Shown here: positions 1 to 42,103 of the stretch, one piece after another
How the letters are laid out: every line of letters begins with the position of its first letter
How positions within the stretch are numbered: position 1 is the first letter of the stretch
Origin: a virus
Reading direction: 5' to 3' (one strand)
Virus record (IMG/VR): IMGVR_UViG_3300001533_001301
Location: 1-42,103 of that record
Length of the DNA stretch: 42,103 nucleotides
Program-made: the position numbers and the translations under genes
Notes under the pieces: model-generated
What the model was told of the DNA's origin: nothing
Database searches by the model: none
What the model saw: the letters and a program-made list of their open reading frames with translations, nothing else

Positions 1-57
1 ATTTCATATATAAAGGAAAAAAAGGAGGTGATACCCCCCCTATTAAGAAAAAAGTTC

Positions 58-86
58 TTGACAAACTTCGGCAAGTATGGTAAAGT
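58..86 (+). promoter_or_regulatory. sigma70-like promoter for left-arm operon
   Basis: TTGACA and TAAAGT (4 of 6 matches to TATAAT) are 17 bp apart. It is the only promoter-like site I see before the rightward genes of the left end. A start near 93 would give an unusually long leader of about 350 nt before the first gene. Confidence 0.6.
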
Positions 87-449
87 ATTATCAACGCTAA
101 CGGGCAGGCGGGTAAACCCAAAAACCCCCACGATTTAAAATGGCTGAAAACGGACGGTGGCGATTTAAACCATTTTTATTAAATGCTTATATGAGCAAAG
201 TCTATCAAACTTGATGAATTTTGCTCAAGCATTGCCAAAAATAGGCGAAAATAGCCAAAAACCGTTAAAAATGAGCAAAAACAGCTCATATCCGCCAGTA
301 AATAGCCATAAATCGTTTTTTTCTGGCAACGTGCAAAGCTGGGATAGAAAAATGTTACAGCCAGTCTCAGCCCCGAACAAGAGAAACGGCGCAAAAAGCG
401 CAAGGTGGGGACAAACTCCCCACGAACTTATAAGAGCGGAGGTGTTGAA
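87..449 (+). other. long untranslated leader
   Basis: I find no convincing gene here. It contains the TGAGCAAA motif cluster (separate entry), an inverted pair AAAATGG/CCATTTT, and a perfect hairpin at 405-423 (GTGGGG, 7-nt loop, CCCCAC). The hairpin lies about 15 nt upstream of the ribosome binding site of the first gene and has no U-tract, so it is not an obvious terminator. It may control leader folding or translation; this is inference. Confidence 0.45.
192..317. repeat. TGAGCAAA cluster and 18-bp direct repeat (operator or iteron candidate)
   Basis: TGAGCAAA occurs directly at 192-199 and 272-279 and inverted at 220-227. The third copy is also part of a perfect 6-bp inverted repeat (ATGAGC/GCTCAT, 271-289). 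An imperfect 18-bp repeat beginning AAATAGCCA lies at 249-266 and 300-317 (16 of 18 identical). Clustering of direct and inverted short motifs in an AT-rich leader resembles repressor operators or replication iterons. No protein partner is identified. Confidence 0.4.
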
Positions 450-722
450 ATGGAAGTAAAAAACCTTTGGACTTGCACCGAGTGCGGACGAAAGACAGAT
501 GACCCCGACAGTATCGTTGACGAACGTAAAATGTTGTGTGTCTGCGCTGAATGCAACGGAAACGAAGGCAAGGTGTATGACGGCGGAACAAAATTTAATT
601 ATAATTGCACAGGCTGTAAACAGTATTACATTGGCGCCTGCGACGGGTCTTATGAACCAGAACAGTCAGGCGATAACCCTTACGGAGGCGTTCCAAAATG
701 CTTTGACGGAGGTGATGAATAA
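450..722 (+). CDS. small multi-cysteine (zinc ribbon-like) protein
   Basis: A 90-residue protein I do not recognise. Cysteines are arranged as C9-x2-C12, C30-x-C32-x2-C35 and C53-x2-C56 with C64, which suggests two zinc-binding knuckles. The ATG follows AGCGGAGGTG at good distance; an upstream in-frame start at 405 lacks a ribosome binding site. It is the first gene of the left rightward operon and its stop overlaps the next start (TAATG), implying translational coupling. Its role may be binding nucleic acid or protein; no function is claimed. Confidence 0.7.
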   Translation: MEVKNLWTCTECGRKTDDPDSIVDERKMLCVCAECNGNEGKVYDGGTKFNYNCTGCKQYYIGACDGSYEPEQSGDNPYGGVPKCFDGGDE

Positions 723-943
723 TGGATTTTACTCCATACGAAATTCGCATAGAAAAAGAGGACGTTGAGAATGCGGCAGGCAGGAAGTTGAGCGGGAAAG
801 AATATGCGGACTTCCTTAAAATGGCAAGAGAGGGCATAATTGCAGGCATAAACGAGCAATTAGCCATTGACTGGCATGTTTATGAAAGTTACATTAAAGA
901 AAAACAGGCAGAAGACAAGAACGAAAACACGGGAGAAGAATAA
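722..943 (+). CDS. hypothetical small acidic helical protein
   Basis: A 73-residue charged protein, predicted mostly helical, with an acidic C-terminus. No family is recognised. Start and stop overlap both neighbours by one base (TAATG junctions), so it is translated as part of the operon. Confidence 0.65.
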   Translation: MDFTPYEIRIEKEDVENAAGRKLSGKEYADFLKMAREGIIAGINEQLAIDWHVYESYIKEKQAEDKNENTGEE

Positions 944-1173
944 TGGAACGCAAAGAGCTGATGAATGGCAATGTTAAATGGTTGACGCTGGATGAAATAA
1001 GGAACAAGAACATAAAAACAGAACATTGGGGCGTTACCGCAAAAATAATTGTTAAAGCGGAAACCCCCGAACAGGCAATGGAAAAGATACAGAGACGGTT
1101 CCCTTATTTTCCAGTTGCGTTCTTGTCTTTTTTGCCCGTTACGTTCCCCAAAAACAGGGACAACATACAATGA
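943..1173 (+). CDS. hypothetical small protein
   Basis: A 76-residue protein with a central segment (about 28-50, VTAKIIVKAETPEQAMEKI) that has a beta-strand then helix pattern. The last 25 residues are hydrophobic and proline-rich. The start overlaps the preceding stop. No family is recognised. Confidence 0.55.
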   Translation: MERKELMNGNVKWLTLDEIRNKNIKTEHWGVTAKIIVKAETPEQAMEKIQRRFPYFPVAFLSFLPVTFPKNRDNIQ

Positions 1174-1188
1174 AAGGAGGTAAAAAAA

Positions 1189-1527
1189 ATGGAAAAGACT
1201 ATTGAAAACAACCCGTATCTGAAGTTTTCTGAATTGTGTGAAAAGTGCCAGCCGATAGCAAGGCAACACGGCAAAGTCATTCTTAAAACTATTTGTCACG
1301 AGTGCAAAAAGAAATACTGGAACAACAACGCCAAAAAGAATTACGCAAAAAAACGCAGAGCAAACAAATACACAAAATTGCCCTCTGACAGACAGTTGTC
1401 TTTTCGTATTAACGCAAAAATAAGAGACAAATACAAAGACATCAAGAATGACCTTGAACTTGAAAAGGTCGCAATACAGGCAGAAATTGACAAAATAAAC
1501 GCCCTCATCAAACGCAACGAGGGCTGA
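1189..1527 (+). CDS. zinc-knuckle protein with basic region and coiled coil
   Basis: A 112-residue protein. Two CxxC pairs (C17/C20 and C36/C39) likely bind one zinc. A strongly basic stretch (about 40-65) and a C-terminal heptad-like helix (about 80-110) follow. This order suggests a dimeric nucleic-acid-binding regulator, which is inference. A perfect AAAGGAGG precedes the ATG. Confidence 0.65.
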   Translation: MEKTIENNPYLKFSELCEKCQPIARQHGKVILKTICHECKKKYWNNNAKKNYAKKRRANKYTKLPSDRQLSFRINAKIRDKYKDIKNDLELEKVAIQAEIDKINALIKRNEG

Positions 1528-1547
1528 AACAGGGGGCGCAAGCCCCC
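1501..1547 (+). other. tandem hairpins at gene end
   Basis: GCCCTC/GAGGGC (1501-1524) is followed by GGGGGC-GCAA-GCCCCC (1532-1547), a 6-bp GC stem closed by a GNRA tetraloop. There is no U-tract. Likely an mRNA stabiliser or partial attenuator between two operon genes. Confidence 0.5.
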
Positions 1548-1575
1548 CGCAATTATAGAAAAGGAGGTGGCAATA

Positions 1576-1764
1576 ATGAAAGAGGAAATCGTAAAAAAAA
1601 GTGGCTCTTGCTGGTTGCACCTGTCGGACTGGGGACCATTTCGCTTGACGGTTGAAATGAGAGCGGATATAAAGAGCGAACGACAGGAGGAGAAAAGCAT
1701 ATACATAGGCGTTTATTTTTTCAATGACAAAGTGTATCACGTGAGAATAAAATTGGAGGGATAA
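1576..1764 (+). CDS. hypothetical small protein upstream of amidotransferase
   Basis: A 62-residue protein of beta-rich appearance (alternating hydrophobics, for example WLHLSDWGPFRLTVEM). AAGGAGG sits 8 nt before the ATG; the in-frame GTG three codons earlier overlaps that site, so I prefer the ATG. It lies directly before the class II amidotransferase gene and may be co-translated with it. Function unknown. Confidence 0.6.
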   Translation: MKEEIVKKSGSCWLHLSDWGPFRLTVEMRADIKSERQEEKSIYIGVYFFNDKVYHVRIKLEG

Positions 1765-1766
1765 CA

Positions 1767-2591
1767 ATGTGTGGCATAGTGGCGTGGTTTTCAAAATACG
1801 GAATAGAAAAAAGTGAAATCCTTCTTGCGGGAATTAACACGCAGGAAAGAGGGACAGACGGAGCAGGAATATGGACGCTTGAAAAAGGACTATCAAAAAC
1901 AAATAAAAACTTTTCTGAAAACTTTAACGGGTTCGCCGATAAACTGCCAGATAACTCCAAATTCGGCGTGTTACATAACAGGTGGAAAACTCACGGAATT
2001 AGCGCACTGGTAAATACCCACCCATTTCGTTCCCATGGGTGGGTTATGGTTCACAACGGAACAGTCACAAGGTTCAATGACTATTATAGTGCGAAAGATA
2101 TGCAAAAGTGGGCTGACAAAAAAAGACGTGGCAAAACTGACAGCGAAGAACTTTTTTACGCAATATTATTTTATATCATTGAAGAAAAAGTAAAAGTAAA
2201 AATAGCTGTTAATAGGGCGCTTGACAGTTTTCACGGAAACTATACAGTATTGCTTTTCAATGAAGAAAGAAAAGTATGTTACTTGTTTTCAAATTACTCA
2301 AGGTATCTTATAAAAAAAGCCAATAGAATGTGGTTCTTTTCCGAAAAATCCATTGCGGACGCAAGTATTGACACAAGAAAATATAAGGAAGTAAAAATTA
2401 AGGATAATGTAATATACTGCATTGACCTTGAAACGGTTGATATTGTCGGCTTGGGAAGACTGTTTAATGGCTCAATGGGATATACACGCTGTTACAGTTA
2501 TGTTCCAAGGGTTAGCACGGCAATTAAAGAAAAACCTTTAAAAAAAGTTTATCCTTCAAAACGATATAAAGGACAAGGACAGTTATGGTAA
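1767..2591 (+). CDS. class II glutamine amidotransferase (stand-alone, GlmS-type domain)
   Basis: A 274-residue Ntn-hydrolase that should release ammonia from glutamine with the N-terminal Cys2 after Met removal. Visible signature residues match the GlmS/PurF class: MCGIVAW at the start, R28-G29, H70-N-R72-W-x-T-H76-G, N83-T-H85-P, H96-N97-G98 and T124-D125-S-E127. The SIS synthase half of GlmS is absent, so ammonia must go to another protein or the enzyme acts as a transferase or amidase. It is three genes upstream of a predicted amidoligase, the most obvious partner. A second, diverged copy lies near the right edge on the opposite strand. Confidence 0.88.
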   Translation: MCGIVAWFSKYGIEKSEILLAGINTQERGTDGAGIWTLEKGLSKTNKNFSENFNGFADKLPDNSKFGVLHNRWKTHGISALVNTHPFRSHGWVMVHNGTVTRFNDYYSAKDMQKWADKKRRGKTDSEELFYAILFYIIEEKVKVKIAVNRALDSFHGNYTVLLFNEERKVCYLFSNYSRYLIKKANRMWFFSEKSIADASIDTRKYKEVKIKDNVIYCIDLETVDIVGLGRLFNGSMGYTRCYSYVPRVSTAIKEKPLKKVYPSKRYKGQGQLW

Positions 2592-2617
2592 ATTCCCTGC
2601 TGGAAGGAGGAATAAAA

Positions 2618-3496
2618 ATGATAGCAGACAAGGATTTAAGAAAAACGCAATGTCTTACGTATGAAGATATGCGATACATATTCAGGGATTTAAAAATGAA
2701 ACAGTATGACCCTGCAATATTACTGTATAAAAAAGAAAAACTTATATGGTATGAGAAAGGTTTGTTCTGCGAGCTGGCAGGAATAGCCCGCAATACCATT
2801 AAGAAATTTATGACAAATTATTATGTTTCCCTGTTTGACTTTAGCCTTAAAAAGTCTTTTTACGCAATAGACTCAAGGGAAGCACCGTTATATTCTCTTG
2901 TTATGACAGAAAAAATAATGGGTATATATTTTAAGATAAAGGAAACATTTATTAAGAGCACAAGCGTCGCAAGCGGACCAGTTTTAATAAAAGACCTTAT
3001 AAAAAAGAACGAATTTGAATACAATAAAGAGCTTTCCGAAATAGAACGAGCCATGCGGGGCATTGAAAATAACGCCGATACATGGACTTACGACACGCTT
3101 TTACTTGATGAAAAAGAGGAGCAGGATAAAAAAAATGAGATAAAAATACCTGAAAAAAAGGAACCTCTTGTCAAGACAAAGGATTATAGATATGGTTGGG
3201 ACGATGAATACGACCTGTATGACAGCGGATATTATTATCCGAACAAGAAATATGGGTATGGCTCCGATACGGTTTTTGCGACGGTAAAAGAAAAAAACGC
3301 TTATGATGACCTCAACTCGAAAAAAAAGAAACTTTCTTTTTGCGATGCTTACGCAATAGCGAAATGTATTTCGGGAGCAACCCTTGAAAACATGAGGTTT
3401 TTAAGAATAATGGCAAGACGCATAAAGGACGGGTGTTTTTATTACAACGAGCCTGTAAAGAAAATAATAAAAAAATGGCTGAAAGGCGGTGATTAA
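2618..3496 (+). CDS. hypothetical protein between amidotransferase and JAB hydrolase
   Basis: A 292-residue protein I do not recognise. The N-terminal half is helical and has a possible helix-turn-helix-like segment near 45-65. A charged linker with many Lys/Glu precedes a Tyr/Gly/Asp-rich stretch (about 195-225, for example DYRYGWDDEYDLYDSGYYY). The C-terminal 60 residues are helical and basic. AAGGAGG before this ATG argues for it over an earlier in-frame start inside the previous gene. Its position between an amidotransferase and a JAMM hydrolase makes it a candidate partner or substrate of the module; this is inference. Confidence 0.7.
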   Translation: MIADKDLRKTQCLTYEDMRYIFRDLKMKQYDPAILLYKKEKLIWYEKGLFCELAGIARNTIKKFMTNYYVSLFDFSLKKSFYAIDSREAPLYSLVMTEKIMGIYFKIKETFIKSTSVASGPVLIKDLIKKNEFEYNKELSEIERAMRGIENNADTWTYDTLLLDEKEEQDKKNEIKIPEKKEPLVKTKDYRYGWDDEYDLYDSGYYYPNKKYGYGSDTVFATVKEKNAYDDLNSKKKKLSFCDAYAIAKCISGATLENMRFLRIMARRIKDGCFYYNEPVKKIIKKWLKGGD

Positions 3497-3497
3497 C

Positions 3498-3974
3498 ATG
3501 TTTGTGTATGAAATCAAGCTGGAAATAAGCAACAGGATAGAAGGAATAAAAACAAAAAAAGACGCAAAGAATTGGGTCTGCAAACAACTGCTTAACAATA
3601 GTGCTTTTGAAAACAATGTTGCAATAGCGCTGGCGGCAAATAAGCCGATAGGATATACATTGCTTTCAAGGGGAGACGCACAGGGAACAAATTCCAACCT
3701 TAAAGGGTTGCTTGCATTTGTGTCGCTCACACAAGCAGACGCAGTTATTCTTATGCACAACCACACCTATGGGGGTCTTATGCCGAGCAACGCAGACATA
3801 CAGATATTTTACAAGACAAAAAGGGTTCTTGAAACCATAGGGGTTGAACTGGAAGGAATGTATATTGTAAACAATGAAAGAATAAAAGATATACTTGACT
3901 GGTATAGTCACAAGGACTATACTCACATTTTTAAGGAAGCGAAAGAACGCTTTTGGTGGAACTTTGGAAAGTGA
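3498..3974 (+). CDS. JAB/JAMM metallo-hydrolase, RadC-like
   Basis: A 158-residue single-domain protein. The JAMM zinc motif is complete: H87-N-H89, S97 and D100 (HNH-x7-S-x2-D spacing), with a likely catalytic Glu38 on the preceding strand. The flanking pattern (a 'SRG' strand, then ADAVILMHNH) is that of the RadC/JAB family. JAB domains are zinc isopeptidases or peptidases in several systems; RadC's own biochemistry is unsettled. It lacks the helix-hairpin-helix region of full RadC. It sits between an amidotransferase and an amidoligase gene, so removal of an amide- or peptide-linked group is an attractive role. An anti-restriction or DNA-repair role is the alternative. Confidence 0.8.
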   Translation: MFVYEIKLEISNRIEGIKTKKDAKNWVCKQLLNNSAFENNVAIALAANKPIGYTLLSRGDAQGTNSNLKGLLAFVSLTQADAVILMHNHTYGGLMPSNADIQIFYKTKRVLETIGVELEGMYIVNNERIKDILDWYSHKDYTHIFKEAKERFWWNFGK

Positions 3975-3984
3975 GGTGAAATAA

Positions 3985-4188
3985 ATGGGCGGTTGTTTTG
4001 GAAATCATCCAGTTGACAGATATCTTGAAAACCAGTTAAACAGGCACCTTGATGAGGAGGAAGAAGCAATTCAAAGGTGTGAGAAGTGCGTTCATTGCGA
4101 CGCTATAAACGATGTGAACAGCAAGGAATACAAAGAGTATTGTATGATATGCGAAAAAGGCGTGGATAAATACGAAGAAAAACCTTGA
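3985..4188 (+). CDS. small cysteine-rich phage protein
   Basis: A 67-residue protein starting MGGCFGN, a start I associate with small conserved phage proteins of unknown function. An acidic helix (about 10-30) is followed by C32-x2-C35-x2-C38 and C53-x2-C56, likely one zinc site. Its last bases contain the -35 box of the amidoligase promoter. Confidence 0.65.
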   Translation: MGGCFGNHPVDRYLENQLNRHLDEEEEAIQRCEKCVHCDAINDVNSKEYKEYCMICEKGVDKYEEKP

Positions 4189-4212
4189 CAAAATTTGACA
4201 ATGTTGTATAAT
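4185..4212 (+). promoter_or_regulatory. consensus sigma70 promoter for the amidoligase gene
   Basis: Perfect TTGACA and perfect TATAAT separated by 16 bp, overlapping the stop of the preceding gene. The expected start point is near 4219, giving a leader of about 20 nt with AGGAGG and the amidoligase ATG. I see no other fully consensus promoter in the left arm. Confidence 0.85.
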
Positions 4213-4239
4213 GTTTAATGAAATAAGGAGGTGGCAAAA

Positions 4240-5535
4240 ATGCCGTTTAACAGAAACAGGCTTCGGGCATTCGTTGAAGACAGAGACGTTCCGCAAACCA
4301 CAGAAGAAACATGTCGCGAAATACAGGATTACGCAAGGAGCGAGGGGATGTCATATAATCCCCCTTCACGAAATTTTATTTTGCGTTATCTTTCCGCAAG
4401 GGTTGGGCCTTATCGAAGGGAACGCATTACACCTGATGTGCTTCGGACTTTTAGGTATAACCCACAAGCAAACGACGCTAATTTAGATACCATAGACGCA
4501 ATGTATGAAATGGTAACCACCCCAAGAAATACAAGGGGAAACGCTCAAAACACAGCAAACAGCAACCGTAACAGCTCCACGGATGTTACAGAGTTTATGG
4601 AAAGACTGCGGGTGCTTACAAGCACAATCGCAATAAACAGAATAAAAACACAGGCTGAAAGAAATAACGCAGATTTAAGAGACAGACATTTTTCAGTGTT
4701 CATGGATAACATTGACACCATACGTTTCGGAATTGAAGTTGAAAAATGTGTCTCTGGCGAAAACATTCCGTCTGACATTCAGTATTTTCATTCTTATGGC
4801 AACACGGCATTAAAGACCGACTCCACTTGCGGAATTGAGTTTACAACTGGAACAGAAAGCGTGGAAAAAATAGGTATAATTCCAGAAATGCTTGAAGACA
4901 GTTTTAAATTTCGCAGGTTTAACGAAATTAACGGCACCTTCCCGCAAAGGATAGCTGGAATACATACGCACCTGTCAATAAAAATGGCAGACATAAGTGC
5001 TTTAAGGGAAACAATATTGCATAATTTGCAGAGCTTGTGTTTGTTTTTAAGCCCGTTTTTTGGGTGGGGAAGATTAAGAAACAGGCATATTCGCTGGAGC
5101 AATACAGATACAACAAACCATTATGCGATAGTGAACATAAGGAACAGCAACCTTTATGGACACTATGAAATAAGAGGCTTTGGTTCTGACGAAAATCCGT
5201 CGAGGATAGGAGACAAACTGAATTTATCGTTGCTCTTTCTTATGTGCGCTTTTGAAAAGAACATAATGAATGAAGTTTGCAGCGCTATTTCAGAAATAGC
5301 TCCCCATTCTTTTGACGTGGCAAATTCTTGCAACGTGCGTGACTTCATGCGGTGGAGAAAAAACAAACACGCCGTATATGAAAGATTTAAGAATGTTATG
5401 GCTTCAAAAGTTGACAGAGTTGTCCGAGACCCAAGATTGTCCAGATATGACACAACAGTCAATGCTCTTTTAGGGGCGAAACGAAGGTTAATTTCAACCA
5501 TTGACCAAGCCAACAGTTCAAACGGCGTATTTTAA
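4240..5535 (+). CDS. predicted amidoligase (glutamine synthetase-like COOH-NH2 ligase)
   Basis: A 431-residue protein. The catalytic part (about 150-345) carries the order of motifs I recognise for the Amidoligase_2 family: FGIEVE (163-168), DSTCGIEFTTG (194-204), GIHTHLS (240-246), and an Arg/Asn strand region ending HYEIRGFGS (308-316). These acidic, His and Arg residues correspond to metal, ATP and substrate sites of glutamine-synthetase-fold ligases, which use ATP to join a carboxylate to an amine. The N-terminal 150 residues look unrelated and helical, with a Asn/Ser/Thr-rich linker near 95-115. ATG chosen because AGGAGG is 8 nt upstream. Substrate unknown; a cell-wall peptide, protein side chain or small metabolite are all possible. 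Confidence 0.78.
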   Translation: MPFNRNRLRAFVEDRDVPQTTEETCREIQDYARSEGMSYNPPSRNFILRYLSARVGPYRRERITPDVLRTFRYNPQANDANLDTIDAMYEMVTTPRNTRGNAQNTANSNRNSSTDVTEFMERLRVLTSTIAINRIKTQAERNNADLRDRHFSVFMDNIDTIRFGIEVEKCVSGENIPSDIQYFHSYGNTALKTDSTCGIEFTTGTESVEKIGIIPEMLEDSFKFRRFNEINGTFPQRIAGIHTHLSIKMADISALRETILHNLQSLCLFLSPFFGWGRLRNRHIRWSNTDTTNHYAIVNIRNSNLYGHYEIRGFGSDENPSRIGDKLNLSLLFLMCAFEKNIMNEVCSAISEIAPHSFDVANSCNVRDFMRWRKNKHAVYERFKNVMASKVDRVVRDPRLSRYDTTVNALLGAKRRLISTIDQANSSNGVF

Positions 5536-5547
5536 AGGAGGTGAATA

Positions 5548-5757
5548 ATGGTGTTAACAACGGCTCTTGTTGTAATCAGGAACTTGATTTTTATTGTGCT
5601 GGTGGCTTACAACCTATGTCTTGGAAGCAGAATAGGAGGCGAGTTGCACATAAAAATCGAAATGGTTATTGAGGGCTTTGCTGTAAATGTAATATTGTTT
5701 TGCATGCTTAATTGTATTACAGAATACCTTGCATTAAAAGGTATTATCTTTTTTTAA
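5548..5757 (+). CDS. small two-span membrane protein
   Basis: A 69-residue protein with two hydrophobic segments (about 3-25 and 45-68) joined by a short polar loop containing HIKIE. It follows the amidoligase by 12 nt and probably shares its promoter. Topology resembles small phage membrane proteins; it could tether the amidoligase or alter the host membrane. No family recognised. Confidence 0.6.
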   Translation: MVLTTALVVIRNLIFIVLVAYNLCLGSRIGGELHIKIEMVIEGFAVNVILFCMLNCITEYLALKGIIFF

Positions 5758-5770
5758 GGAGGTGGATGAA

Positions 5771-7102
5771 ATGGAAGAAACAGAAAAGAAATATACTGCT
5801 TTAATGAAACACGAAGATACGGGGGCTATTTTTAAACCTGAAAACAAGGAGGTTCTTGACGTAATAAGGAATACTGTTTGCAAAGGCGCAACCCCTTCTG
5901 AATTTGTTATGTTTCTTGAAATGTGCAAAGCAACAGGCCTTAACCCGTTTCTTAATGAAATATGGTTCTTTAAGGTCAATGGACGTGTTGCCATGATGGC
6001 AGGACGGGACGGGTTTCTGAAAATAGCAAACAACAACTCGAACTTTGACGGCATTGAGGGAGAGGTTATATATCCGAACAACGATATAAACCAGACCCCT
6101 ATTGGTGCATGGGCAAAGGCTTACAGAAAAGACAGGCGTATTCCAGTTAAAATAACTGTCTCTTTCAAGGAGTATAACAGACCAAACTCTGACAGCTGGA
6201 AACGTTATCCGTCCGCAATGATACTCAAGGTTGCGGAAAGCATGGCTCTTAAAAGGGCTTTCTCTGTGTCGGGCCTTGTAAGCGCCGAAGAAATGGGCGG
6301 AAAGAACATTGAGGAAGTTTCCTTGGCTCAAAACGAAATATCAGCTTCGGACGATACGCAGAAACAGAAACAGGATGTTTATTTTAAAATTGTCAACACA
6401 AAGAATGGAAACAAGGTTCTTCGCGAGAGCCTTGAAAAAAGCGGGGTTGCCAAAGCACGGGACCTTACGCTCGACAAACTTAAAGAAATACTTGAAGAAA
6501 CAGAAAAACGAAATGAAACAGAAATAACCGAAGAAGCACAGAGGGTCTATGACGAAAATGACTCAGGCTATTTCTTTACCCCGTTAAAAAACGGCAACAT
6601 TGAATGTGATAAGGTAAAATCAGGCGTTGTGGAAAAAATCTATACGCTGTCTGTTATTGGCAACAGCGTGGACTGTAATTGTGAGGGCTTTCAGTTTAAA
6701 AAGAAGTGCAAACATGCGGAAAAGCTCACGGCACGCCTCGAATACGAAAAGGAGTTTTGCGAAAACATCATGAAGGAACAAGGCGAAGACACCCCGTGGC
6801 AGAAAATAAAGCCAAACATGATTATGGTTTTATTGCAGGAAAAGGAAGAAGAAAAAGCTATGTTCCAGCCAATAAAAGCAAAAGATTACAAGGCTGTTAA
6901 TTTTCAGGACATAATCAACTATCTGCGAGAACAACTGAAATATGACATGAGCGTTGCTGAAATATGGCAGTGTTCCGAGATTATGTTCCCGACAACAGAC
7001 CTCAAAAAGGCGTCGCAAAAGAAATTAAGGGAAATTTTTGAAACCCTTATCGAAAAACCAGAAAGCCTGCTAAAAGGTATGCTTTCAGAAAGGAACGATT
7101 AA
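5771..7102 (+). CDS. RecT/Bet-type single-strand annealing protein with C-terminal SWIM zinc finger
   Basis: A 443-residue protein. Residues about 40-180 match the Bet/RecT annealing family: TGLNPFLNEIWFF (55-67), MMAGRDGFLKIA (75-86), FDGIEG, the 'W..YPSAMILKVAESMALKRAF' helix (143-164) and EEMGG (173-177). Such proteins anneal complementary single strands in phage recombination. A second domain has C302-x-C304-x8-C313-x-H315, a SWIM zinc finger, which is not part of standard RecT proteins and may bind DNA or a partner. The last 80 residues are helical. The exonuclease partner is the next gene. AGGAGG lies 8 nt before this ATG. Confidence 0.85.
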   Translation: MEETEKKYTALMKHEDTGAIFKPENKEVLDVIRNTVCKGATPSEFVMFLEMCKATGLNPFLNEIWFFKVNGRVAMMAGRDGFLKIANNNSNFDGIEGEVIYPNNDINQTPIGAWAKAYRKDRRIPVKITVSFKEYNRPNSDSWKRYPSAMILKVAESMALKRAFSVSGLVSAEEMGGKNIEEVSLAQNEISASDDTQKQKQDVYFKIVNTKNGNKVLRESLEKSGVAKARDLTLDKLKEILEETEKRNETEITEEAQRVYDENDSGYFFTPLKNGNIECDKVKSGVVEKIYTLSVIGNSVDCNCEGFQFKKKCKHAEKLTARLEYEKEFCENIMKEQGEDTPWQKIKPNMIMVLLQEKEEEKAMFQPIKAKDYKAVNFQDIINYLREQLKYDMSVAEIWQCSEIMFPTTDLKKASQKKLREIFETLIEKPESLLKGMLSERND

Positions 7103-7103
7103 A

Positions 7104-8249
7104 ATGTGTCCAGCAAAATTAACGCTCGAAGAAAAAATAAAAAGGCTTCTTTCAGAGGAATTTTCAGTAACAAGGCTTAACAGATTTAAGCTGTGCCCTG
7201 CGTTGTTTGCATATACGTATCTTGACAAAATGCCTTTGCCTCAAAGCAAACTGTGGGGTTATGGCAGGTCTGTTCATAAGCACCTTGCGGATATGACCAA
7301 AAGATTTTTTCCGACAGAGAGGCCAGGGGATTACCAGTTGCCTGACTTTTCAGACATTGCAAGTTTCGTTGAGGCACTAAACGACCCTGAAATTGATTAT
7401 GAAAAAGAAGTCCGTCAGTTTGTTAAGGTGGCAGAAAACTTATCCGACAAAATAGAAGTTATGCCCGAAAAAACTATTGTTTTTGACATAGCTGACGTAA
7501 AAATGAAGGCTATTATTGACTGTGTATATACGACGCAAGACGGAAGTGTTGTTGTTCTTGATTATAAGACTTCGTTCACAACGCTTACGGATGAGGAACT
7601 TGCCGAGGATTTTCAGTTAAGCGTATATGCTTACGCAGTCAAAAAGGCTATTTATCCCAGCGTCGCAGACTTAAAGCTTAAGGTCGGTCACTGGAACTGG
7701 AAATATGGATATTACAGGCTCGTTGACTGGAAAGATTGGGGTGTTGAAGCGGAAATAAAATCCATTATCGAAAAGATAAAAAAAGAAAGTAATTTTCCGT
7801 GCACGGCAAACCAGTTTTATTGCAACGTTCACAGCTGCCCGATGTTTACAAAATGTAATCCTGCAATAATATCCGAGGAATACGGATATTGCAGGGACCT
7901 CCGCGACCACTGGCAGAGCAAAATGAGCACAAAAAAACCTGAACTGTTTGAGCATTTCAACATGCTTGGAACAGACAAAATAGAAATGAAAGACTATAAA
8001 TATTCCATTGCTTACGAAAGCGTCAGGCAGATAAATAAAGACGTGCTTGTGGCTAAACTGCTTGCAAAATTCAAAAACGGCGATATAACAGCAGACGAAT
8101 ATCTTGCGTGCTTTGACTTCAACATCGGAGAGTTAAAAAAGGCTGGATTTTCTTTTCCGAAAAAGAACGGCGAGCTTCCAGAAGGCACAGAAGAAATACC
8201 CGTTACGGAAGTGCACACAAGACCAAAGCTGTTTGCTCGTAAAAAATGA
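7104..8249 (+). CDS. PD-(D/E)XK nuclease, RecB/Cas4-like, possible Fe-S cluster
   Basis: A 381-residue protein. The nuclease core shows H58 (GRSVHKH), E122, D139 (IIDC), D153-x-K155 (VLDYKTS) and Q171-x3-Y175, the RecB-family active-site order. Cys31 (LCPALFAY) and a C-terminal C-x6-C-x4-C-x5-C cluster fit an iron-sulphur cluster of the Cas4/AddB type. Placed one base after the RecT-like gene, it is the likely 5'-3' exonuclease that makes single strands for annealing. Its stop overlaps the HNH start (ATGA). Confidence 0.85.
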   Translation: MCPAKLTLEEKIKRLLSEEFSVTRLNRFKLCPALFAYTYLDKMPLPQSKLWGYGRSVHKHLADMTKRFFPTERPGDYQLPDFSDIASFVEALNDPEIDYEKEVRQFVKVAENLSDKIEVMPEKTIVFDIADVKMKAIIDCVYTTQDGSVVVLDYKTSFTTLTDEELAEDFQLSVYAYAVKKAIYPSVADLKLKVGHWNWKYGYYRLVDWKDWGVEAEIKSIIEKIKKESNFPCTANQFYCNVHSCPMFTKCNPAIISEEYGYCRDLRDHWQSKMSTKKPELFEHFNMLGTDKIEMKDYKYSIAYESVRQINKDVLVAKLLAKFKNGDITADEYLACFDFNIGELKKAGFSFPKKNGELPEGTEEIPVTEVHTRPKLFARKK

Positions 8250-8488
8250 TACACAGGTGTGTTATTTGCGGCGCTCCCGCTTGTCCTTATCCTCATCATG
8301 TTACAACGAGAGGGGCTGGCGGGTCAGACCACGAAGACAACTTAATGGACTTGTGTTTGGAGCACCACCAGGAGTTTCACAGAGGGCGTTGTGCTTTCTG
8401 GAAAAAATACTGGCGGTTTAAAATAATGCGACGGTGGTTCTTTAAGGCAAGAAGACAAAGACGCAAAGAAAACAAAGGAGGTGTGTAA
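8246..8488 (+). CDS. HNH endonuclease-type small protein
   Basis: An 80-residue protein. Zinc-knuckle C5-x2-C8, then H17-H18, N32 and L-C37-x2-H40-H41 with H45, the layout of short phage HNH nucleases. The C-terminal 30 residues are very basic (many Arg/Lys/Trp) and should bind DNA. Overlaps the upstream nuclease gene by four bases, so they are probably translationally coupled. Role could be recombination-junction processing or packaging; not determined. Confidence 0.75.
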   Translation: MIHRCVICGAPACPYPHHVTTRGAGGSDHEDNLMDLCLEHHQEFHRGRCAFWKKYWRFKIMRRWFFKARRQRRKENKGGV

Positions 8489-8823
8489 TGCTTATCAGCA
8501 ACAGGGTTTTAAGGGACGCACAGACAACAGAGGAGGGAAAAGAAAACCTTGCCTTTATAAAAGGGCAGGAAGAAAATCTGAAAGTTGAATGCCTGTCTCT
8601 CATTGACAGCGGTGTTGTTTCGTTTGTCTGTTTCTGGAACGGGGAACCGCTTTTTAAAATAGCGGAGCTTATAGGCGCAGACAAATTAAGAGCGGAAGCA
8701 AAAATTATGAACAAGCAACCAGACCTTGAAAACTTCAAGCCCGCAGACGAAGACATTAAAAAAGCCGTTCTTGAGGTTATTCAAAAGGCACGCAATTCCA
8801 TTGATAAAATGGTGTTGCTATGA
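8488..8823 (+). CDS. hypothetical protein
   Basis: A 111-residue mixed alpha/beta protein, no family recognised. A hydrophobic strand segment (about 40-52, GVVSFVCFWNGEPLF) is followed by helices. AAAGGAGG precedes the start; the stop overlaps the next start (ATGA). Confidence 0.6.
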   Translation: MLISNRVLRDAQTTEEGKENLAFIKGQEENLKVECLSLIDSGVVSFVCFWNGEPLFKIAELIGADKLRAEAKIMNKQPDLENFKPADEDIKKAVLEVIQKARNSIDKMVLL

Positions 8824-9386
8824 GCCATGACGTTCACAGCAAAAGAATAATGTTCATTCTCGGCTGTATTTTTTTAACAATGCTCATTGTTCTTGTGTGG
8901 GCTTTAAGTGAAATATCAAACCTGCAGCTTGAAGCAAAGAAATACAAGTATGCGTTGAGGGATTACGCAATAGTAAACAAGGACTATGTAACCCTTAACG
9001 ATATCGAAGAAGAAATAGGCTGTATAAAAAAAGAATGCAGTAAGGCTTTTGTCCCGTATAAGCTTCTTTATGCTATGGGAGAATATGAAAAGGGAATGGG
9101 AACAAACTGGTGGGGTGTTCAAAGAATAGCGCTCGACATTCAAAAGCACACTCCCATTGATAAATGGCAGTTGCTTATGGCTATAAGGATAGTAAAACAA
9201 GAAATGAAAGCCTTTGCGCTTGATAATGGACATAAATACGACAGCGCAGAAATGCTTCTTGAGTATGTCAATGAATATAAAAAGAAATTCGTTGAATATT
9301 TACATAAGCGTTATTGTCCCAAGAACGAGCGTTGGGCAAAAGACGTTTATTGGCTATGGATAACACACGAAAGGAGGAACAAATAA
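8820..9386 (+). CDS. membrane-anchored protein, possible lysozyme-like domain
   Basis: A 188-residue protein with one N-terminal transmembrane helix (about 9-30) followed by a coiled-coil-like linker. The remaining domain (about 75-180) has the sequence order LLYAMGEYEKG, WWGV, DKWQLLMAIRIVKQEM, which loosely resembles lytic transglycosylase or lysozyme-fold proteins (Glu near a 'GV' strand). I cannot confirm this by eye. A periplasm-facing anchored protein is the safest reading. Coupled to both neighbours by overlaps. Confidence 0.6.
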   Translation: MSHDVHSKRIMFILGCIFLTMLIVLVWALSEISNLQLEAKKYKYALRDYAIVNKDYVTLNDIEEEIGCIKKECSKAFVPYKLLYAMGEYEKGMGTNWWGVQRIALDIQKHTPIDKWQLLMAIRIVKQEMKAFALDNGHKYDSAEMLLEYVNEYKKKFVEYLHKRYCPKNERWAKDVYWLWITHERRNK

Positions 9387-9598
9387 TGGAAAAAGAAGAC
9401 AAGCTTTTGAAATTCAAAGAAGTCGCAAAGCAAATGGGAATACACCCTGCGTATGTTGGAAAGTTTCTTGAAACACACGGCGTTCCTGTTCAGCGGCTCA
9501 AGACTTCACGGAAGTGGGTAAGGGTAAAGCAGTCTGACATTGACAAAGCAATGAAAACGGAGGTAAAAAGAAATGACAAAAAAACCATTAGTAATTGA
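9386..9598 (+). CDS. helix-turn-helix (excisionase/MerR-like) DNA-binding protein
   Basis: A 70-residue protein. The segment FKEVAKQMGIHPAYVGKFLE (9-28) fits a helix-turn-helix, followed by a wing-like RKWVRVKQSDIDKAM typical of excisionase or HTH_17 domains. The ATG at the preceding stop (TAATG) follows AAGGAGG; an earlier in-frame start lies inside the upstream gene and is not used. Likely a phage transcription or recombination regulator. Confidence 0.7.
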   Translation: MEKEDKLLKFKEVAKQMGIHPAYVGKFLETHGVPVQRLKTSRKWVRVKQSDIDKAMKTEVKRNDKKTISN

Positions 9599-9809
9599 CC
9601 TCGAAAAACCAAAACAATACGTTTACAGGGTTGAAATAACGCAACCAAGAGACAATGACGCAATGGCTAAAAAGTATTCCCTTGTGGTCGGTGGCTCAAC
9701 AGAGGAAATAATATCGGCAATAACGGAAGTATATGGGGAAGACTCGGTAATTGAAGCCCTTCATCGTTCAGCCATAGATGAAATTTTAATAACAGGAGGA
9801 ATAAAATGA
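9573..9809 (+). CDS. hypothetical small protein
   Basis: A 78-residue protein with a beta strand (YVYRVEITQP), a second strand (YSLVVGG) and a helix pattern. It overlaps the HTH gene by 26 bases and the GroES gene by 4, so its reading depends on coupling. No family recognised. Confidence 0.55.
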   Translation: MTKKPLVIDLEKPKQYVYRVEITQPRDNDAMAKKYSLVVGGSTEEIISAITEVYGEDSVIEALHRSAIDEILITGGIK

Positions 9810-10099
9810 AATTCAAAGCAAGAGGAGACAGGTTAATCGTAAAGTATCTTGACTTCAACAAAGACCAGGAAGTTGACAAAAAAAGCGGGATTATTCTTTT
9901 GAGTCAGGATGAAAAAAAAGCTCTCGTGCAAGCAAAAATTGAAGGGATAGGTGACGGTATTAAAGAGGACTTGAAAATTGGGATGACAATACTGGTCCCC
10001 AGATACGTCGGCCAGCGCATTGGCATGAAAGGGACCGAAGATTTCGAGCTTATTATTGTTGATGAAAGAGACGTTCTTGTTATTGTTGAGGAGGATTAA
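9806..10099 (+). CDS. GroES-like co-chaperonin (Cpn10)
   Basis: A 97-residue protein of the correct length for GroES. It shows the family order: RGDRLIVKYLD (6-16), SGIILLSQDEKK (the mobile-loop end), VQAKIEGIGDG, IGMTILVP, and a C-terminal strand ILIVDERDVLVIVEE-like end. The loop between residues 17 and 27 (NKDQEVDKKSG) would contact GroEL. Phage co-chaperonins such as T4 gp31 replace host GroES so that GroEL can fold the coat protein; I infer the same here. No GroEL gene is in the window. Confidence 0.85.
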   Translation: MKFKARGDRLIVKYLDFNKDQEVDKKSGIILLSQDEKKALVQAKIEGIGDGIKEDLKIGMTILVPRYVGQRIGMKGTEDFELIIVDERDVLVIVEED

Positions 10100-10101
10100 A
10101 A

Positions 10102-10752
10102 ATGAACTATACGGCTGAAACCATAGGTGGCTATCTCAAATGGTATGAAATACTCGGTGATATCGGGAACTGGATGAAGCTGGCTGAACTGCGCCCGCTT
10201 GATAACAACGTGCTTAAAGACCTGTCAAAGTTAAGCGAAACGTTGCGGGCGTTACAGCTTAAAAGACCATACAAGGCAAAACTTTCATCAGTAACAGAAA
10301 ATATGTTTTCCGTGGAACACTTGATAATGTTTGAAAAAGCAGGTTTCATTAACCTTGAAGTTGACGAAAAAAATGACGCTGTTGTTATTGCCCCACGGTT
10401 CCTTGACATTAAAAACAACGTTCGTGTAACCAAAAAAATTGTCAACATATCTCCTGCAGCGATAGAACTGTATAATCTTTTTTATGAAACACAAGGTAAG
10501 TATTTAAAAATGAGGCATAGGCGGAGCGACTGGCAAAAAGAGTTTCAGCAAATGCTTAAGAATGTTCCGTTTTCGCACATACAGGAAATAATCGTCAACC
10601 TCCCCAAAATGGATTTTTGGTATGACAAAGTGTTATCACCCAAGGGCTTAAGAAAACATTACAACCAGCTTGACAGGGAGTGGAATAAACTGCAAAAAAA
10701 CAAAAAAGACATAAAGCCAAAATACACAAACGTTAAACTTGACACGATGTGA
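10102..10752 (+). CDS. candidate replication initiator / helicase-loader partner
   Basis: A 216-residue protein. A segment near 70-105 (VEHLIMFEKAGFINLEVDEKNDAVVIAPRF) looks like a winged helix: helix, then two strands. The C-terminal third is basic. It immediately precedes the DnaC-like loader gene, a position usually held by phage replication initiators of the O/DnaD type. I do not recognise it by sequence; the role is from context. Confidence 0.5.
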   Translation: MNYTAETIGGYLKWYEILGDIGNWMKLAELRPLDNNVLKDLSKLSETLRALQLKRPYKAKLSSVTENMFSVEHLIMFEKAGFINLEVDEKNDAVVIAPRFLDIKNNVRVTKKIVNISPAAIELYNLFYETQGKYLKMRHRRSDWQKEFQQMLKNVPFSHIQEIIVNLPKMDFWYDKVLSPKGLRKHYNQLDREWNKLQKNKKDIKPKYTNVKLDTM

Positions 10753-10760
10753 GGTGTGCA

Positions 10761-11321
10761 ATGGAACCCATAAAAATCATTGAGGATTTTGAAACAACGC
10801 CATACAGAAAAGACATGACTCTTGACAGCTTTAAAGCACGGTCAAACAAACAAAAAGACATACTTGACAGAATTAAAAAGAACTTAAAGGACTGGTATGT
10901 TTTTTTTGGCAACGTCGGAACAGGAAAAACGCATCTTGCGACGGCTATTGTGCGAAGCGCCTGGGAAAAGGGCGAAAGAAGCCAGGAAATCGTTAAGTTC
11001 CGAAACATTTGTGCACAGGTAAGGGCCGACTTTTCCCAAGAAACAAAAGTTGTAAACTATTATTCATCGTTTGACATACTCGTCCTTGAAGAAATAGGAC
11101 GTGGTTATAACTCTGGGTTCGAGTCGTCAATATTGTTTGAAATACTTGACAACAGATATGAGAACAAAAAGCAGACCATATTGACAACGAATATGTCTAT
11201 GGGTGAGCTTGTTAATTTTATTGAAAAAGCGACCCTTGACAGGCTTAAGGAGCGTGCGACGTTCATTCACTTTGACTGGGAAAGCCACAGGGAGGTCAAG
11301 GGCAATGAAAAAAACAGTTGA
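10761..11321 (+). CDS. DnaC-like AAA+ helicase loader
   Basis: A 186-residue ATPase. Walker A is GNVGTGKT (50-57), Walker B region ILVLEEIG (106-113), sensor-1 TTN (142-144), and a basic arginine-finger region DRLKERATF (160-168), all as in DnaC/DnaI/IstB ATPases. The usual Walker B Asp is Glu110 here (EE in place of DE), an unusual but acidic substitution. It should load the host replicative helicase at the phage origin. ATG is preferred over GTG at the previous stop because GAGGTG precedes it. Confidence 0.82.
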   Translation: MEPIKIIEDFETTPYRKDMTLDSFKARSNKQKDILDRIKKNLKDWYVFFGNVGTGKTHLATAIVRSAWEKGERSQEIVKFRNICAQVRADFSQETKVVNYYSSFDILVLEEIGRGYNSGFESSILFEILDNRYENKKQTILTTNMSMGELVNFIEKATLDRLKERATFIHFDWESHREVKGNEKNS

Positions 11322-11487
11322 CGCACGCATTGAGCTGTTAAGAAAAAATAAAAAGATATATGCCTATGCCATTATTCAGGCAGAAGACATCAGCGATGAA
11401 CTGTTCGGGTCGTGGGACGCAAACATAATTGAAATAAAAAAGCACGGCAGTAAAAACAGAAGGTGGTTTAAAAATGAAAAACTTTAA
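11305..11487 (+). CDS. hypothetical small basic protein
   Basis: A 60-residue protein, basic, with a helix then strand pattern. The start overlaps the helicase-loader gene by 17 bases, with GGAGG placed inside that gene, so it is coupled. No family recognised. Confidence 0.5.
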   Translation: MKKTVDARIELLRKNKKIYAYAIIQAEDISDELFGSWDANIIEIKKHGSKNRRWFKNEKL

Positions 11488-11713
11488 ACCAATGGGAAAA
11501 TTAAAAAATAAAAAGGGTATTAAGAAAATCGTAAGGATTTGTTATGACGATGTAATAGCAACGCTCAAAGAAAGGCTTATTCATCACAAAAGAGAACTCC
11601 ACGAGGCACACCTTAAAGGAGAATACGAAAAGGCGACGTTTCATTCTTTGCGGGCAAGAGAGTTTAAATCTGCCATTGGGGTTCTTGCCGAAAGACAAAG
11701 AGCTCAATATTAA
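11474..11713 (+). CDS. hypothetical small basic helical protein
   Basis: A 79-residue protein. Basic first 20 residues, then two amphipathic helices (about 25-45 and 48-75) in a hairpin-like arrangement. Overlaps the previous gene by 14 bases. Possibly a small DNA-binding or regulatory protein; no family recognised. Confidence 0.55.
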   Translation: MKNFKPMGKLKNKKGIKKIVRICYDDVIATLKERLIHHKRELHEAHLKGEYEKATFHSLRAREFKSAIGVLAERQRAQY

Positions 11714-11730
11714 CGAAAGGAGGTGTAAAA

Positions 11731-12075
11731 ATGAAGGCAGAAACAGCAAGGGCATTACAGGCAATAGCTCAAAAAGTGGCAACGCTATATGGCAACCAAG
11801 ACAGAGAAAAAAATTACCACAAGGAAACATTCACTCTTGTGAAAATAAAGCCCCTGTCAGAACTTACGGCTCTCGGTATTTACATAAAAGATGTTACCAA
11901 CAAAGTTGCGTGCGTGTTCTTTTATTACATCGAGCCATACAAGGAATGGAGATACTTTATTCCAAAAGACAGCCACCTGCTGGGAATGCTTGCGTTTCCT
12001 GATGAAAAAAAGAAAGCGGAAGAATGGAACTATGAAAAGAACTTTGACAATGAAAAGGGAGGAGAATACGAATGA
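11731..12075 (+). CDS. hypothetical protein upstream of GGCT-like gene
   Basis: A 114-residue protein, central part beta-rich (FTLVKIKPLSEL, CVFFYYIEPYKEW, YFIPKDS). AAAGGAGGTG precedes its ATG. Its stop overlaps the cyclotransferase-like start (ATGA), so the two are co-translated and may work together. No family recognised. Confidence 0.6.
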   Translation: MKAETARALQAIAQKVATLYGNQDREKNYHKETFTLVKIKPLSELTALGIYIKDVTNKVACVFFYYIEPYKEWRYFIPKDSHLLGMLAFPDEKKKAEEWNYEKNFDNEKGGEYE

Positions 12076-12449
12076 TATTGTTTGTTTACGGAACATTAAG
12101 ACAAGGTGGAAGCAACAACAAAAGTTTTTTAAGCAATTCAAAGTATCTCGGCAAAGACAAGGTAAAAGACTTTGCGCTTTATTCCATTTATGGCTTACCA
12201 GTTATTATGCCAAAAAAGGACTGGAGCGTTGTTGTTGAGGTTTATGAAATTAACACACAAACACTTGAAGAAATTGATAGACTGGAAGGGACACCTTTCT
12301 TTTACAAAAGAAAGGAGGTTACATCCGTCGCAGGAAAAACAGGTTTCATTTATTACCAGGAAAATTCTGGCAATGAACAGGTCGAGGGACGTGTTCCAAT
12401 GGAACACGGGGACTGGAAGAAGTGGAGCAATGGAATAAGATTTACCTAA
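12072..12449 (+). CDS. gamma-glutamylcyclotransferase-like protein (GGCT/AIG2 fold)
   Basis: A 125-residue protein. The family hallmark YGTLRQG lies at 6-12, followed by a GLPV strand, the VVVEVYEI strand and D69-R-L-E72-G (IDRLEGTPFFYKR), where Glu72 is the expected catalytic acid. The length is normal for a single-domain member. These enzymes release 5-oxoproline from gamma-glutamyl amines or isopeptide-like groups. In the same genome as an amidoligase and class II amidotransferases, it is the natural candidate for trimming a gamma-glutamyl adduct; that link is inference, and it is 6.5 kb from the amidoligase. Confidence 0.85.
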   Translation: MILFVYGTLRQGGSNNKSFLSNSKYLGKDKVKDFALYSIYGLPVIMPKKDWSVVVEVYEINTQTLEEIDRLEGTPFFYKRKEVTSVAGKTGFIYYQENSGNEQVEGRVPMEHGDWKKWSNGIRFT

Positions 12450-12466
12450 TAAAAGGAGGAATAAAA

Positions 12467-12658
12467 ATGGAAAAAGCATTACTGGTCGTTACACGCATTT
12501 TGATTAAAATGGTCGCACGGGAAAGGTCGTTTCTCGAATTGCAGGGCAGCGCCCCGCTTAACGATACTGCTAAAGAGGCCGTCGCAAAACAGCTGGCAGA
12601 AAGGAAAGAAGACATAGCGTTACTCGAAGAAGTTGAGGGAGACCTTAATAAGGGGTGA
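12467..12658 (+). CDS. hypothetical small helical protein
   Basis: A 63-residue protein with a two-helix pattern and an acidic C-terminus. AAAAGGAGG lies 7 nt before this ATG. No family recognised. Confidence 0.6.
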   Translation: MEKALLVVTRILIKMVARERSFLELQGSAPLNDTAKEAVAKQLAERKEDIALLEEVEGDLNKG

Positions 12659-12664
12659 TTTACC

Positions 12665-12925
12665 ATGCTTATTGAAATAAACCCTCACAGGACCCTTATT
12701 TACTCGTTTAAATACGGGCGTAATTTGGCGATAGCTGACCACATAGGAGGATACAGCCGAGAAATAAAAAGAGAGGCTATAAGTGGCTTCTCACACCTTG
12801 ACGACATTTTTACGGTTGAACTCCGTGGAAATAAAAAAAGATACTTTTGCGTTAAGGGAGCGTCGCAGCTTGTTCATTTCCTGGAACTGTGGTTAAAATC
12901 AGGTGAACATGTTACGACCAATTAA
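12665..12925 (+). CDS. hypothetical small protein, last rightward left-arm gene
   Basis: An 86-residue protein of mixed strands and one helix (ASQLVHFLELWLK near the end). GGGGTGAT is a weak ribosome binding site. Its last 14 bases overlap the end of the convergent endolysin gene; I see no terminator hairpin between the two arms. Confidence 0.6.
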   Translation: MLIEINPHRTLIYSFKYGRNLAIADHIGGYSREIKREAISGFSHLDDIFTVELRGNKKRYFCVKGASQLVHFLELWLKSGEHVTTN

Positions 12926-13514
12926 ACCATTTCAGAGCAATAAGATAGGTTGCGTAACAGCCATAAGCACCGCCAGTACTTTTGTAAAACGGTGAGCGCT
13001 TGTCGCCTATGTGGGGGGTATATTTGTAAAGAGAATACGTTATGCGGTTTCTCGGAATGACAACGTTCCGAGGAACCCATATATGTTTCTTTTTGTTTGC
13101 AAGCCAGACTTTCTCATGGTCAACCTTTAAAGGCTCATCCAGTATTGCTTTGTTAAAATGCGCCTGATAAGTAAGTATTCCGCCTTTTATCTGCGTCTCA
13201 AATCCAGCATATCCGTCAAGCGTTCCGCCGTCAGTCCAGCCGTTACCCATTGCCTTGTTTAATATTTTTTCTGTAACTTGCGACGGGTCTTTTGACACAA
13301 GCGTTTGTTCTCGTTCAAGGGCCAAAAGAACAATGCGTTGTGAAAAGTTTTTAGCTTTACATATATCGTTTATTATTTCGCCCACAGGTGTCTTTTTTAT
13401 TTTTATATCTTTAAGAGGTTTTTGTTTTATGGTAAGCCAACCCTGCGTGTTAAAAGCTGGGTCAAACTCAATATACTTATCATCGCTTAAAAGCTTATCC
13501 ACATTAAAAAACAT
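12912..13514 (-). CDS. predicted peptidoglycan hydrolase (endolysin)
   Basis: A 200-residue protein. The segment RIVLLALEREQTLV (60-73) followed by LNKAMGNGWTDGG (85-97), YAGFETQIKGG (102-112) and a C-terminal SLYKYTPHIGD...YGCYATYL matches a lysozyme-like family I know from bacterial secreted proteins, in which the Glu of the xEQ motif (Glu69) is catalytic. ATG with AGGAGG is preferred over an upstream in-frame start that would overlap the holin candidate. It is the last gene of the late operon, directly after a holin-like gene, which supports a lysis role. Confidence 0.75.
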   Translation of the reverse strand: MFFNVDKLLSDDKYIEFDPAFNTQGWLTIKQKPLKDIKIKKTPVGEIINDICKAKNFSQRIVLLALEREQTLVSKDPSQVTEKILNKAMGNGWTDGGTLDGYAGFETQIKGGILTYQAHFNKAILDEPLKVDHEKVWLANKKKHIWVPRNVVIPRNRITYSLYKYTPHIGDKRSPFYKSTGGAYGCYATYLIALKWFNWS

Positions 13515-13515
13515 A

Positions 13516-13803
13516 CTATCCTCCTTTTTGCAATACGTATAAAACCACCCCGACTCCAAGAGCAGACAAGACGCCGAGGACCTGAACGATACCCATTATG
13601 AGCAGCTGAAAAAACTTATCATTGACGTTTTTATTTGTTTCGTCTATTTTTGAGAACATTTTTTCATCAGTCGTCCTTAATTCCGCTATGTCATTATTGA
13701 TGTTTTTTATTCTGTCTATGACAAGACCTTGCGCGACACAGTTTTCAACCGCTTCTTTTGAAATTTTTTCAATGTGCCTTATGTCTCCATTCTCAAGTGT
13801 CAT
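13516..13803 (-). CDS. holin-like protein (coiled coil plus C-terminal membrane helix)
   Basis: A 95-residue protein. Residues about 10-65 form a predicted coiled coil; residues about 66-92 (LLIMGIVQVLGVLSALGVGVV) are one transmembrane helix. This is the layout of XhlA-type haemolysin/holin accessory proteins. Adjacent to the endolysin by one base, so I infer a lysis cassette. Direct sequence identity to a holin family is not certain. A second two-span candidate exists farther upstream. Confidence 0.6.
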   Translation of the reverse strand: MTLENGDIRHIEKISKEAVENCVAQGLVIDRIKNINNDIAELRTTDEKMFSKIDETNKNVNDKFFQLLIMGIVQVLGVLSALGVGVVLYVLQKGG

Positions 13804-13815
13804 TTCAACCTCCTG

Positions 13816-16800
13816 TTATTTTCCAAAAAAAGCGTCTTTGCCTCCACGTATTTCGGCGGAATTAGCAAGAAAATATCTCCAGTCTCCGCTGTCCCTCCAG
13901 TTCATAAGCCGTTTAAACTGAACCGCTCCAGGAGTAAGGCTTCTCACAACGTCCTTAAATCGGTCTTTTGGATTATCCATTACCATAATGCCGTGAATAT
14001 TTTTAATCATTTCTGGAAGCGTTCCGTCACCGATATAAAAATCAACAGACCTGTTTGCTAATACACTGTTGAACTGGAACCCTAATGTTGCGTTCATAGC
14101 TTGCGTGAGCATATATGTCGCCATAGCCCAGCGTATAAGCCCTATTCTTTCAGTGTTATTCATCTGGTCAAAGCTTTCCATAAATCCTTTTGTGTCGCCT
14201 TTTCCGAGCTTTCCAAAAGCTGTTTTGGTTGACCGACTATAAGCAGGAAGCTGTTTGCTCAATGCTCCAAACTCTTTCGTAAGGACCCTTGCCTGATGAT
14301 AAGCAAAAGTTCCAAGATGAAATACAATTTTACCGAACTCTGACCTTATGCCTTGAGGCTGTGAAAGAGCGTCAAATCTAAAGTTATATGTATCTGACCA
14401 GTCTTTTGCAAGCGTATCTATCATTTTTGAGTGCATGCCTGCTGCCTTAAGAGAGTCTCCCTGCCTTAATCTGAAATATTCATACAGGGCAGTTCTGTTA
14501 AAATGTTCCGTCGCAGTCATTATTTTCATCATCGTGTCATTAAACTTGCCAAAAGCACCTGTGGTTTCTGTTTCCGTCAATAAGCCTTCAAAAGCCATAC
14601 GGTTTACTTCTTCAAGAACGCCTGCCCGCCTTAACCTTTGCTTCCCCTTGTAAGACATAAGCATGCTTATTGCATTGGCGTATGCCCGTCCTGTCTGAAC
14701 AATAGATTTGTATGTTGGTATTATCCCTGCGACTGTATCCTGTTCTTTTGCCAGGGCAAGCAACGGCTGCGTTAAATTCACAAGACCAGCCCTTGGAGAC
14801 ATGCCAAGTGTTGCCCAATAGTTTGCTATTTTAAGGCCCCCGATAATTTTGCTTCCTATTTTCCTGGGGATTATCTCCGTCGCAGGAATGCCTTCAACAT
14901 CCCGAACAAATCTTTGTGTTACAGGGTCAAACACATCCCCCTTAACAAACAACGTTTCGCCTGATTTATATACCTCTGGGTTTTTAATACCCTTCTTTCT
15001 TGCGTGGTATCGCACAAAAAGCTCGCTCGCAATAGGTATGCTTCCTTGTGTTATCATTCCCCTTATGTATTCGTCAAACTTTGTTTCTCTCCCCATTACA
15101 TCAATTATAAGGTTTTCAAGGTAAGTTCCTATTTTTTTATTAGACCTTGCTATTTCTGGTTCTATTGTGTTGAATATCTTTGCAATAGGAGACCAGACAA
15201 TTCCCCTGTGTGTCATGTTAAGGTAATTCTTCATTTGTCCAATAATATCTCCAGACTTATACCCAAGCTGGTTAGGAGTTCTTTTTATAATGGACGGGTC
15301 AAGAACTTTCATTTCTCCAAGTGCGACAATCTCAAAAGATTTTTGAAACCTGTCATACTGAATGAGCTTGTTTAACATTTCAGTTGATTTTTCTGGGCGT
15401 ATAAAATTAAGTTCCCTCACCCATTCAACAAGAGTCTGCTTGTCCCAAAAGCTGGGTATCTTTGCTTCCGCTTTACCACCCTTATATCCCTGCATTTCAC
15501 GGAGTATCTGATACATTACCGCCATTGGTTCAAGTGTTCTATAAGGCTTAAGGTCAAACCCTGCTTCTTCAAGTATTGTTTTTGCGTATTTATTTGTCAT
15601 GTCTGCTTTAAAATCAAGCCCCGCCGCTATTCTGTTGCGAACCCAATAAGGTGCTTCTTTCGTTGATTGCAACGCACGTATCAGATTTTCTGAAGTATTT
15701 TCTATTCTCCCTTCGCTTGCCTCAAGTTCACGCACAGCATTTTTATATGTAAGTTCTTGTATCTCGCCTTTTTCATATCCCTTGTTAAGGGCGTCTTTTA
15801 TTTCATTTTTAAACCCTTCGGCTGTTTCCGTATAAAAAGAATATCTTTCTTTTACTTTTTCAAGTGTTTTGCCAGATTTTTTTGAAGCAACAGCTTCCTC
15901 AAAAGCGGCTTCAGCTTTTCTGAACCCTTCCCACCAGCCAGCAATAAGATTGTTCTTTAAAAGCATATTTGTATTATGGTAAACTTCAAGAACGTCATGA
16001 CGTATATAATCCCTTACTGCGTCAAATCCAGGATACATGTCTTTAAACTGTGCGTAATAATCTGTTACTGCCCTTAACTGATTTGCAATGCGCTGTTCTA
16101 TGGGATTAAGCTCAATAGCCTGTCCGCCTTCTTTTTTAACGTCAAGCCAGTCCCATATCTTTGAAGCGCTTACGTCCAGTTTACCGAGCGTCGGGTGTCC
16201 CCGTTTACGCCATTTTTTTATTTGCTTTTCAAGTTTTTGTATCTGTGAAAGGTGCGCTTCTTTTTTCTCACGAAAATGATATTCAGAAGCATTTTTGAGT
16301 TTGTTTATAACGCCAAGTCCGAGTGCGTCAAGAACTTCCGCTTGTGTTTTTATCCATTTTTTAATTACTGTTTCAGAGGAGTTCATAACTCCGTCAAGAC
16401 CGTCTTTAAGATAATCCCTTAATGTTGCTTCAAGAGGGTTTTCGCTTGTCTTCTGAAGCTCATGTATTTGCCTGACAAAACCCATATATTGTTTCTTGTC
16501 TTTTAAGTCTATTTTTTTCATTTCCTGTGCCGACTTGCCCCACATAACTTCAAACTTCTGTTTTTCCATTTCAAAAAACCTTTTGGTGTATCCCTCTTGT
16601 TCTTTACGAAGCTCACTGTCGAGCTTTTCAACCATTTTATCAAACTCCGCTTTAAGGTCGTCGGTAAATGTTTCCCTTATGTCTTTGAGCGTTTCTTTCA
16701 TTTTTGCGTTTCTTAAACGGGGTGCCATGTTAACCCAGCCTTCTTCGCCGTCAATAACATACTTTTTAATTGCGCTTATTGCTCTGAATACAGCAGGCAT

Positions 16801-18963
16801 TTCTGCTCCACCCGCCATTTTAATCATAGGCTGTGCAAGCAGTTTGTGCGACGCAAGGACTTCCATGACCCTTGAAAGTTCTTTTGATGTTATTTCTCCG
16901 CGCTCTATCATTTCAGCATATTTATTCCAGGTATCTTTATCAAGGCCCCATATATTAAGTTCGTTTTTAAGAAACTTATCTATCATTTTTGGTATTTTTT
17001 CCAGCATTTCCTGTTCTGTTATCTTGCCCGTCGCAGCCTTTCTTACCTCATCCGCAACCGCTCTTTTGAGAAGCTTTTGCGTTTTTTTAGGAAGCACTTT
17101 AAGGTCGTTAATTCTTAACGCCCAGAAGTTTTCAAGCTCATCAAAATATTCCCTGAACATATCCCTTAAACCAAGGCCAGGTCCAGCAACCCCCTCTCTG
17201 CTTTCAACTCTTTTCTTTGCGTATTCTTTTACCGCTTCGGTAAATCCTCCTGGGACTATGCTCCCTTCAAGAATAACTTCTGCTTCCTCTGGACGAAGCT
17301 TTTTTATCATATCCTCTGTGTATCCCAGCTGTTTAAGCCTCGTCTTGTCTGCTTGCGTTATTATTTTTTTAGCCGAAGTTTTCTTTGGAATAACGCCTTC
17401 TTCTGCCATTGATATTATATCAGCAACCGCCTTTCCGCTCATGCTGTTAAAAGGCTTGTATATCTGTTCAACAGACTTTGCGCTTCTTCCTGATATGTCA
17501 GAAGATATGTCTTTTCGCACTTGCTCAAGCGTTTCAATGAAATCATAAAGATTTTTATTTGGGTTTGTCTTATATTCCTCGTATAACTTTTTAAGGATGA
17601 TTTCGTGTTGTTTCATTTTATCTTTCATTATTTTTATGTGGTCGGCACGTGTTTCTTCGGGGAACCATTTTTCAGCCCTCGCAACTTCCTTTTTTGCGTC
17701 AGACACAACATGCTCAACTATTTTCCCGAAAGCGGGTTTGTTTTCATCTATTATATACCTCAACGCACCATGCTGGTATTTTTCATTAAGATAATTTTGA
17801 GCGGCTTTTTTTGAACCGTAAGTGTCTGCGAGTTTTCCTAATTCAACTCCGTCTTCCGCAATCATTTGTTTTATTGCTCTTAATATTGTTGGGTTTGTGG
17901 TTTCATCAACAACATCTCTTATTTTAGCCGTTACATTGTCAAAAACTTCAGACGCCCCATAGGTATCTGTTATTTTTTTAGACATCCCGTTAGCCATTTC
18001 ATTTACTTCATTGCGAAGGCCTGCAATTTCATTTAACAGTTCTGGCGGGGCCTCTGTTGTTTCTGTCTTAATCGGAGTTTCATCTCTTGTGAAATCCTCA
18101 ATGGCTTTTTTTTGTGCGACGAGTTCTGAAACTTCACCGTTTGCCTCGGCTGCGTCTTCAACTCTATCTCTTGCCCTTCCTTTTCCTTTAATAAGCCCGT
18201 GAACCATTCCCCCAACTATTATGGTTCCAAACGGGTCGTTTGCCATTTCAAGAAATGCGTTCTTAAACTTTTCGGTTCCTGGCTTATCCTCAACAAGATT
18301 GTCTATTTGCTTAAGGCTAAATCCGAGCCCCATTGTTGCCAGCTGCGCCTGAAAACCAGTCCTAAATGCGTCTTTTACGCTTCCAGTCCCTTTGTAAGAA
18401 CCCTTAATGCCAGACAGCATTTTCCCGCTCTTTGCGACGTGTGTTGCCCCGAATGCAAGCATAGCGGTCTGTAAAAGGTGGCTGGTCCAAGCAGTAAACT
18501 TATTAAAAGCTAATGGTGAAATAGCTTTTATTTGCATTGCTATGTCTTGTTTTTTACCAGGATTATCCTCTGCGACATAAAGCTTCATCAAATCATTTAA
18601 CTGCATGAGCTTTTGTTCTTTTGCGTAATCAGGGTGAAGTCCTTTAAATATATCACCCAGCCCAGATAAAAAATTATAAGCCCATTGCCCCCCCGTTCTT
18701 GCGACGGTTGTAAGGTCCCCCTTCATTTCTTCTGGCGAAGTTACAAACCAATCTGGCTGTTTATGCTCAAGAGAAATAGACTCTTTAATTCTGTTTTTTA
18801 TAAAAGGATTATTCATAAGCGAACCCATGCCAGTTGCTCTGCCTAAAACAACATCCTCATCCGACAGGACCCTTTCTCTTGGGTCTTCGTAATGCGTCGC
18901 AAGTTCGGTCGCTGTAAGAAAATCTTTTTTTTGTAAATCGCTCGCTCTCATATATACAGGCAT
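13816..18963 (-). CDS. giant internal virion / DNA-ejection protein (1715 aa)
   Basis: A 1715-residue, mostly helical protein, the largest in the window. The N-terminal 300 residues contain hydrophobic helices (LLQTAMLAFGATHVA; FGTIIVGGMVHGLI). A long Lys/Glu-rich helical middle (about 300-1150) follows. The C-terminal 500 residues (ANYWATLGMSPRAGLVNLTQP onward) resemble the conserved C-terminal part of very large phage 'polyvalent' or T7 gp16-like internal proteins, from memory only. Placement between the tail/ejection genes and the lysis genes fits a core protein injected with DNA. I see no lytic motif with confidence. Confidence 0.65.
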   Translation of the reverse strand: MPVYMRASDLQKKDFLTATELATHYEDPRERVLSDEDVVLGRATGMGSLMNNPFIKNRIKESISLEHKQPDWFVTSPEEMKGDLTTVARTGGQWAYNFLSGLGDIFKGLHPDYAKEQKLMQLNDLMKLYVAEDNPGKKQDIAMQIKAISPLAFNKFTAWTSHLLQTAMLAFGATHVAKSGKMLSGIKGSYKGTGSVKDAFRTGFQAQLATMGLGFSLKQIDNLVEDKPGTEKFKNAFLEMANDPFGTIIVGGMVHGLIKGKGRARDRVEDAAEANGEVSELVAQKKAIEDFTRDETPIKTETTEAPPELLNEIAGLRNEVNEMANGMSKKITDTYGASEVFDNVTAKIRDVVDETTNPTILRAIKQMIAEDGVELGKLADTYGSKKAAQNYLNEKYQHGALRYIIDENKPAFGKIVEHVVSDAKKEVARAEKWFPEETRADHIKIMKDKMKQHEIILKKLYEEYKTNPNKNLYDFIETLEQVRKDISSDISGRSAKSVEQIYKPFNSMSGKAVADIISMAEEGVIPKKTSAKKIITQADKTRLKQLGYTEDMIKKLRPEEAEVILEGSIVPGGFTEAVKEYAKKRVESREGVAGPGLGLRDMFREYFDELENFWALRINDLKVLPKKTQKLLKRAVADEVRKAATGKITEQEMLEKIPKMIDKFLKNELNIWGLDKDTWNKYAEMIERGEITSKELSRVMEVLASHKLLAQPMIKMAGGAEMPAVFRAISAIKKYVIDGEEGWVNMAPRLRNAKMKETLKDIRETFTDDLKAEFDKMVEKLDSELRKEQEGYTKRFFEMEKQKFEVMWGKSAQEMKKIDLKDKKQYMGFVRQIHELQKTSENPLEATLRDYLKDGLDGVMNSSETVIKKWIKTQAEVLDALGLGVINKLKNASEYHFREKKEAHLSQIQKLEKQIKKWRKRGHPTLGKLDVSASKIWDWLDVKKEGGQAIELNPIEQRIANQLRAVTDYYAQFKDMYPGFDAVRDYIRHDVLEVYHNTNMLLKNNLIAGWWEGFRKAEAAFEEAVASKKSGKTLEKVKERYSFYTETAEGFKNEIKDALNKGYEKGEIQELTYKNAVRELEASEGRIENTSENLIRALQSTKEAPYWVRNRIAAGLDFKADMTNKYAKTILEEAGFDLKPYRTLEPMAVMYQILREMQGYKGGKAEAKIPSFWDKQTLVEWVRELNFIRPEKSTEMLNKLIQYDRFQKSFEIVALGEMKVLDPSIIKRTPNQLGYKSGDIIGQMKNYLNMTHRGIVWSPIAKIFNTIEPEIARSNKKIGTYLENLIIDVMGRETKFDEYIRGMITQGSIPIASELFVRYHARKKGIKNPEVYKSGETLFVKGDVFDPVTQRFVRDVEGIPATEIIPRKIGSKIIGGLKIANYWATLGMSPRAGLVNLTQPLLALAKEQDTVAGIIPTYKSIVQTGRAYANAISMLMSYKGKQRLRRAGVLEEVNRMAFEGLLTETETTGAFGKFNDTMMKIMTATEHFNRTALYEYFRLRQGDSLKAAGMHSKMIDTLAKDWSDTYNFRFDALSQPQGIRSEFGKIVFHLGTFAYHQARVLTKEFGALSKQLPAYSRSTKTAFGKLGKGDTKGFMESFDQMNNTERIGLIRWAMATYMLTQAMNATLGFQFNSVLANRSVDFYIGDGTLPEMIKNIHGIMVMDNPKDRFKDVVRSLTPGAVQFKRLMNWRDSGDWRYFLANSAEIRGGKDAFFGK

Positions 18964-18975
18964 TATATGCCTCCT

Positions 18976-20223
18976 TTAAGGTTTTGCTGTTCCAGACCCG
19001 CTGGTTCCGCCAGGGAAAACGGCAGAAACGCCGCCGTCAAATGTCTGAAGTCCTGTGTCTTGTGCCGCTCGTTGCTCGTCTTTTGCTTTCCTGTCAAGGT
19101 TTAACAGGTATTCCTGCTGAACTTGTTCCGGTAACATGCCTCCAAAAATATAATCTGCTGTTATTCCCTCAATTACGTTCCCGAAAGTTTGACCCAATGC
19201 ACTGTCTCCCGTTATATCAACAATAGCTTTTAACGCGCCACCCATACCATACTGGTCAGCTAAAAGCCCATAGTTCATTTCTGTTTTATCCGTTGCTCCA
19301 GTGGCATAAAGTTTCATTAAATCATTTCTGCTATTTTTGCCAATGTTTATTGCCCGTTGAAGCCCAACATTATATTTCGGGGAATACCAATCTTTTTTTG
19401 TCCCAGGAAAAGGAAATGTTCCAGACGGATTTTTTATTGCAAAATCAACCGCTGCGTTCATTCCAGCAGAAAGGTCAAGCAGGCTGCTGTAAGTTGCCAC
19501 GTCTTTTGACGAACCAGGCTGGTCTCCAAAATAATAATGGTAAGCCTTGTTCCTTACATATTCTGACATCGTTGAAAGAAGCCCTTCAAGTTTGGCAAGC
19601 TGTTGTCTTTCTTCATCTGTTGTTACTCCCTTTGATGTGAGTCTTGCCCACATATCATAAGCTGTCCAAAAAGCAGTGTTAATCTGGTCAATATCTTTAA
19701 GGTTGGTTTTTCCATAAATCTTTGAACTTTCATCGGATATTGCTTTTTTGACACCCTCATAAGGATTTTTTGCGAGCATGTCAATATATTTTTTTTGCGC
19801 CTTGTCCCAATCCCCTTTAAACACGCTCATGTTTGCCTTGTCTTCTTCTCCAGTTTGCCCTATTCTTGAAAGCAAACTTATTTTATATTGTTCTTTCTGC
19901 TGAACATGCTGGAGCAACTGCGGATAAAGCGACCCGAAAAGAGAGTAAGCCGTCGCAACAGGCATTTGTTCTATGTTGTTTACGCTCCATTCCCTCCACT
20001 TTTTTATCTTTTCAGTCGCTTCTGGGTCGTCTCCATAGCCCATAACATTTTTAAGAACGCCAATAGGCGAAAACAATCCGTATTGAGCAAATAACATTTC
20101 ATCTCTTTGTTTCTGCTCTATTGCCTTTGCCATACCAAATGCTGGGTCAACTTGCGTTGAACCAACACCTGACGCAAAAAGATTTGATATAGCACCTGCG
20201 GCGCTTCCAAAGCCATTAGCCAT
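18976..20223 (-). CDS. putative internal virion protein
   Basis: A 415-residue protein, Ala/Gly-rich at the start, then helical, with a flexible Gly/Ser/Pro tail (GGVSAVFPGGTSGSGTAKP). No family recognised. It lies between a small Ala/Gly-rich structural protein and the giant ejection protein, the usual place of T7 gp15-like or P22 gp20-like internal proteins. Confidence 0.55.
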   Translation of the reverse strand: MANGFGSAAGAISNLFASGVGSTQVDPAFGMAKAIEQKQRDEMLFAQYGLFSPIGVLKNVMGYGDDPEATEKIKKWREWSVNNIEQMPVATAYSLFGSLYPQLLQHVQQKEQYKISLLSRIGQTGEEDKANMSVFKGDWDKAQKKYIDMLAKNPYEGVKKAISDESSKIYGKTNLKDIDQINTAFWTAYDMWARLTSKGVTTDEERQQLAKLEGLLSTMSEYVRNKAYHYYFGDQPGSSKDVATYSSLLDLSAGMNAAVDFAIKNPSGTFPFPGTKKDWYSPKYNVGLQRAINIGKNSRNDLMKLYATGATDKTEMNYGLLADQYGMGGALKAIVDITGDSALGQTFGNVIEGITADYIFGGMLPEQVQQEYLLNLDRKAKDEQRAAQDTGLQTFDGGVSAVFPGGTSGSGTAKP

Positions 20224-20235
20224 TACACACCTCCA

Positions 20236-20787
20236 TTAGTATTGATAACCAGAATTATATATACTCAATCCGCCAGGACTCGACTGACCAGCATTCTGAA
20301 ACAAATAACTGCTTAAGTCCGTGCTTGGCAGCGTCGCAGAACTCAAAGCGGCTGTCGAATTATTTCCTTGCGGAAGCATGCTTTGTCCAATATTAAAAGC
20401 CGCTCCGTAAATAGGCGCCATTACAAGGGGCGAAAGAAATTTCATTGCCATATTAAATATTCCCCACTTTTTTGCTTCGTCTTCCTGCCTGCGAGCTTCG
20501 TCAATCGCCATTGATTGCTGTGTCATTTGAGGAAGTATCTGTGAATATAATCCTCCTATTGCCCTTTGTGTTCCGCTTGCGATGTCAGAAATACCCCCAG
20601 GGAGAAGTCCGCTTGAAAGCATTCCCCTGCTTGCAAGGGCGCCATACATATCTGATGTTGCCTGTGTCCCCTGTCTTTGTATTTCCTCAATACCCTGCGT
20701 CAGATATGGCGTGTAAGCGCTTGCAACCTGTGCGTTAATGTTTCCATAGGGCAGGGCCCCGCTTCCTTGATATATTGGTTCAGCCAT
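20236..20787 (-). CDS. putative small internal virion / ejection protein
   Basis: A 183-residue protein. The N-terminal part (YGALASRGMLSSGLLPGG, then IGGLYSQILPQ) is an Ala/Gly/Ser-rich helix with a pattern I have seen in podovirus ejection proteins. A hydrophobic stretch (about 115-135) could insert in a membrane. The C-terminal 50 residues are Ser/Gly/Asn-rich. Context supports an ejected core protein. Confidence 0.5.
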   Translation of the reverse strand: MAEPIYQGSGALPYGNINAQVASAYTPYLTQGIEEIQRQGTQATSDMYGALASRGMLSSGLLPGGISDIASGTQRAIGGLYSQILPQMTQQSMAIDEARRQEDEAKKWGIFNMAMKFLSPLVMAPIYGAAFNIGQSMLPQGNNSTAALSSATLPSTDLSSYLFQNAGQSSPGGLSIYNSGYQY

Positions 20788-20802
20788 TGTTCTTTCCTCC
20801 TT

Positions 20803-21096
20803 TTATGGATTTTCTGCGGTCATTGCGACTCGATACCATTTACCTTTAAACTTCTTAAAAAGATAAACAGTTCCAGCTCGTTCAACCATTTTATCAGTGC
20901 TGTCTTTTTCCCAATTATCAGGCAAAGCCTCCCCAACAGCGACACCAAGAAGTTCTCCTGTTTTTTCTTGTTTCTTAAGTTCCTGGTCATCAGTCTTGCT
21001 ATCAACAAAATCTTTCGGGTTCCCTTTTGTCGTTGTGGGATTGGGACCTCCGCTTAAATCTATTGAAGCCTTAACCTTATCGTCCTGCGGTATCAT
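20803..21096 (-). CDS. hypothetical small structural-operon protein
   Basis: A 97-residue protein with a disordered polar N-terminal half and a C-terminal strand pair (GTVYLFKKFKGKWYRVAM). Its start overlaps the nozzle gene stop (ATGA), so it is co-translated. No family recognised. Confidence 0.55.
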   Translation of the reverse strand: MIPQDDKVKASIDLSGGPNPTTTKGNPKDFVDSKTDDQELKKQEKTGELLGVAVGEALPDNWEKDSTDKMVERAGTVYLFKKFKGKWYRVAMTAENP

Positions 21097-23924
21097 GTTA
21101 TATCACTCCTTATTCCTTTTCTTCCCGCTATTCCCTTATAAAAATCCATTGGCTGATAGTCTTTTATTTCCATATATATCACCATTGATATTATATCATA
21201 ATTGAGCTTCAAAATTCTATTATCATCTTCTGCCACCGTCGCAAACCTAAAAACCATTCCCAACCTATCGCCAAACCCAATCACAATTTTTTGCGGAAGC
21301 GGATACTCATAATACATGCGCCATGCGTTATATATCGTAACCGCATGAGAAAACAGGTTCATAGGATATACCTTTGCGACTCTTGTTAATATGCCTTCCG
21401 ATATTAACATTGGCACGTCTGGGGTCAAAGAAGTGTTTAAATAATAATTAAGCCATGTCCCGCTTAATTGACCGTCAACACGTGGCTCAATGTGAAAAAA
21501 CGGATATTTGTTGGGGTTGCCCCTTGGATTTCGACAATCAATATCAAAATCAATATACTTAAATCTTTTCTGTATATTCTGCAACCCAAAATTCCAGTCT
21601 TTTGTTCTGTAATAAAACGGCATGCCGACATTGAAGTTTTCAAATTCAGCCTGTGTCATCTCGTATTTTTCAGGGTCAAACACAAAGCCGCCGTTCGCAT
21701 TCCACATTTGCGGTTTATTTACAAACAAAGCCATTGTTTCAATAAACGGGTCCCACCTTGCCCAGCGTGGTCTGCCCCCATACTCATCAAGAACAAAAAC
21801 AACATTGTTTGAATAATTCCAGACCCCCATTCCATAAATCCCCATTGCACAATAATATTTGCCGTCATAAACCAAGGAACTCATATCACTGTCAACATTT
21901 GGTAAGTCTTCGTTTTTTGTATATGTATAAAATCCAATATATGTAAAGTGAACAAGTTCATAAGCGTCAGTTGGACTGTAAGAACGTATCCTGAACTGAA
22001 CCCTAACTGGCGTATCAACAACAGGCGAAACAATATTCGCTCCTGGAGCTATCGTTGTCCAGGTGGGGTTCCACACTGCCCCAACAACATCATATACCCT
22101 GTATTGAAACTCAACAGTTGAGCCAGCAAGATTATCGTATTGAGCATAAAATCCAGCCCACTTATCAACATCTGGTAATGATATTTCATTTGTATAGTAA
22201 TACTCCGTTGATGTTGTTGTTTGTGTTTGAAATCCCAACATAGCTTTAAACCGAAAACGCTCATCGGTGTTGCTTATTGGCTCAACCCTAAAATCATATT
22301 GCACCCAACCCGAATTGGACACATACCCTGCGTCACAATCACAGTAAGCATATCCTCCGTCGTCACTTCCAACAAAAAAACCGTCTGGGGATATTGTATA
22401 ATCAAGTCTCCATACTTTTGCACGTATTTTTATTTTTCTGTATTTTAAATCGGCAGGTTTCCAAGTTCCCCAAGTTTCGTCATAAAACGCTGGATTATTA
22501 TTTGAAATCTGTAAAGTTGTGTTGTGAGTAAACGCGGGCATAAAAACGGTTGGGGTTCTTTGAACGCTGGTTGTTGGGTTTCGCCGTACTCCACCTATTT
22601 CGTTTCCGCTGTGTGCGTCAACAAAAATAAGCTCAACTTTATTTACGTTTGTTATGTGCGACGTCCAGGTAACTGGCCCAAAACTTTCTATTGTAAATTC
22701 TGTTCTTACTTCTGCCATTCCTCCATTTAGTGTCCACCCCGCCGAACCAGAACCTATTGAGCGATAAGAACCGTTCCAGTTCGGATTTTTATACCAGTTC
22801 GTCCAGCCAGAAGCAAAATAAGAGTTCCTTACAACGGACGCTGCATTTCCAAAATTAACCATAGATGCGGGAATAAAAGACGGCTCTGAATTATAGTTTG
22901 ACCCATTGGGGTATATAAATTCGGGAACTGTTCCTCCAGCTGCGTCTGTCCATGGCATTGTTCCTTCCGCTCCGTGTTTATAAAATGTTTCCTGGTAAGT
23001 AAAGACTTGCACCATTTTTTCTTTAAGTTCGGGTTCTATTGCGTCTCCTATCGGCATTATGTTTCTTCCGTCTGTTTTATAAAAATTTCCGTCGGTGCCG
23101 AGCCAAACAATAAAACCGTTGAACTCCTGTATAGTTGCCCCGTTAGCACAGCCAACCTGCTGTGATATTGTTTGAAGAACAAAATCCCTGTCATCCCAGC
23201 CTTTCCACACGGAAACAGAATAAGATGTAAAAATAATCAGTTTTGCTTCGTATGAAATAGCCCCTGTTATTTGCCCGCCCATTCTTATATCAACCCTGAA
23301 CTTGTTTGGTATCGTTACTTTCACTGGATGATAAAAATTTGTTTCGTCATCAATGTTTGAGTAATTAACCCAATTGTTTTGTCCTGGCACATTTATCAAA
23401 GTAAGACGTTCATTGTGCGTTACAATATAACGCCCCTTTGGCAATGTCGGATGTTGCGTTAAGGTTGGTCCCGTTATATCATAAGACCACACATCTGATA
23501 TTCCGTTTGTTCCATATATTTTCCCATTTATATATGTCATGCGGGTTGTATAATCTGCGTTTACTGGATTTGCTGGGTTTATGTTTGTCCAATTTACAAG
23601 GTCGTCTGATATGAAATGATATTTGTTGTTCGTAAGAACATACCAGTTTACTGTGTTTTCATCTATGAATGAATACGAGCCTTTTGGTTTGATAGGGTTC
23701 CCAGGCGCAAGGTCAGGGTCGTCAGGCAGGCTTCCTTTTTCAGTTGTAAAATCTCTTCCTTTTATTAAATGTTCTTTTGTAAACTCGACATTCCATATTT
23801 CAGGGCTGTCTCCGTCGTTAATTGATTTTTCAGGAGAGCGAAGATTAAGACCTCCAGCAAACAACCCCTTTATCTTTGAAAGTTCAACCATTTGTAATTT
23901 ATTTAAATGTGGTATTTGTGTCAT
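21093..23924 (-). CDS. tail nozzle / stabilisation protein (beta-propeller, P22 gp10- or T7 gp12-like)
   Basis: A 943-residue protein dominated by beta strands. Residues 1-330 show propeller-like repeats: TYINGKIYGTNG, HNERLTLINVPGQNNWVNYSNIDD, KLIIFTSYSVSVWKG, EFNGFIVWLGTDGNFYKTDGRN. The 'viewer of values with WLGxDGxxYKxDG' pattern is what I know from podovirus nozzle proteins. A middle insertion (about 370-640), rich in Trp, Thr and Asn, looks like one or two extra beta-sandwich domains, possibly host-surface contact. The C-terminus returns to propeller-like strands. Located between the adaptor and ejection genes. Confidence 0.78.
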   Translation of the reverse strand: MTQIPHLNKLQMVELSKIKGLFAGGLNLRSPEKSINDGDSPEIWNVEFTKEHLIKGRDFTTEKGSLPDDPDLAPGNPIKPKGSYSFIDENTVNWYVLTNNKYHFISDDLVNWTNINPANPVNADYTTRMTYINGKIYGTNGISDVWSYDITGPTLTQHPTLPKGRYIVTHNERLTLINVPGQNNWVNYSNIDDETNFYHPVKVTIPNKFRVDIRMGGQITGAISYEAKLIIFTSYSVSVWKGWDDRDFVLQTISQQVGCANGATIQEFNGFIVWLGTDGNFYKTDGRNIMPIGDAIEPELKEKMVQVFTYQETFYKHGAEGTMPWTDAAGGTVPEFIYPNGSNYNSEPSFIPASMVNFGNAASVVRNSYFASGWTNWYKNPNWNGSYRSIGSGSAGWTLNGGMAEVRTEFTIESFGPVTWTSHITNVNKVELIFVDAHSGNEIGGVRRNPTTSVQRTPTVFMPAFTHNTTLQISNNNPAFYDETWGTWKPADLKYRKIKIRAKVWRLDYTISPDGFFVGSDDGGYAYCDCDAGYVSNSGWVQYDFRVEPISNTDERFRFKAMLGFQTQTTTSTEYYYTNEISLPDVDKWAGFYAQYDNLAGSTVEFQYRVYDVVGAVWNPTWTTIAPGANIVSPVVDTPVRVQFRIRSYSPTDAYELVHFTYIGFYTYTKNEDLPNVDSDMSSLVYDGKYYCAMGIYGMGVWNYSNNVVFVLDEYGGRPRWARWDPFIETMALFVNKPQMWNANGGFVFDPEKYEMTQAEFENFNVGMPFYYRTKDWNFGLQNIQKRFKYIDFDIDCRNPRGNPNKYPFFHIEPRVDGQLSGTWLNYYLNTSLTPDVPMLISEGILTRVAKVYPMNLFSHAVTIYNAWRMYYEYPLPQKIVIGFGDRLGMVFRFATVAEDDNRILKLNYDIISMVIYMEIKDYQPMDFYKGIAGRKGIRSDIT

Positions 23925-23946
23925 CTCTGTATATCACCTTATTAAA

Positions 23947-23979
23947 ATATGGGGAGCGAACCCGCTCACTCCCCTATAT
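23947..23979 (-). terminator. hairpin before the nozzle gene (partial terminator)
   Basis: On the leftward transcript an ATAT-AGGGGAG...CTCCCC-ATAT stem is followed by ATATTTTAATAA. The stem has a bulge and an inner GAGC/GCTC pair. It sits in the 86-bp gap between the small structural gene and the nozzle gene, so it would lower nozzle expression relative to capsid genes. Confidence 0.5.
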
Positions 23980-24010
23980 TTTGGGTATCTGTTATTACGG
24001 GTTTCGCAGT

Positions 24011-24259
24011 TTATTTATCTTTTTTTTCGTCCTTGCCCTTTTCAGGCTCTTTTTTGGGAGTCTCTTTTACGATTTCAAGATAAGGACGCATAGACAATAT
24101 CTTTCCCTGCGATACGGGAACTTCGATAACGTCTCCGACCTTAACTTTTTCGGCAACAATTTCACCGTCAATCTTGAGGTCCCTCACAATTCCTTTTGGT
24201 TCGTGTTCGGACACCGCAACACACTTTAATTTTCTGTTCGGTTCTTTTACAACTGGCAT
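24011..24259 (-). CDS. small beta-rich structural-operon protein
   Basis: An 82-residue protein with a compact beta core (KCVAVSEHEPKGIVRDLKI, KVKVGDVIEVPVSQGKIL) and a Lys/Glu/Pro tail of about 18 residues. It might decorate the head or join the connector; no family recognised. AAGGAGG precedes the ATG. Confidence 0.55.
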   Translation of the reverse strand: MPVVKEPNRKLKCVAVSEHEPKGIVRDLKIDGEIVAEKVKVGDVIEVPVSQGKILSMRPYLEIVKETPKKEPEKGKDEKKDK

Positions 24260-24271
24260 GGTTTTTCCTCC

Positions 24272-24910
24272 TTAAATATATTTTAAATCTTCTTTATGAA
24301 CGCTTTCCATTCTTTCTTGTTTTTCAAAATAATCCTGTTTGTGGTCCTGAAATGTATCGTCGCCGTCGGACCTTTTAAGCCTGTAAACAACACGTTCAAT
24401 TATGAGCGACTGTATTTCCCTCGGAACCAGTTCGTCAAGGTCCGTGTCTGCCGTAAATACTGCGTCCTGTAAAAAGTCCCAGGGAACATATTCAACAACC
24501 AGCCAATAGCTGCTGTCTGGGTCAAAAGTCAAGAACATTCTTTTCTTGTTTTCATTGGCGGGAGTCACAGTTCCTCTTTCATTTTCCAGCCAATACCCCC
24601 ACTCGCCATAACCAAGGTCTTTTCTGTCAACCCGTCGCAAGGGCCTATATCCTTCCCTTATTTCCCCCAGGGTCGCAGTATTTTCCTGCCCATACCAAAC
24701 TCCCACTATTCTATAAAGCCTTACAATATCAATGAGATAATCCAGCGTTCCAGCGACGCACTGTTGTCTGAATATGTCCTTGCCTGCGTCAGTATATTGT
24801 TCGATATGTTCAAGAGCAAGATTTATTTCTGGAATTATATCCTCGGTATCAAAATTGGGATTGTTGTGCATTTCCCTTTTTATCTGGTTAAGCATTTGAT
24901 ATGAGGTCAT
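24272..24910 (-). CDS. head-tail adaptor (gp4 / tail tubular A-like)
   Basis: A 212-residue protein. It starts with an N-terminal helical motif (YQMLNQIKREM...IIPEINLALEHIEQYT), includes FDPDSSYWLVVEYVP strands and ends with PREIQSLIIERVVYRLKRS and a helical tail. This is the all-helical fold plus beta insertion of podovirus adaptors that dock onto the portal. It follows the coat gene and precedes the nozzle gene, as expected. Recognition is by pattern and context. Confidence 0.65.
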   Translation of the reverse strand: MTSYQMLNQIKREMHNNPNFDTEDIIPEINLALEHIEQYTDAGKDIFRQQCVAGTLDYLIDIVRLYRIVGVWYGQENTATLGEIREGYRPLRRVDRKDLGYGEWGYWLENERGTVTPANENKKRMFLTFDPDSSYWLVVEYVPWDFLQDAVFTADTDLDELVPREIQSLIIERVVYRLKRSDGDDTFQDHKQDYFEKQERMESVHKEDLKYI

Positions 24911-24911
24911 G

Positions 24912-25175
24912 TCACTCCTCTTTCATTGCCTCCTCTATCAACTGGTCGGGCGTTTTTTCCCCGAAAGGACCGTTGTTAAAGGGGTTGTGTTTTTTTGCAA
25001 ATTCCTCATTGCTCTTTGCGACGTCGAAATGGGCTTCTTTGCCCCTTACTATCTTTTTGAAATCTTCAAAATCTTTCATTGTTTCCTGCTGAATATTGCG
25101 CCTTATTCTTTCTTTTCTTTCCTGGTTTCTTAATGTCGCCCCGTGAATGTCTTCTTTTAGGTCTTCCATTGCCAT
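24912..25175 (-). CDS. small charged helical protein
   Basis: An 87-residue protein, strongly charged and helical, ending in PDQLIEEAMKEE. It sits between coat and adaptor genes. No family recognised; a head completion or assembly helper is possible. Confidence 0.55.
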   Translation of the reverse strand: MAMEDLKEDIHGATLRNQERKERIRRNIQQETMKDFEDFKKIVRGKEAHFDVAKSNEEFAKKHNPFNNGPFGEKTPDQLIEEAMKEE

Positions 25176-25193
25176 TTTTCCACCTCTTTTATT

Positions 25194-25222
25194 GCAAGGG
25201 GGCAGTTTCCTGCCCCCTTTGC
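25194..25222 (-). terminator. strong GC hairpin after the coat gene
   Basis: GCAAAGGGGGCAG pairs with CTGCCCCCTTGC across a GAAA loop, with one bulged A. The stem follows the coat stop by 20 nt. There is almost no U-tract downstream (AATAAAAG), so it may protect the coat mRNA 3' end or cause partial termination. Confidence 0.6.
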
Positions 25223-25241
25223 ATTATTCAACGAGCAACTA

Positions 25242-26495
25242 TTACTCGTTAAGGTCGGCTATACGTCCCATTGCCTTCCTGTTGTTGGTGGTGATTTCAG
25301 CGTCCCACCTTAACAGGGCCTTGTAAAGCTCCACGGAGCCAGCATTAAATTCAGGAAGCAGTATTCTTCCAGCGAACTCTTTCCATTTCATAGCGTTAAA
25401 AACGCCATTGTCCGCTTTCCTTAACTGCTTGATTTCAATGTGCTTCGTGTTCATGAAGAAAATCTGTTCTTTCCTCATGAGCCAGTCGGCATAAACTTCC
25501 TTGCCTGCCCACTCAATTCCCTGGAAGCCACCCTTGAGGGTCGTTACGTTTACATACTGCCTATTTGTGTTTATCAAGGCCGCCATTTTGTAAAGCAACG
25601 CTTCCGTGGTCAGGATAAGGTTAAATCCACCCGTCCTGTTTCCGTATATCATCATGCGGTCAAGCATTTCTTCGGTAAGGTTTCTTAAAACCCCACCGTT
25701 TTCATCAACCCTTGCCCTCCAAAGGGGCCAGGTTGTTGAATTAACGTTCTGAAGCGTAACCAGCTCGGTCCCGTCATCGCAGATACCAAGCATTCCCATT
25801 ATTGAGTTGTTCCCAGAAGCGTCGTAAAGCTCGTTCTGGTTGCTTATGAGAAAGCTGTCAAAAGCCGCAGCACTACCAGGGTCAGCACCTGCAAGTGCCG
25901 TGCCAACTGTGATTATTCCAGCAGCTTCATCCGTCGCAGTTATCTCATAAGTCGCAACGAGAGCAGGGCCCACAGGGTTTGATATATCTATTATCATCCC
26001 TATGTCCAGCCAAGCAAAATTGTCGCTTGTTACAGTAAATTCCCTTGTTCCCGCATTCCAAGCGTCAAGAGCGGCACAGGTTGCCCTTACACCGTCTCCT
26101 TTTCCAAACAGCGCTATCTGTATATCCCTGTTGACAGCGTCAACAGTTGACTGCGCTTCGCCTGTCAGCGCACCCATAAACGCAAGGTCTTCATCCCCGT
26201 CAGGGGCGTAAGCCATAGCGTCTCCGTCTATTTCCAGGAACCCATATCCCTTTTTGAGGGTTGTGGTGGACGGTATGTGTTTGGTTTTTCCAGACCTCGG
26301 AATTACCTTGCCCATAGCCGCACCCTGGTTAGCTCCCATTCTGAACCTTACTTCAACGGTTTTGCCGTCGGACATAATGCCCAGATTTGAGGCTTTAAGA
26401 CGGTTGAGCAGGAAGTTTTCTTCCCACATTTGGTTGTTAATCCCACCGATTAACCTGGTCTTTATATACTCCTGGATTAACACTTCATCAACCAT
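25242..26495 (-). CDS. major capsid (coat) protein, HK97 fold
   Basis: A 417-residue protein. It has an N-terminal helix, the strand region VEVRFRMGANQGAAMGKVIPRSGKTK, a FLEIDGDAMAYAP strand, helix AQSTVDAVNRDIQIALFG, an inserted beta domain (about 155-225), and a C-terminal P-domain region with LLYKMAALINTNRQYVN and WAGKEVYADWLM. The strand 'AGRILLPEFNAGSVELYKALLRWDAEIT' at the end fits a phage coat. It is preceded by a scaffold gene and a consensus promoter. The phage GroES may help fold it. Confidence 0.8.
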   Translation of the reverse strand: MVDEVLIQEYIKTRLIGGINNQMWEENFLLNRLKASNLGIMSDGKTVEVRFRMGANQGAAMGKVIPRSGKTKHIPSTTTLKKGYGFLEIDGDAMAYAPDGDEDLAFMGALTGEAQSTVDAVNRDIQIALFGKGDGVRATCAALDAWNAGTREFTVTSDNFAWLDIGMIIDISNPVGPALVATYEITATDEAAGIITVGTALAGADPGSAAAFDSFLISNQNELYDASGNNSIMGMLGICDDGTELVTLQNVNSTTWPLWRARVDENGGVLRNLTEEMLDRMMIYGNRTGGFNLILTTEALLYKMAALINTNRQYVNVTTLKGGFQGIEWAGKEVYADWLMRKEQIFFMNTKHIEIKQLRKADNGVFNAMKWKEFAGRILLPEFNAGSVELYKALLRWDAEITTNNRKAMGRIADLNE

Positions 26496-26518
26496 GTGTT
26501 TCTCCTCCTATGTTTTTT

Positions 26519-27226
26519 TTACTTTCTTTTCGATGAACGAAAAGCAACAAAATCGTCCATGATACCAGCGGCGTCAAGTTTTGGTTTCTTTTCTTCTTGC
26601 GTCGTTTTGTCACGGACAACAACAGAGCTTCTTGCGAGAGGCGATTTCTCTTTCTTTTTTTCGTCAATGTAATTTTGAAGCTCTTTTTCTTTTGCTTCTT
26701 TTTTTTCTTTCGCCAATTCTTCGGCAATTACATCAACAGTGTCCAGAGTAATCTCCTCACCCCTTGCGTGTTTTGCCTGCAAGGCAGTGTTTATTTCCTC
26801 TCTTGTAAGCTCAACGCCTTTCGCTTGCTTAAATATAGTCATAACGTTGGAAATTTTGCCGTCCATTTGTATCTTGGCGGCCTTCAGTTCCTCTGGTGTG
26901 AACTGACCTCCATTTTCCTTTTTAACTGGGGGTGCCTGTCCCTCACCATTACCTTTGTCGTTGTTTTCACCCGTCGGTGTTTTGTCGTTGTTGGGGTCCT
27001 GGTTTGAGCCTGGGGCTGGGGGATTTCCTCCGTTTGGGTTAGCTTTGTTTTTAAGAGCGAGGTCTTTCATTTCTTCATAAGACATGTTTATTTCATTTCC
27101 GTCTTTATCTTTAAATGCAAACTTTTCGCCTGCAAAATATCCGTCATCATACGTCATTGCAAATTCTTCGGCTTCATTTCCCTGTTCGTTGTTCTGCCCT
27201 GCGGAACTGTTGTTTTCATTATTCAT
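26519..27226 (-). CDS. scaffolding protein
   Basis: A 235-residue protein. It is acidic and Asn/Gly/Pro-rich in the first half (disordered, about 55-105), then helical Lys/Glu-rich, with a basic C-terminal helix (GIMDDFVAFRSSKRK). This composition and the place immediately before the coat gene are typical of podovirus scaffolds, whose basic C-terminus binds coat protein. Confidence 0.72.
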   Translation of the reverse strand: MNNENNSSAGQNNEQGNEAEEFAMTYDDGYFAGEKFAFKDKDGNEINMSYEEMKDLALKNKANPNGGNPPAPGSNQDPNNDKTPTGENNDKGNGEGQAPPVKKENGGQFTPEELKAAKIQMDGKISNVMTIFKQAKGVELTREEINTALQAKHARGEEITLDTVDVIAEELAKEKKEAKEKELQNYIDEKKKEKSPLARSSVVVRDKTTQEEKKPKLDAAGIMDDFVAFRSSKRK

Positions 27227-27250
27227 AACTTCGTTCCTCCTGTTGAAATA

Positions 27251-27279
27251 ATTATATACAATTTGTTGTTACTTGTCAA
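27251..27279 (-). promoter_or_regulatory. consensus sigma70 promoter for scaffold and coat genes
   Basis: On the minus strand, perfect TTGACA and TATAAT are exactly 17 bp apart. The -35 box lies in the last codons of the upstream gene. A start near 27244 would give a short leader with GGAGGAACG before the scaffold ATG. Confidence 0.85.
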
Positions 27280-27598
27280 CGTTTTCTTCTTCTGTTTCTT
27301 CTTTCTTTTTTATTTTCTCCAGTTCCTTTTCTTTCTCTTTCGTTTCACGGAAACGAGAAAAATCGTCCTTTACCTTACTCTCCTCAAGCGCTTCGTCAAT
27401 ATTTTGCTTTTCAGAACGTTCAAGCTTTTTCTTTTCTTCTTCCTCCGACTCCCGTCGCAAAGCCTCCTCCTTCTCTTTAAATTCCGAGGCTGTGACTTTA
27501 TCCGTTATCTCAAACTTACCTTTTTCAAGCTTAAACGTTATCTGGTATGTCCCGTCTCCGTCTTTTAAAAAGCCCTCTGGTATTTCAATACTTGGCAT
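27269..27598 (-). CDS. charged coiled-coil protein
   Basis: A 109-residue protein. A short beta N-terminus (SIEIPEGFLKDGDGTYQITFKL pattern) is followed by about 75 residues of Lys/Glu-rich heptads. Its start overlaps the portal stop (ATAATG). Its last bases contain the scaffold/coat promoter. Possibly a minor head protein; no family recognised. Confidence 0.55.
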   Translation of the reverse strand: MPSIEIPEGFLKDGDGTYQITFKLEKGKFEITDKVTASEFKEKEEALRRESEEEEKKKLERSEKQNIDEALEESKVKDDFSRFRETKEKEKELEKIKKKEETEEENVDK

Positions 27599-29730
27599 TA
27601 TACTTCCTCCTCTCCTCCGCCTGCGCCTTGAAACGCACCGCCTCCAGCTATTTCATTAACTATATTTCCCATAGCCAGACTTTGAAGTTGTTGTAATTGT
27701 CCTGTTTGAGGCGGCATACCGCCTATGCCCTGCGCTGCGTTCATTATGTCTTGTTCCGAATTAAACCCAGGCATAGCTGGCGGTTGCCCTCCGCCTTGTT
27801 GTGCCGCTTGCATTTTTGCAATCCTTTGTTGTTCCATTTGAGAAATAGTCTTGAAAAACAAGTTCATTTCAAGTTGAGACATAGACTCAACTCCCATAAT
27901 GACGCTTGCCTGATAAATATTTTGCGACGTAAGGAAACCAACCGCTTGCCAATGTGCCTCTAAATGCTTATAAAATACCACCCTCTTTCCGATTATTTCT
28001 TGTATTTCTTCTTGCTTTAGGTCAGGGCTGATAAAGAAATCAGCTTTTCTTAATCGCTCAAGGTGTTTTTTTATGTGGACAATATGATTTTCATAAACAT
28101 CAACAACCTGTTCTTTGCCGTCTGCCATATTGTCATTTTCCATTGACGCCCGTATTTTATCCAGCATAGTTATACTGTATGCCTTTTCCAGCTCTCCAAA
28201 TTCAAGGAACTCTGTTGCCTTGTCCTTGCTTATCATTCCGAGAGCCAAAAGCCTTTCAACCTGTTGCTGGCGAACTATCTTGTTATCTGAAAGCCCAAAC
28301 ACTGCGACGAGCTTAACCTTTAATCCTTTTTGAAGCCTTGTCCCAATGTAATCGCTATAAAGATAATTTTCCTTGTCAAAATACCTTATCTTGCGCTTTT
28401 CCCTGTATTTCTCACGCACAAAGTCAAGGTGCATATTAAGGGCCTTTTCAATTCCCTTGTAAAAGTTCTTAACAATAGGTGCATTCATGCTGTCATCTTG
28501 CTCTTTCATTATTGCCATAGACATTGCGGGTGTTCTTGTTCCTATCTTTTTACCCATTGATATATCGTGAACGCCGACAATGTCAGACATTTCTTCTTTA
28601 ATTAAACTCATGTTTAAATGGTAATATTGTGAGAATTCAGCGGGCTGAACGTATCCTGGAGGAACACCAGTTTTAAGATTTGTTCTTATAACAGAAACCC
28701 TGTCGCTTCCGAATTTTTCTTCCTTGAGGTTGCTCGTTTTATCAATGGCGAGCATTGGTTTTCCAAACTTTTTTGCATGGTCCCCCAGCTGGTGCCTGCG
28801 AAGATTATATTCTTTCATCAGAGGGCGTGCGTATGTTATTGGCGACTCCGAATATACGTCTGCCATATTGACCGCCCCAGCCATAGTATAAGGTAATGCG
28901 GCATTGGGAGTTGGATTGTCTCCCTCATCGAGTATTTCGTTTGACGTAAACTGGCAAAAATATCCTTTTTCGTTTTCGTCCGACGGTTTCTTATAATGTT
29001 CAAATATCGTAACATAATCGCCTTTTTTGTAATAAGCATTCTTTGTGTAATCAAAAACTGTATCATTGTCTATATTAAATGTTGTAAGTTTCCTTTTAAA
29101 AATTTCTTCGGCAAGGTCTTTGGGCAAAACTATCCTTTGTGTTGCCCATTGTGAGTTTTGAACTCTGCTTACGCTGTCATCAAAAACAACGTCAAATATC
29201 GGCACAATATCAACGTCTATTTCCCCTATACGAACTCTTGTTTCTCCGAGCTGTATCATATCCCCTTTGTTTTTATTGTAAAACTGCTTGAGAATATAAC
29301 ATCCAGTGGTTGTAAAATACGTCGCAAGTTCATCTATTATGCCTTGTTCTTCCCAACGCTCGTATTCCGTTACGGCAAGAGCCTGCTGAACTCTTGCGTC
29401 AAATTCTTTTTGTCCTTCGTATGTTTTAAGGTCTGGCATAAACAACGGCCTGTTTGCGTGTATTTGGGAAATCATTTTTCGTGCGACGGGGAAGACCCTG
29501 TTGACACGCATTTCCGTAAGCTTATTGAGCTTTTCATACGGCAATTCTGTTACACATCCGTCGCTGTCCATGACAAAAAGCTTGTTTGATTTCTTAAACG
29601 TTAATAGGTTTATAAGCCACTCGTTTTCACGCTCACGCCTGTTGTCTTTTGCCGTCCTCCACATGTCAACAAGTGTTGCGATTTTCTCTTTATCTGTTAT
29701 CGAGCCTCTGTTTTTCATGTCCACAGACAT
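27598..29730 (-). CDS. portal protein
   Basis: A 710-residue protein. The N-terminal half has portal-like elements: WRTAKDNRRERENEWLINLLTF, MRVNRVFPVARKMISQIHANRP, then a DUF-like IGEIDVDIVPIFDVVFDDS strand segment. A helical stem region (VERLLALGMISKDKATEFLEFGELEKA) and a Gln/Gly/Met-rich C-terminal barrel-like tail follow. The length and layout fit P22-type portals. ATG chosen with GAGGAT 8 nt upstream; an earlier TTG is in frame. Located between terminase and coat genes. Confidence 0.78.
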   Translation of the reverse strand: MSVDMKNRGSITDKEKIATLVDMWRTAKDNRRERENEWLINLLTFKKSNKLFVMDSDGCVTELPYEKLNKLTEMRVNRVFPVARKMISQIHANRPLFMPDLKTYEGQKEFDARVQQALAVTEYERWEEQGIIDELATYFTTTGCYILKQFYNKNKGDMIQLGETRVRIGEIDVDIVPIFDVVFDDSVSRVQNSQWATQRIVLPKDLAEEIFKRKLTTFNIDNDTVFDYTKNAYYKKGDYVTIFEHYKKPSDENEKGYFCQFTSNEILDEGDNPTPNAALPYTMAGAVNMADVYSESPITYARPLMKEYNLRRHQLGDHAKKFGKPMLAIDKTSNLKEEKFGSDRVSVIRTNLKTGVPPGYVQPAEFSQYYHLNMSLIKEEMSDIVGVHDISMGKKIGTRTPAMSMAIMKEQDDSMNAPIVKNFYKGIEKALNMHLDFVREKYREKRKIRYFDKENYLYSDYIGTRLQKGLKVKLVAVFGLSDNKIVRQQQVERLLALGMISKDKATEFLEFGELEKAYSITMLDKIRASMENDNMADGKEQVVDVYENHIVHIKKHLERLRKADFFISPDLKQEEIQEIIGKRVVFYKHLEAHWQAVGFLTSQNIYQASVIMGVESMSQLEMNLFFKTISQMEQQRIAKMQAAQQGGGQPPAMPGFNSEQDIMNAAQGIGGMPPQTGQLQQLQSLAMGNIVNEIAGGGAFQGAGGGEEEV

Positions 29731-29740
29731 TTGTTCATCC

Positions 29741-29881
29741 TCACTTATAACCAAGTATTTTTTTAAGCTGGTCGTTTTTTTCTTTTTCCCTGTCTGCTAT
29801 TTTCTTTCTCGTCTCAAAAATGCTGAAATCCAACATTTTTTTTGGTTTCTGCTTTTGCTTGTCATTGTTTTTATTTGGCAT
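29741..29881 (-). CDS. 46-residue basic protein upstream of portal
   Basis: Starts MPNKNNDKQKQKPK and ends KKILGYK. It is Lys/Asn/Gln-rich with one helix. AAGGAGG lies 7 nt before its ATG and its TGA lies just ahead of the portal ribosome binding site, so it is probably translated and coupled. No family recognised. Confidence 0.55.
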   Translation of the reverse strand: MPNKNNDKQKQKPKKMLDFSIFETRKKIADREKEKNDQLKKILGYK

Positions 29882-29891
29882 TTAATCCTCC

Positions 29892-30395
29892 TTAAAATCT
29901 AAAAGCAACCCCAAGACGCAATCGCAATTCCTGCGCCTTGAAGTTTAATGGATACTCTGCTTCAACATTAAACGTGTCAAGCAGGCATACTCCGCCTCTT
30001 AAATAAAGGTCTTTTGTATAAAAATCATAGTTTGCCCCTATTATCCACATCTTGCTTTCTTCTGCTTTCTTAAAGACCACGTCGGTTTTCTTTTTTTCAT
30101 CTGTCTTTGTCGCAACGTCTTTGTCTGTATGTTTCTCGGTTTTTGTTTCAACGAGCTTTCCGTTTTCATACTTTTCTGTTCTTACTTCCTTTATCTTGCT
30201 TTTATCAAGAGTATCAACCTTTTTTTCAAGGTTCTGTATTTGGTTTTCATACGCAAGTTTTTGCGTGTGCATTTCTTCTTGTGCGGCCCAAAAATTGTTC
30301 CAGCCGTTTACCGCAACAACTATTACAACTGCGATAATACCTGCGTATCCTATGTCTCTGTGTTTTTTAATAAAAGACACTATGGCTGTCCACAT
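29892..30395 (-). CDS. envelope-spanning protein: membrane helix, coiled coil, OMP-like tail
   Basis: A 167-residue protein. Residues about 15-35 form a transmembrane helix, about 40-75 a coiled coil, and about 80-115 a Lys/Thr-rich linker. The last 50 residues alternate polar and hydrophobic and end in Phe (RLRLGVAFRF), like an outer-membrane beta signal. An N-terminal anchor with periplasmic coiled coil recalls Rz-type spanins, but no known family is recognised. ATG with AAGGAAAACAAC chosen over an upstream start inside the previous gene. Confidence 0.55.
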   Translation of the reverse strand: MWTAIVSFIKKHRDIGYAGIIAVVIVVAVNGWNNFWAAQEEMHTQKLAYENQIQNLEKKVDTLDKSKIKEVRTEKYENGKLVETKTEKHTDKDVATKTDEKKKTDVVFKKAEESKMWIIGANYDFYTKDLYLRGGVCLLDTFNVEAEYPLNFKAQELRLRLGVAFRF

Positions 30396-30411
30396 GTTGT
30401 TTTCCTTTTTT

Positions 30412-30672
30412 TTATTTGTGAGAAGCGTGTTCTCCAACATTGGCGGCTTTAAATGTTCCGTCAATGGCACCAATGGCTATCAGAAAATATTGCAGTATTG
30501 TAAGGATAGGCGTATATTCAGTCGCCACCTGTCCTTTGAGAATTGCAACAAGAACAATGATTGCAGCAACCGCACAGCCAACTGCGGCATACCGCATTGT
30601 TCTTATTGTCATGTTTTCTTTCCTTTGCCCTGCATTTTCTGCGATTTTTTTTGTAATTGCGTTGTCAGTCAT
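30412..30672 (-). CDS. two-span membrane protein, holin candidate
   Basis: An 86-residue protein. A charged N-terminus is followed by two hydrophobic helices (about 28-46 and 54-72) and a short charged tail with His. Size and topology are holin-like. It is 18 kb from the endolysin in the same operon, so the lysis assignment is shared with the other candidate. Confidence 0.55.
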   Translation of the reverse strand: MTDNAITKKIAENAGQRKENMTIRTMRYAAVGCAVAAIIVLVAILKGQVATEYTPILTILQYFLIAIGAIDGTFKAANVGEHASHK

Positions 30673-30684
30673 TTTTTCGCCTCC

Positions 30685-31695
30685 TTACCAATTTGGGGTT
30701 TTTACTATTGCGGCAGTCCTTACGCTTACTGGCGTCCATACTGGAGGAATTGCCGTTTGTATTCCCACGGGAATTGTTGTTGACACAGGTGTTACTGTTG
30801 GTGTTATTGTGTGTGTTTCCGTTATTGTCGTCGTAACAGTCGGGGTTACGGTTTCTGTAACTGTTGGAGTTACGGTTTCTGTAACTACGGTTTCTGTAAC
30901 TGTTGGAGTTACGGTTTCTGTAACTGTTGGAGTTACGGTTTCTGTTATTTCCTCTGCCTCGCAAATTTCACCGTTGCAAGGCAATACTCCTGAATTAGTA
31001 TCTGTTGTGCCAGAAGTATCGGTACTTTCGCATATATTTATCCACGTTGTACCACCGTCAGGTGAGTATTCCAAACGCATATATATCCAGTCCGTTCCGC
31101 TTTGTCCTGTTGCGGTATATCCGGGTAAATTTGTGTCTTGTGCCGAACTATAATCATCATATTTATACATATTGCTCCAGTCACTATATCTAATTTCAAA
31201 ACAAGCATTGTCTGTTGCAGAAGGTTTATAATAATAACCACCACCCTCAATTACTTCTGAGTCGTTATAAGTTGCTGTAAAAGTTGTTTTGGCATAATGG
31301 TCAACACCGCCAGAAGTTCCACAGTCTTGTTCTGTCCCGTCTGAAAAAGCAGCGTTCCAGGTTCCACTGCAATTGCGAACAAATGAATCGTCTGCGTCAT
31401 ATACACTTCCCTGATTACTAGATGACACACTTGCAAAACCGCTTGCTGTTCTTGTTGTTGACCGCATATATCCTATTACCCGTAAGTCAGAAACGTTAGC
31501 AGTAAAGGTGCAATAATTAACAACGGTAAAGGTATAAGCCATAGTATTTGACTGGTCATCTGTGCTGTTATAAGTCAACAAATTAAAGTCTAAATTTGTT
31601 CCATTGTAAACGGTGCGTGCCTGCAACGGTATGGCGGGCATTAAAAAAACACATATCAACAGGAGTGTTATAAAAATAAATACTTTATTTTTCAC
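30685..31695 (-). CDS. secreted protein with TETVTPTV repeats
   Basis: A 336-residue protein with a clear signal peptide (MKNKVFIFITLLLICVFLM, predicted cleavage near LQA/RT). Residues 30-240 are beta-rich with several Cys, Tyr and Ser. A repeat block (about 250-285) of TETVTPTV units precedes a Pro/Thr/Val tail. The GTG start is supported by GAGG 7 nt upstream. Signal peptides on phage late proteins are uncommon; it may be displayed on or secreted by the infected cell. Function unknown. Confidence 0.6.
   Translation of the reverse strand: MKNKVFIFITLLLICVFLMPAIPLQARTVYNGTNLDFNLLTYNSTDDQSNTMAYTFTVVNYCTFTANVSDLRVIGYMRSTTRTASGFASVSSSNQGSVYDADDSFVRNCSGTWNAAFSDGTEQDCGTSGGVDHYAKTTFTATYNDSEVIEGGGYYYKPSATDNACFEIRYSDWSNMYKYDDYSSAQDTNLPGYTATGQSGTDWIYMRLEYSPDGGTTWINICESTDTSGTTDTNSGVLPCNGEICEAEEITETVTPTVTETVTPTVTETVVTETVTPTVTETVTPTVTTTITETHTITPTVTPVSTTIPVGIQTAIPPVWTPVSVRTAAIVKTPNW
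30845..30946 (-). repeat. 24-bp coding tandem repeats
   Basis: About four and a half copies of a 24-bp unit (one copy truncated) encode the Thr-Glu-Thr-Val-Thr-Pro-Thr-Val block of the secreted protein. Near-identical units suggest recent slippage-based expansion. Confidence 0.7.
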
Positions 31696-32108
31696 TGTAT
31701 GACCTCTATGCTTGTGGTTTTTTCTGTTACTGCCTGTTCAAATATTTGGTCGTTATAATCAAGTCCAACATATTTTGAAACACTGCCTGATAATTTGCCA
31801 GTTGTTTTTTCAACCTCAACAGTAATGTCGTCAATGGTAACACCGTTAAGCAGTTGTGTAACTGATATGGCATAATAATAATCAACCTTGCTGTCAATTT
31901 TGCCTGTAACTATATACCGTGTGTTTGCGTTTATAAACAACCAAAACGATTCAAGTGTTGACGGCAGGGGGTTCATTAAAACCCAATTTGCGATTATTTT
32001 TTGATTATTGTCATACATATCCTCTTTTGTTATTGCCTTAACTGTTACGGCTATAAAAATAAAAACACATATCAGCAAGACAAACAATTCTTGTTTATTG
32101 GATTTCAT
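31692..32108 (-). CDS. secreted or membrane-anchored small protein
   Basis: A 138-residue protein. A signal sequence (about 8-24, LFVLLICVFIFIAVTVKA) could be cleaved after VKA. The rest is beta-rich with few Cys. Its stop overlaps the GTG start of the following secreted protein, so the two are co-translated. No family recognised. Confidence 0.55.
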   Translation of the reverse strand: MKSNKQELFVLLICVFIFIAVTVKAITKEDMYDNNQKIIANWVLMNPLPSTLESFWLFINANTRYIVTGKIDSKVDYYYAISVTQLLNGVTIDDITVEVEKTTGKLSGSVSKYVGLDYNDQIFEQAVTEKTTSIEVIQ

Positions 32109-32117
32109 TTTTGCTCC

Positions 32118-33035
32118 TTAATCATTTAAGGTTACTGAATAAAAAACTTCTTCTGCTCCTGAAAAACCTGCACGCACAACATCTATACTTTCAGTGGTTC
32201 CGCCAGACTGTCTTATTTCTCCTGTATTGATGATGTTATTAACCGTGCAATAAAGTTTTGCAATAACACCGCCACTTCCTGAATATTGCACCACCACTGT
32301 TCCGACCGTGCTTTCGGTTGAAATCACAACATTTGTAACAAATTTTGGGTTGCCTGATGAATAAACTGTATTTGTTCCGTTGCCTGTAACTGTTCCTGTA
32401 TATGTTGCCCCAGACTTGTGAGTAAACACAGGCTTGGCATTTGAGTTTTCAAAAACATTTTCGGCACTGGACGGATAGCCGCCAATGCCAGTCCAAAATA
32501 TATTTGTCGGGCTTCCAAACGTTCCTCCACTTGGATTAACAAGCATACTCGCAAGCCCAAAAATTCCGACTCCATAACTTAAAGCGTCAATTCTTACAGC
32601 GCTGCTTCCTACTCCAGAGTAACCTGTAATCATATTGTGAATACTGTAATTGGTGTCAAAAGAATTATGGGTTGAACCTATGAGGTTTCCGCTATCATCT
32701 CTTAATGTAACAAAAGGGTCCCCGTTTGTTGATGTATCCCATAATCCACCGTTTATTGAATTTATATTTATGTCAAGTCCCGTGCTCCCGCCATAAACGG
32801 TTGAGTCTATTGCCACACCACTTCCGTCAAGAAGCCTTAATCCAAGCGGATTTGTAACAGCAACCCCGCCTATTGAAACAAGGTCGGTTGTCATTGGTCC
32901 TCCGCCCGAACCACCAACCACCCTTAAAGGCGGTTCAGAGTTTGCAGTTGTCGGATATGCAAACCCATAAACTAAAGCCGCAATGCCAACAAGCAATGCG
33001 AATACAATAACTCCAATAAAAAGTTTTCTTTTCAA
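32118..33035 (-). CDS. secreted/anchored beta-rich Gly-Ser-Thr protein
   Basis: A 305-residue protein. A TTG start fits AGGAGG at 5 nt spacing. An N-terminal signal anchor (about 5-25) is followed by a Gly/Ser/Thr/Val-rich beta domain (GSTGLDININSINGGLWDTS, DDSGNLIGSTHNS) with repeated short turns. The composition resembles phage surface or fibre proteins, but the signal anchor is unlike a virion protein. First of three adjacent genes with export signals. Confidence 0.55.
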   Translation of the reverse strand: MKRKLFIGVIVFALLVGIAALVYGFAYPTTANSEPPLRVVGGSGGGPMTTDLVSIGGVAVTNPLGLRLLDGSGVAIDSTVYGGSTGLDININSINGGLWDTSTNGDPFVTLRDDSGNLIGSTHNSFDTNYSIHNMITGYSGVGSSAVRIDALSYGVGIFGLASMLVNPSGGTFGSPTNIFWTGIGGYPSSAENVFENSNAKPVFTHKSGATYTGTVTGNGTNTVYSSGNPKFVTNVVISTESTVGTVVVQYSGSGGVIAKLYCTVNNIINTGEIRQSGGTTESIDVVRAGFSGAEEVFYSVTLND

Positions 33036-33058
33036 TTCAGCCTCCTGTTTTTATCTGG

Positions 33059-33385
33059 TTACATCCCAGGTGTTTTTGGAATATCGTCTTTTACTGATAT
33101 TGGTTTAATTTTGTCAGTAAGTCCTTCTGGCTTGTTTACACTGTTGGTTGGGGTTGTTGGCGGTGTTACCGTTCCCCCCTTAATTCCAGGCTTATGAGAC
33201 AGGACATCTTTTGTCATAGGGTTATCTCCGCCTATATTTATTCCTGGCTTTCCTGTCATAGGGTCAAGCGCATAGTCTCCGCCATAAATTGCGCTTGTCT
33301 TTTCGTCAACATTCTGTTGACCTTGTTTTCCTTTTTCCCTTGAACCAACATCGTTAATGTTCATTCCGTGTTTTGTGTCTTCCAT
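33059..33385 (-). CDS. hypothetical Pro/Gly-rich protein
   Basis: A 108-residue protein, largely disordered by composition, with three 'KPGI' motifs. GGGAGG precedes the ATG. No family recognised. Confidence 0.5.
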   Translation of the reverse strand: MEDTKHGMNINDVGSREKGKQGQQNVDEKTSAIYGGDYALDPMTGKPGINIGGDNPMTKDVLSHKPGIKGGTVTPPTTPTNSVNKPEGLTDKIKPISVKDDIPKTPGM

Positions 33386-33387
33386 TG

Positions 33388-33575
33388 TTATCCTCCCTTA
33401 TTCATTTTACGCAAGGTCTTTGCAAGATTTGCACGTCTCCGTATTGTTGGGTCGTCTGACCTTTTTGCTTTTGCAATACATTCATTTGTTACTCCTTCAT
33501 ATCCCAGGCTTTTACAATACTTTGTAAACGAACCTGGTTTCTTAATTGCGCCTTGTATCCATTTTTTTCAGCCAT
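33388..33575 (-). pseudogene. small phage protein (KKWIQGAIKKPG type) broken by a one-base frameshift
   Basis: From the ATG the frame opens as MAEK, and after an A7 run the second frame continues KKWIQGAIKKPGSFTKYC... to LAKTLRKMNKGG and a TAA stop. This second frame is a short basic protein motif I have seen in many phages (KWIQ.AIKKPGA...). It has no start codon of its own; a TGA lies just before it. One more A would fuse the two frames to a 62-residue protein; a -1 slip on the A run would do the same. It is either an assembly/homopolymer error, a recent mutation, or a programmed frameshift. Confidence 0.65.
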
Positions 33576-33582
33576 TATTTTC

Positions 33583-33960
33583 TCACTGAATGCTTGAACT
33601 CAAATCATCAAGCGTTTGAATTTTTTTTCCCTCTTTATCAGCAAGTTCCTGCAAGTCCTCATCGCCTTCTTCCTTACCTTCAAGCTGGGTAATTTCAGAA
33701 GGTTTATTTTCTTCGTCTTTATCGGCTCTGTCATAGTCTTTGAATATTTCAAAAACTTTTGCATTAAATGACATAAACCTGTCCGACATTGAATTAAGCT
33801 GTCTGCGATAATCTTCGGTGAGTTTTGAAATTTGAAGTTTAAAATCCTGCGTGTCCGCTGTTTTCGACTTTATGAGCACATTTATCAACTCTCTGATAAA
33901 AAAAATTGCGATGACATTTAAAAATAACAATCCAATTGCCAACCAACCTGTCGCTGTCAT
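33583..33960 (-). CDS. N-anchored coiled-coil protein
   Basis: A 125-residue protein. One N-terminal membrane helix (about 4-24) is followed by a coiled coil (about 35-75) and an acidic tail. Its start overlaps the terminase stop (ATGA). Could be a spanin-like or assembly protein; no family recognised. Confidence 0.55.
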   Translation of the reverse strand: MTATGWLAIGLLFLNVIAIFFIRELINVLIKSKTADTQDFKLQISKLTEDYRRQLNSMSDRFMSFNAKVFEIFKDYDRADKDEENKPSEITQLEGKEEGDEDLQELADKEGKKIQTLDDLSSSIQ

Positions 33961-35660
33961 ATTTCTATTACCTCCTCCAGGTCTTTGTCATAAAACGTAT
34001 TGTCATCCGAGTCCTCTTGTTCCGTCTCTTGAAAAATTGTTTTCAAAGTTTCATTATCTTGTTTTAAATTATACTGGCTTTTATTACGTTTGTCAATAGA
34101 ATAATCCACATAGTCTTCAATTTCCATTCCATAAACATCAAGGATATAAGAGTTAACGTCAAGAAGGTCGTCGTGGTCCCCAAGCGGGAACTGGTCCATT
34201 TCGAGTTTCAACAATTTCATCATATCCATTCTGCGACCGTGTGAATGTGTTTCGTGCATTATGACAGAAGGGTATGTGAAGGTTTTATCCTGATAAAACG
34301 GTCTTAATTGAGCTATTCTTTGTTCTTTGTTTCGGTTGCGTGGTTTTATGTCCTCAAGTATCTGAACGTCGTGGGTTATTTTTCCTTCAGATTTCCAGCG
34401 GGACAGTTCCCTTTTTGCGTAATTGATTAGGTGTATCTGCTCTGCTGCGTCCTCAATGTGAATAAACCGAGCCATAGGAAACCCTATAGCCGCTTTAAAT
34501 ACAACCTCACAGAGGGCTTGAGTGTCCACCTGGTCTTTAAACATATCCAGTATTATGATTTTATTTCTCCACCTGCCCACAACCACATAGGCGGCACTAT
34601 CGTTCCACTGATTATCTTTTCCAGAAGCTGGGTCCATTATAATTTCAACATCCCGAACTTCCCGTATCATAACCTTTGCAGGGTCATAAAACTCAAGCCA
34701 CTGATAATTAAGGGGCTTGTTCTTGCTTACCCTTGGTATATTAAGCCAGTTGCACCAGAACAAATATTCATTCTTTTTTTCTTTTTTCTTAAGAATTTCT
34801 TTGGTATAAAAGGTTGGCATTATAGCATGTCCCTCATCCCAAAGGTGGTCAAGGTCCTTGTATCCCTCCCAAGCGCTGCGTTTATACACGAGATACTCGC
34901 CGCCGCTGTCGTAATTGTCATTGTCCAATATGTCTATGTAAAGGTCGTCAAAATGCCATATTGTGCCAAGAACAATAACTTCCCCGTCTGGCTTAAGCAA
35001 GCTATCAACGGCTTCATCAAAAGCTTCCTTCACTTTTAAGCGTTGAGACAATTCCTTTGCGTTTTTACGGGTAACGACATCATCAAAAATTATAAGGTCA
35101 AAATGCTTTGAAGTTACCGCCTCGTCCACGCCTGATGTTTCGACTGTATATGTGTTGTCTATTTGGTTTCGTTCCGCCTGGCGAACCAATATTTCAGATT
35201 TGTTCCACACTCTGGAACCCTCAAAAGAACCAAACCTGCGGACAAAGCGTGGGTGGTTAGCGAGTATGTTTCTTATTGGGGCAAGCATGCCTTTTGCCTT
35301 GTCCCTCAACCCAGAATATAAAAGTATTTTTATATTGGGGTCTTTGACTATGCGCCACGGGACATAGGATATATTTGAAATAGATGTTTTAAAATGTCCC
35401 CTTGGCATAAGCCCAATCTTTTTTTTATGTGTTGGGTCCATGATAAAGTCGCAGAACTCACGGTGAAGCGGCTCATATAGGTCTCTGAACCCAAGCATTT
35501 TTGCCATTTTATACAAGTCTTTGTCTGCCTCAAGGTCAAGGCATACTTCCTCAAGTTGTTTATATCTATACCTGTGCTTATAATAAGCCCTTAAAAACTT
35601 GCTTTTATCAAAAGTTCCGTTGGGTTTAAGAAACTGTGCTGGTATCGTTGAGTTGGTCAT
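33957..35660 (-). CDS. terminase large subunit
   Basis: A 567-residue packaging motor. Walker A-like PRGHFKT (86-92), Walker B LIIFDD (189-194) and the nuclease acids D343 (IMDPASG), E403 (IHIED) and the late HDDLLDV are in correct order for TerL ATPase plus RNase H-like nuclease. ATG is chosen because GAGGACG sits before it; two earlier in-frame starts are not well supported. It follows a small terminase-like gene, with which it overlaps by 35 bases. Confidence 0.85.
   Translation of the reverse strand: MTNSTIPAQFLKPNGTFDKSKFLRAYYKHRYRYKQLEEVCLDLEADKDLYKMAKMLGFRDLYEPLHREFCDFIMDPTHKKKIGLMPRGHFKTSISNISYVPWRIVKDPNIKILLYSGLRDKAKGMLAPIRNILANHPRFVRRFGSFEGSRVWNKSEILVRQAERNQIDNTYTVETSGVDEAVTSKHFDLIIFDDVVTRKNAKELSQRLKVKEAFDEAVDSLLKPDGEVIVLGTIWHFDDLYIDILDNDNYDSGGEYLVYKRSAWEGYKDLDHLWDEGHAIMPTFYTKEILKKKEKKNEYLFWCNWLNIPRVSKNKPLNYQWLEFYDPAKVMIREVRDVEIIMDPASGKDNQWNDSAAYVVVGRWRNKIIILDMFKDQVDTQALCEVVFKAAIGFPMARFIHIEDAAEQIHLINYAKRELSRWKSEGKITHDVQILEDIKPRNRNKEQRIAQLRPFYQDKTFTYPSVIMHETHSHGRRMDMMKLLKLEMDQFPLGDHDDLLDVNSYILDVYGMEIEDYVDYSIDKRNKSQYNLKQDNETLKTIFQETEQEDSDDNTFYDKDLEEVIEI
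34068..34096 (-). promoter_or_regulatory. consensus sigma70 promoter inside terminase 3' end
   Basis: On the minus strand perfect TTGACA and TATAAT are separated by exactly 17 bp, within the last 140 bases of the terminase gene. It would express the membrane, secreted and portal genes downstream independently of the terminase. Confidence 0.8.
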
Positions 35661-36312
35661 CGTCCTCGTCCTCATTCCTTGGGACAACCTCTGCGACGGG
35701 AATGTCTCCTTTTTTCTTCATTCTCATTTCAACATATTCATCTGACGGGAGGTTTATGTCGTGTTTCTTTGCGAAATCCTCCATTTGTTTCATGTCTCCA
35801 CGGAGTCCTTTCATTTCAACAAGTATTTTTTCATTAGTGGCGTCTTTAAGTCGTCCTGCGATTGCGACGTTCTCCGTGGATTTATCTTCCGCCAGGCGCT
35901 TTTTATCAAACAACGTACCGTATGCGATAACGGTGTCCTTAAGTGAGGCTTTTTTAACTTTCTCTGCAGTAATACCCTTTTCCATAATCAGGTCCATTTT
36001 GTCCTGTATTTTTATGGCTTCCGTATTTGCCTTTACCATTGCCTCTTTTTTTTCAGCCTTAAGGAGTTTTGACTGTTCTCTGAACACACGAACGATTTTA
36101 TTAAATTCCGTTTGATTTATTTGCATTTCAGGGGGGAGTAATCCGTTTATTTCATCAATAGCCTTTTTGCCCTTTTTTCCTTCCTTTACAACCTGATACG
36201 TTGTCATAAAGACCTTATATTTTTCCGTGCTATTTCTTGCCAACCTATTTATTTCATCAATTTCATCAGCCGAAATATCTGTTGTGGCAACTGGCATAAC
36301 ATCCTCTGTCAT
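35626..36312 (-). CDS. putative terminase small subunit
   Basis: A 228-residue protein, helical with several Lys/Glu coiled-coil segments and an acidic tail. An N-terminal half with 'DEIDEINRLARNSTEKYKVFMTTYQVV' and 'MQINQTEFNKIVRVFREQ' could be a DNA-binding helix-turn-helix. Position directly before TerL, as first gene of the late arm, supports small terminase; sequence recognition is weak. The ATG follows AGGAGGTGA; an upstream in-frame start has none. Confidence 0.6.
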   Translation of the reverse strand: MTEDVMPVATTDISADEIDEINRLARNSTEKYKVFMTTYQVVKEGKKGKKAIDEINGLLPPEMQINQTEFNKIVRVFREQSKLLKAEKKEAMVKANTEAIKIQDKMDLIMEKGITAEKVKKASLKDTVIAYGTLFDKKRLAEDKSTENVAIAGRLKDATNEKILVEMKGLRGDMKQMEDFAKKHDINLPSDEYVEMRMKKKGDIPVAEVVPRNEDEDDDQLNDTSTVS

Positions 36313-36332
36313 ATTGCTCACCTCCTGGTGCA

Positions 36333-36361
36333 AGTATACACAACACAATTTCACTTGTCAA
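36333..36361 (-). promoter_or_regulatory. late-arm sigma70 promoter
   Basis: On the minus strand TTGACA, 17 bp, TATACT (5 of 6). The start would be near 36326, only about 14 nt before the small terminase ATG but including its AGGAGG. Its -35 box overlaps the -35 of an oppositely directed promoter. Confidence 0.8.
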
Positions 36362-36383
36362 AACAATTTTTTTATTGTATGCT
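36355..36383 (+). promoter_or_regulatory. divergent promoter for candidate small RNA
   Basis: TTGTCA (5 of 6) and TATGCT (4 of 6) are 17 bp apart. The -35 shares bases with the leftward late promoter, giving a back-to-back arrangement in which polymerases would exclude each other. Confidence 0.5.
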
Positions 36384-36389
36384 TGTATT

Positions 36390-36458
36390 GCCAACCGAGA
36401 AATTGCCACCTCGGTAAAGCCTGGGGGCTTTGGTTGCCCGACCGAAGCCCCCTTTTTT
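36390..36458 (+). ncRNA. candidate small RNA of about 70 nt
   Basis: Downstream of the divergent promoter there is no gene, but there are two hairpins: ACCGAG/CTCGGT at 36396-36417 and a strong 12-bp-class GC stem GGGGGCTT...AAGCCCCC at 36423-36452 followed by TTTTTT. The second is a textbook intrinsic terminator with nothing else to terminate. I infer a short structured RNA. It lies beside the terminase genes. No known RNA family is recognised. Confidence 0.5.
36423..36458 (+). terminator. rho-independent terminator
   Basis: GC-rich stem (GGGGGCTTTGGT with ACCGAAGCCCCC, one mismatch) and a run of six T. Clearest intrinsic terminator on the plus strand. It also insulates the rightward small-gene block from upstream transcription. 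Confidence 0.85.
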
Positions 36459-36636
36459 ATTTAACTCGGCAAAGAAAGAAAAGAAAGAAGCAAAGAAAAG
36501 AAAGAAACAAATACAAATACAAAAACAAAGACAGTATATATATAGTCGCTATTTTGACTTTTTTTTCCGTTTATCGGCGTTTATCGGCATTTATCGTTCG
36601 TTTTCAGCTTTTTTTACAGGGTTTTGAAAAATCATC

Positions 36637-36665
36637 TTGACAATCATAAAACTTCATGGCATAAT
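36637..36665 (+). promoter_or_regulatory. sigma70 promoter for right-arm small-gene block
   Basis: TTGACA, 17 bp, CATAAT (5 of 6). Start expected near 36672, about 27 nt before the first ATG and including GGAGG. Confidence 0.8.
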
Positions 36666-36698
36666 GATAAACGTGATAAAGAATGGAGGTGGCACTCA

Positions 36699-36887
36699 AT
36701 GGAAAAACCAAGCGTTGCGACAGTGCTCGTTAAATTCAAACAGCTTCAAAAGAAACATCCAAAAAAGAACTGGAGGCACTTATGTGCTTTATTGTCTTTT
36801 GAGCTTGAATACGATTACGAACACATAAAAACAACAATATTATTTTATTCAGAAGTCCACATTCCAACAAGTAAGGAGGGTTTATGA
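36699..36887 (+). CDS. hypothetical small protein, first gene of right block
   Basis: A 62-residue protein, helical and basic in the first half (ATVLVKFKQLQKKHPKKNW). GGAGG lies 9 nt before this ATG, which is just downstream of the promoter. Its stop overlaps the next start. No family recognised. Confidence 0.6.
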   Translation: MEKPSVATVLVKFKQLQKKHPKKNWRHLCALLSFELEYDYEHIKTTILFYSEVHIPTSKEGL

Positions 36888-37033
36888 CACGGGAATATGT
36901 GTATATTATAATAAAAAACGGTGTAATAAAGCGGGTGGCAGGAACTCCGCACAGGGCAGAGATAATGAAAGAAAAGATAAAAGCGGAAACACCTGATGCA
37001 ATCGTAAAAATAGAAAAGAGGGCGGTGGAGTGA
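36884..37033 (+). CDS. hypothetical small basic protein
   Basis: A 49-residue protein (starts MTREYVYIIIKNGV, ends KRAVE). It has a strand followed by a helix. AAGGAGG precedes the start and it overlaps its upstream neighbour (ATGA). No family recognised. Confidence 0.55.
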   Translation: MTREYVYIIIKNGVIKRVAGTPHRAEIMKEKIKAETPDAIVKIEKRAVE

Positions 37034-37108
37034 GTGAAATACATATACATCTGTCATCCTTACGCGGGGCGAGTGAAGCAAAATAAAAAAAGAAAGGAGG
37101 TGAAGTGA
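37034..37108 (+). pseudogene. short remnant resembling a DUF4406/nucleotide-transferase N-terminus
   Basis: A GTG one base after the previous stop opens 24 codons reading MKYIYICHPYAG then a Lys-rich end. The first 12 residues resemble the start of nucleoside deoxyribosyltransferase-like phage proteins (KYIYxCxPYxG), which are normally over 100 residues. The rest of that fold is missing. It may be a truncated remnant or chance. Confidence 0.3.
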
Positions 37109-37110
37109 AA

Positions 37111-37239
37111 ATGGCAGCAACGCGAGGCAACACGGGAAGAGGTTCTAAAGGAAACTGTGGCGGAACACGCCGCAGAGATGGCAGTGGAGGTGGTCGAGGC
37201 AATAAAGGAACTACTCGACAGCCACGGCCAAAGAAATAG
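37111..37239 (+). CDS. 42-residue Gly/Arg-rich basic peptide
   Basis: Starts MAATRGNTGRGSKG and ends RQPRPKK. It is composed mainly of Gly, Arg, Asn and Thr with no hydrophobic core, like RGG-type nucleic acid-binding tails. AAAGGAGGTG precedes it; a GTG two codons earlier is an alternative start. Confidence 0.5.
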   Translation: MAATRGNTGRGSKGNCGGTRRRDGSGGGRGNKGTTRQPRPKK

Positions 37240-37250
37240 AAAGAGAAAGA

Positions 37251-37270
37251 ACCCTGTGGGAACACAGGGT
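37251..37270 (+). other. perfect intergenic hairpin with GGAA loop
   Basis: ACCCTGTG, GGAA, CACAGGGT: an 8-bp perfect stem with a GNRA-type tetraloop between two genes. No U-tract follows, so mRNA stabilisation or RNA processing is more likely than termination. Confidence 0.55.
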
Positions 37271-37296
37271 GAACTTATAAAACAGGAGGTGGAGAA

Positions 37297-37506
37297 GTGA
37301 AAATGAGTTGTGATGAATTATCATTTTTGATTTTTATGGCATCAGTTTTTATGATAATTTTTATTTGGTTTGGTTTAGAGCTTTATCTATATAACGGTTT
37401 TAAATCAATGGTAATATGGTATGGTGTGATTATATTAGCATTGTTAATTATTTTATTTTTTGCTGTATGGCTGCCAAAATTACTATGTACTTTTGGATTT
37501 TGTTAA
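37297..37506 (+). CDS. two-span membrane protein
   Basis: A 69-residue hydrophobic protein with helices at about 8-28 and 36-60. GTG start chosen by 7-nt spacing from AGGAGG; an ATG two codons later is possible. Base composition is more AT-rich than its neighbours, as if acquired separately. No family recognised. Confidence 0.55.
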   Translation: MKMSCDELSFLIFMASVFMIIFIWFGLELYLYNGFKSMVIWYGVIILALLIILFFAVWLPKLLCTFGFC

Positions 37507-37513
37507 ATATAAA

Positions 37514-37575
37514 AAAGCGGGTGAAGTGACAAGGGCGGCGGTGTCGCACACCTCTCCCCGCTGAAAAACAGGAGG
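37514..37575 (+). repeat. 62-bp direct repeat copy 1: structured gene leader
   Basis: Identical over 62 bases to a second copy 1 kb downstream. It contains an outer stem AGCGGG/CCCGCT and an inner hairpin GGTGT-CGC-ACACC and ends with the AGGAGG ribosome binding site of the next gene. In this copy it is fully intergenic. Likely a duplicated 5' leader with a regulatory fold. Confidence 0.75.
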
Positions 37576-37582
37576 TGGAGAA

Positions 37583-38101
37583 GTGAAAATCAGCGTAAAA
37601 GAAATTAGAAAGCATAAGCCCTGCTATGACCCTTGCGAGATAGAGGGCATAGAGGCAGATACGGAAATGAGTTTGTTGGAGTGGATGCGGTATAGGGCGG
37701 ATAAAGTATCTGACAAAGACAAGATTTGGTTGTTTGATAGGTTTGCAACAAGTGAAGTAAGAAAAGAATTTTGTATCTGGTGCATGAAAAGATGCAAGAC
37801 GGAAAACAAAGAAATAAAAGAATATCAAAAGGCGGTTGAGAAATATCTTGACGGCAAAATAACAAAAAAAGAACTTGATAAAGTTAACAGGACAGCTAAC
37901 AGGGCGGCATACAGGACGGCTGACTGGGCGGCATACAGGACGGCAGACAGGGCGGCTTACAGTGTGGCTAACAGGTCGGCATACTGGGCGGCAGACAGGT
38001 CGGCATACTGGGCGGCATACTGGGCGTCATACAGTGCGGCAAAGCGCAAAAAGCAGGTTGCAAAAATAATTGAGTTGCTTCAACAAGAAGTGAAAAAATG
38101 A
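37583..38101 (+). CDS. protein with Ala-Ala-Tyr repeat helix
   Basis: A 172-residue protein. The N-terminal 100 residues include CYDPC and CIWCMKRC cysteine pairs, possibly zinc-binding. Residues about 103-152 are a degenerate four/eight-residue repeat (RAAYRTAD, WAAYRTAD, RSAYWAAD) that should form a long amphipathic helix with Tyr/Trp on one face. The C-terminus is basic. The GTG start is set by spacing from AGGAGG. No family recognised; similar Ala-rich repeats occur in phage proteins of unknown function. Confidence 0.6.
   Translation: MKISVKEIRKHKPCYDPCEIEGIEADTEMSLLEWMRYRADKVSDKDKIWLFDRFATSEVRKEFCIWCMKRCKTENKEIKEYQKAVEKYLDGKITKKELDKVNRTANRAAYRTADWAAYRTADRAAYSVANRSAYWAADRSAYWAAYWASYSAAKRKKQVAKIIELLQQEVKK
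37888..38042 (+). repeat. degenerate 12-bp coding repeats
   Basis: About a dozen units close to GGCGGCATACAG or GGCGGCAGACAGG encode the Ala-Ala-Tyr/Asp repeat. The units are alike at DNA level as well, indicating expansion by slippage. Confidence 0.7.
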
Positions 38102-38388
38102 AATTTTATTACATATACGATGATAGAATGCACTGGTGTAAAGATTGTGCTGTTTTGAAAGCAGAAGAACAACAGGCAAAAGACATAGGCATAAAATTTG
38201 AAATAAAAACAGAAGAACTAAAAGGGATTAACACAGCATATATATGCAAAGAATGCGCTAAAAAAATCAACAAGAAATGGAAAAAGGAAAGATTTAAAAA
38301 AGGTTATGTTTGTGGTGAAAAAGACAGACCGTGTTCGACTGACGGATGTCCTGTAATAGATGAAATATCTGAGGAGGCGGAGGAATGA
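38098..38388 (+). CDS. cysteine-rich small protein
   Basis: A 96-residue protein with CxxC pairs at WCKDC and ICKEC plus VCGEKDRPC and a final Cys, likely one or two zinc sites, and a Lys-rich helix between. Overlaps its upstream neighbour by four bases (ATGA). No family recognised. Confidence 0.6.
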   Translation: MKFYYIYDDRMHWCKDCAVLKAEEQQAKDIGIKFEIKTEELKGINTAYICKECAKKINKKWKKERFKKGYVCGEKDRPCSTDGCPVIDEISEEAEE

Positions 38389-38555
38389 GTGAGCTTGACA
38401 TAGACGATATTCTTTTACCGCCGAGCAAGAAAGAATATAACAAGGTGCGGGAGAACACGGGCAAAAAAGCGTGGGCGCGGACTATATTGTTCGGCGGGCA
38501 GTTAAAGAACGGGCGATTGAGCAGGCGCAGGAAAAAAGCAAAGCGGGTGAAGTGA
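38385..38555 (+). CDS. 56-residue basic protein
   Basis: An acidic start (MSELDIDDILLPPS) is followed by a strongly basic second half with RLSRRRKKAKRVK at the end. Its last five codons lie inside the 62-bp repeat, suggesting the repeat joined or replaced its original 3' end. GGAGG precedes its ATG, which overlaps the previous stop. Confidence 0.55.
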   Translation: MSELDIDDILLPPSKKEYNKVRENTGKKAWARTILFGGQLKNGRLSRRRKKAKRVK

Positions 38556-38601
38556 CAAGGGCGGCGGTGTCGCACACCTCTCCCCGCTGAAAAACAGGAG
38601 G
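38540..38601 (+). repeat. 62-bp direct repeat copy 2: structured gene leader
   Basis: Exact copy of the leader at 37514-37575, including both stems and the AGGAGG site, again directly before a gene. Here it overlaps the end of an upstream coding region. Confidence 0.75.
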
Positions 38602-38608
38602 CGAAAGA

Positions 38609-38815
38609 ATGAATATAAAATTACCTGATGATATGTCAGAAAAGATGAAGTATGAATTAGAGTTGGATTTTATCGCATTTGGTGAGTGCTTTTATAAAAT
38701 AGGCGCCCCAAAGTCAACAGGAACAAAAGCGAAAGAATACGAGAGAATTCCTGTTGAAGAAATATATAAAATAAAAAAAGTGAATGAGGCAATGAAAACA
38801 CAGGAAGAATTTTAA
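38609..38815 (+). CDS. hypothetical small protein
   Basis: A 68-residue protein with an N-terminal acidic helix and a Lys/Glu-rich second half. The repeated leader supplies its ribosome binding site. No family recognised. Confidence 0.55.
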   Translation: MNIKLPDDMSEKMKYELELDFIAFGECFYKIGAPKSTGTKAKEYERIPVEEIYKIKKVNEAMKTQEEF

Positions 38816-38828
38816 GGGAGGTGAAAAA

Positions 38829-39134
38829 ATGGGTTTCAGGGAAGAACAGGACCAGATAGCAGACAATGTAATATCTGCCATACGGGAATATGAAAAGACC
38901 AGAAACGCAAACATTCTGATGTTCAGGCTTGACACGCAGATAGAAAATCTCAAGCGGGCCTGGACGGCGGAATACAAAAAAGAAAAGGAGGACATTATGA
39001 AAAGTGCAATGGTGCGTTGGAGTATTTTTGCTGGTATGGTAATAGGGTTATTGACAGTGTATAATGTTTTTGGAGTTCAGAGTGCTGTCATATACGGCAT
39101 AATCGGTATATGGTTTTTTCAGCACAAGTATTAA
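38829..39134 (+). CDS. coiled-coil protein with C-terminal membrane hairpin and an internal start
   Basis: A 101-residue protein. Residues 1-55 are a charged helix. Residues 57-101 contain two hydrophobic segments with a short loop (SIFAGMVIGLLTVYNV and AVIYGIIGIWFF). An in-frame ATG at 38997 is preceded by a perfect AAAGGAGG at 5 nt, so a 45-residue membrane-only form is also expected. Dual-start holin/antiholin pairs have this logic; the role here is inference. Confidence 0.6.
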   Translation: MGFREEQDQIADNVISAIREYEKTRNANILMFRLDTQIENLKRAWTAEYKKEKEDIMKSAMVRWSIFAGMVIGLLTVYNVFGVQSAVIYGIIGIWFFQHKY

Positions 39135-39144
39135 GGGGTGAGAC

Positions 39145-39486
39145 ATGCCGTTTACAGATATACTGATTAAAAAAGTTGATAAAAAAGCGCAAGACGGTTC
39201 GTGGTTTGTAAAATTTTACGTTATGAACGACGCAGGAACAAGAGAAGAATTTCTGTGTTATTTTGTGTTTTTGACAGAAGAACAGTCGAAGAATGATAAA
39301 GAATACATGGAACAAATCAACGAGGCGTTTTTGGCAATTCAAAATCGTTTTGCGGCAGAGCAAAGAGGGGACTATGGAAGGCTTTTTTCACGAGAACGTC
39401 AGGAGCGGGACACATGGGCTTGTCAGTTTTTGAACACACCTGTGACGAGTGCAAGAACGACAAATGCAAGAATAGCGTTGGTGTGA
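39145..39486 (+). CDS. hypothetical protein
   Basis: A 113-residue protein. The first 60 residues look like a beta sheet (ILIKKVDKKAQDGSWFVKFYVMND, EFLCYFVFL); a helix follows. The last 25 residues are composed oddly (TPVTSARTTNARIALV) where a second frame carries a better gene, so the true end may have been altered by a frameshift. No family recognised. Confidence 0.5.
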   Translation: MPFTDILIKKVDKKAQDGSWFVKFYVMNDAGTREEFLCYFVFLTEEQSKNDKEYMEQINEAFLAIQNRFAAEQRGDYGRLFSRERQERDTWACQFLNTPVTSARTTNARIALV

Positions 39487-39524
39487 GGAGGAAAATATGT
39501 CAATGGAAGTTCCTCTTGAGATAA
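39414..39524 (+). CDS. 36-residue zinc-ribbon-like peptide
   Basis: Starts MGLSVFEHTCDECKNDKC and has four Cys (C10, C13, C18, C29) plus a basic end, likely a zinc knuckle. AGGAGCGGGACAC provides a plausible ribosome binding site. It overlaps the end of the previous gene in another frame by 73 bases. Confidence 0.5.
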   Translation: MGLSVFEHTCDECKNDKCKNSVGVRRKICQWKFLLR

Positions 39525-39536
39525 AGGAGGATTACA

Positions 39537-39944
39537 ATGGTTAAGCTGGGTAATTATTTCGGAAACAAAGAACCCATGACAACAAGGCACGTCATTGAGC
39601 AGGTGCGCAAGCGGTTCAAGTTTACCGAAAATCAGGCGCTGGGGTTCATTAAAGGTGCAACTCGGCACGGGGAAGTATTTGAGTTATACCTTAACGGAAA
39701 TCATACGACTATTAAAATATTTTACAACAATGGTGTCCTGGTAGTAAAAGGCCGTAAGGTTTTGACGGGGTATCCAAGGACAAGGAAAGAGGTTGAAATA
39801 GCAGAGGCCGAGGCGGGCAGGGAGTCTGTGAACCCCTCTCCAGACACCTCCATTTTATCACACCCTGCCCCCTCGCCTCGCCTGCTTCGCAGGTTAGCAA
39901 GCGAGCCTGTGCGACGGGACGACGGGGGAAAAGAAAAAGGGTAA
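39537..39944 (+). CDS. putative DNA-binding protein with odd C-terminal extension
   Basis: A 135-residue protein. Residues 1-80 look folded, with a possible helix-turn-helix (TTRHVIEQVRKRF, ENQALGFIKGATRHG) then beta strands (HTTIKIFYNNGVLVVKG). Residues after 90 are Pro/Ser/Arg-rich and coincide with nested stem-loops in the DNA, so this tail may be read through an RNA-structured insertion. AAAGGAGG precedes the ATG. Confidence 0.55.
   Translation: MVKLGNYFGNKEPMTTRHVIEQVRKRFKFTENQALGFIKGATRHGEVFELYLNGNHTTIKIFYNNGVLVVKGRKVLTGYPRTRKEVEIAEAEAGRESVNPSPDTSILSHPAPSPRLLRRLASEPVRRDDGGKEKG
39815..39905 (+). other. nested stem-loops in 3' end of the gene
   Basis: Four stems: GGGCAGGG/CCCTGCCC enclosing GTCTG/CAGAC, then CTCGC/GCGAG enclosing CCTGC-TTC-GCAGG. 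The region is GC-rich in an AT-rich phage. It could be a mobile hairpin insertion or a structured RNA element. Confidence 0.5.
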
Positions 39945-39978
39945 GAGGGAAACAAAAAGAAGAAAGGAGGTGCAACAA

Positions 39979-40161
39979 ATGGTGAGAATGCGATTTTTCA
40001 GCACGAAGTCAGACGGTGAAGACGTGGACAAGAAAGTGCGGGATTTCTGTAAGACACGCAGGGTTATAGGAATAAAGACCCTCGTAAAAGACGATTACCG
40101 TTCGTTCAAGGTCCATTACAACACCAGGAAAAGGGCTGACGCCACGCAAAGACCCCAGTAA
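39979..40161 (+). CDS. small basic protein, last gene of right block
   Basis: A 60-residue protein, basic at the end, with a strand-helix-strand pattern (RMRFFST, DKKVRDFCKTRR, IGIKTLVKDDYRSFKVHY). AAAGGAGG lies 8 nt before this ATG. No family recognised. Confidence 0.6.
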   Translation: MVRMRFFSTKSDGEDVDKKVRDFCKTRRVIGIKTLVKDDYRSFKVHYNTRKRADATQRPQ

Positions 40162-40250
40162 GAAGGACCATTTACTTAAACATCACAGAGAGGCAGCTCG
40201 AAGCGAAATTTGCTCGCCGAGTGGGGCGGCGGCCGAAAAACCCCACCTTT
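40162..40250. other. non-coding GC-rich spacer before tRNA
   Basis: A GC-rich stretch (GGGGCGGCGGCCG) that I tested as a tRNA or CDS and could not support. It may be tRNA 5' leader. Confidence 0.35.
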
Positions 40251-40324
40251 TCCAGGGTCGTCCAATGGCAGGACACGTGTCTTTGGCACACGGAACGGTG
40301 GTTCGACCCCACCCCCTGGAACCA
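40251..40324 (+). tRNA. tRNA-Gln (anticodon UUG) with encoded CCA
   Basis: A complete cloverleaf: acceptor TCCAGGG/CCCTGGA (7 bp), D-arm GTCC/GGAC, anticodon stem CGTGT/ACACG with loop CTTTGGC giving anticodon TTG, variable GAAC, T-arm GGTGG/CCACC with TTCGACC, discriminator A and genomic CCA. The weak U1-A72 pair is a known tRNA-Gln trait. It would read CAA (and CAG). Confidence 0.93.
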
Positions 40325-40532
40325 ACCCCGCGCCGCCGTCGCAAATTACACCTTGCTATAACACACTCATCAGAAATTGACCCCCCATAAATCCCAGCAC
40401 GCCGTCGCAACAATAGCCTTTACCCCCTCGGTTTTACTCCCTTATCCTGCAACGTTTTACAACATTTTGCCCCCTTAACCAAAACCCCCCTGTTTATAAC
40501 ACTTTTCCCAAATTTCATGTAATTTTTTTCCT

Positions 40533-40580
40533 GGGGGATACACGTGAGGCTTATTGGGGTCGAGTGTGGGGGGTGTGGGG
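40533..40580 (+). other. G-rich tract with G-quadruplex potential
   Basis: Four runs of at least four G (GGGGG, GGGG, GGGGGG, GGGG) are separated by loops of about 18, 8 and 3 bases. The first loop is long, so a stable quadruplex is possible but not certain. Confidence 0.4.
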
Positions 40581-40609
40581 TCTGCTGTCGGTTTATGTTA
40601 ATAATATGG

Positions 40610-40704
40610 GGTCTTTCTTTCCCTTAAAGACCTATAAGGTATAAGTATTCTGGTATTTGTTTATTATAGCCCGCAGAGAAACGGGCGGTTTCGCAGAATG
40701 AAAC
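40610..40704 (+). other. three consecutive hairpins
   Basis: GGTCTTT/AAAGACC (40610-40632), GCCCG/CGGGC (40669-40686) and GTTTC/GAAAC (40688-40704). The last two are stacked one base apart. This is more structure than I expect by chance in a non-coding AT-rich stretch and may be an RNA element. Confidence 0.4.
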
Positions 40705-40908
40705 AGGTGGATAGCCATGTGAAACTTTGAGGCGCCTCACTAAATAAGAGAAACAGCGACGATTAAAGCACCTTCCAGCCCTGTAAAATATACTGTTTTT
40801 TTGACTGCCTGTCCGTTATGTTTTTTAATAACTATCATTACGACGTGAACCATAACGCCAACCGTCCGCTTTCCTGCCTTCCTCTCCTATCCCTTATATA
40901 TACACTGT

Positions 40909-40968
40909 TAACATTGACCGCCGACACGTCCAGCCGTCTAACATTGACCGCCGACACGTCCAGCCGTC
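40909..40968. repeat. perfect 30-bp tandem duplication
   Basis: Two exact adjacent 30-bp copies, each containing ATTGACCGCCGACACGTCC, followed by a further partial CCAGCGTCCAG. Intergenic, just before the terminator of the leftward amidotransferase gene. Confidence 0.85.
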
Positions 40969-40986
40969 CAGCGTCCAGCCCAAAAT

Positions 40987-41025
40987 AAAAAAGGCAGTCA
41001 AGCACCGTTTAAGCGCCTGACTGCC
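40987..41025 (-). terminator. rho-independent terminator of the leftward amidotransferase gene
   Basis: On the minus strand GGCAGTCA and TGACTGCC form an 8-bp stem (with inner GC pairs) followed by six T. It lies 60 bases beyond the stop of the class II amidotransferase gene. Confidence 0.75.
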
Positions 41026-41040
41026 TGCGTTGCCGTGAAA

Positions 41041-41110
41041 CCCTTCCTTTTTTTATTTTTTATTTTGTAACTTTGCCCTTCCTTTTTTTATTTTTTATTT
41101 TGTAACTTTG
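41041..41110. repeat. perfect 35-bp tandem duplication at the gene end
   Basis: Two identical 35-bp copies of a T-rich sequence. The copy nearer the gene contains its last codons (KLQNKK) and stop; the outer copy repeats them untranslated. This is a duplicated 3' end. Confidence 0.85.
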
Positions 41111-41954
41111 CGTATTCTGTTGCGACACCATCCACTTTCGTCGGCAGTTTCCCGTTTTTTACCCACCTTTTTGGCAAGTCAATATATTGACCGCCGACGT
41201 TAACGCTGACTGTCTTTTTTTCCTCTCCCTTTAATTTTTTTTCTGCCTCTTTGTTCCAGTTGTTCCAGTTGTCCCAGCCTTTTGACGTCGTGATGACTTT
41301 TTCTCGCCTCAGCGTGAATATATATTTTACCCCGTCCGCTGTTAGCTCAAAAACTTTACGATATTTTACAGGTTTCACAGTATTATTGCAATAATACTGT
41401 GAAAGATTATAGCTTAAATCTTTTGAGGCTATGAAACAGCCCCTTGCGGATTTGTGCAAATACATGTTGTTATTGTTATGGACACCGTAAATTTTACCCG
41501 TTGTCCGGTCTAATAACAAGACCGCAAACCCTTCAGACTTTTCGACAGATTTTTTTAATAACGCAGAAATTGAAAAACCTTGCCTATAGTCTTTTGCCAT
41601 TTTCTCAAAAAAGATTTTACTGTCTGATTTTTTGTCATCGTTGCCGTATTTCACAAAAATGCCATTGTGGACGCCGTAAAGAGTATCCGTTATCGCAAAC
41701 GGGTGTATATTTGTGTTGTCAATAACCCCGTCCGTCGCCATGCGTCCATGACAGAGCCCTGTCTTTCCTGCTTCTTTGTTGTTAAGAAGTTTCTTGAAAA
41801 AATTATCTGTGTAAAGTTCTTTAATTTTTATTGTTTCTGACACAACGCCAAGCCCGTCTTTCCCCCCCAAATTATACATTGACGTAATAAGCGACGCCAA
41901 AAATGAAACGCTTTTTTCCTTGTGATGATTTTTCCAGCCGATTAAAAAGCACAT
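41088..41954 (-). CDS. second class II glutamine amidotransferase-like protein
   Basis: A 288-residue protein. Cys2 (MCFLIGW), H69-G-R71-M-A-T, N82-I-H84-P-F, H96-N97-G98 and S110-D111 reproduce the class II glutaminase signature of the left-arm protein. The Arg of the usual RG-x-DG motif is not seen (GKDG near 31-34), so it has diverged or uses different glutamine contacts. The C-terminal 80 residues differ from those of the first copy. AAGGAAGGTGG precedes its ATG. Its own terminator and isolated leftward orientation suggest separate control from the left-arm module. Confidence 0.82.
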   Translation of the reverse strand: MCFLIGWKNHHKEKSVSFLASLITSMYNLGGKDGLGVVSETIKIKELYTDNFFKKLLNNKEAGKTGLCHGRMATDGVIDNTNIHPFAITDTLYGVHNGIFVKYGNDDKKSDSKIFFEKMAKDYRQGFSISALLKKSVEKSEGFAVLLLDRTTGKIYGVHNNNNMYLHKSARGCFIASKDLSYNLSQYYCNNTVKPVKYRKVFELTADGVKYIFTLRREKVITTSKGWDNWNNWNKEAEKKLKGEEKKTVSVNVGGQYIDLPKRWVKNGKLPTKVDGVATEYAKLQNKK

Positions 41955-41980
41955 ATTGCCACCTTCCTTTTTTGTTTTTT

Positions 41981-42103
41981 TTAAGCAAAAATAAATTTTT
42001 CCTTGCTTGTCATTATATCCAGTGTATTGCTTATGCCTCTTTTGATGATAGGATTTTTTTCAACATCCTTTAACATCTTGATTGTTTCAACTAAATTTTT
42101 CCT
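41981..42103 (-). CDS. partial reading frame open at the right edge
   Basis: Forty codons reading NLVETIKMLKDVEKNPIIKR... to KEKFIFA and TAA. It has no start within the window and no obvious ribosome binding site before its internal ATG. It may be the end of a gene beyond the edge. Joined to position 1 as a circle, the frame would close at a TGA near the junction, leaving only a 31-codon internal start. Confidence 0.35.
   Translation of the reverse strand, partial: RKNLVETIKMLKDVEKNPIIKRGISNTLDIMTSKEKFIFA

Follow-up and report, generated by a model that had tools for sequence, protein, structure and literature searches.

A reduced, diverged variant of a predicted podoviral amidoligase cassette in an orphan podovirus-like phage

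We found that a stretch of viral DNA of 42,103 nucleotides (IMG/VR record IMGVR_UViG_3300001533_001301; hereafter the window) encodes a class II glutaminase, an Amidoligase_2-like ligase and a gamma-glutamylcyclotransferase (GGCT), which represent a reduced, highly diverged variant of a gene set predicted earlier in podoviruses; the core idea of such a set is not new. On balance, it seems fairly probable that these three proteins work together as proposed for those phages, and that a RadC-type JAB gene lying among them serves a separate process. The original prediction had named five enzymes, namely two class II glutaminases, a GGCT, a JAMM protein and an amidoligase, and all five are present as judged by families, profiles and complete motifs. 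The features discussed below are as follows.

1767..2591, plus strand: class II (N-terminal nucleophile) glutamine amidotransferase (GATase), stand-alone, 274 aa (PF13522, E 4e-9)
2618..3496, plus strand: orphan protein ("303-aa protein"), 292 aa from the start bearing a Shine-Dalgarno sequence, with no detectable relative
3498..3974, plus strand: solo RadC-type JAB/JAMM metalloprotein, 158 aa (PF04002, E 1e-13)
3985..4188, plus strand: small cysteine-containing ORF, 67 aa, with GAGGTG upstream, between the JAB and amidoligase genes
4240..5535, plus strand: predicted diverged Amidoligase_2-like (glutamine-synthetase-like) ligase, 431 aa (hhalign profile, ordered motifs)
12072..12449, plus strand: GGCT/AIG2-like protein, 125 aa (PF06094, E 6e-22)
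41088..41954, minus strand: second class II glutaminase, stand-alone, 288 aa, MEP401/402 type (phrog_4736, E 2e-6)

Shine-Dalgarno sequences support the start codons at 1767, 2618, 3498, 4240, 12072 and, on the minus strand, 41954. The first glutaminase matched phrog_13807 (1e-15) and PDB 1xff (E 8e-10), and its active-site motifs are complete and in order (MC1, HNRWKTHG, NTHPF, HNG and TDSE). Among its best annotated phage matches are GATases from the cassettes of RIO-1, 7-11, KIT05 and T5S1, and the tree places it, on a long branch, with cassette GATases and GFAT; it is the predicted supplier of ammonia. The second glutaminase, located near the right end, also has all class II motifs, both proteins carrying an N-terminal Cys plus the R..T.G, N.HP, HNG and D motifs. 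The second protein, which matched the MEP401/402 GATase at 48% over 52 aa and clusters with the MEP GATases (94/91, long branches), is of a different lineage from the first, and the two are mutually 24% identical. The GGCT matched phrog_2520 (3e-19) and YtfP (PDB 1xhs, E 4e-9), with YGTLR at residue 6 and DRLEG, containing the acidic catalytic residue, at residue 69. GGCTs are common in other settings too.

The ligase was recognised by other means. The protein at 4240-5535 had no match in Pfam or PHROG, and PF12224, which all seven reference phages pass, gave no match to it at E<=10. When every ORF of 100 aa or more in the window was compared with a six-phage amidoligase profile, however, this protein was selected (hhalign 71%, E 3.7e-5), the runner-up ORF reaching 1.5%, and another profile comparison gave 57.8% and 1.4e-5. 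The conserved G.E.E, D.S/T, HxH and E.R motifs occur in order, as GIEVE...KTDSTCGIE...GIHTHLS...YEIR, and the catalytic part lies at about residues 160-330. Among 1962 ORFs, the motif set, a pattern written after the alignment, matched only this protein and 20 phage amidoligase ORFs, and it matched none of 200,000 shuffles. The AlphaFold2 model had a pLDDT of 40 and a pTM of 0.24, and therefore speaks neither for nor against an amidoligase fold. Judged by the phage-amidoligase profile and the motif set, the protein is a predicted amidoligase too diverged for Pfam.

Amidoligase, class II glutaminase and GGCT have together been described, as a prediction, under the name "peptidoglycan modification cassette" in podoviruses including phiEco32, LUZ24 and RIO-1 (PMC5498523, PMC3890496); the cassette is attributed also to PaP3/tf/UFV-P2 and PSA-HP1 (Iyer 2009 and Hardies 2013, cited through PMC5498523 and others). 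In the named phages too, a role of the cassette in cell-wall modification and in superinfection exclusion is a hypothesis (PMC5498523, PMC3890496, PMC10580990). Three cassette products, the glutaminase, ATP-grasp and YtfP/GGCT, have been detected by mass spectrometry in SU10, a relative of phiEco32, and the literature searched described no biochemical test for any such cassette. The RIO-1 amidoligase was matched by 313 phage records, and Bas86 is a further phage bearing the cassette. All three families occur jointly in RIO-1, 7-11, T5S1, KZY1 and Alcaligenes phage QDWS535, and GGCT is missing from KIT05 and MEP402. Reduced sets are seen elsewhere; for example, MEP402 has an amidoligase and a stand-alone glutaminase without GGCT, and in Geobacillus phage GR1 the amidoligase and GGCT genes are adjacent. 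The original prediction had staked itself on co-occurrence across related phages. Among the phages compared, which include no close relative, the three-gene set recurs and the five-gene set does not, and the proposal that glutaminase, amidoligase and GGCT form a functional set holds up, the families co-occurring in other phages for which the cassette had already been predicted.

Comparison by hhalign found no window ORF above 1% for the COOH-NH2 ligase (PF14395) and none above 3% for the ATP-grasp ligase, and because both are missing the published full pathway cannot run here as described. The window genes do not form a compact contiguous cluster, the GGCT gene lying 6.5 kb from the amidoligase gene and the second glutaminase gene on the opposite strand. 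We also considered whether the small "hypothetical" protein that separates the ligases in RIO-1, T5S1 and other phages is a JAB, and rejected this.

In a reduced set of this kind, Met1 of the first glutaminase would be removed and Cys2 would hydrolyse glutamine, releasing ammonia. The amidoligase, with its glutamine-synthetase-like, ATP-dependent site, would turn a carboxylate into an acyl phosphate and join it to this ammonia or to another amine, and GGCT would cleave gamma-glutamyl groups off as 5-oxoproline, such that gamma-glutamyl intermediates would be trimmed or recycled. The likeliest target may be a peptide of the host surface or of peptidoglycan, or else a small metabolite with a gamma-glutamyl group, and its modification would take place early in infection, in line with the proposals for phiEco32 and RIO-1; any such target is a guess. 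The RadC-type JAB gene would be an early gene with a distinct role, the processing of nucleic acids or nucleotides. The PF12224 miss, the GGCT distance, the commonness of GGCTs in other settings and the two missing ligases weigh against this explanation.

Gamma-glutamyl peptides are substrates of GGCTs, and an amidoligase and GGCT pair occurs by itself in phage GR1, both of which would suit a rather unlikely alternative, in which the glutaminase and amidoligase make or amidate a gamma-glutamyl amide, a glutathione-like compound or a cofactor instead of peptidoglycan or protein, with GGCT closing the cycle. A secondary-metabolite role has also been suggested for phage amidoligases (PMC10580990). 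However, the window has no substrate-specific gene, and published reasoning, itself hypothetical, prefers cell-wall peptides (PMC5498523).

Less probable again is an unlinked mosaic of early accessory genes, with the second glutaminase, GGCT and RadC all separate, and with either the first glutaminase and the amidoligase cooperating or not even these two. The genes are scattered along the genome and on two strands, and the two glutaminases come from different lineages. The early region is a single long co-directional run that also encodes RecT, an exonuclease, Cpn10 and a DnaC-like protein, and co-direction of the candidate genes is therefore not specific. These observations do not support a single five-gene pathway, as first envisaged, but the recurrence of GATase, amidoligase and GGCT as a set in several distantly related podoviruses argues against a mere mosaic.

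The source phage is an orphan of podovirus-like (short-tailed) type. Single-protein scans of IMG/VR with the amidoligase, GATase, TerL, 303-aa protein and JAB, and of GTDB genomes with the amidoligase and TerL, returned no relatives, and thus no phage in which conservation of the gene order could be checked. A degenerate GATase motif, although matching the window itself, had no IMG/VR matches, and human faecal GATase matches proved to be ordinary GFAT. At the sensitivity used, IMG/VR and GTDB contain no near relative of this phage. The protein at 2618-3496 had no Pfam or PHROG match, no phage tblastn match at E<=1 and no IMG/VR relative, and its AlphaFold2 pLDDT was 34; as a diverged COOH-NH2 ligase, ATP-grasp or RIO-1_7-type upstream protein it was rejected (best hhalign 8.8%). 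The 67-aa ORF matched no Pfam or PHROG family.

The JAMM protein, once placed in the pathway, belongs to the RadC family. It scored 51.8 bits against PF04002 (cut-off 22.1), matched phrog_10276 (1e-12) and RadC in PDB 2qlc (E 4e-5), and fits RadC over the Prok-JAB/deubiquitinase type, for which PF14464 gave only 0.16. Its JAMM motif, HNH-x7-S-x2-D, is complete (E38, H87, H89, S97 and D100, numbered from the 3498 start). RadC was absent from all eight other amidoligase/GATase cassette phages tested; conversely, all seven RadC phages tested lacked the GATase_6 glutaminase and six of them the PF12224 amidoligase, the exception being GR1, in which the amidoligase and GGCT lie about 10 kb from RadC. 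RadC JABs have been argued to be without the ubiquitin-tail groove, nucleic-acid or nucleotide processing being likelier (PMC5512222). The window protein would most likely be a DNA- or nucleotide-processing neighbour, and not a removal enzyme or module member. In a conjugation cycle, the glutaminase and amidoligase would attach a tag, either an amide or a peptide, with the 303-aa protein as a possible acceptor, and the JAB would cut the tag off. Such a cycle could appeal to the intact JAMM residues, to the JAB gene lying between the other two with hardly any gap upstream (3496/3498) and to classic JAB enzymes being isopeptidases, but it is very improbable in view of the family, groove and co-occurrence results and of no tag-like protein having been identified; the version in which the tag is an amide or a gamma-glutamyl group, with the 303-aa protein again as a possible acceptor, stands a fainter chance still. 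We know of no earlier isopeptidase role for a RadC-family JAB, and such tag removal, if true, would be the first in the family as far as known. The RadC identity guards against a misleading story of tag removal.

Hundreds of phage records hold amidoligase relatives, the function of which is called unknown in the literature found, and the substrate should be simpler to find with the reduced set than with the seven-gene cassette. With the podoviral cassette the window shares a class II glutaminase, an Amidoligase_2-like ligase and a GGCT, in an early region among DNA-metabolism genes, but it lacks the COOH-NH2 ligase, the ATP-grasp and the conserved small protein between the ligases, and its stand-alone glutaminase contrasts with counterparts of about 420-650 aa. 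The distant GGCT, the inserted RadC-JAB, the orphan protein and the second glutaminase further set the window apart from that cassette. MEP401 and MEP402 (marine OM43 phages, Zobellviridae) likewise have a stand-alone glutaminase (291 aa), of the type of the second window glutaminase, adjoining a long amidoligase with a C-terminal catalytic part; however, MEP402 has no RadC in addition to lacking GGCT, and the window amidoligase is of a different sequence lineage from the MEP pair. The pair in phages of Gram-positive hosts (Geobacillus phage GR1 and Clostridium clostridioforme prophages, PMC11318856) shares the amidoligase and GGCT, but GR1, unlike the window, has no class II glutaminase (GATase_6). 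Solo RadC JABs of phages and mobile elements, such as those of Tenacibaculum phage Gundel_1 and Podoviridae ctDrO704, are similar in length (150-160 aa), motif and PF04002 membership, whereas the window copy is distinguished by its position between a glutaminase gene and an amidoligase gene.

The original prediction united two glutaminases, an amidoligase, a gamma-glutamylcyclotransferase (GGCT) and a JAMM hydrolase in one pathway for installing and removing an amide or peptide tag. ORF, profile and motif analysis of the window located all five proteins, with the proposed start codons backed by Shine-Dalgarno sequences:

1767-2591, + strand, glutaminase 1, class II (PF13522, 4e-9; E. coli GlmS glutaminase, 8e-10)
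3498-3974, + strand, RadC-JAB, with a complete JAMM motif, E...HxH-x7-S-x2-D (PF04002, 1e-13; PDB 2qlc, 4e-5)
4240-5535, + strand, candidate amidoligase
12072-12449, + strand, GGCT (PF06094, 6e-22)
41088-41954, - strand, glutaminase 2, class II (phrog_4736, 2e-6; all active-site motifs; under the Pfam cut-off)

The least certain of the five calls is the amidoligase, which had no match by Pfam, PHROGs or tblastn and for which AlphaFold2 gave a model uninformative as to fold. A profile of six phage amidoligases (RIO-1, KZY1, T5S1, QDWS535, KIT05 and 7-11) matched it at 71% (E 3.7e-5) across the catalytic region, 168-333, the runner-up among the window's ORFs of 100 aa or more scoring 1.5%; a previous profile comparison had given 57.8% (E 1.4e-5), and a profile built from MEP amidoligases only did not match it. 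Among 1962 ORFs, the ordered amidoligase motif set occurred only in 4240-5535 and in the ORFs of 20 phage amidoligases, and 200,000 shuffles did not produce it once; this result is supportive rather than independent, since the pattern was composed with the alignment already in view.

The two glutaminases share only 24% identity. In the tree, glutaminase 1 joined the cassette/GFAT type and glutaminase 2 the MEP type (94/91), a placement that is tentative because both have long branches; identity and separate phage lineages together indicate that they are not recent duplicates.

Class II glutaminases free ammonia from glutamine through an N-terminal cysteine, glutamine-synthetase-like ligases use ATP to activate carboxylates that are then joined to ammonia or amines, and GGCTs release gamma-glutamyl groups as 5-oxoproline. 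The simplest scheme would thus be a glutaminase supplying ammonia to the amidoligase, with the GGCT as a trimming enzyme; candidate targets are a peptidoglycan peptide, a surface polymer, a protein or a metabolite, the literature found identifying none for any such cassette. Cassette products of SU10, a phiEco32 relative, have been seen by mass spectrometry, and such genes are therefore expressed.

The proposed family assignments were mostly right; the JAMM protein as a pathway member is not supported. It belongs to RadC rather than Prok-JAB (0.16), and RadC was found in none of 8 other amidoligase/GATase phage records searched. All 7 RadC phages examined lacked a GATase_6 glutaminase, and an amidoligase was present only in Geobacillus phage GR1, where it adjoins a GGCT and lies about 10 kb from RadC. 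According to PMC5512222, RadC JABs differ from classic JABs in probably having no ubiquitin-tail groove, and nucleic acids or nucleotides are their likely substrates. Given this published view and the lack of co-occurrence in the phages examined, RadC-JAB is very probably a neighbour gene outside the amide module. The nearby early genes (RecT, exonuclease, HNH-like protein and DnaC-like loader) are fitting surroundings for a DNA-linked RadC. RadC-JAB is packed tightly between a 67-aa gene and that of a 303-aa protein (2618-3496; 292 aa from the Shine-Dalgarno-supported start), for which no relative was found in Pfam, PHROGs, phages or IMG/VR and structure prediction gave no usable model. The RecT/Bet-like annealing protein (5762-7102, + strand; PF03837, 3e-33) has a C-terminal SWIM-like zinc finger, whose match (0.004) is below the cut-off.

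The 42-kb IMG/VR record encodes a P22-type portal (PF16510, 2e-10) and a large terminase that aligns in parts with its counterparts in ICP2, VpV262 and other phages at 26-30% identity; single-protein scans of IMG/VR and GTDB genomes found no close relative, and no integrase was recognised among the scanned window proteins. A Cpn10/GroES homologue (9806-10099, + strand; PF00166, E 5e-7) is akin to other phages' co-chaperonins. The 1715-aa protein at 13816-18963 (- strand) had no match in the PHROG search; judging by its length and location, it may be an internal virion or polyvalent-type protein. A gene-poor stretch of ~1.1 kb (39950-41090) carries a lone tRNA-Gln(TTG) at 40251-40324 and a tandem ACATTGACCGCCGACACGTCCAGCCGTC repeat.

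The central idea of linked amide enzymes is already in print for podoviral cassettes: glutaminase, amidoligase and GGCT recur jointly in podoviruses. UFV-P2 and other LUZ24-like phages carry a COOH-NH2 ligase, amidoligase, glutaminase, ATP-grasp and AIG2/GGCT (PMC3890496), the "peptidoglycan modification cassette" of RIO-1-like phages is common to phiEco32, 7-11, PA11, tf, LUZ24 and PaP3 (PMC5498523), and OM43 phages have amidoligase and glutaminase (PMC10580990). The RIO-1 amidoligase alone had matches in 313 records of the public phage set. Among six cassette loci retrieved with their gene orders, GGCT was present in 5 of 6 records; the record search did not find it in KIT05, MEP402 or one MEP relative. 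Near the QDWS535 cassette lies a Peptidase C26/class I GATase-like gene (PF07722, 1e-10; L007:3015-3473 in the fetched loci), to which KIT05_52 (L003:5247-5939) is similar by eye; this type resembles gamma-glutamyl hydrolases, and in some cassettes it could be the enzyme that actually does the removing.

In GR1, which has a Gram-positive host, the GGCT directly follows the amidoligase (L053:3558-4790, GR1 40057-41289), and this pair, without a GATase_6 glutaminase, is an even smaller version of the set. The podoviral cassette has a COOH-NH2 ligase, an ATP-grasp and a small conserved inter-ligase protein, whereas profile comparison of the window ORFs found none of the three, and we therefore read the window set, from its gene content, as a reduced variant of that cassette. 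The nearest layout is that of the OM43 phage MEP402, with a stand-alone glutaminase adjoining the amidoligase; the window additionally keeps a GGCT, 6.5 kb from its putative amidoligase.

Follow-up and report, generated by a model that had tools for sequence, protein, structure and literature searches.

The window analyzed here is the entire 42,103-base stretch of a virus record (IMGVR_UViG_3300001533_001301) from an uncultured phage. Plus-strand genes occupy 0.4 to 12.4 kb and 36.7 to ca. 40.2 kb; those on the minus strand extend through the block between 36.3 and 12.9 kb, with one more at 41.95 to 41.09 kb. The sign of the GC skew flips near the same points as the gene direction. Given that the minus-strand block carries the large terminase (phrog_38; E value, 8e-63), portal, and capsid genes, it was taken as the late arm. 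The candidate locus lies where the two directions diverge, in the gap that separates the first late gene (35626-36312, minus strand) from the first early gene (36699-36887, plus strand). The region from the terminator of the predicted RNA to the early promoter (36465-36600) holds a purine-rich AT tract, TATATATATAG, and three repeats at 10-bp spacing recognized in the sequence (TTTATCGGC, TTTATCGGC, and TTTATCGTT; 36570-36598), which together are a candidate operator or replication origin.

Promoters of the divergent gap

Promoters were scored as the number of matches out of 12 to a sigma-70-type consensus and ranked over the window with a weight matrix. Both the late promoter (TTGACA-17-TATACT; 36361-36333, minus strand; 11/12, weight-matrix rank 4 in the window) and the early promoter (TTGACA-17-CATAAT with TG; 36637-36665, plus strand; 11/12) were within the top five sigma-70-type sites of the window. 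A candidate small-RNA promoter (TTGTCA-17-TATGCT; 36355-36383, plus strand) backs onto the late promoter, has the -35 in common with it, and reached a moderate score of 9/12 and weight-matrix rank 26 of all sites. Because TTGACAA is a near-palindrome whose reverse complement is TTGTCAA, the -35 on the plus strand comes free. Genome-wide, 0.47% of the 15-nt slots scored at least as high as the plus-strand pair; given the -35, the chance of a -10 as good as TATGCT was 1.7% of places, or 4.3% of places that are AT rich. A back-side -10 of this quality was absent at all five other promoters of the window with TTGACAA and a fair-to-perfect -10. These values make a plus-strand promoter plausible, above chance and weaker than the late promoter.

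The predicted late transcript starts at ca. 36326 (minus strand), which places its Shine-Dalgarno sequence at the extreme 5' end, within a leader of ca. 14 nt (region 36310-36333). Three promoters matching the sigma-70 consensus at 12/12 positions are found within the arms (34096-34068 and 27279-27251, minus strand; 4185-4212, plus strand), and the late arm may therefore be served by more than one promoter of the host type, possibly several.

A predicted short RNA closed by a strong terminator

The predicted RNA of ca. 70 nt (36390-36458, plus strand) would start at about G36390, 7 nt past the -10, and end at the T tract. Fold prediction placed two hairpins in it, namely, hairpin 1 (36394-36415, plus strand), with a 6-bp stem (ACCGAG/CTCGGT) and a 10-nt loop (AAATTGCCAC), and an intrinsic terminator (36423-36458, plus strand) with a 13-bp stem, the loop GCCC, and T6. 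The predicted fold of both hairpins together reached -33.3 kcal/mol (z, -5.1) and that of the terminator by itself -25 kcal/mol (z, -5.8). Hairpin 1 alone is less certain, since its z value with flanks was only -2.35; its loop, AAAUUGCCAC, stayed single stranded across all the folds tried. The initial annotation had described a promoter pair sharing the late -35 and two hairpins, the second with a T6 tail, and both these elements and their coordinates were correct.

Only two hairpins of the 42-kb window are strong and of the terminator type, this terminator and a second one, with a T tract (41026-40992, minus strand), that lies just 3' of an ordinary gene (41088-41954). Upstream of the terminator at 36423-36458, the plus strand holds antisense of the late genes only and no plus-strand gene needing a terminator, and the strength of this hairpin is thus hard to explain unless transcription starts nearby on that strand. 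The statement that the locus has no coding sequence held in that we found no coding gene led by a ribosome-binding site; however, mechanical open reading frames do cross the region (36227-36640 and 36430-36627, plus strand), and a ribosome-binding site was absent for the one checked, 36430-36627. Given the near-unique terminator, the lack of a plus-strand gene needing it, the plausible promoter, and the lack of a gene led by a ribosome-binding site, the locus probably makes an RNA of ca. 70 nt from near G36390, and the terminated transcript put forward initially is well supported as a prediction. Elsewhere in the window, a pair of strong hairpins that lack a T tract (25260-25185, minus strand), directly 3' of the capsid gene and ahead of the gene at 24912-25175, form its most stable 70-nt stretch (-36.1 kcal/mol; z, -7.2).

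Loop complementarity to ribosome-binding sites

Hairpin 1 contains a candidate seed, ATTGCCACCTC (36402-36412, plus strand), with complementarity to ribosome-binding sites of the phage. UUGCCACCUC, which is complementary to GAGGUGGCAA, spans the last seven bases of the loop and the three that follow, and this combination of loop and stem shows complementarity of 9 to 11 nt to the ribosome-binding site of each of four phage genes. The candidate targets are the first early gene (9 nt; 36686-36694, plus strand), whose site carries GAGGTGGCA, the gene at 1576-1764 (11 nt; 1564-1574, plus strand), the gene at 4240-5535 (10 nt; 4228-4237, plus strand), and the glutamine amidotransferase (GATase)-like gene at 41088-41954 (10 nt; 41955-41964, minus strand). 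Counting both strands, GGTGGCAA occurs four times in the window, at the ribosome-binding sites of genes 1576, 4240, and 41954 (minus strand) and opposite the hairpin 1 loop. Predicted seed duplexes at the four sites ranged from -17 to -21 kcal/mol, every one of them stronger than that of the 16S anti-Shine-Dalgarno tail on the same site, and two of the four candidate target leaders were predicted to pair partly in their own folds.

The mean of the best four duplexes was matched by none of 2,000 shuffled seeds. Among dinucleotide shuffles, a contiguous 10-nt complement to three genes was found in 0.05% and a 9-nt complement to four genes in 0.3%, and the corresponding fractions of control windows drawn from this genome were 1.0% and 3.0%. 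The seed includes the generic anti-Shine-Dalgarno core CACCTC, and with this core held fixed, 1.5% of the shuffles did as well. The chance level of the match, found post hoc, ranged from 0.0005 to 0.03, depending on the control used. We regard these statistics as moderate, for a test chosen with the sequence already seen. The complementarity provides a more specific lead than the three roles suggested in the initial annotation (packaging, antitermination of the late arm, and host-directed regulation).

The best mechanism that we can propose for the locus is antisense repression, with the RNA blocking ribosome binding, and we put its probability at about one in three because of the moderate statistics and the post hoc choice of the test. 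Under this mechanism, host RNA polymerase of the sigma-70 type would transcribe the ca. 70-nt noncoding RNA from the promoter backing onto the late promoter. The RNA lies outside both predicted transcripts, the late and the early, and would therefore act in trans, with the unpaired loop of hairpin 1 (UUGCCAC, running into CUC) base pairing with the ribosome-binding sites of a few genes of the phage (the first early gene, at 36699, as well as those at 1576, 4240, and 41954, the last on the minus strand). This pairing would block ribosome binding and help to lower early functions. The analysis shows the sequence, the folds, and the complementarity, and we infer transcription, pairing, repression, and timing. 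Considerably more doubtful is the complete scheme, in which a trans-acting small RNA made on the back side of the late promoter, with an anti-Shine-Dalgarno loop and a gene-specific extension, would silence the first early gene and the genes in or beside a GATase module, tying the early-to-late switch to translation control.

Small RNAs from phages are an already known kind of molecule; to our knowledge, few of them have proven targets. If confirmed, the present locus would be a compact case of a divergent early/late promoter region that is also the source of a short RNA acting on translation of the early side, and the hypothesis offers four named target sites and predictions at the level of single bases.

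Alternative readings and comparison with known systems

Transcriptional insulation is nearly as likely as antisense repression. Here, the terminator would halt back-side transcription from the late promoter region, or antisense transcription of the late arm, ahead of the repeats and the early promoter, and the RNA would be a by-product lacking targets. No other element of the locus comes near the terminator in strength, the plus-strand promoter is weaker than the late promoter with which it has the -35 in common, and divergent transcription is common at bacterial promoters, involving 19% of Escherichia coli RNAs in one study via a shared -10 (PMC12825309). As in those bidirectional promoters, one stretch of DNA would serve both strands, although there the -10 is shared and the starts are 10 to 23 bp apart (PMC12825309), whereas in the present case the common element is the -35 and ca. 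64 bp separate the predicted starts. What insulation leaves unaccounted for are hairpin 1 and the match of its loop to ribosome-binding sites.

It is rather unlikely that the locus is an origin-linked transcription unit similar to lambda pO/oop, in which transcription by a replication origin would set initiation and the RNA itself would be secondary. The purine-rich AT tract, TATATATATA, and the three repeats (TTTATCGGC/TTTATCGGC/TTTATCGTT) at 10-bp spacing adjoin the RNA, the cumulative GC-skew minimum falls at the locus, and lambda pO affects replication from an adjacent origin (PMC3985674). However, the GC skew tracks gene direction and is no proof of an origin, the repeats could equally be operators, the replication genes are located elsewhere in the window (10.1 to 11.3 kb), and the RNA terminates ahead of the repeats. 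Lambda OOP is a small RNA with its promoter near the origin (PMC12197685, PMC3985674), and the present RNA would resemble it in being short, with its own predicted promoter, beside what we guess to be a replication origin; OOP is antisense to cII, whereas the present RNA overlaps no annotated gene on the opposite strand.

We give less credit to a reading of the RNA as an attenuated leader, belonging to a second early transcript and subject to signal-dependent read-through. The RNA does read toward the early genes, and in an alternative fold, hairpin 1 and the terminator can pair through their left arms. Yet this fold is 15 kcal/mol worse than the terminated one (-18.3 versus -33.3 kcal/mol) and a strong promoter of the early genes' own lies downstream, which makes a conditional attenuator less likely; riboswitch families also gave no match in Rfam. 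Very improbable, finally, is a packaging RNA similar to phi29 pRNA or a put-like antiterminator RNA of the late arm, which has in its favor position only, adjoining the terminase genes, and the two hairpins. Both proposals came from the initial annotation, and neither found support, nor did the host-directed role. As a noncoding phage RNA near packaging genes, the candidate is similar to phi29 pRNA, but it lacks a match in sequence or structure (phi29 pRNA was absent from Rfam results up to an E value of 10), its second half is a terminator hairpin, and the terminase is of another type, the large subunit being an ordinary phrog_38 and not a phi29-type ATPase. Antitermination is disfavored because the RNA would need to be part of the late transcript, whereas it is on the other strand, directed away from that transcript, and closed by its own terminator.

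The antisense reading has its closest parallel in the small c4 RNA of phages P1 and P7, in which pairing sequences lie in loops and translation is blocked near a ribosome-binding site (PMC12197685). The likeness, through the loop complementary over 9 to 11 nt to four ribosome-binding sites, is one of mechanism and not of membership, given that the present RNA had no Rfam match even at E values of up to 10, carries a candidate promoter and a terminator of its own, and has more than one candidate target in place of ant. The tests made place it in neither the c4 nor the OOP family, and it may work like c4.

The Rfam search gave no family at the gathering score, and in the 501-base region searched at E values of up to 10, phi29 pRNA, C4, and other phage RNA families were all absent; the weak matches obtained (a MicC-like one with 21.8 bits versus a gathering score of 90, and others) were attributed to chance. 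No related locus was found in IMG/VR, in the bacterial and archaeal genome collection, or among phage and plasmid records, and the exact hairpin 1 was absent from all other viral or bacterial contigs searched. The pattern CCGAG-N10-CTCGGTAAAGCC retrieved three loci from IMG/VR, none with a terminator past the hairpin, and they were not considered relatives. An 85% match in an Elizabethkingia phage was discarded as an AT-rich stretch (E value, 0.1). Protein queries for relatives (the presumed small terminase, the large terminase and a core piece of it, the capsid protein, whole and in part, and the 4240 gene) returned two terminases only, at 46% and 39%. The larger of the two matching contigs was rejected as a relative on the grounds of no synteny, GC richness, and different neighbors; the second is a 4.3-kb contig, and the synteny comparison covered the larger one.

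Two of the candidate target sites touch GATase genes. The gene at 1576-1764 is directly 5' of a clear GATase gene (1767-2591, plus strand), and the product of 41088-41954 (minus strand) is GATase/GlmS-like by weak matches. A single phage thus carries two class II GATase-like genes together with a gamma-glutamylcyclotransferase-like gene (12072-12449, plus strand), which possibly form a module for the modification of small molecules or proteins. Gene 4240 appeared amidoligase-like by eye, an assignment that we do not adopt given no match to PF12224 and a single-sequence fold that was useless (pLDDT, 39). Among the early proteins, the one encoded at 37583-38101 has a repetitive C-terminal part (AAYRTADWAAYRTADRAAY...).
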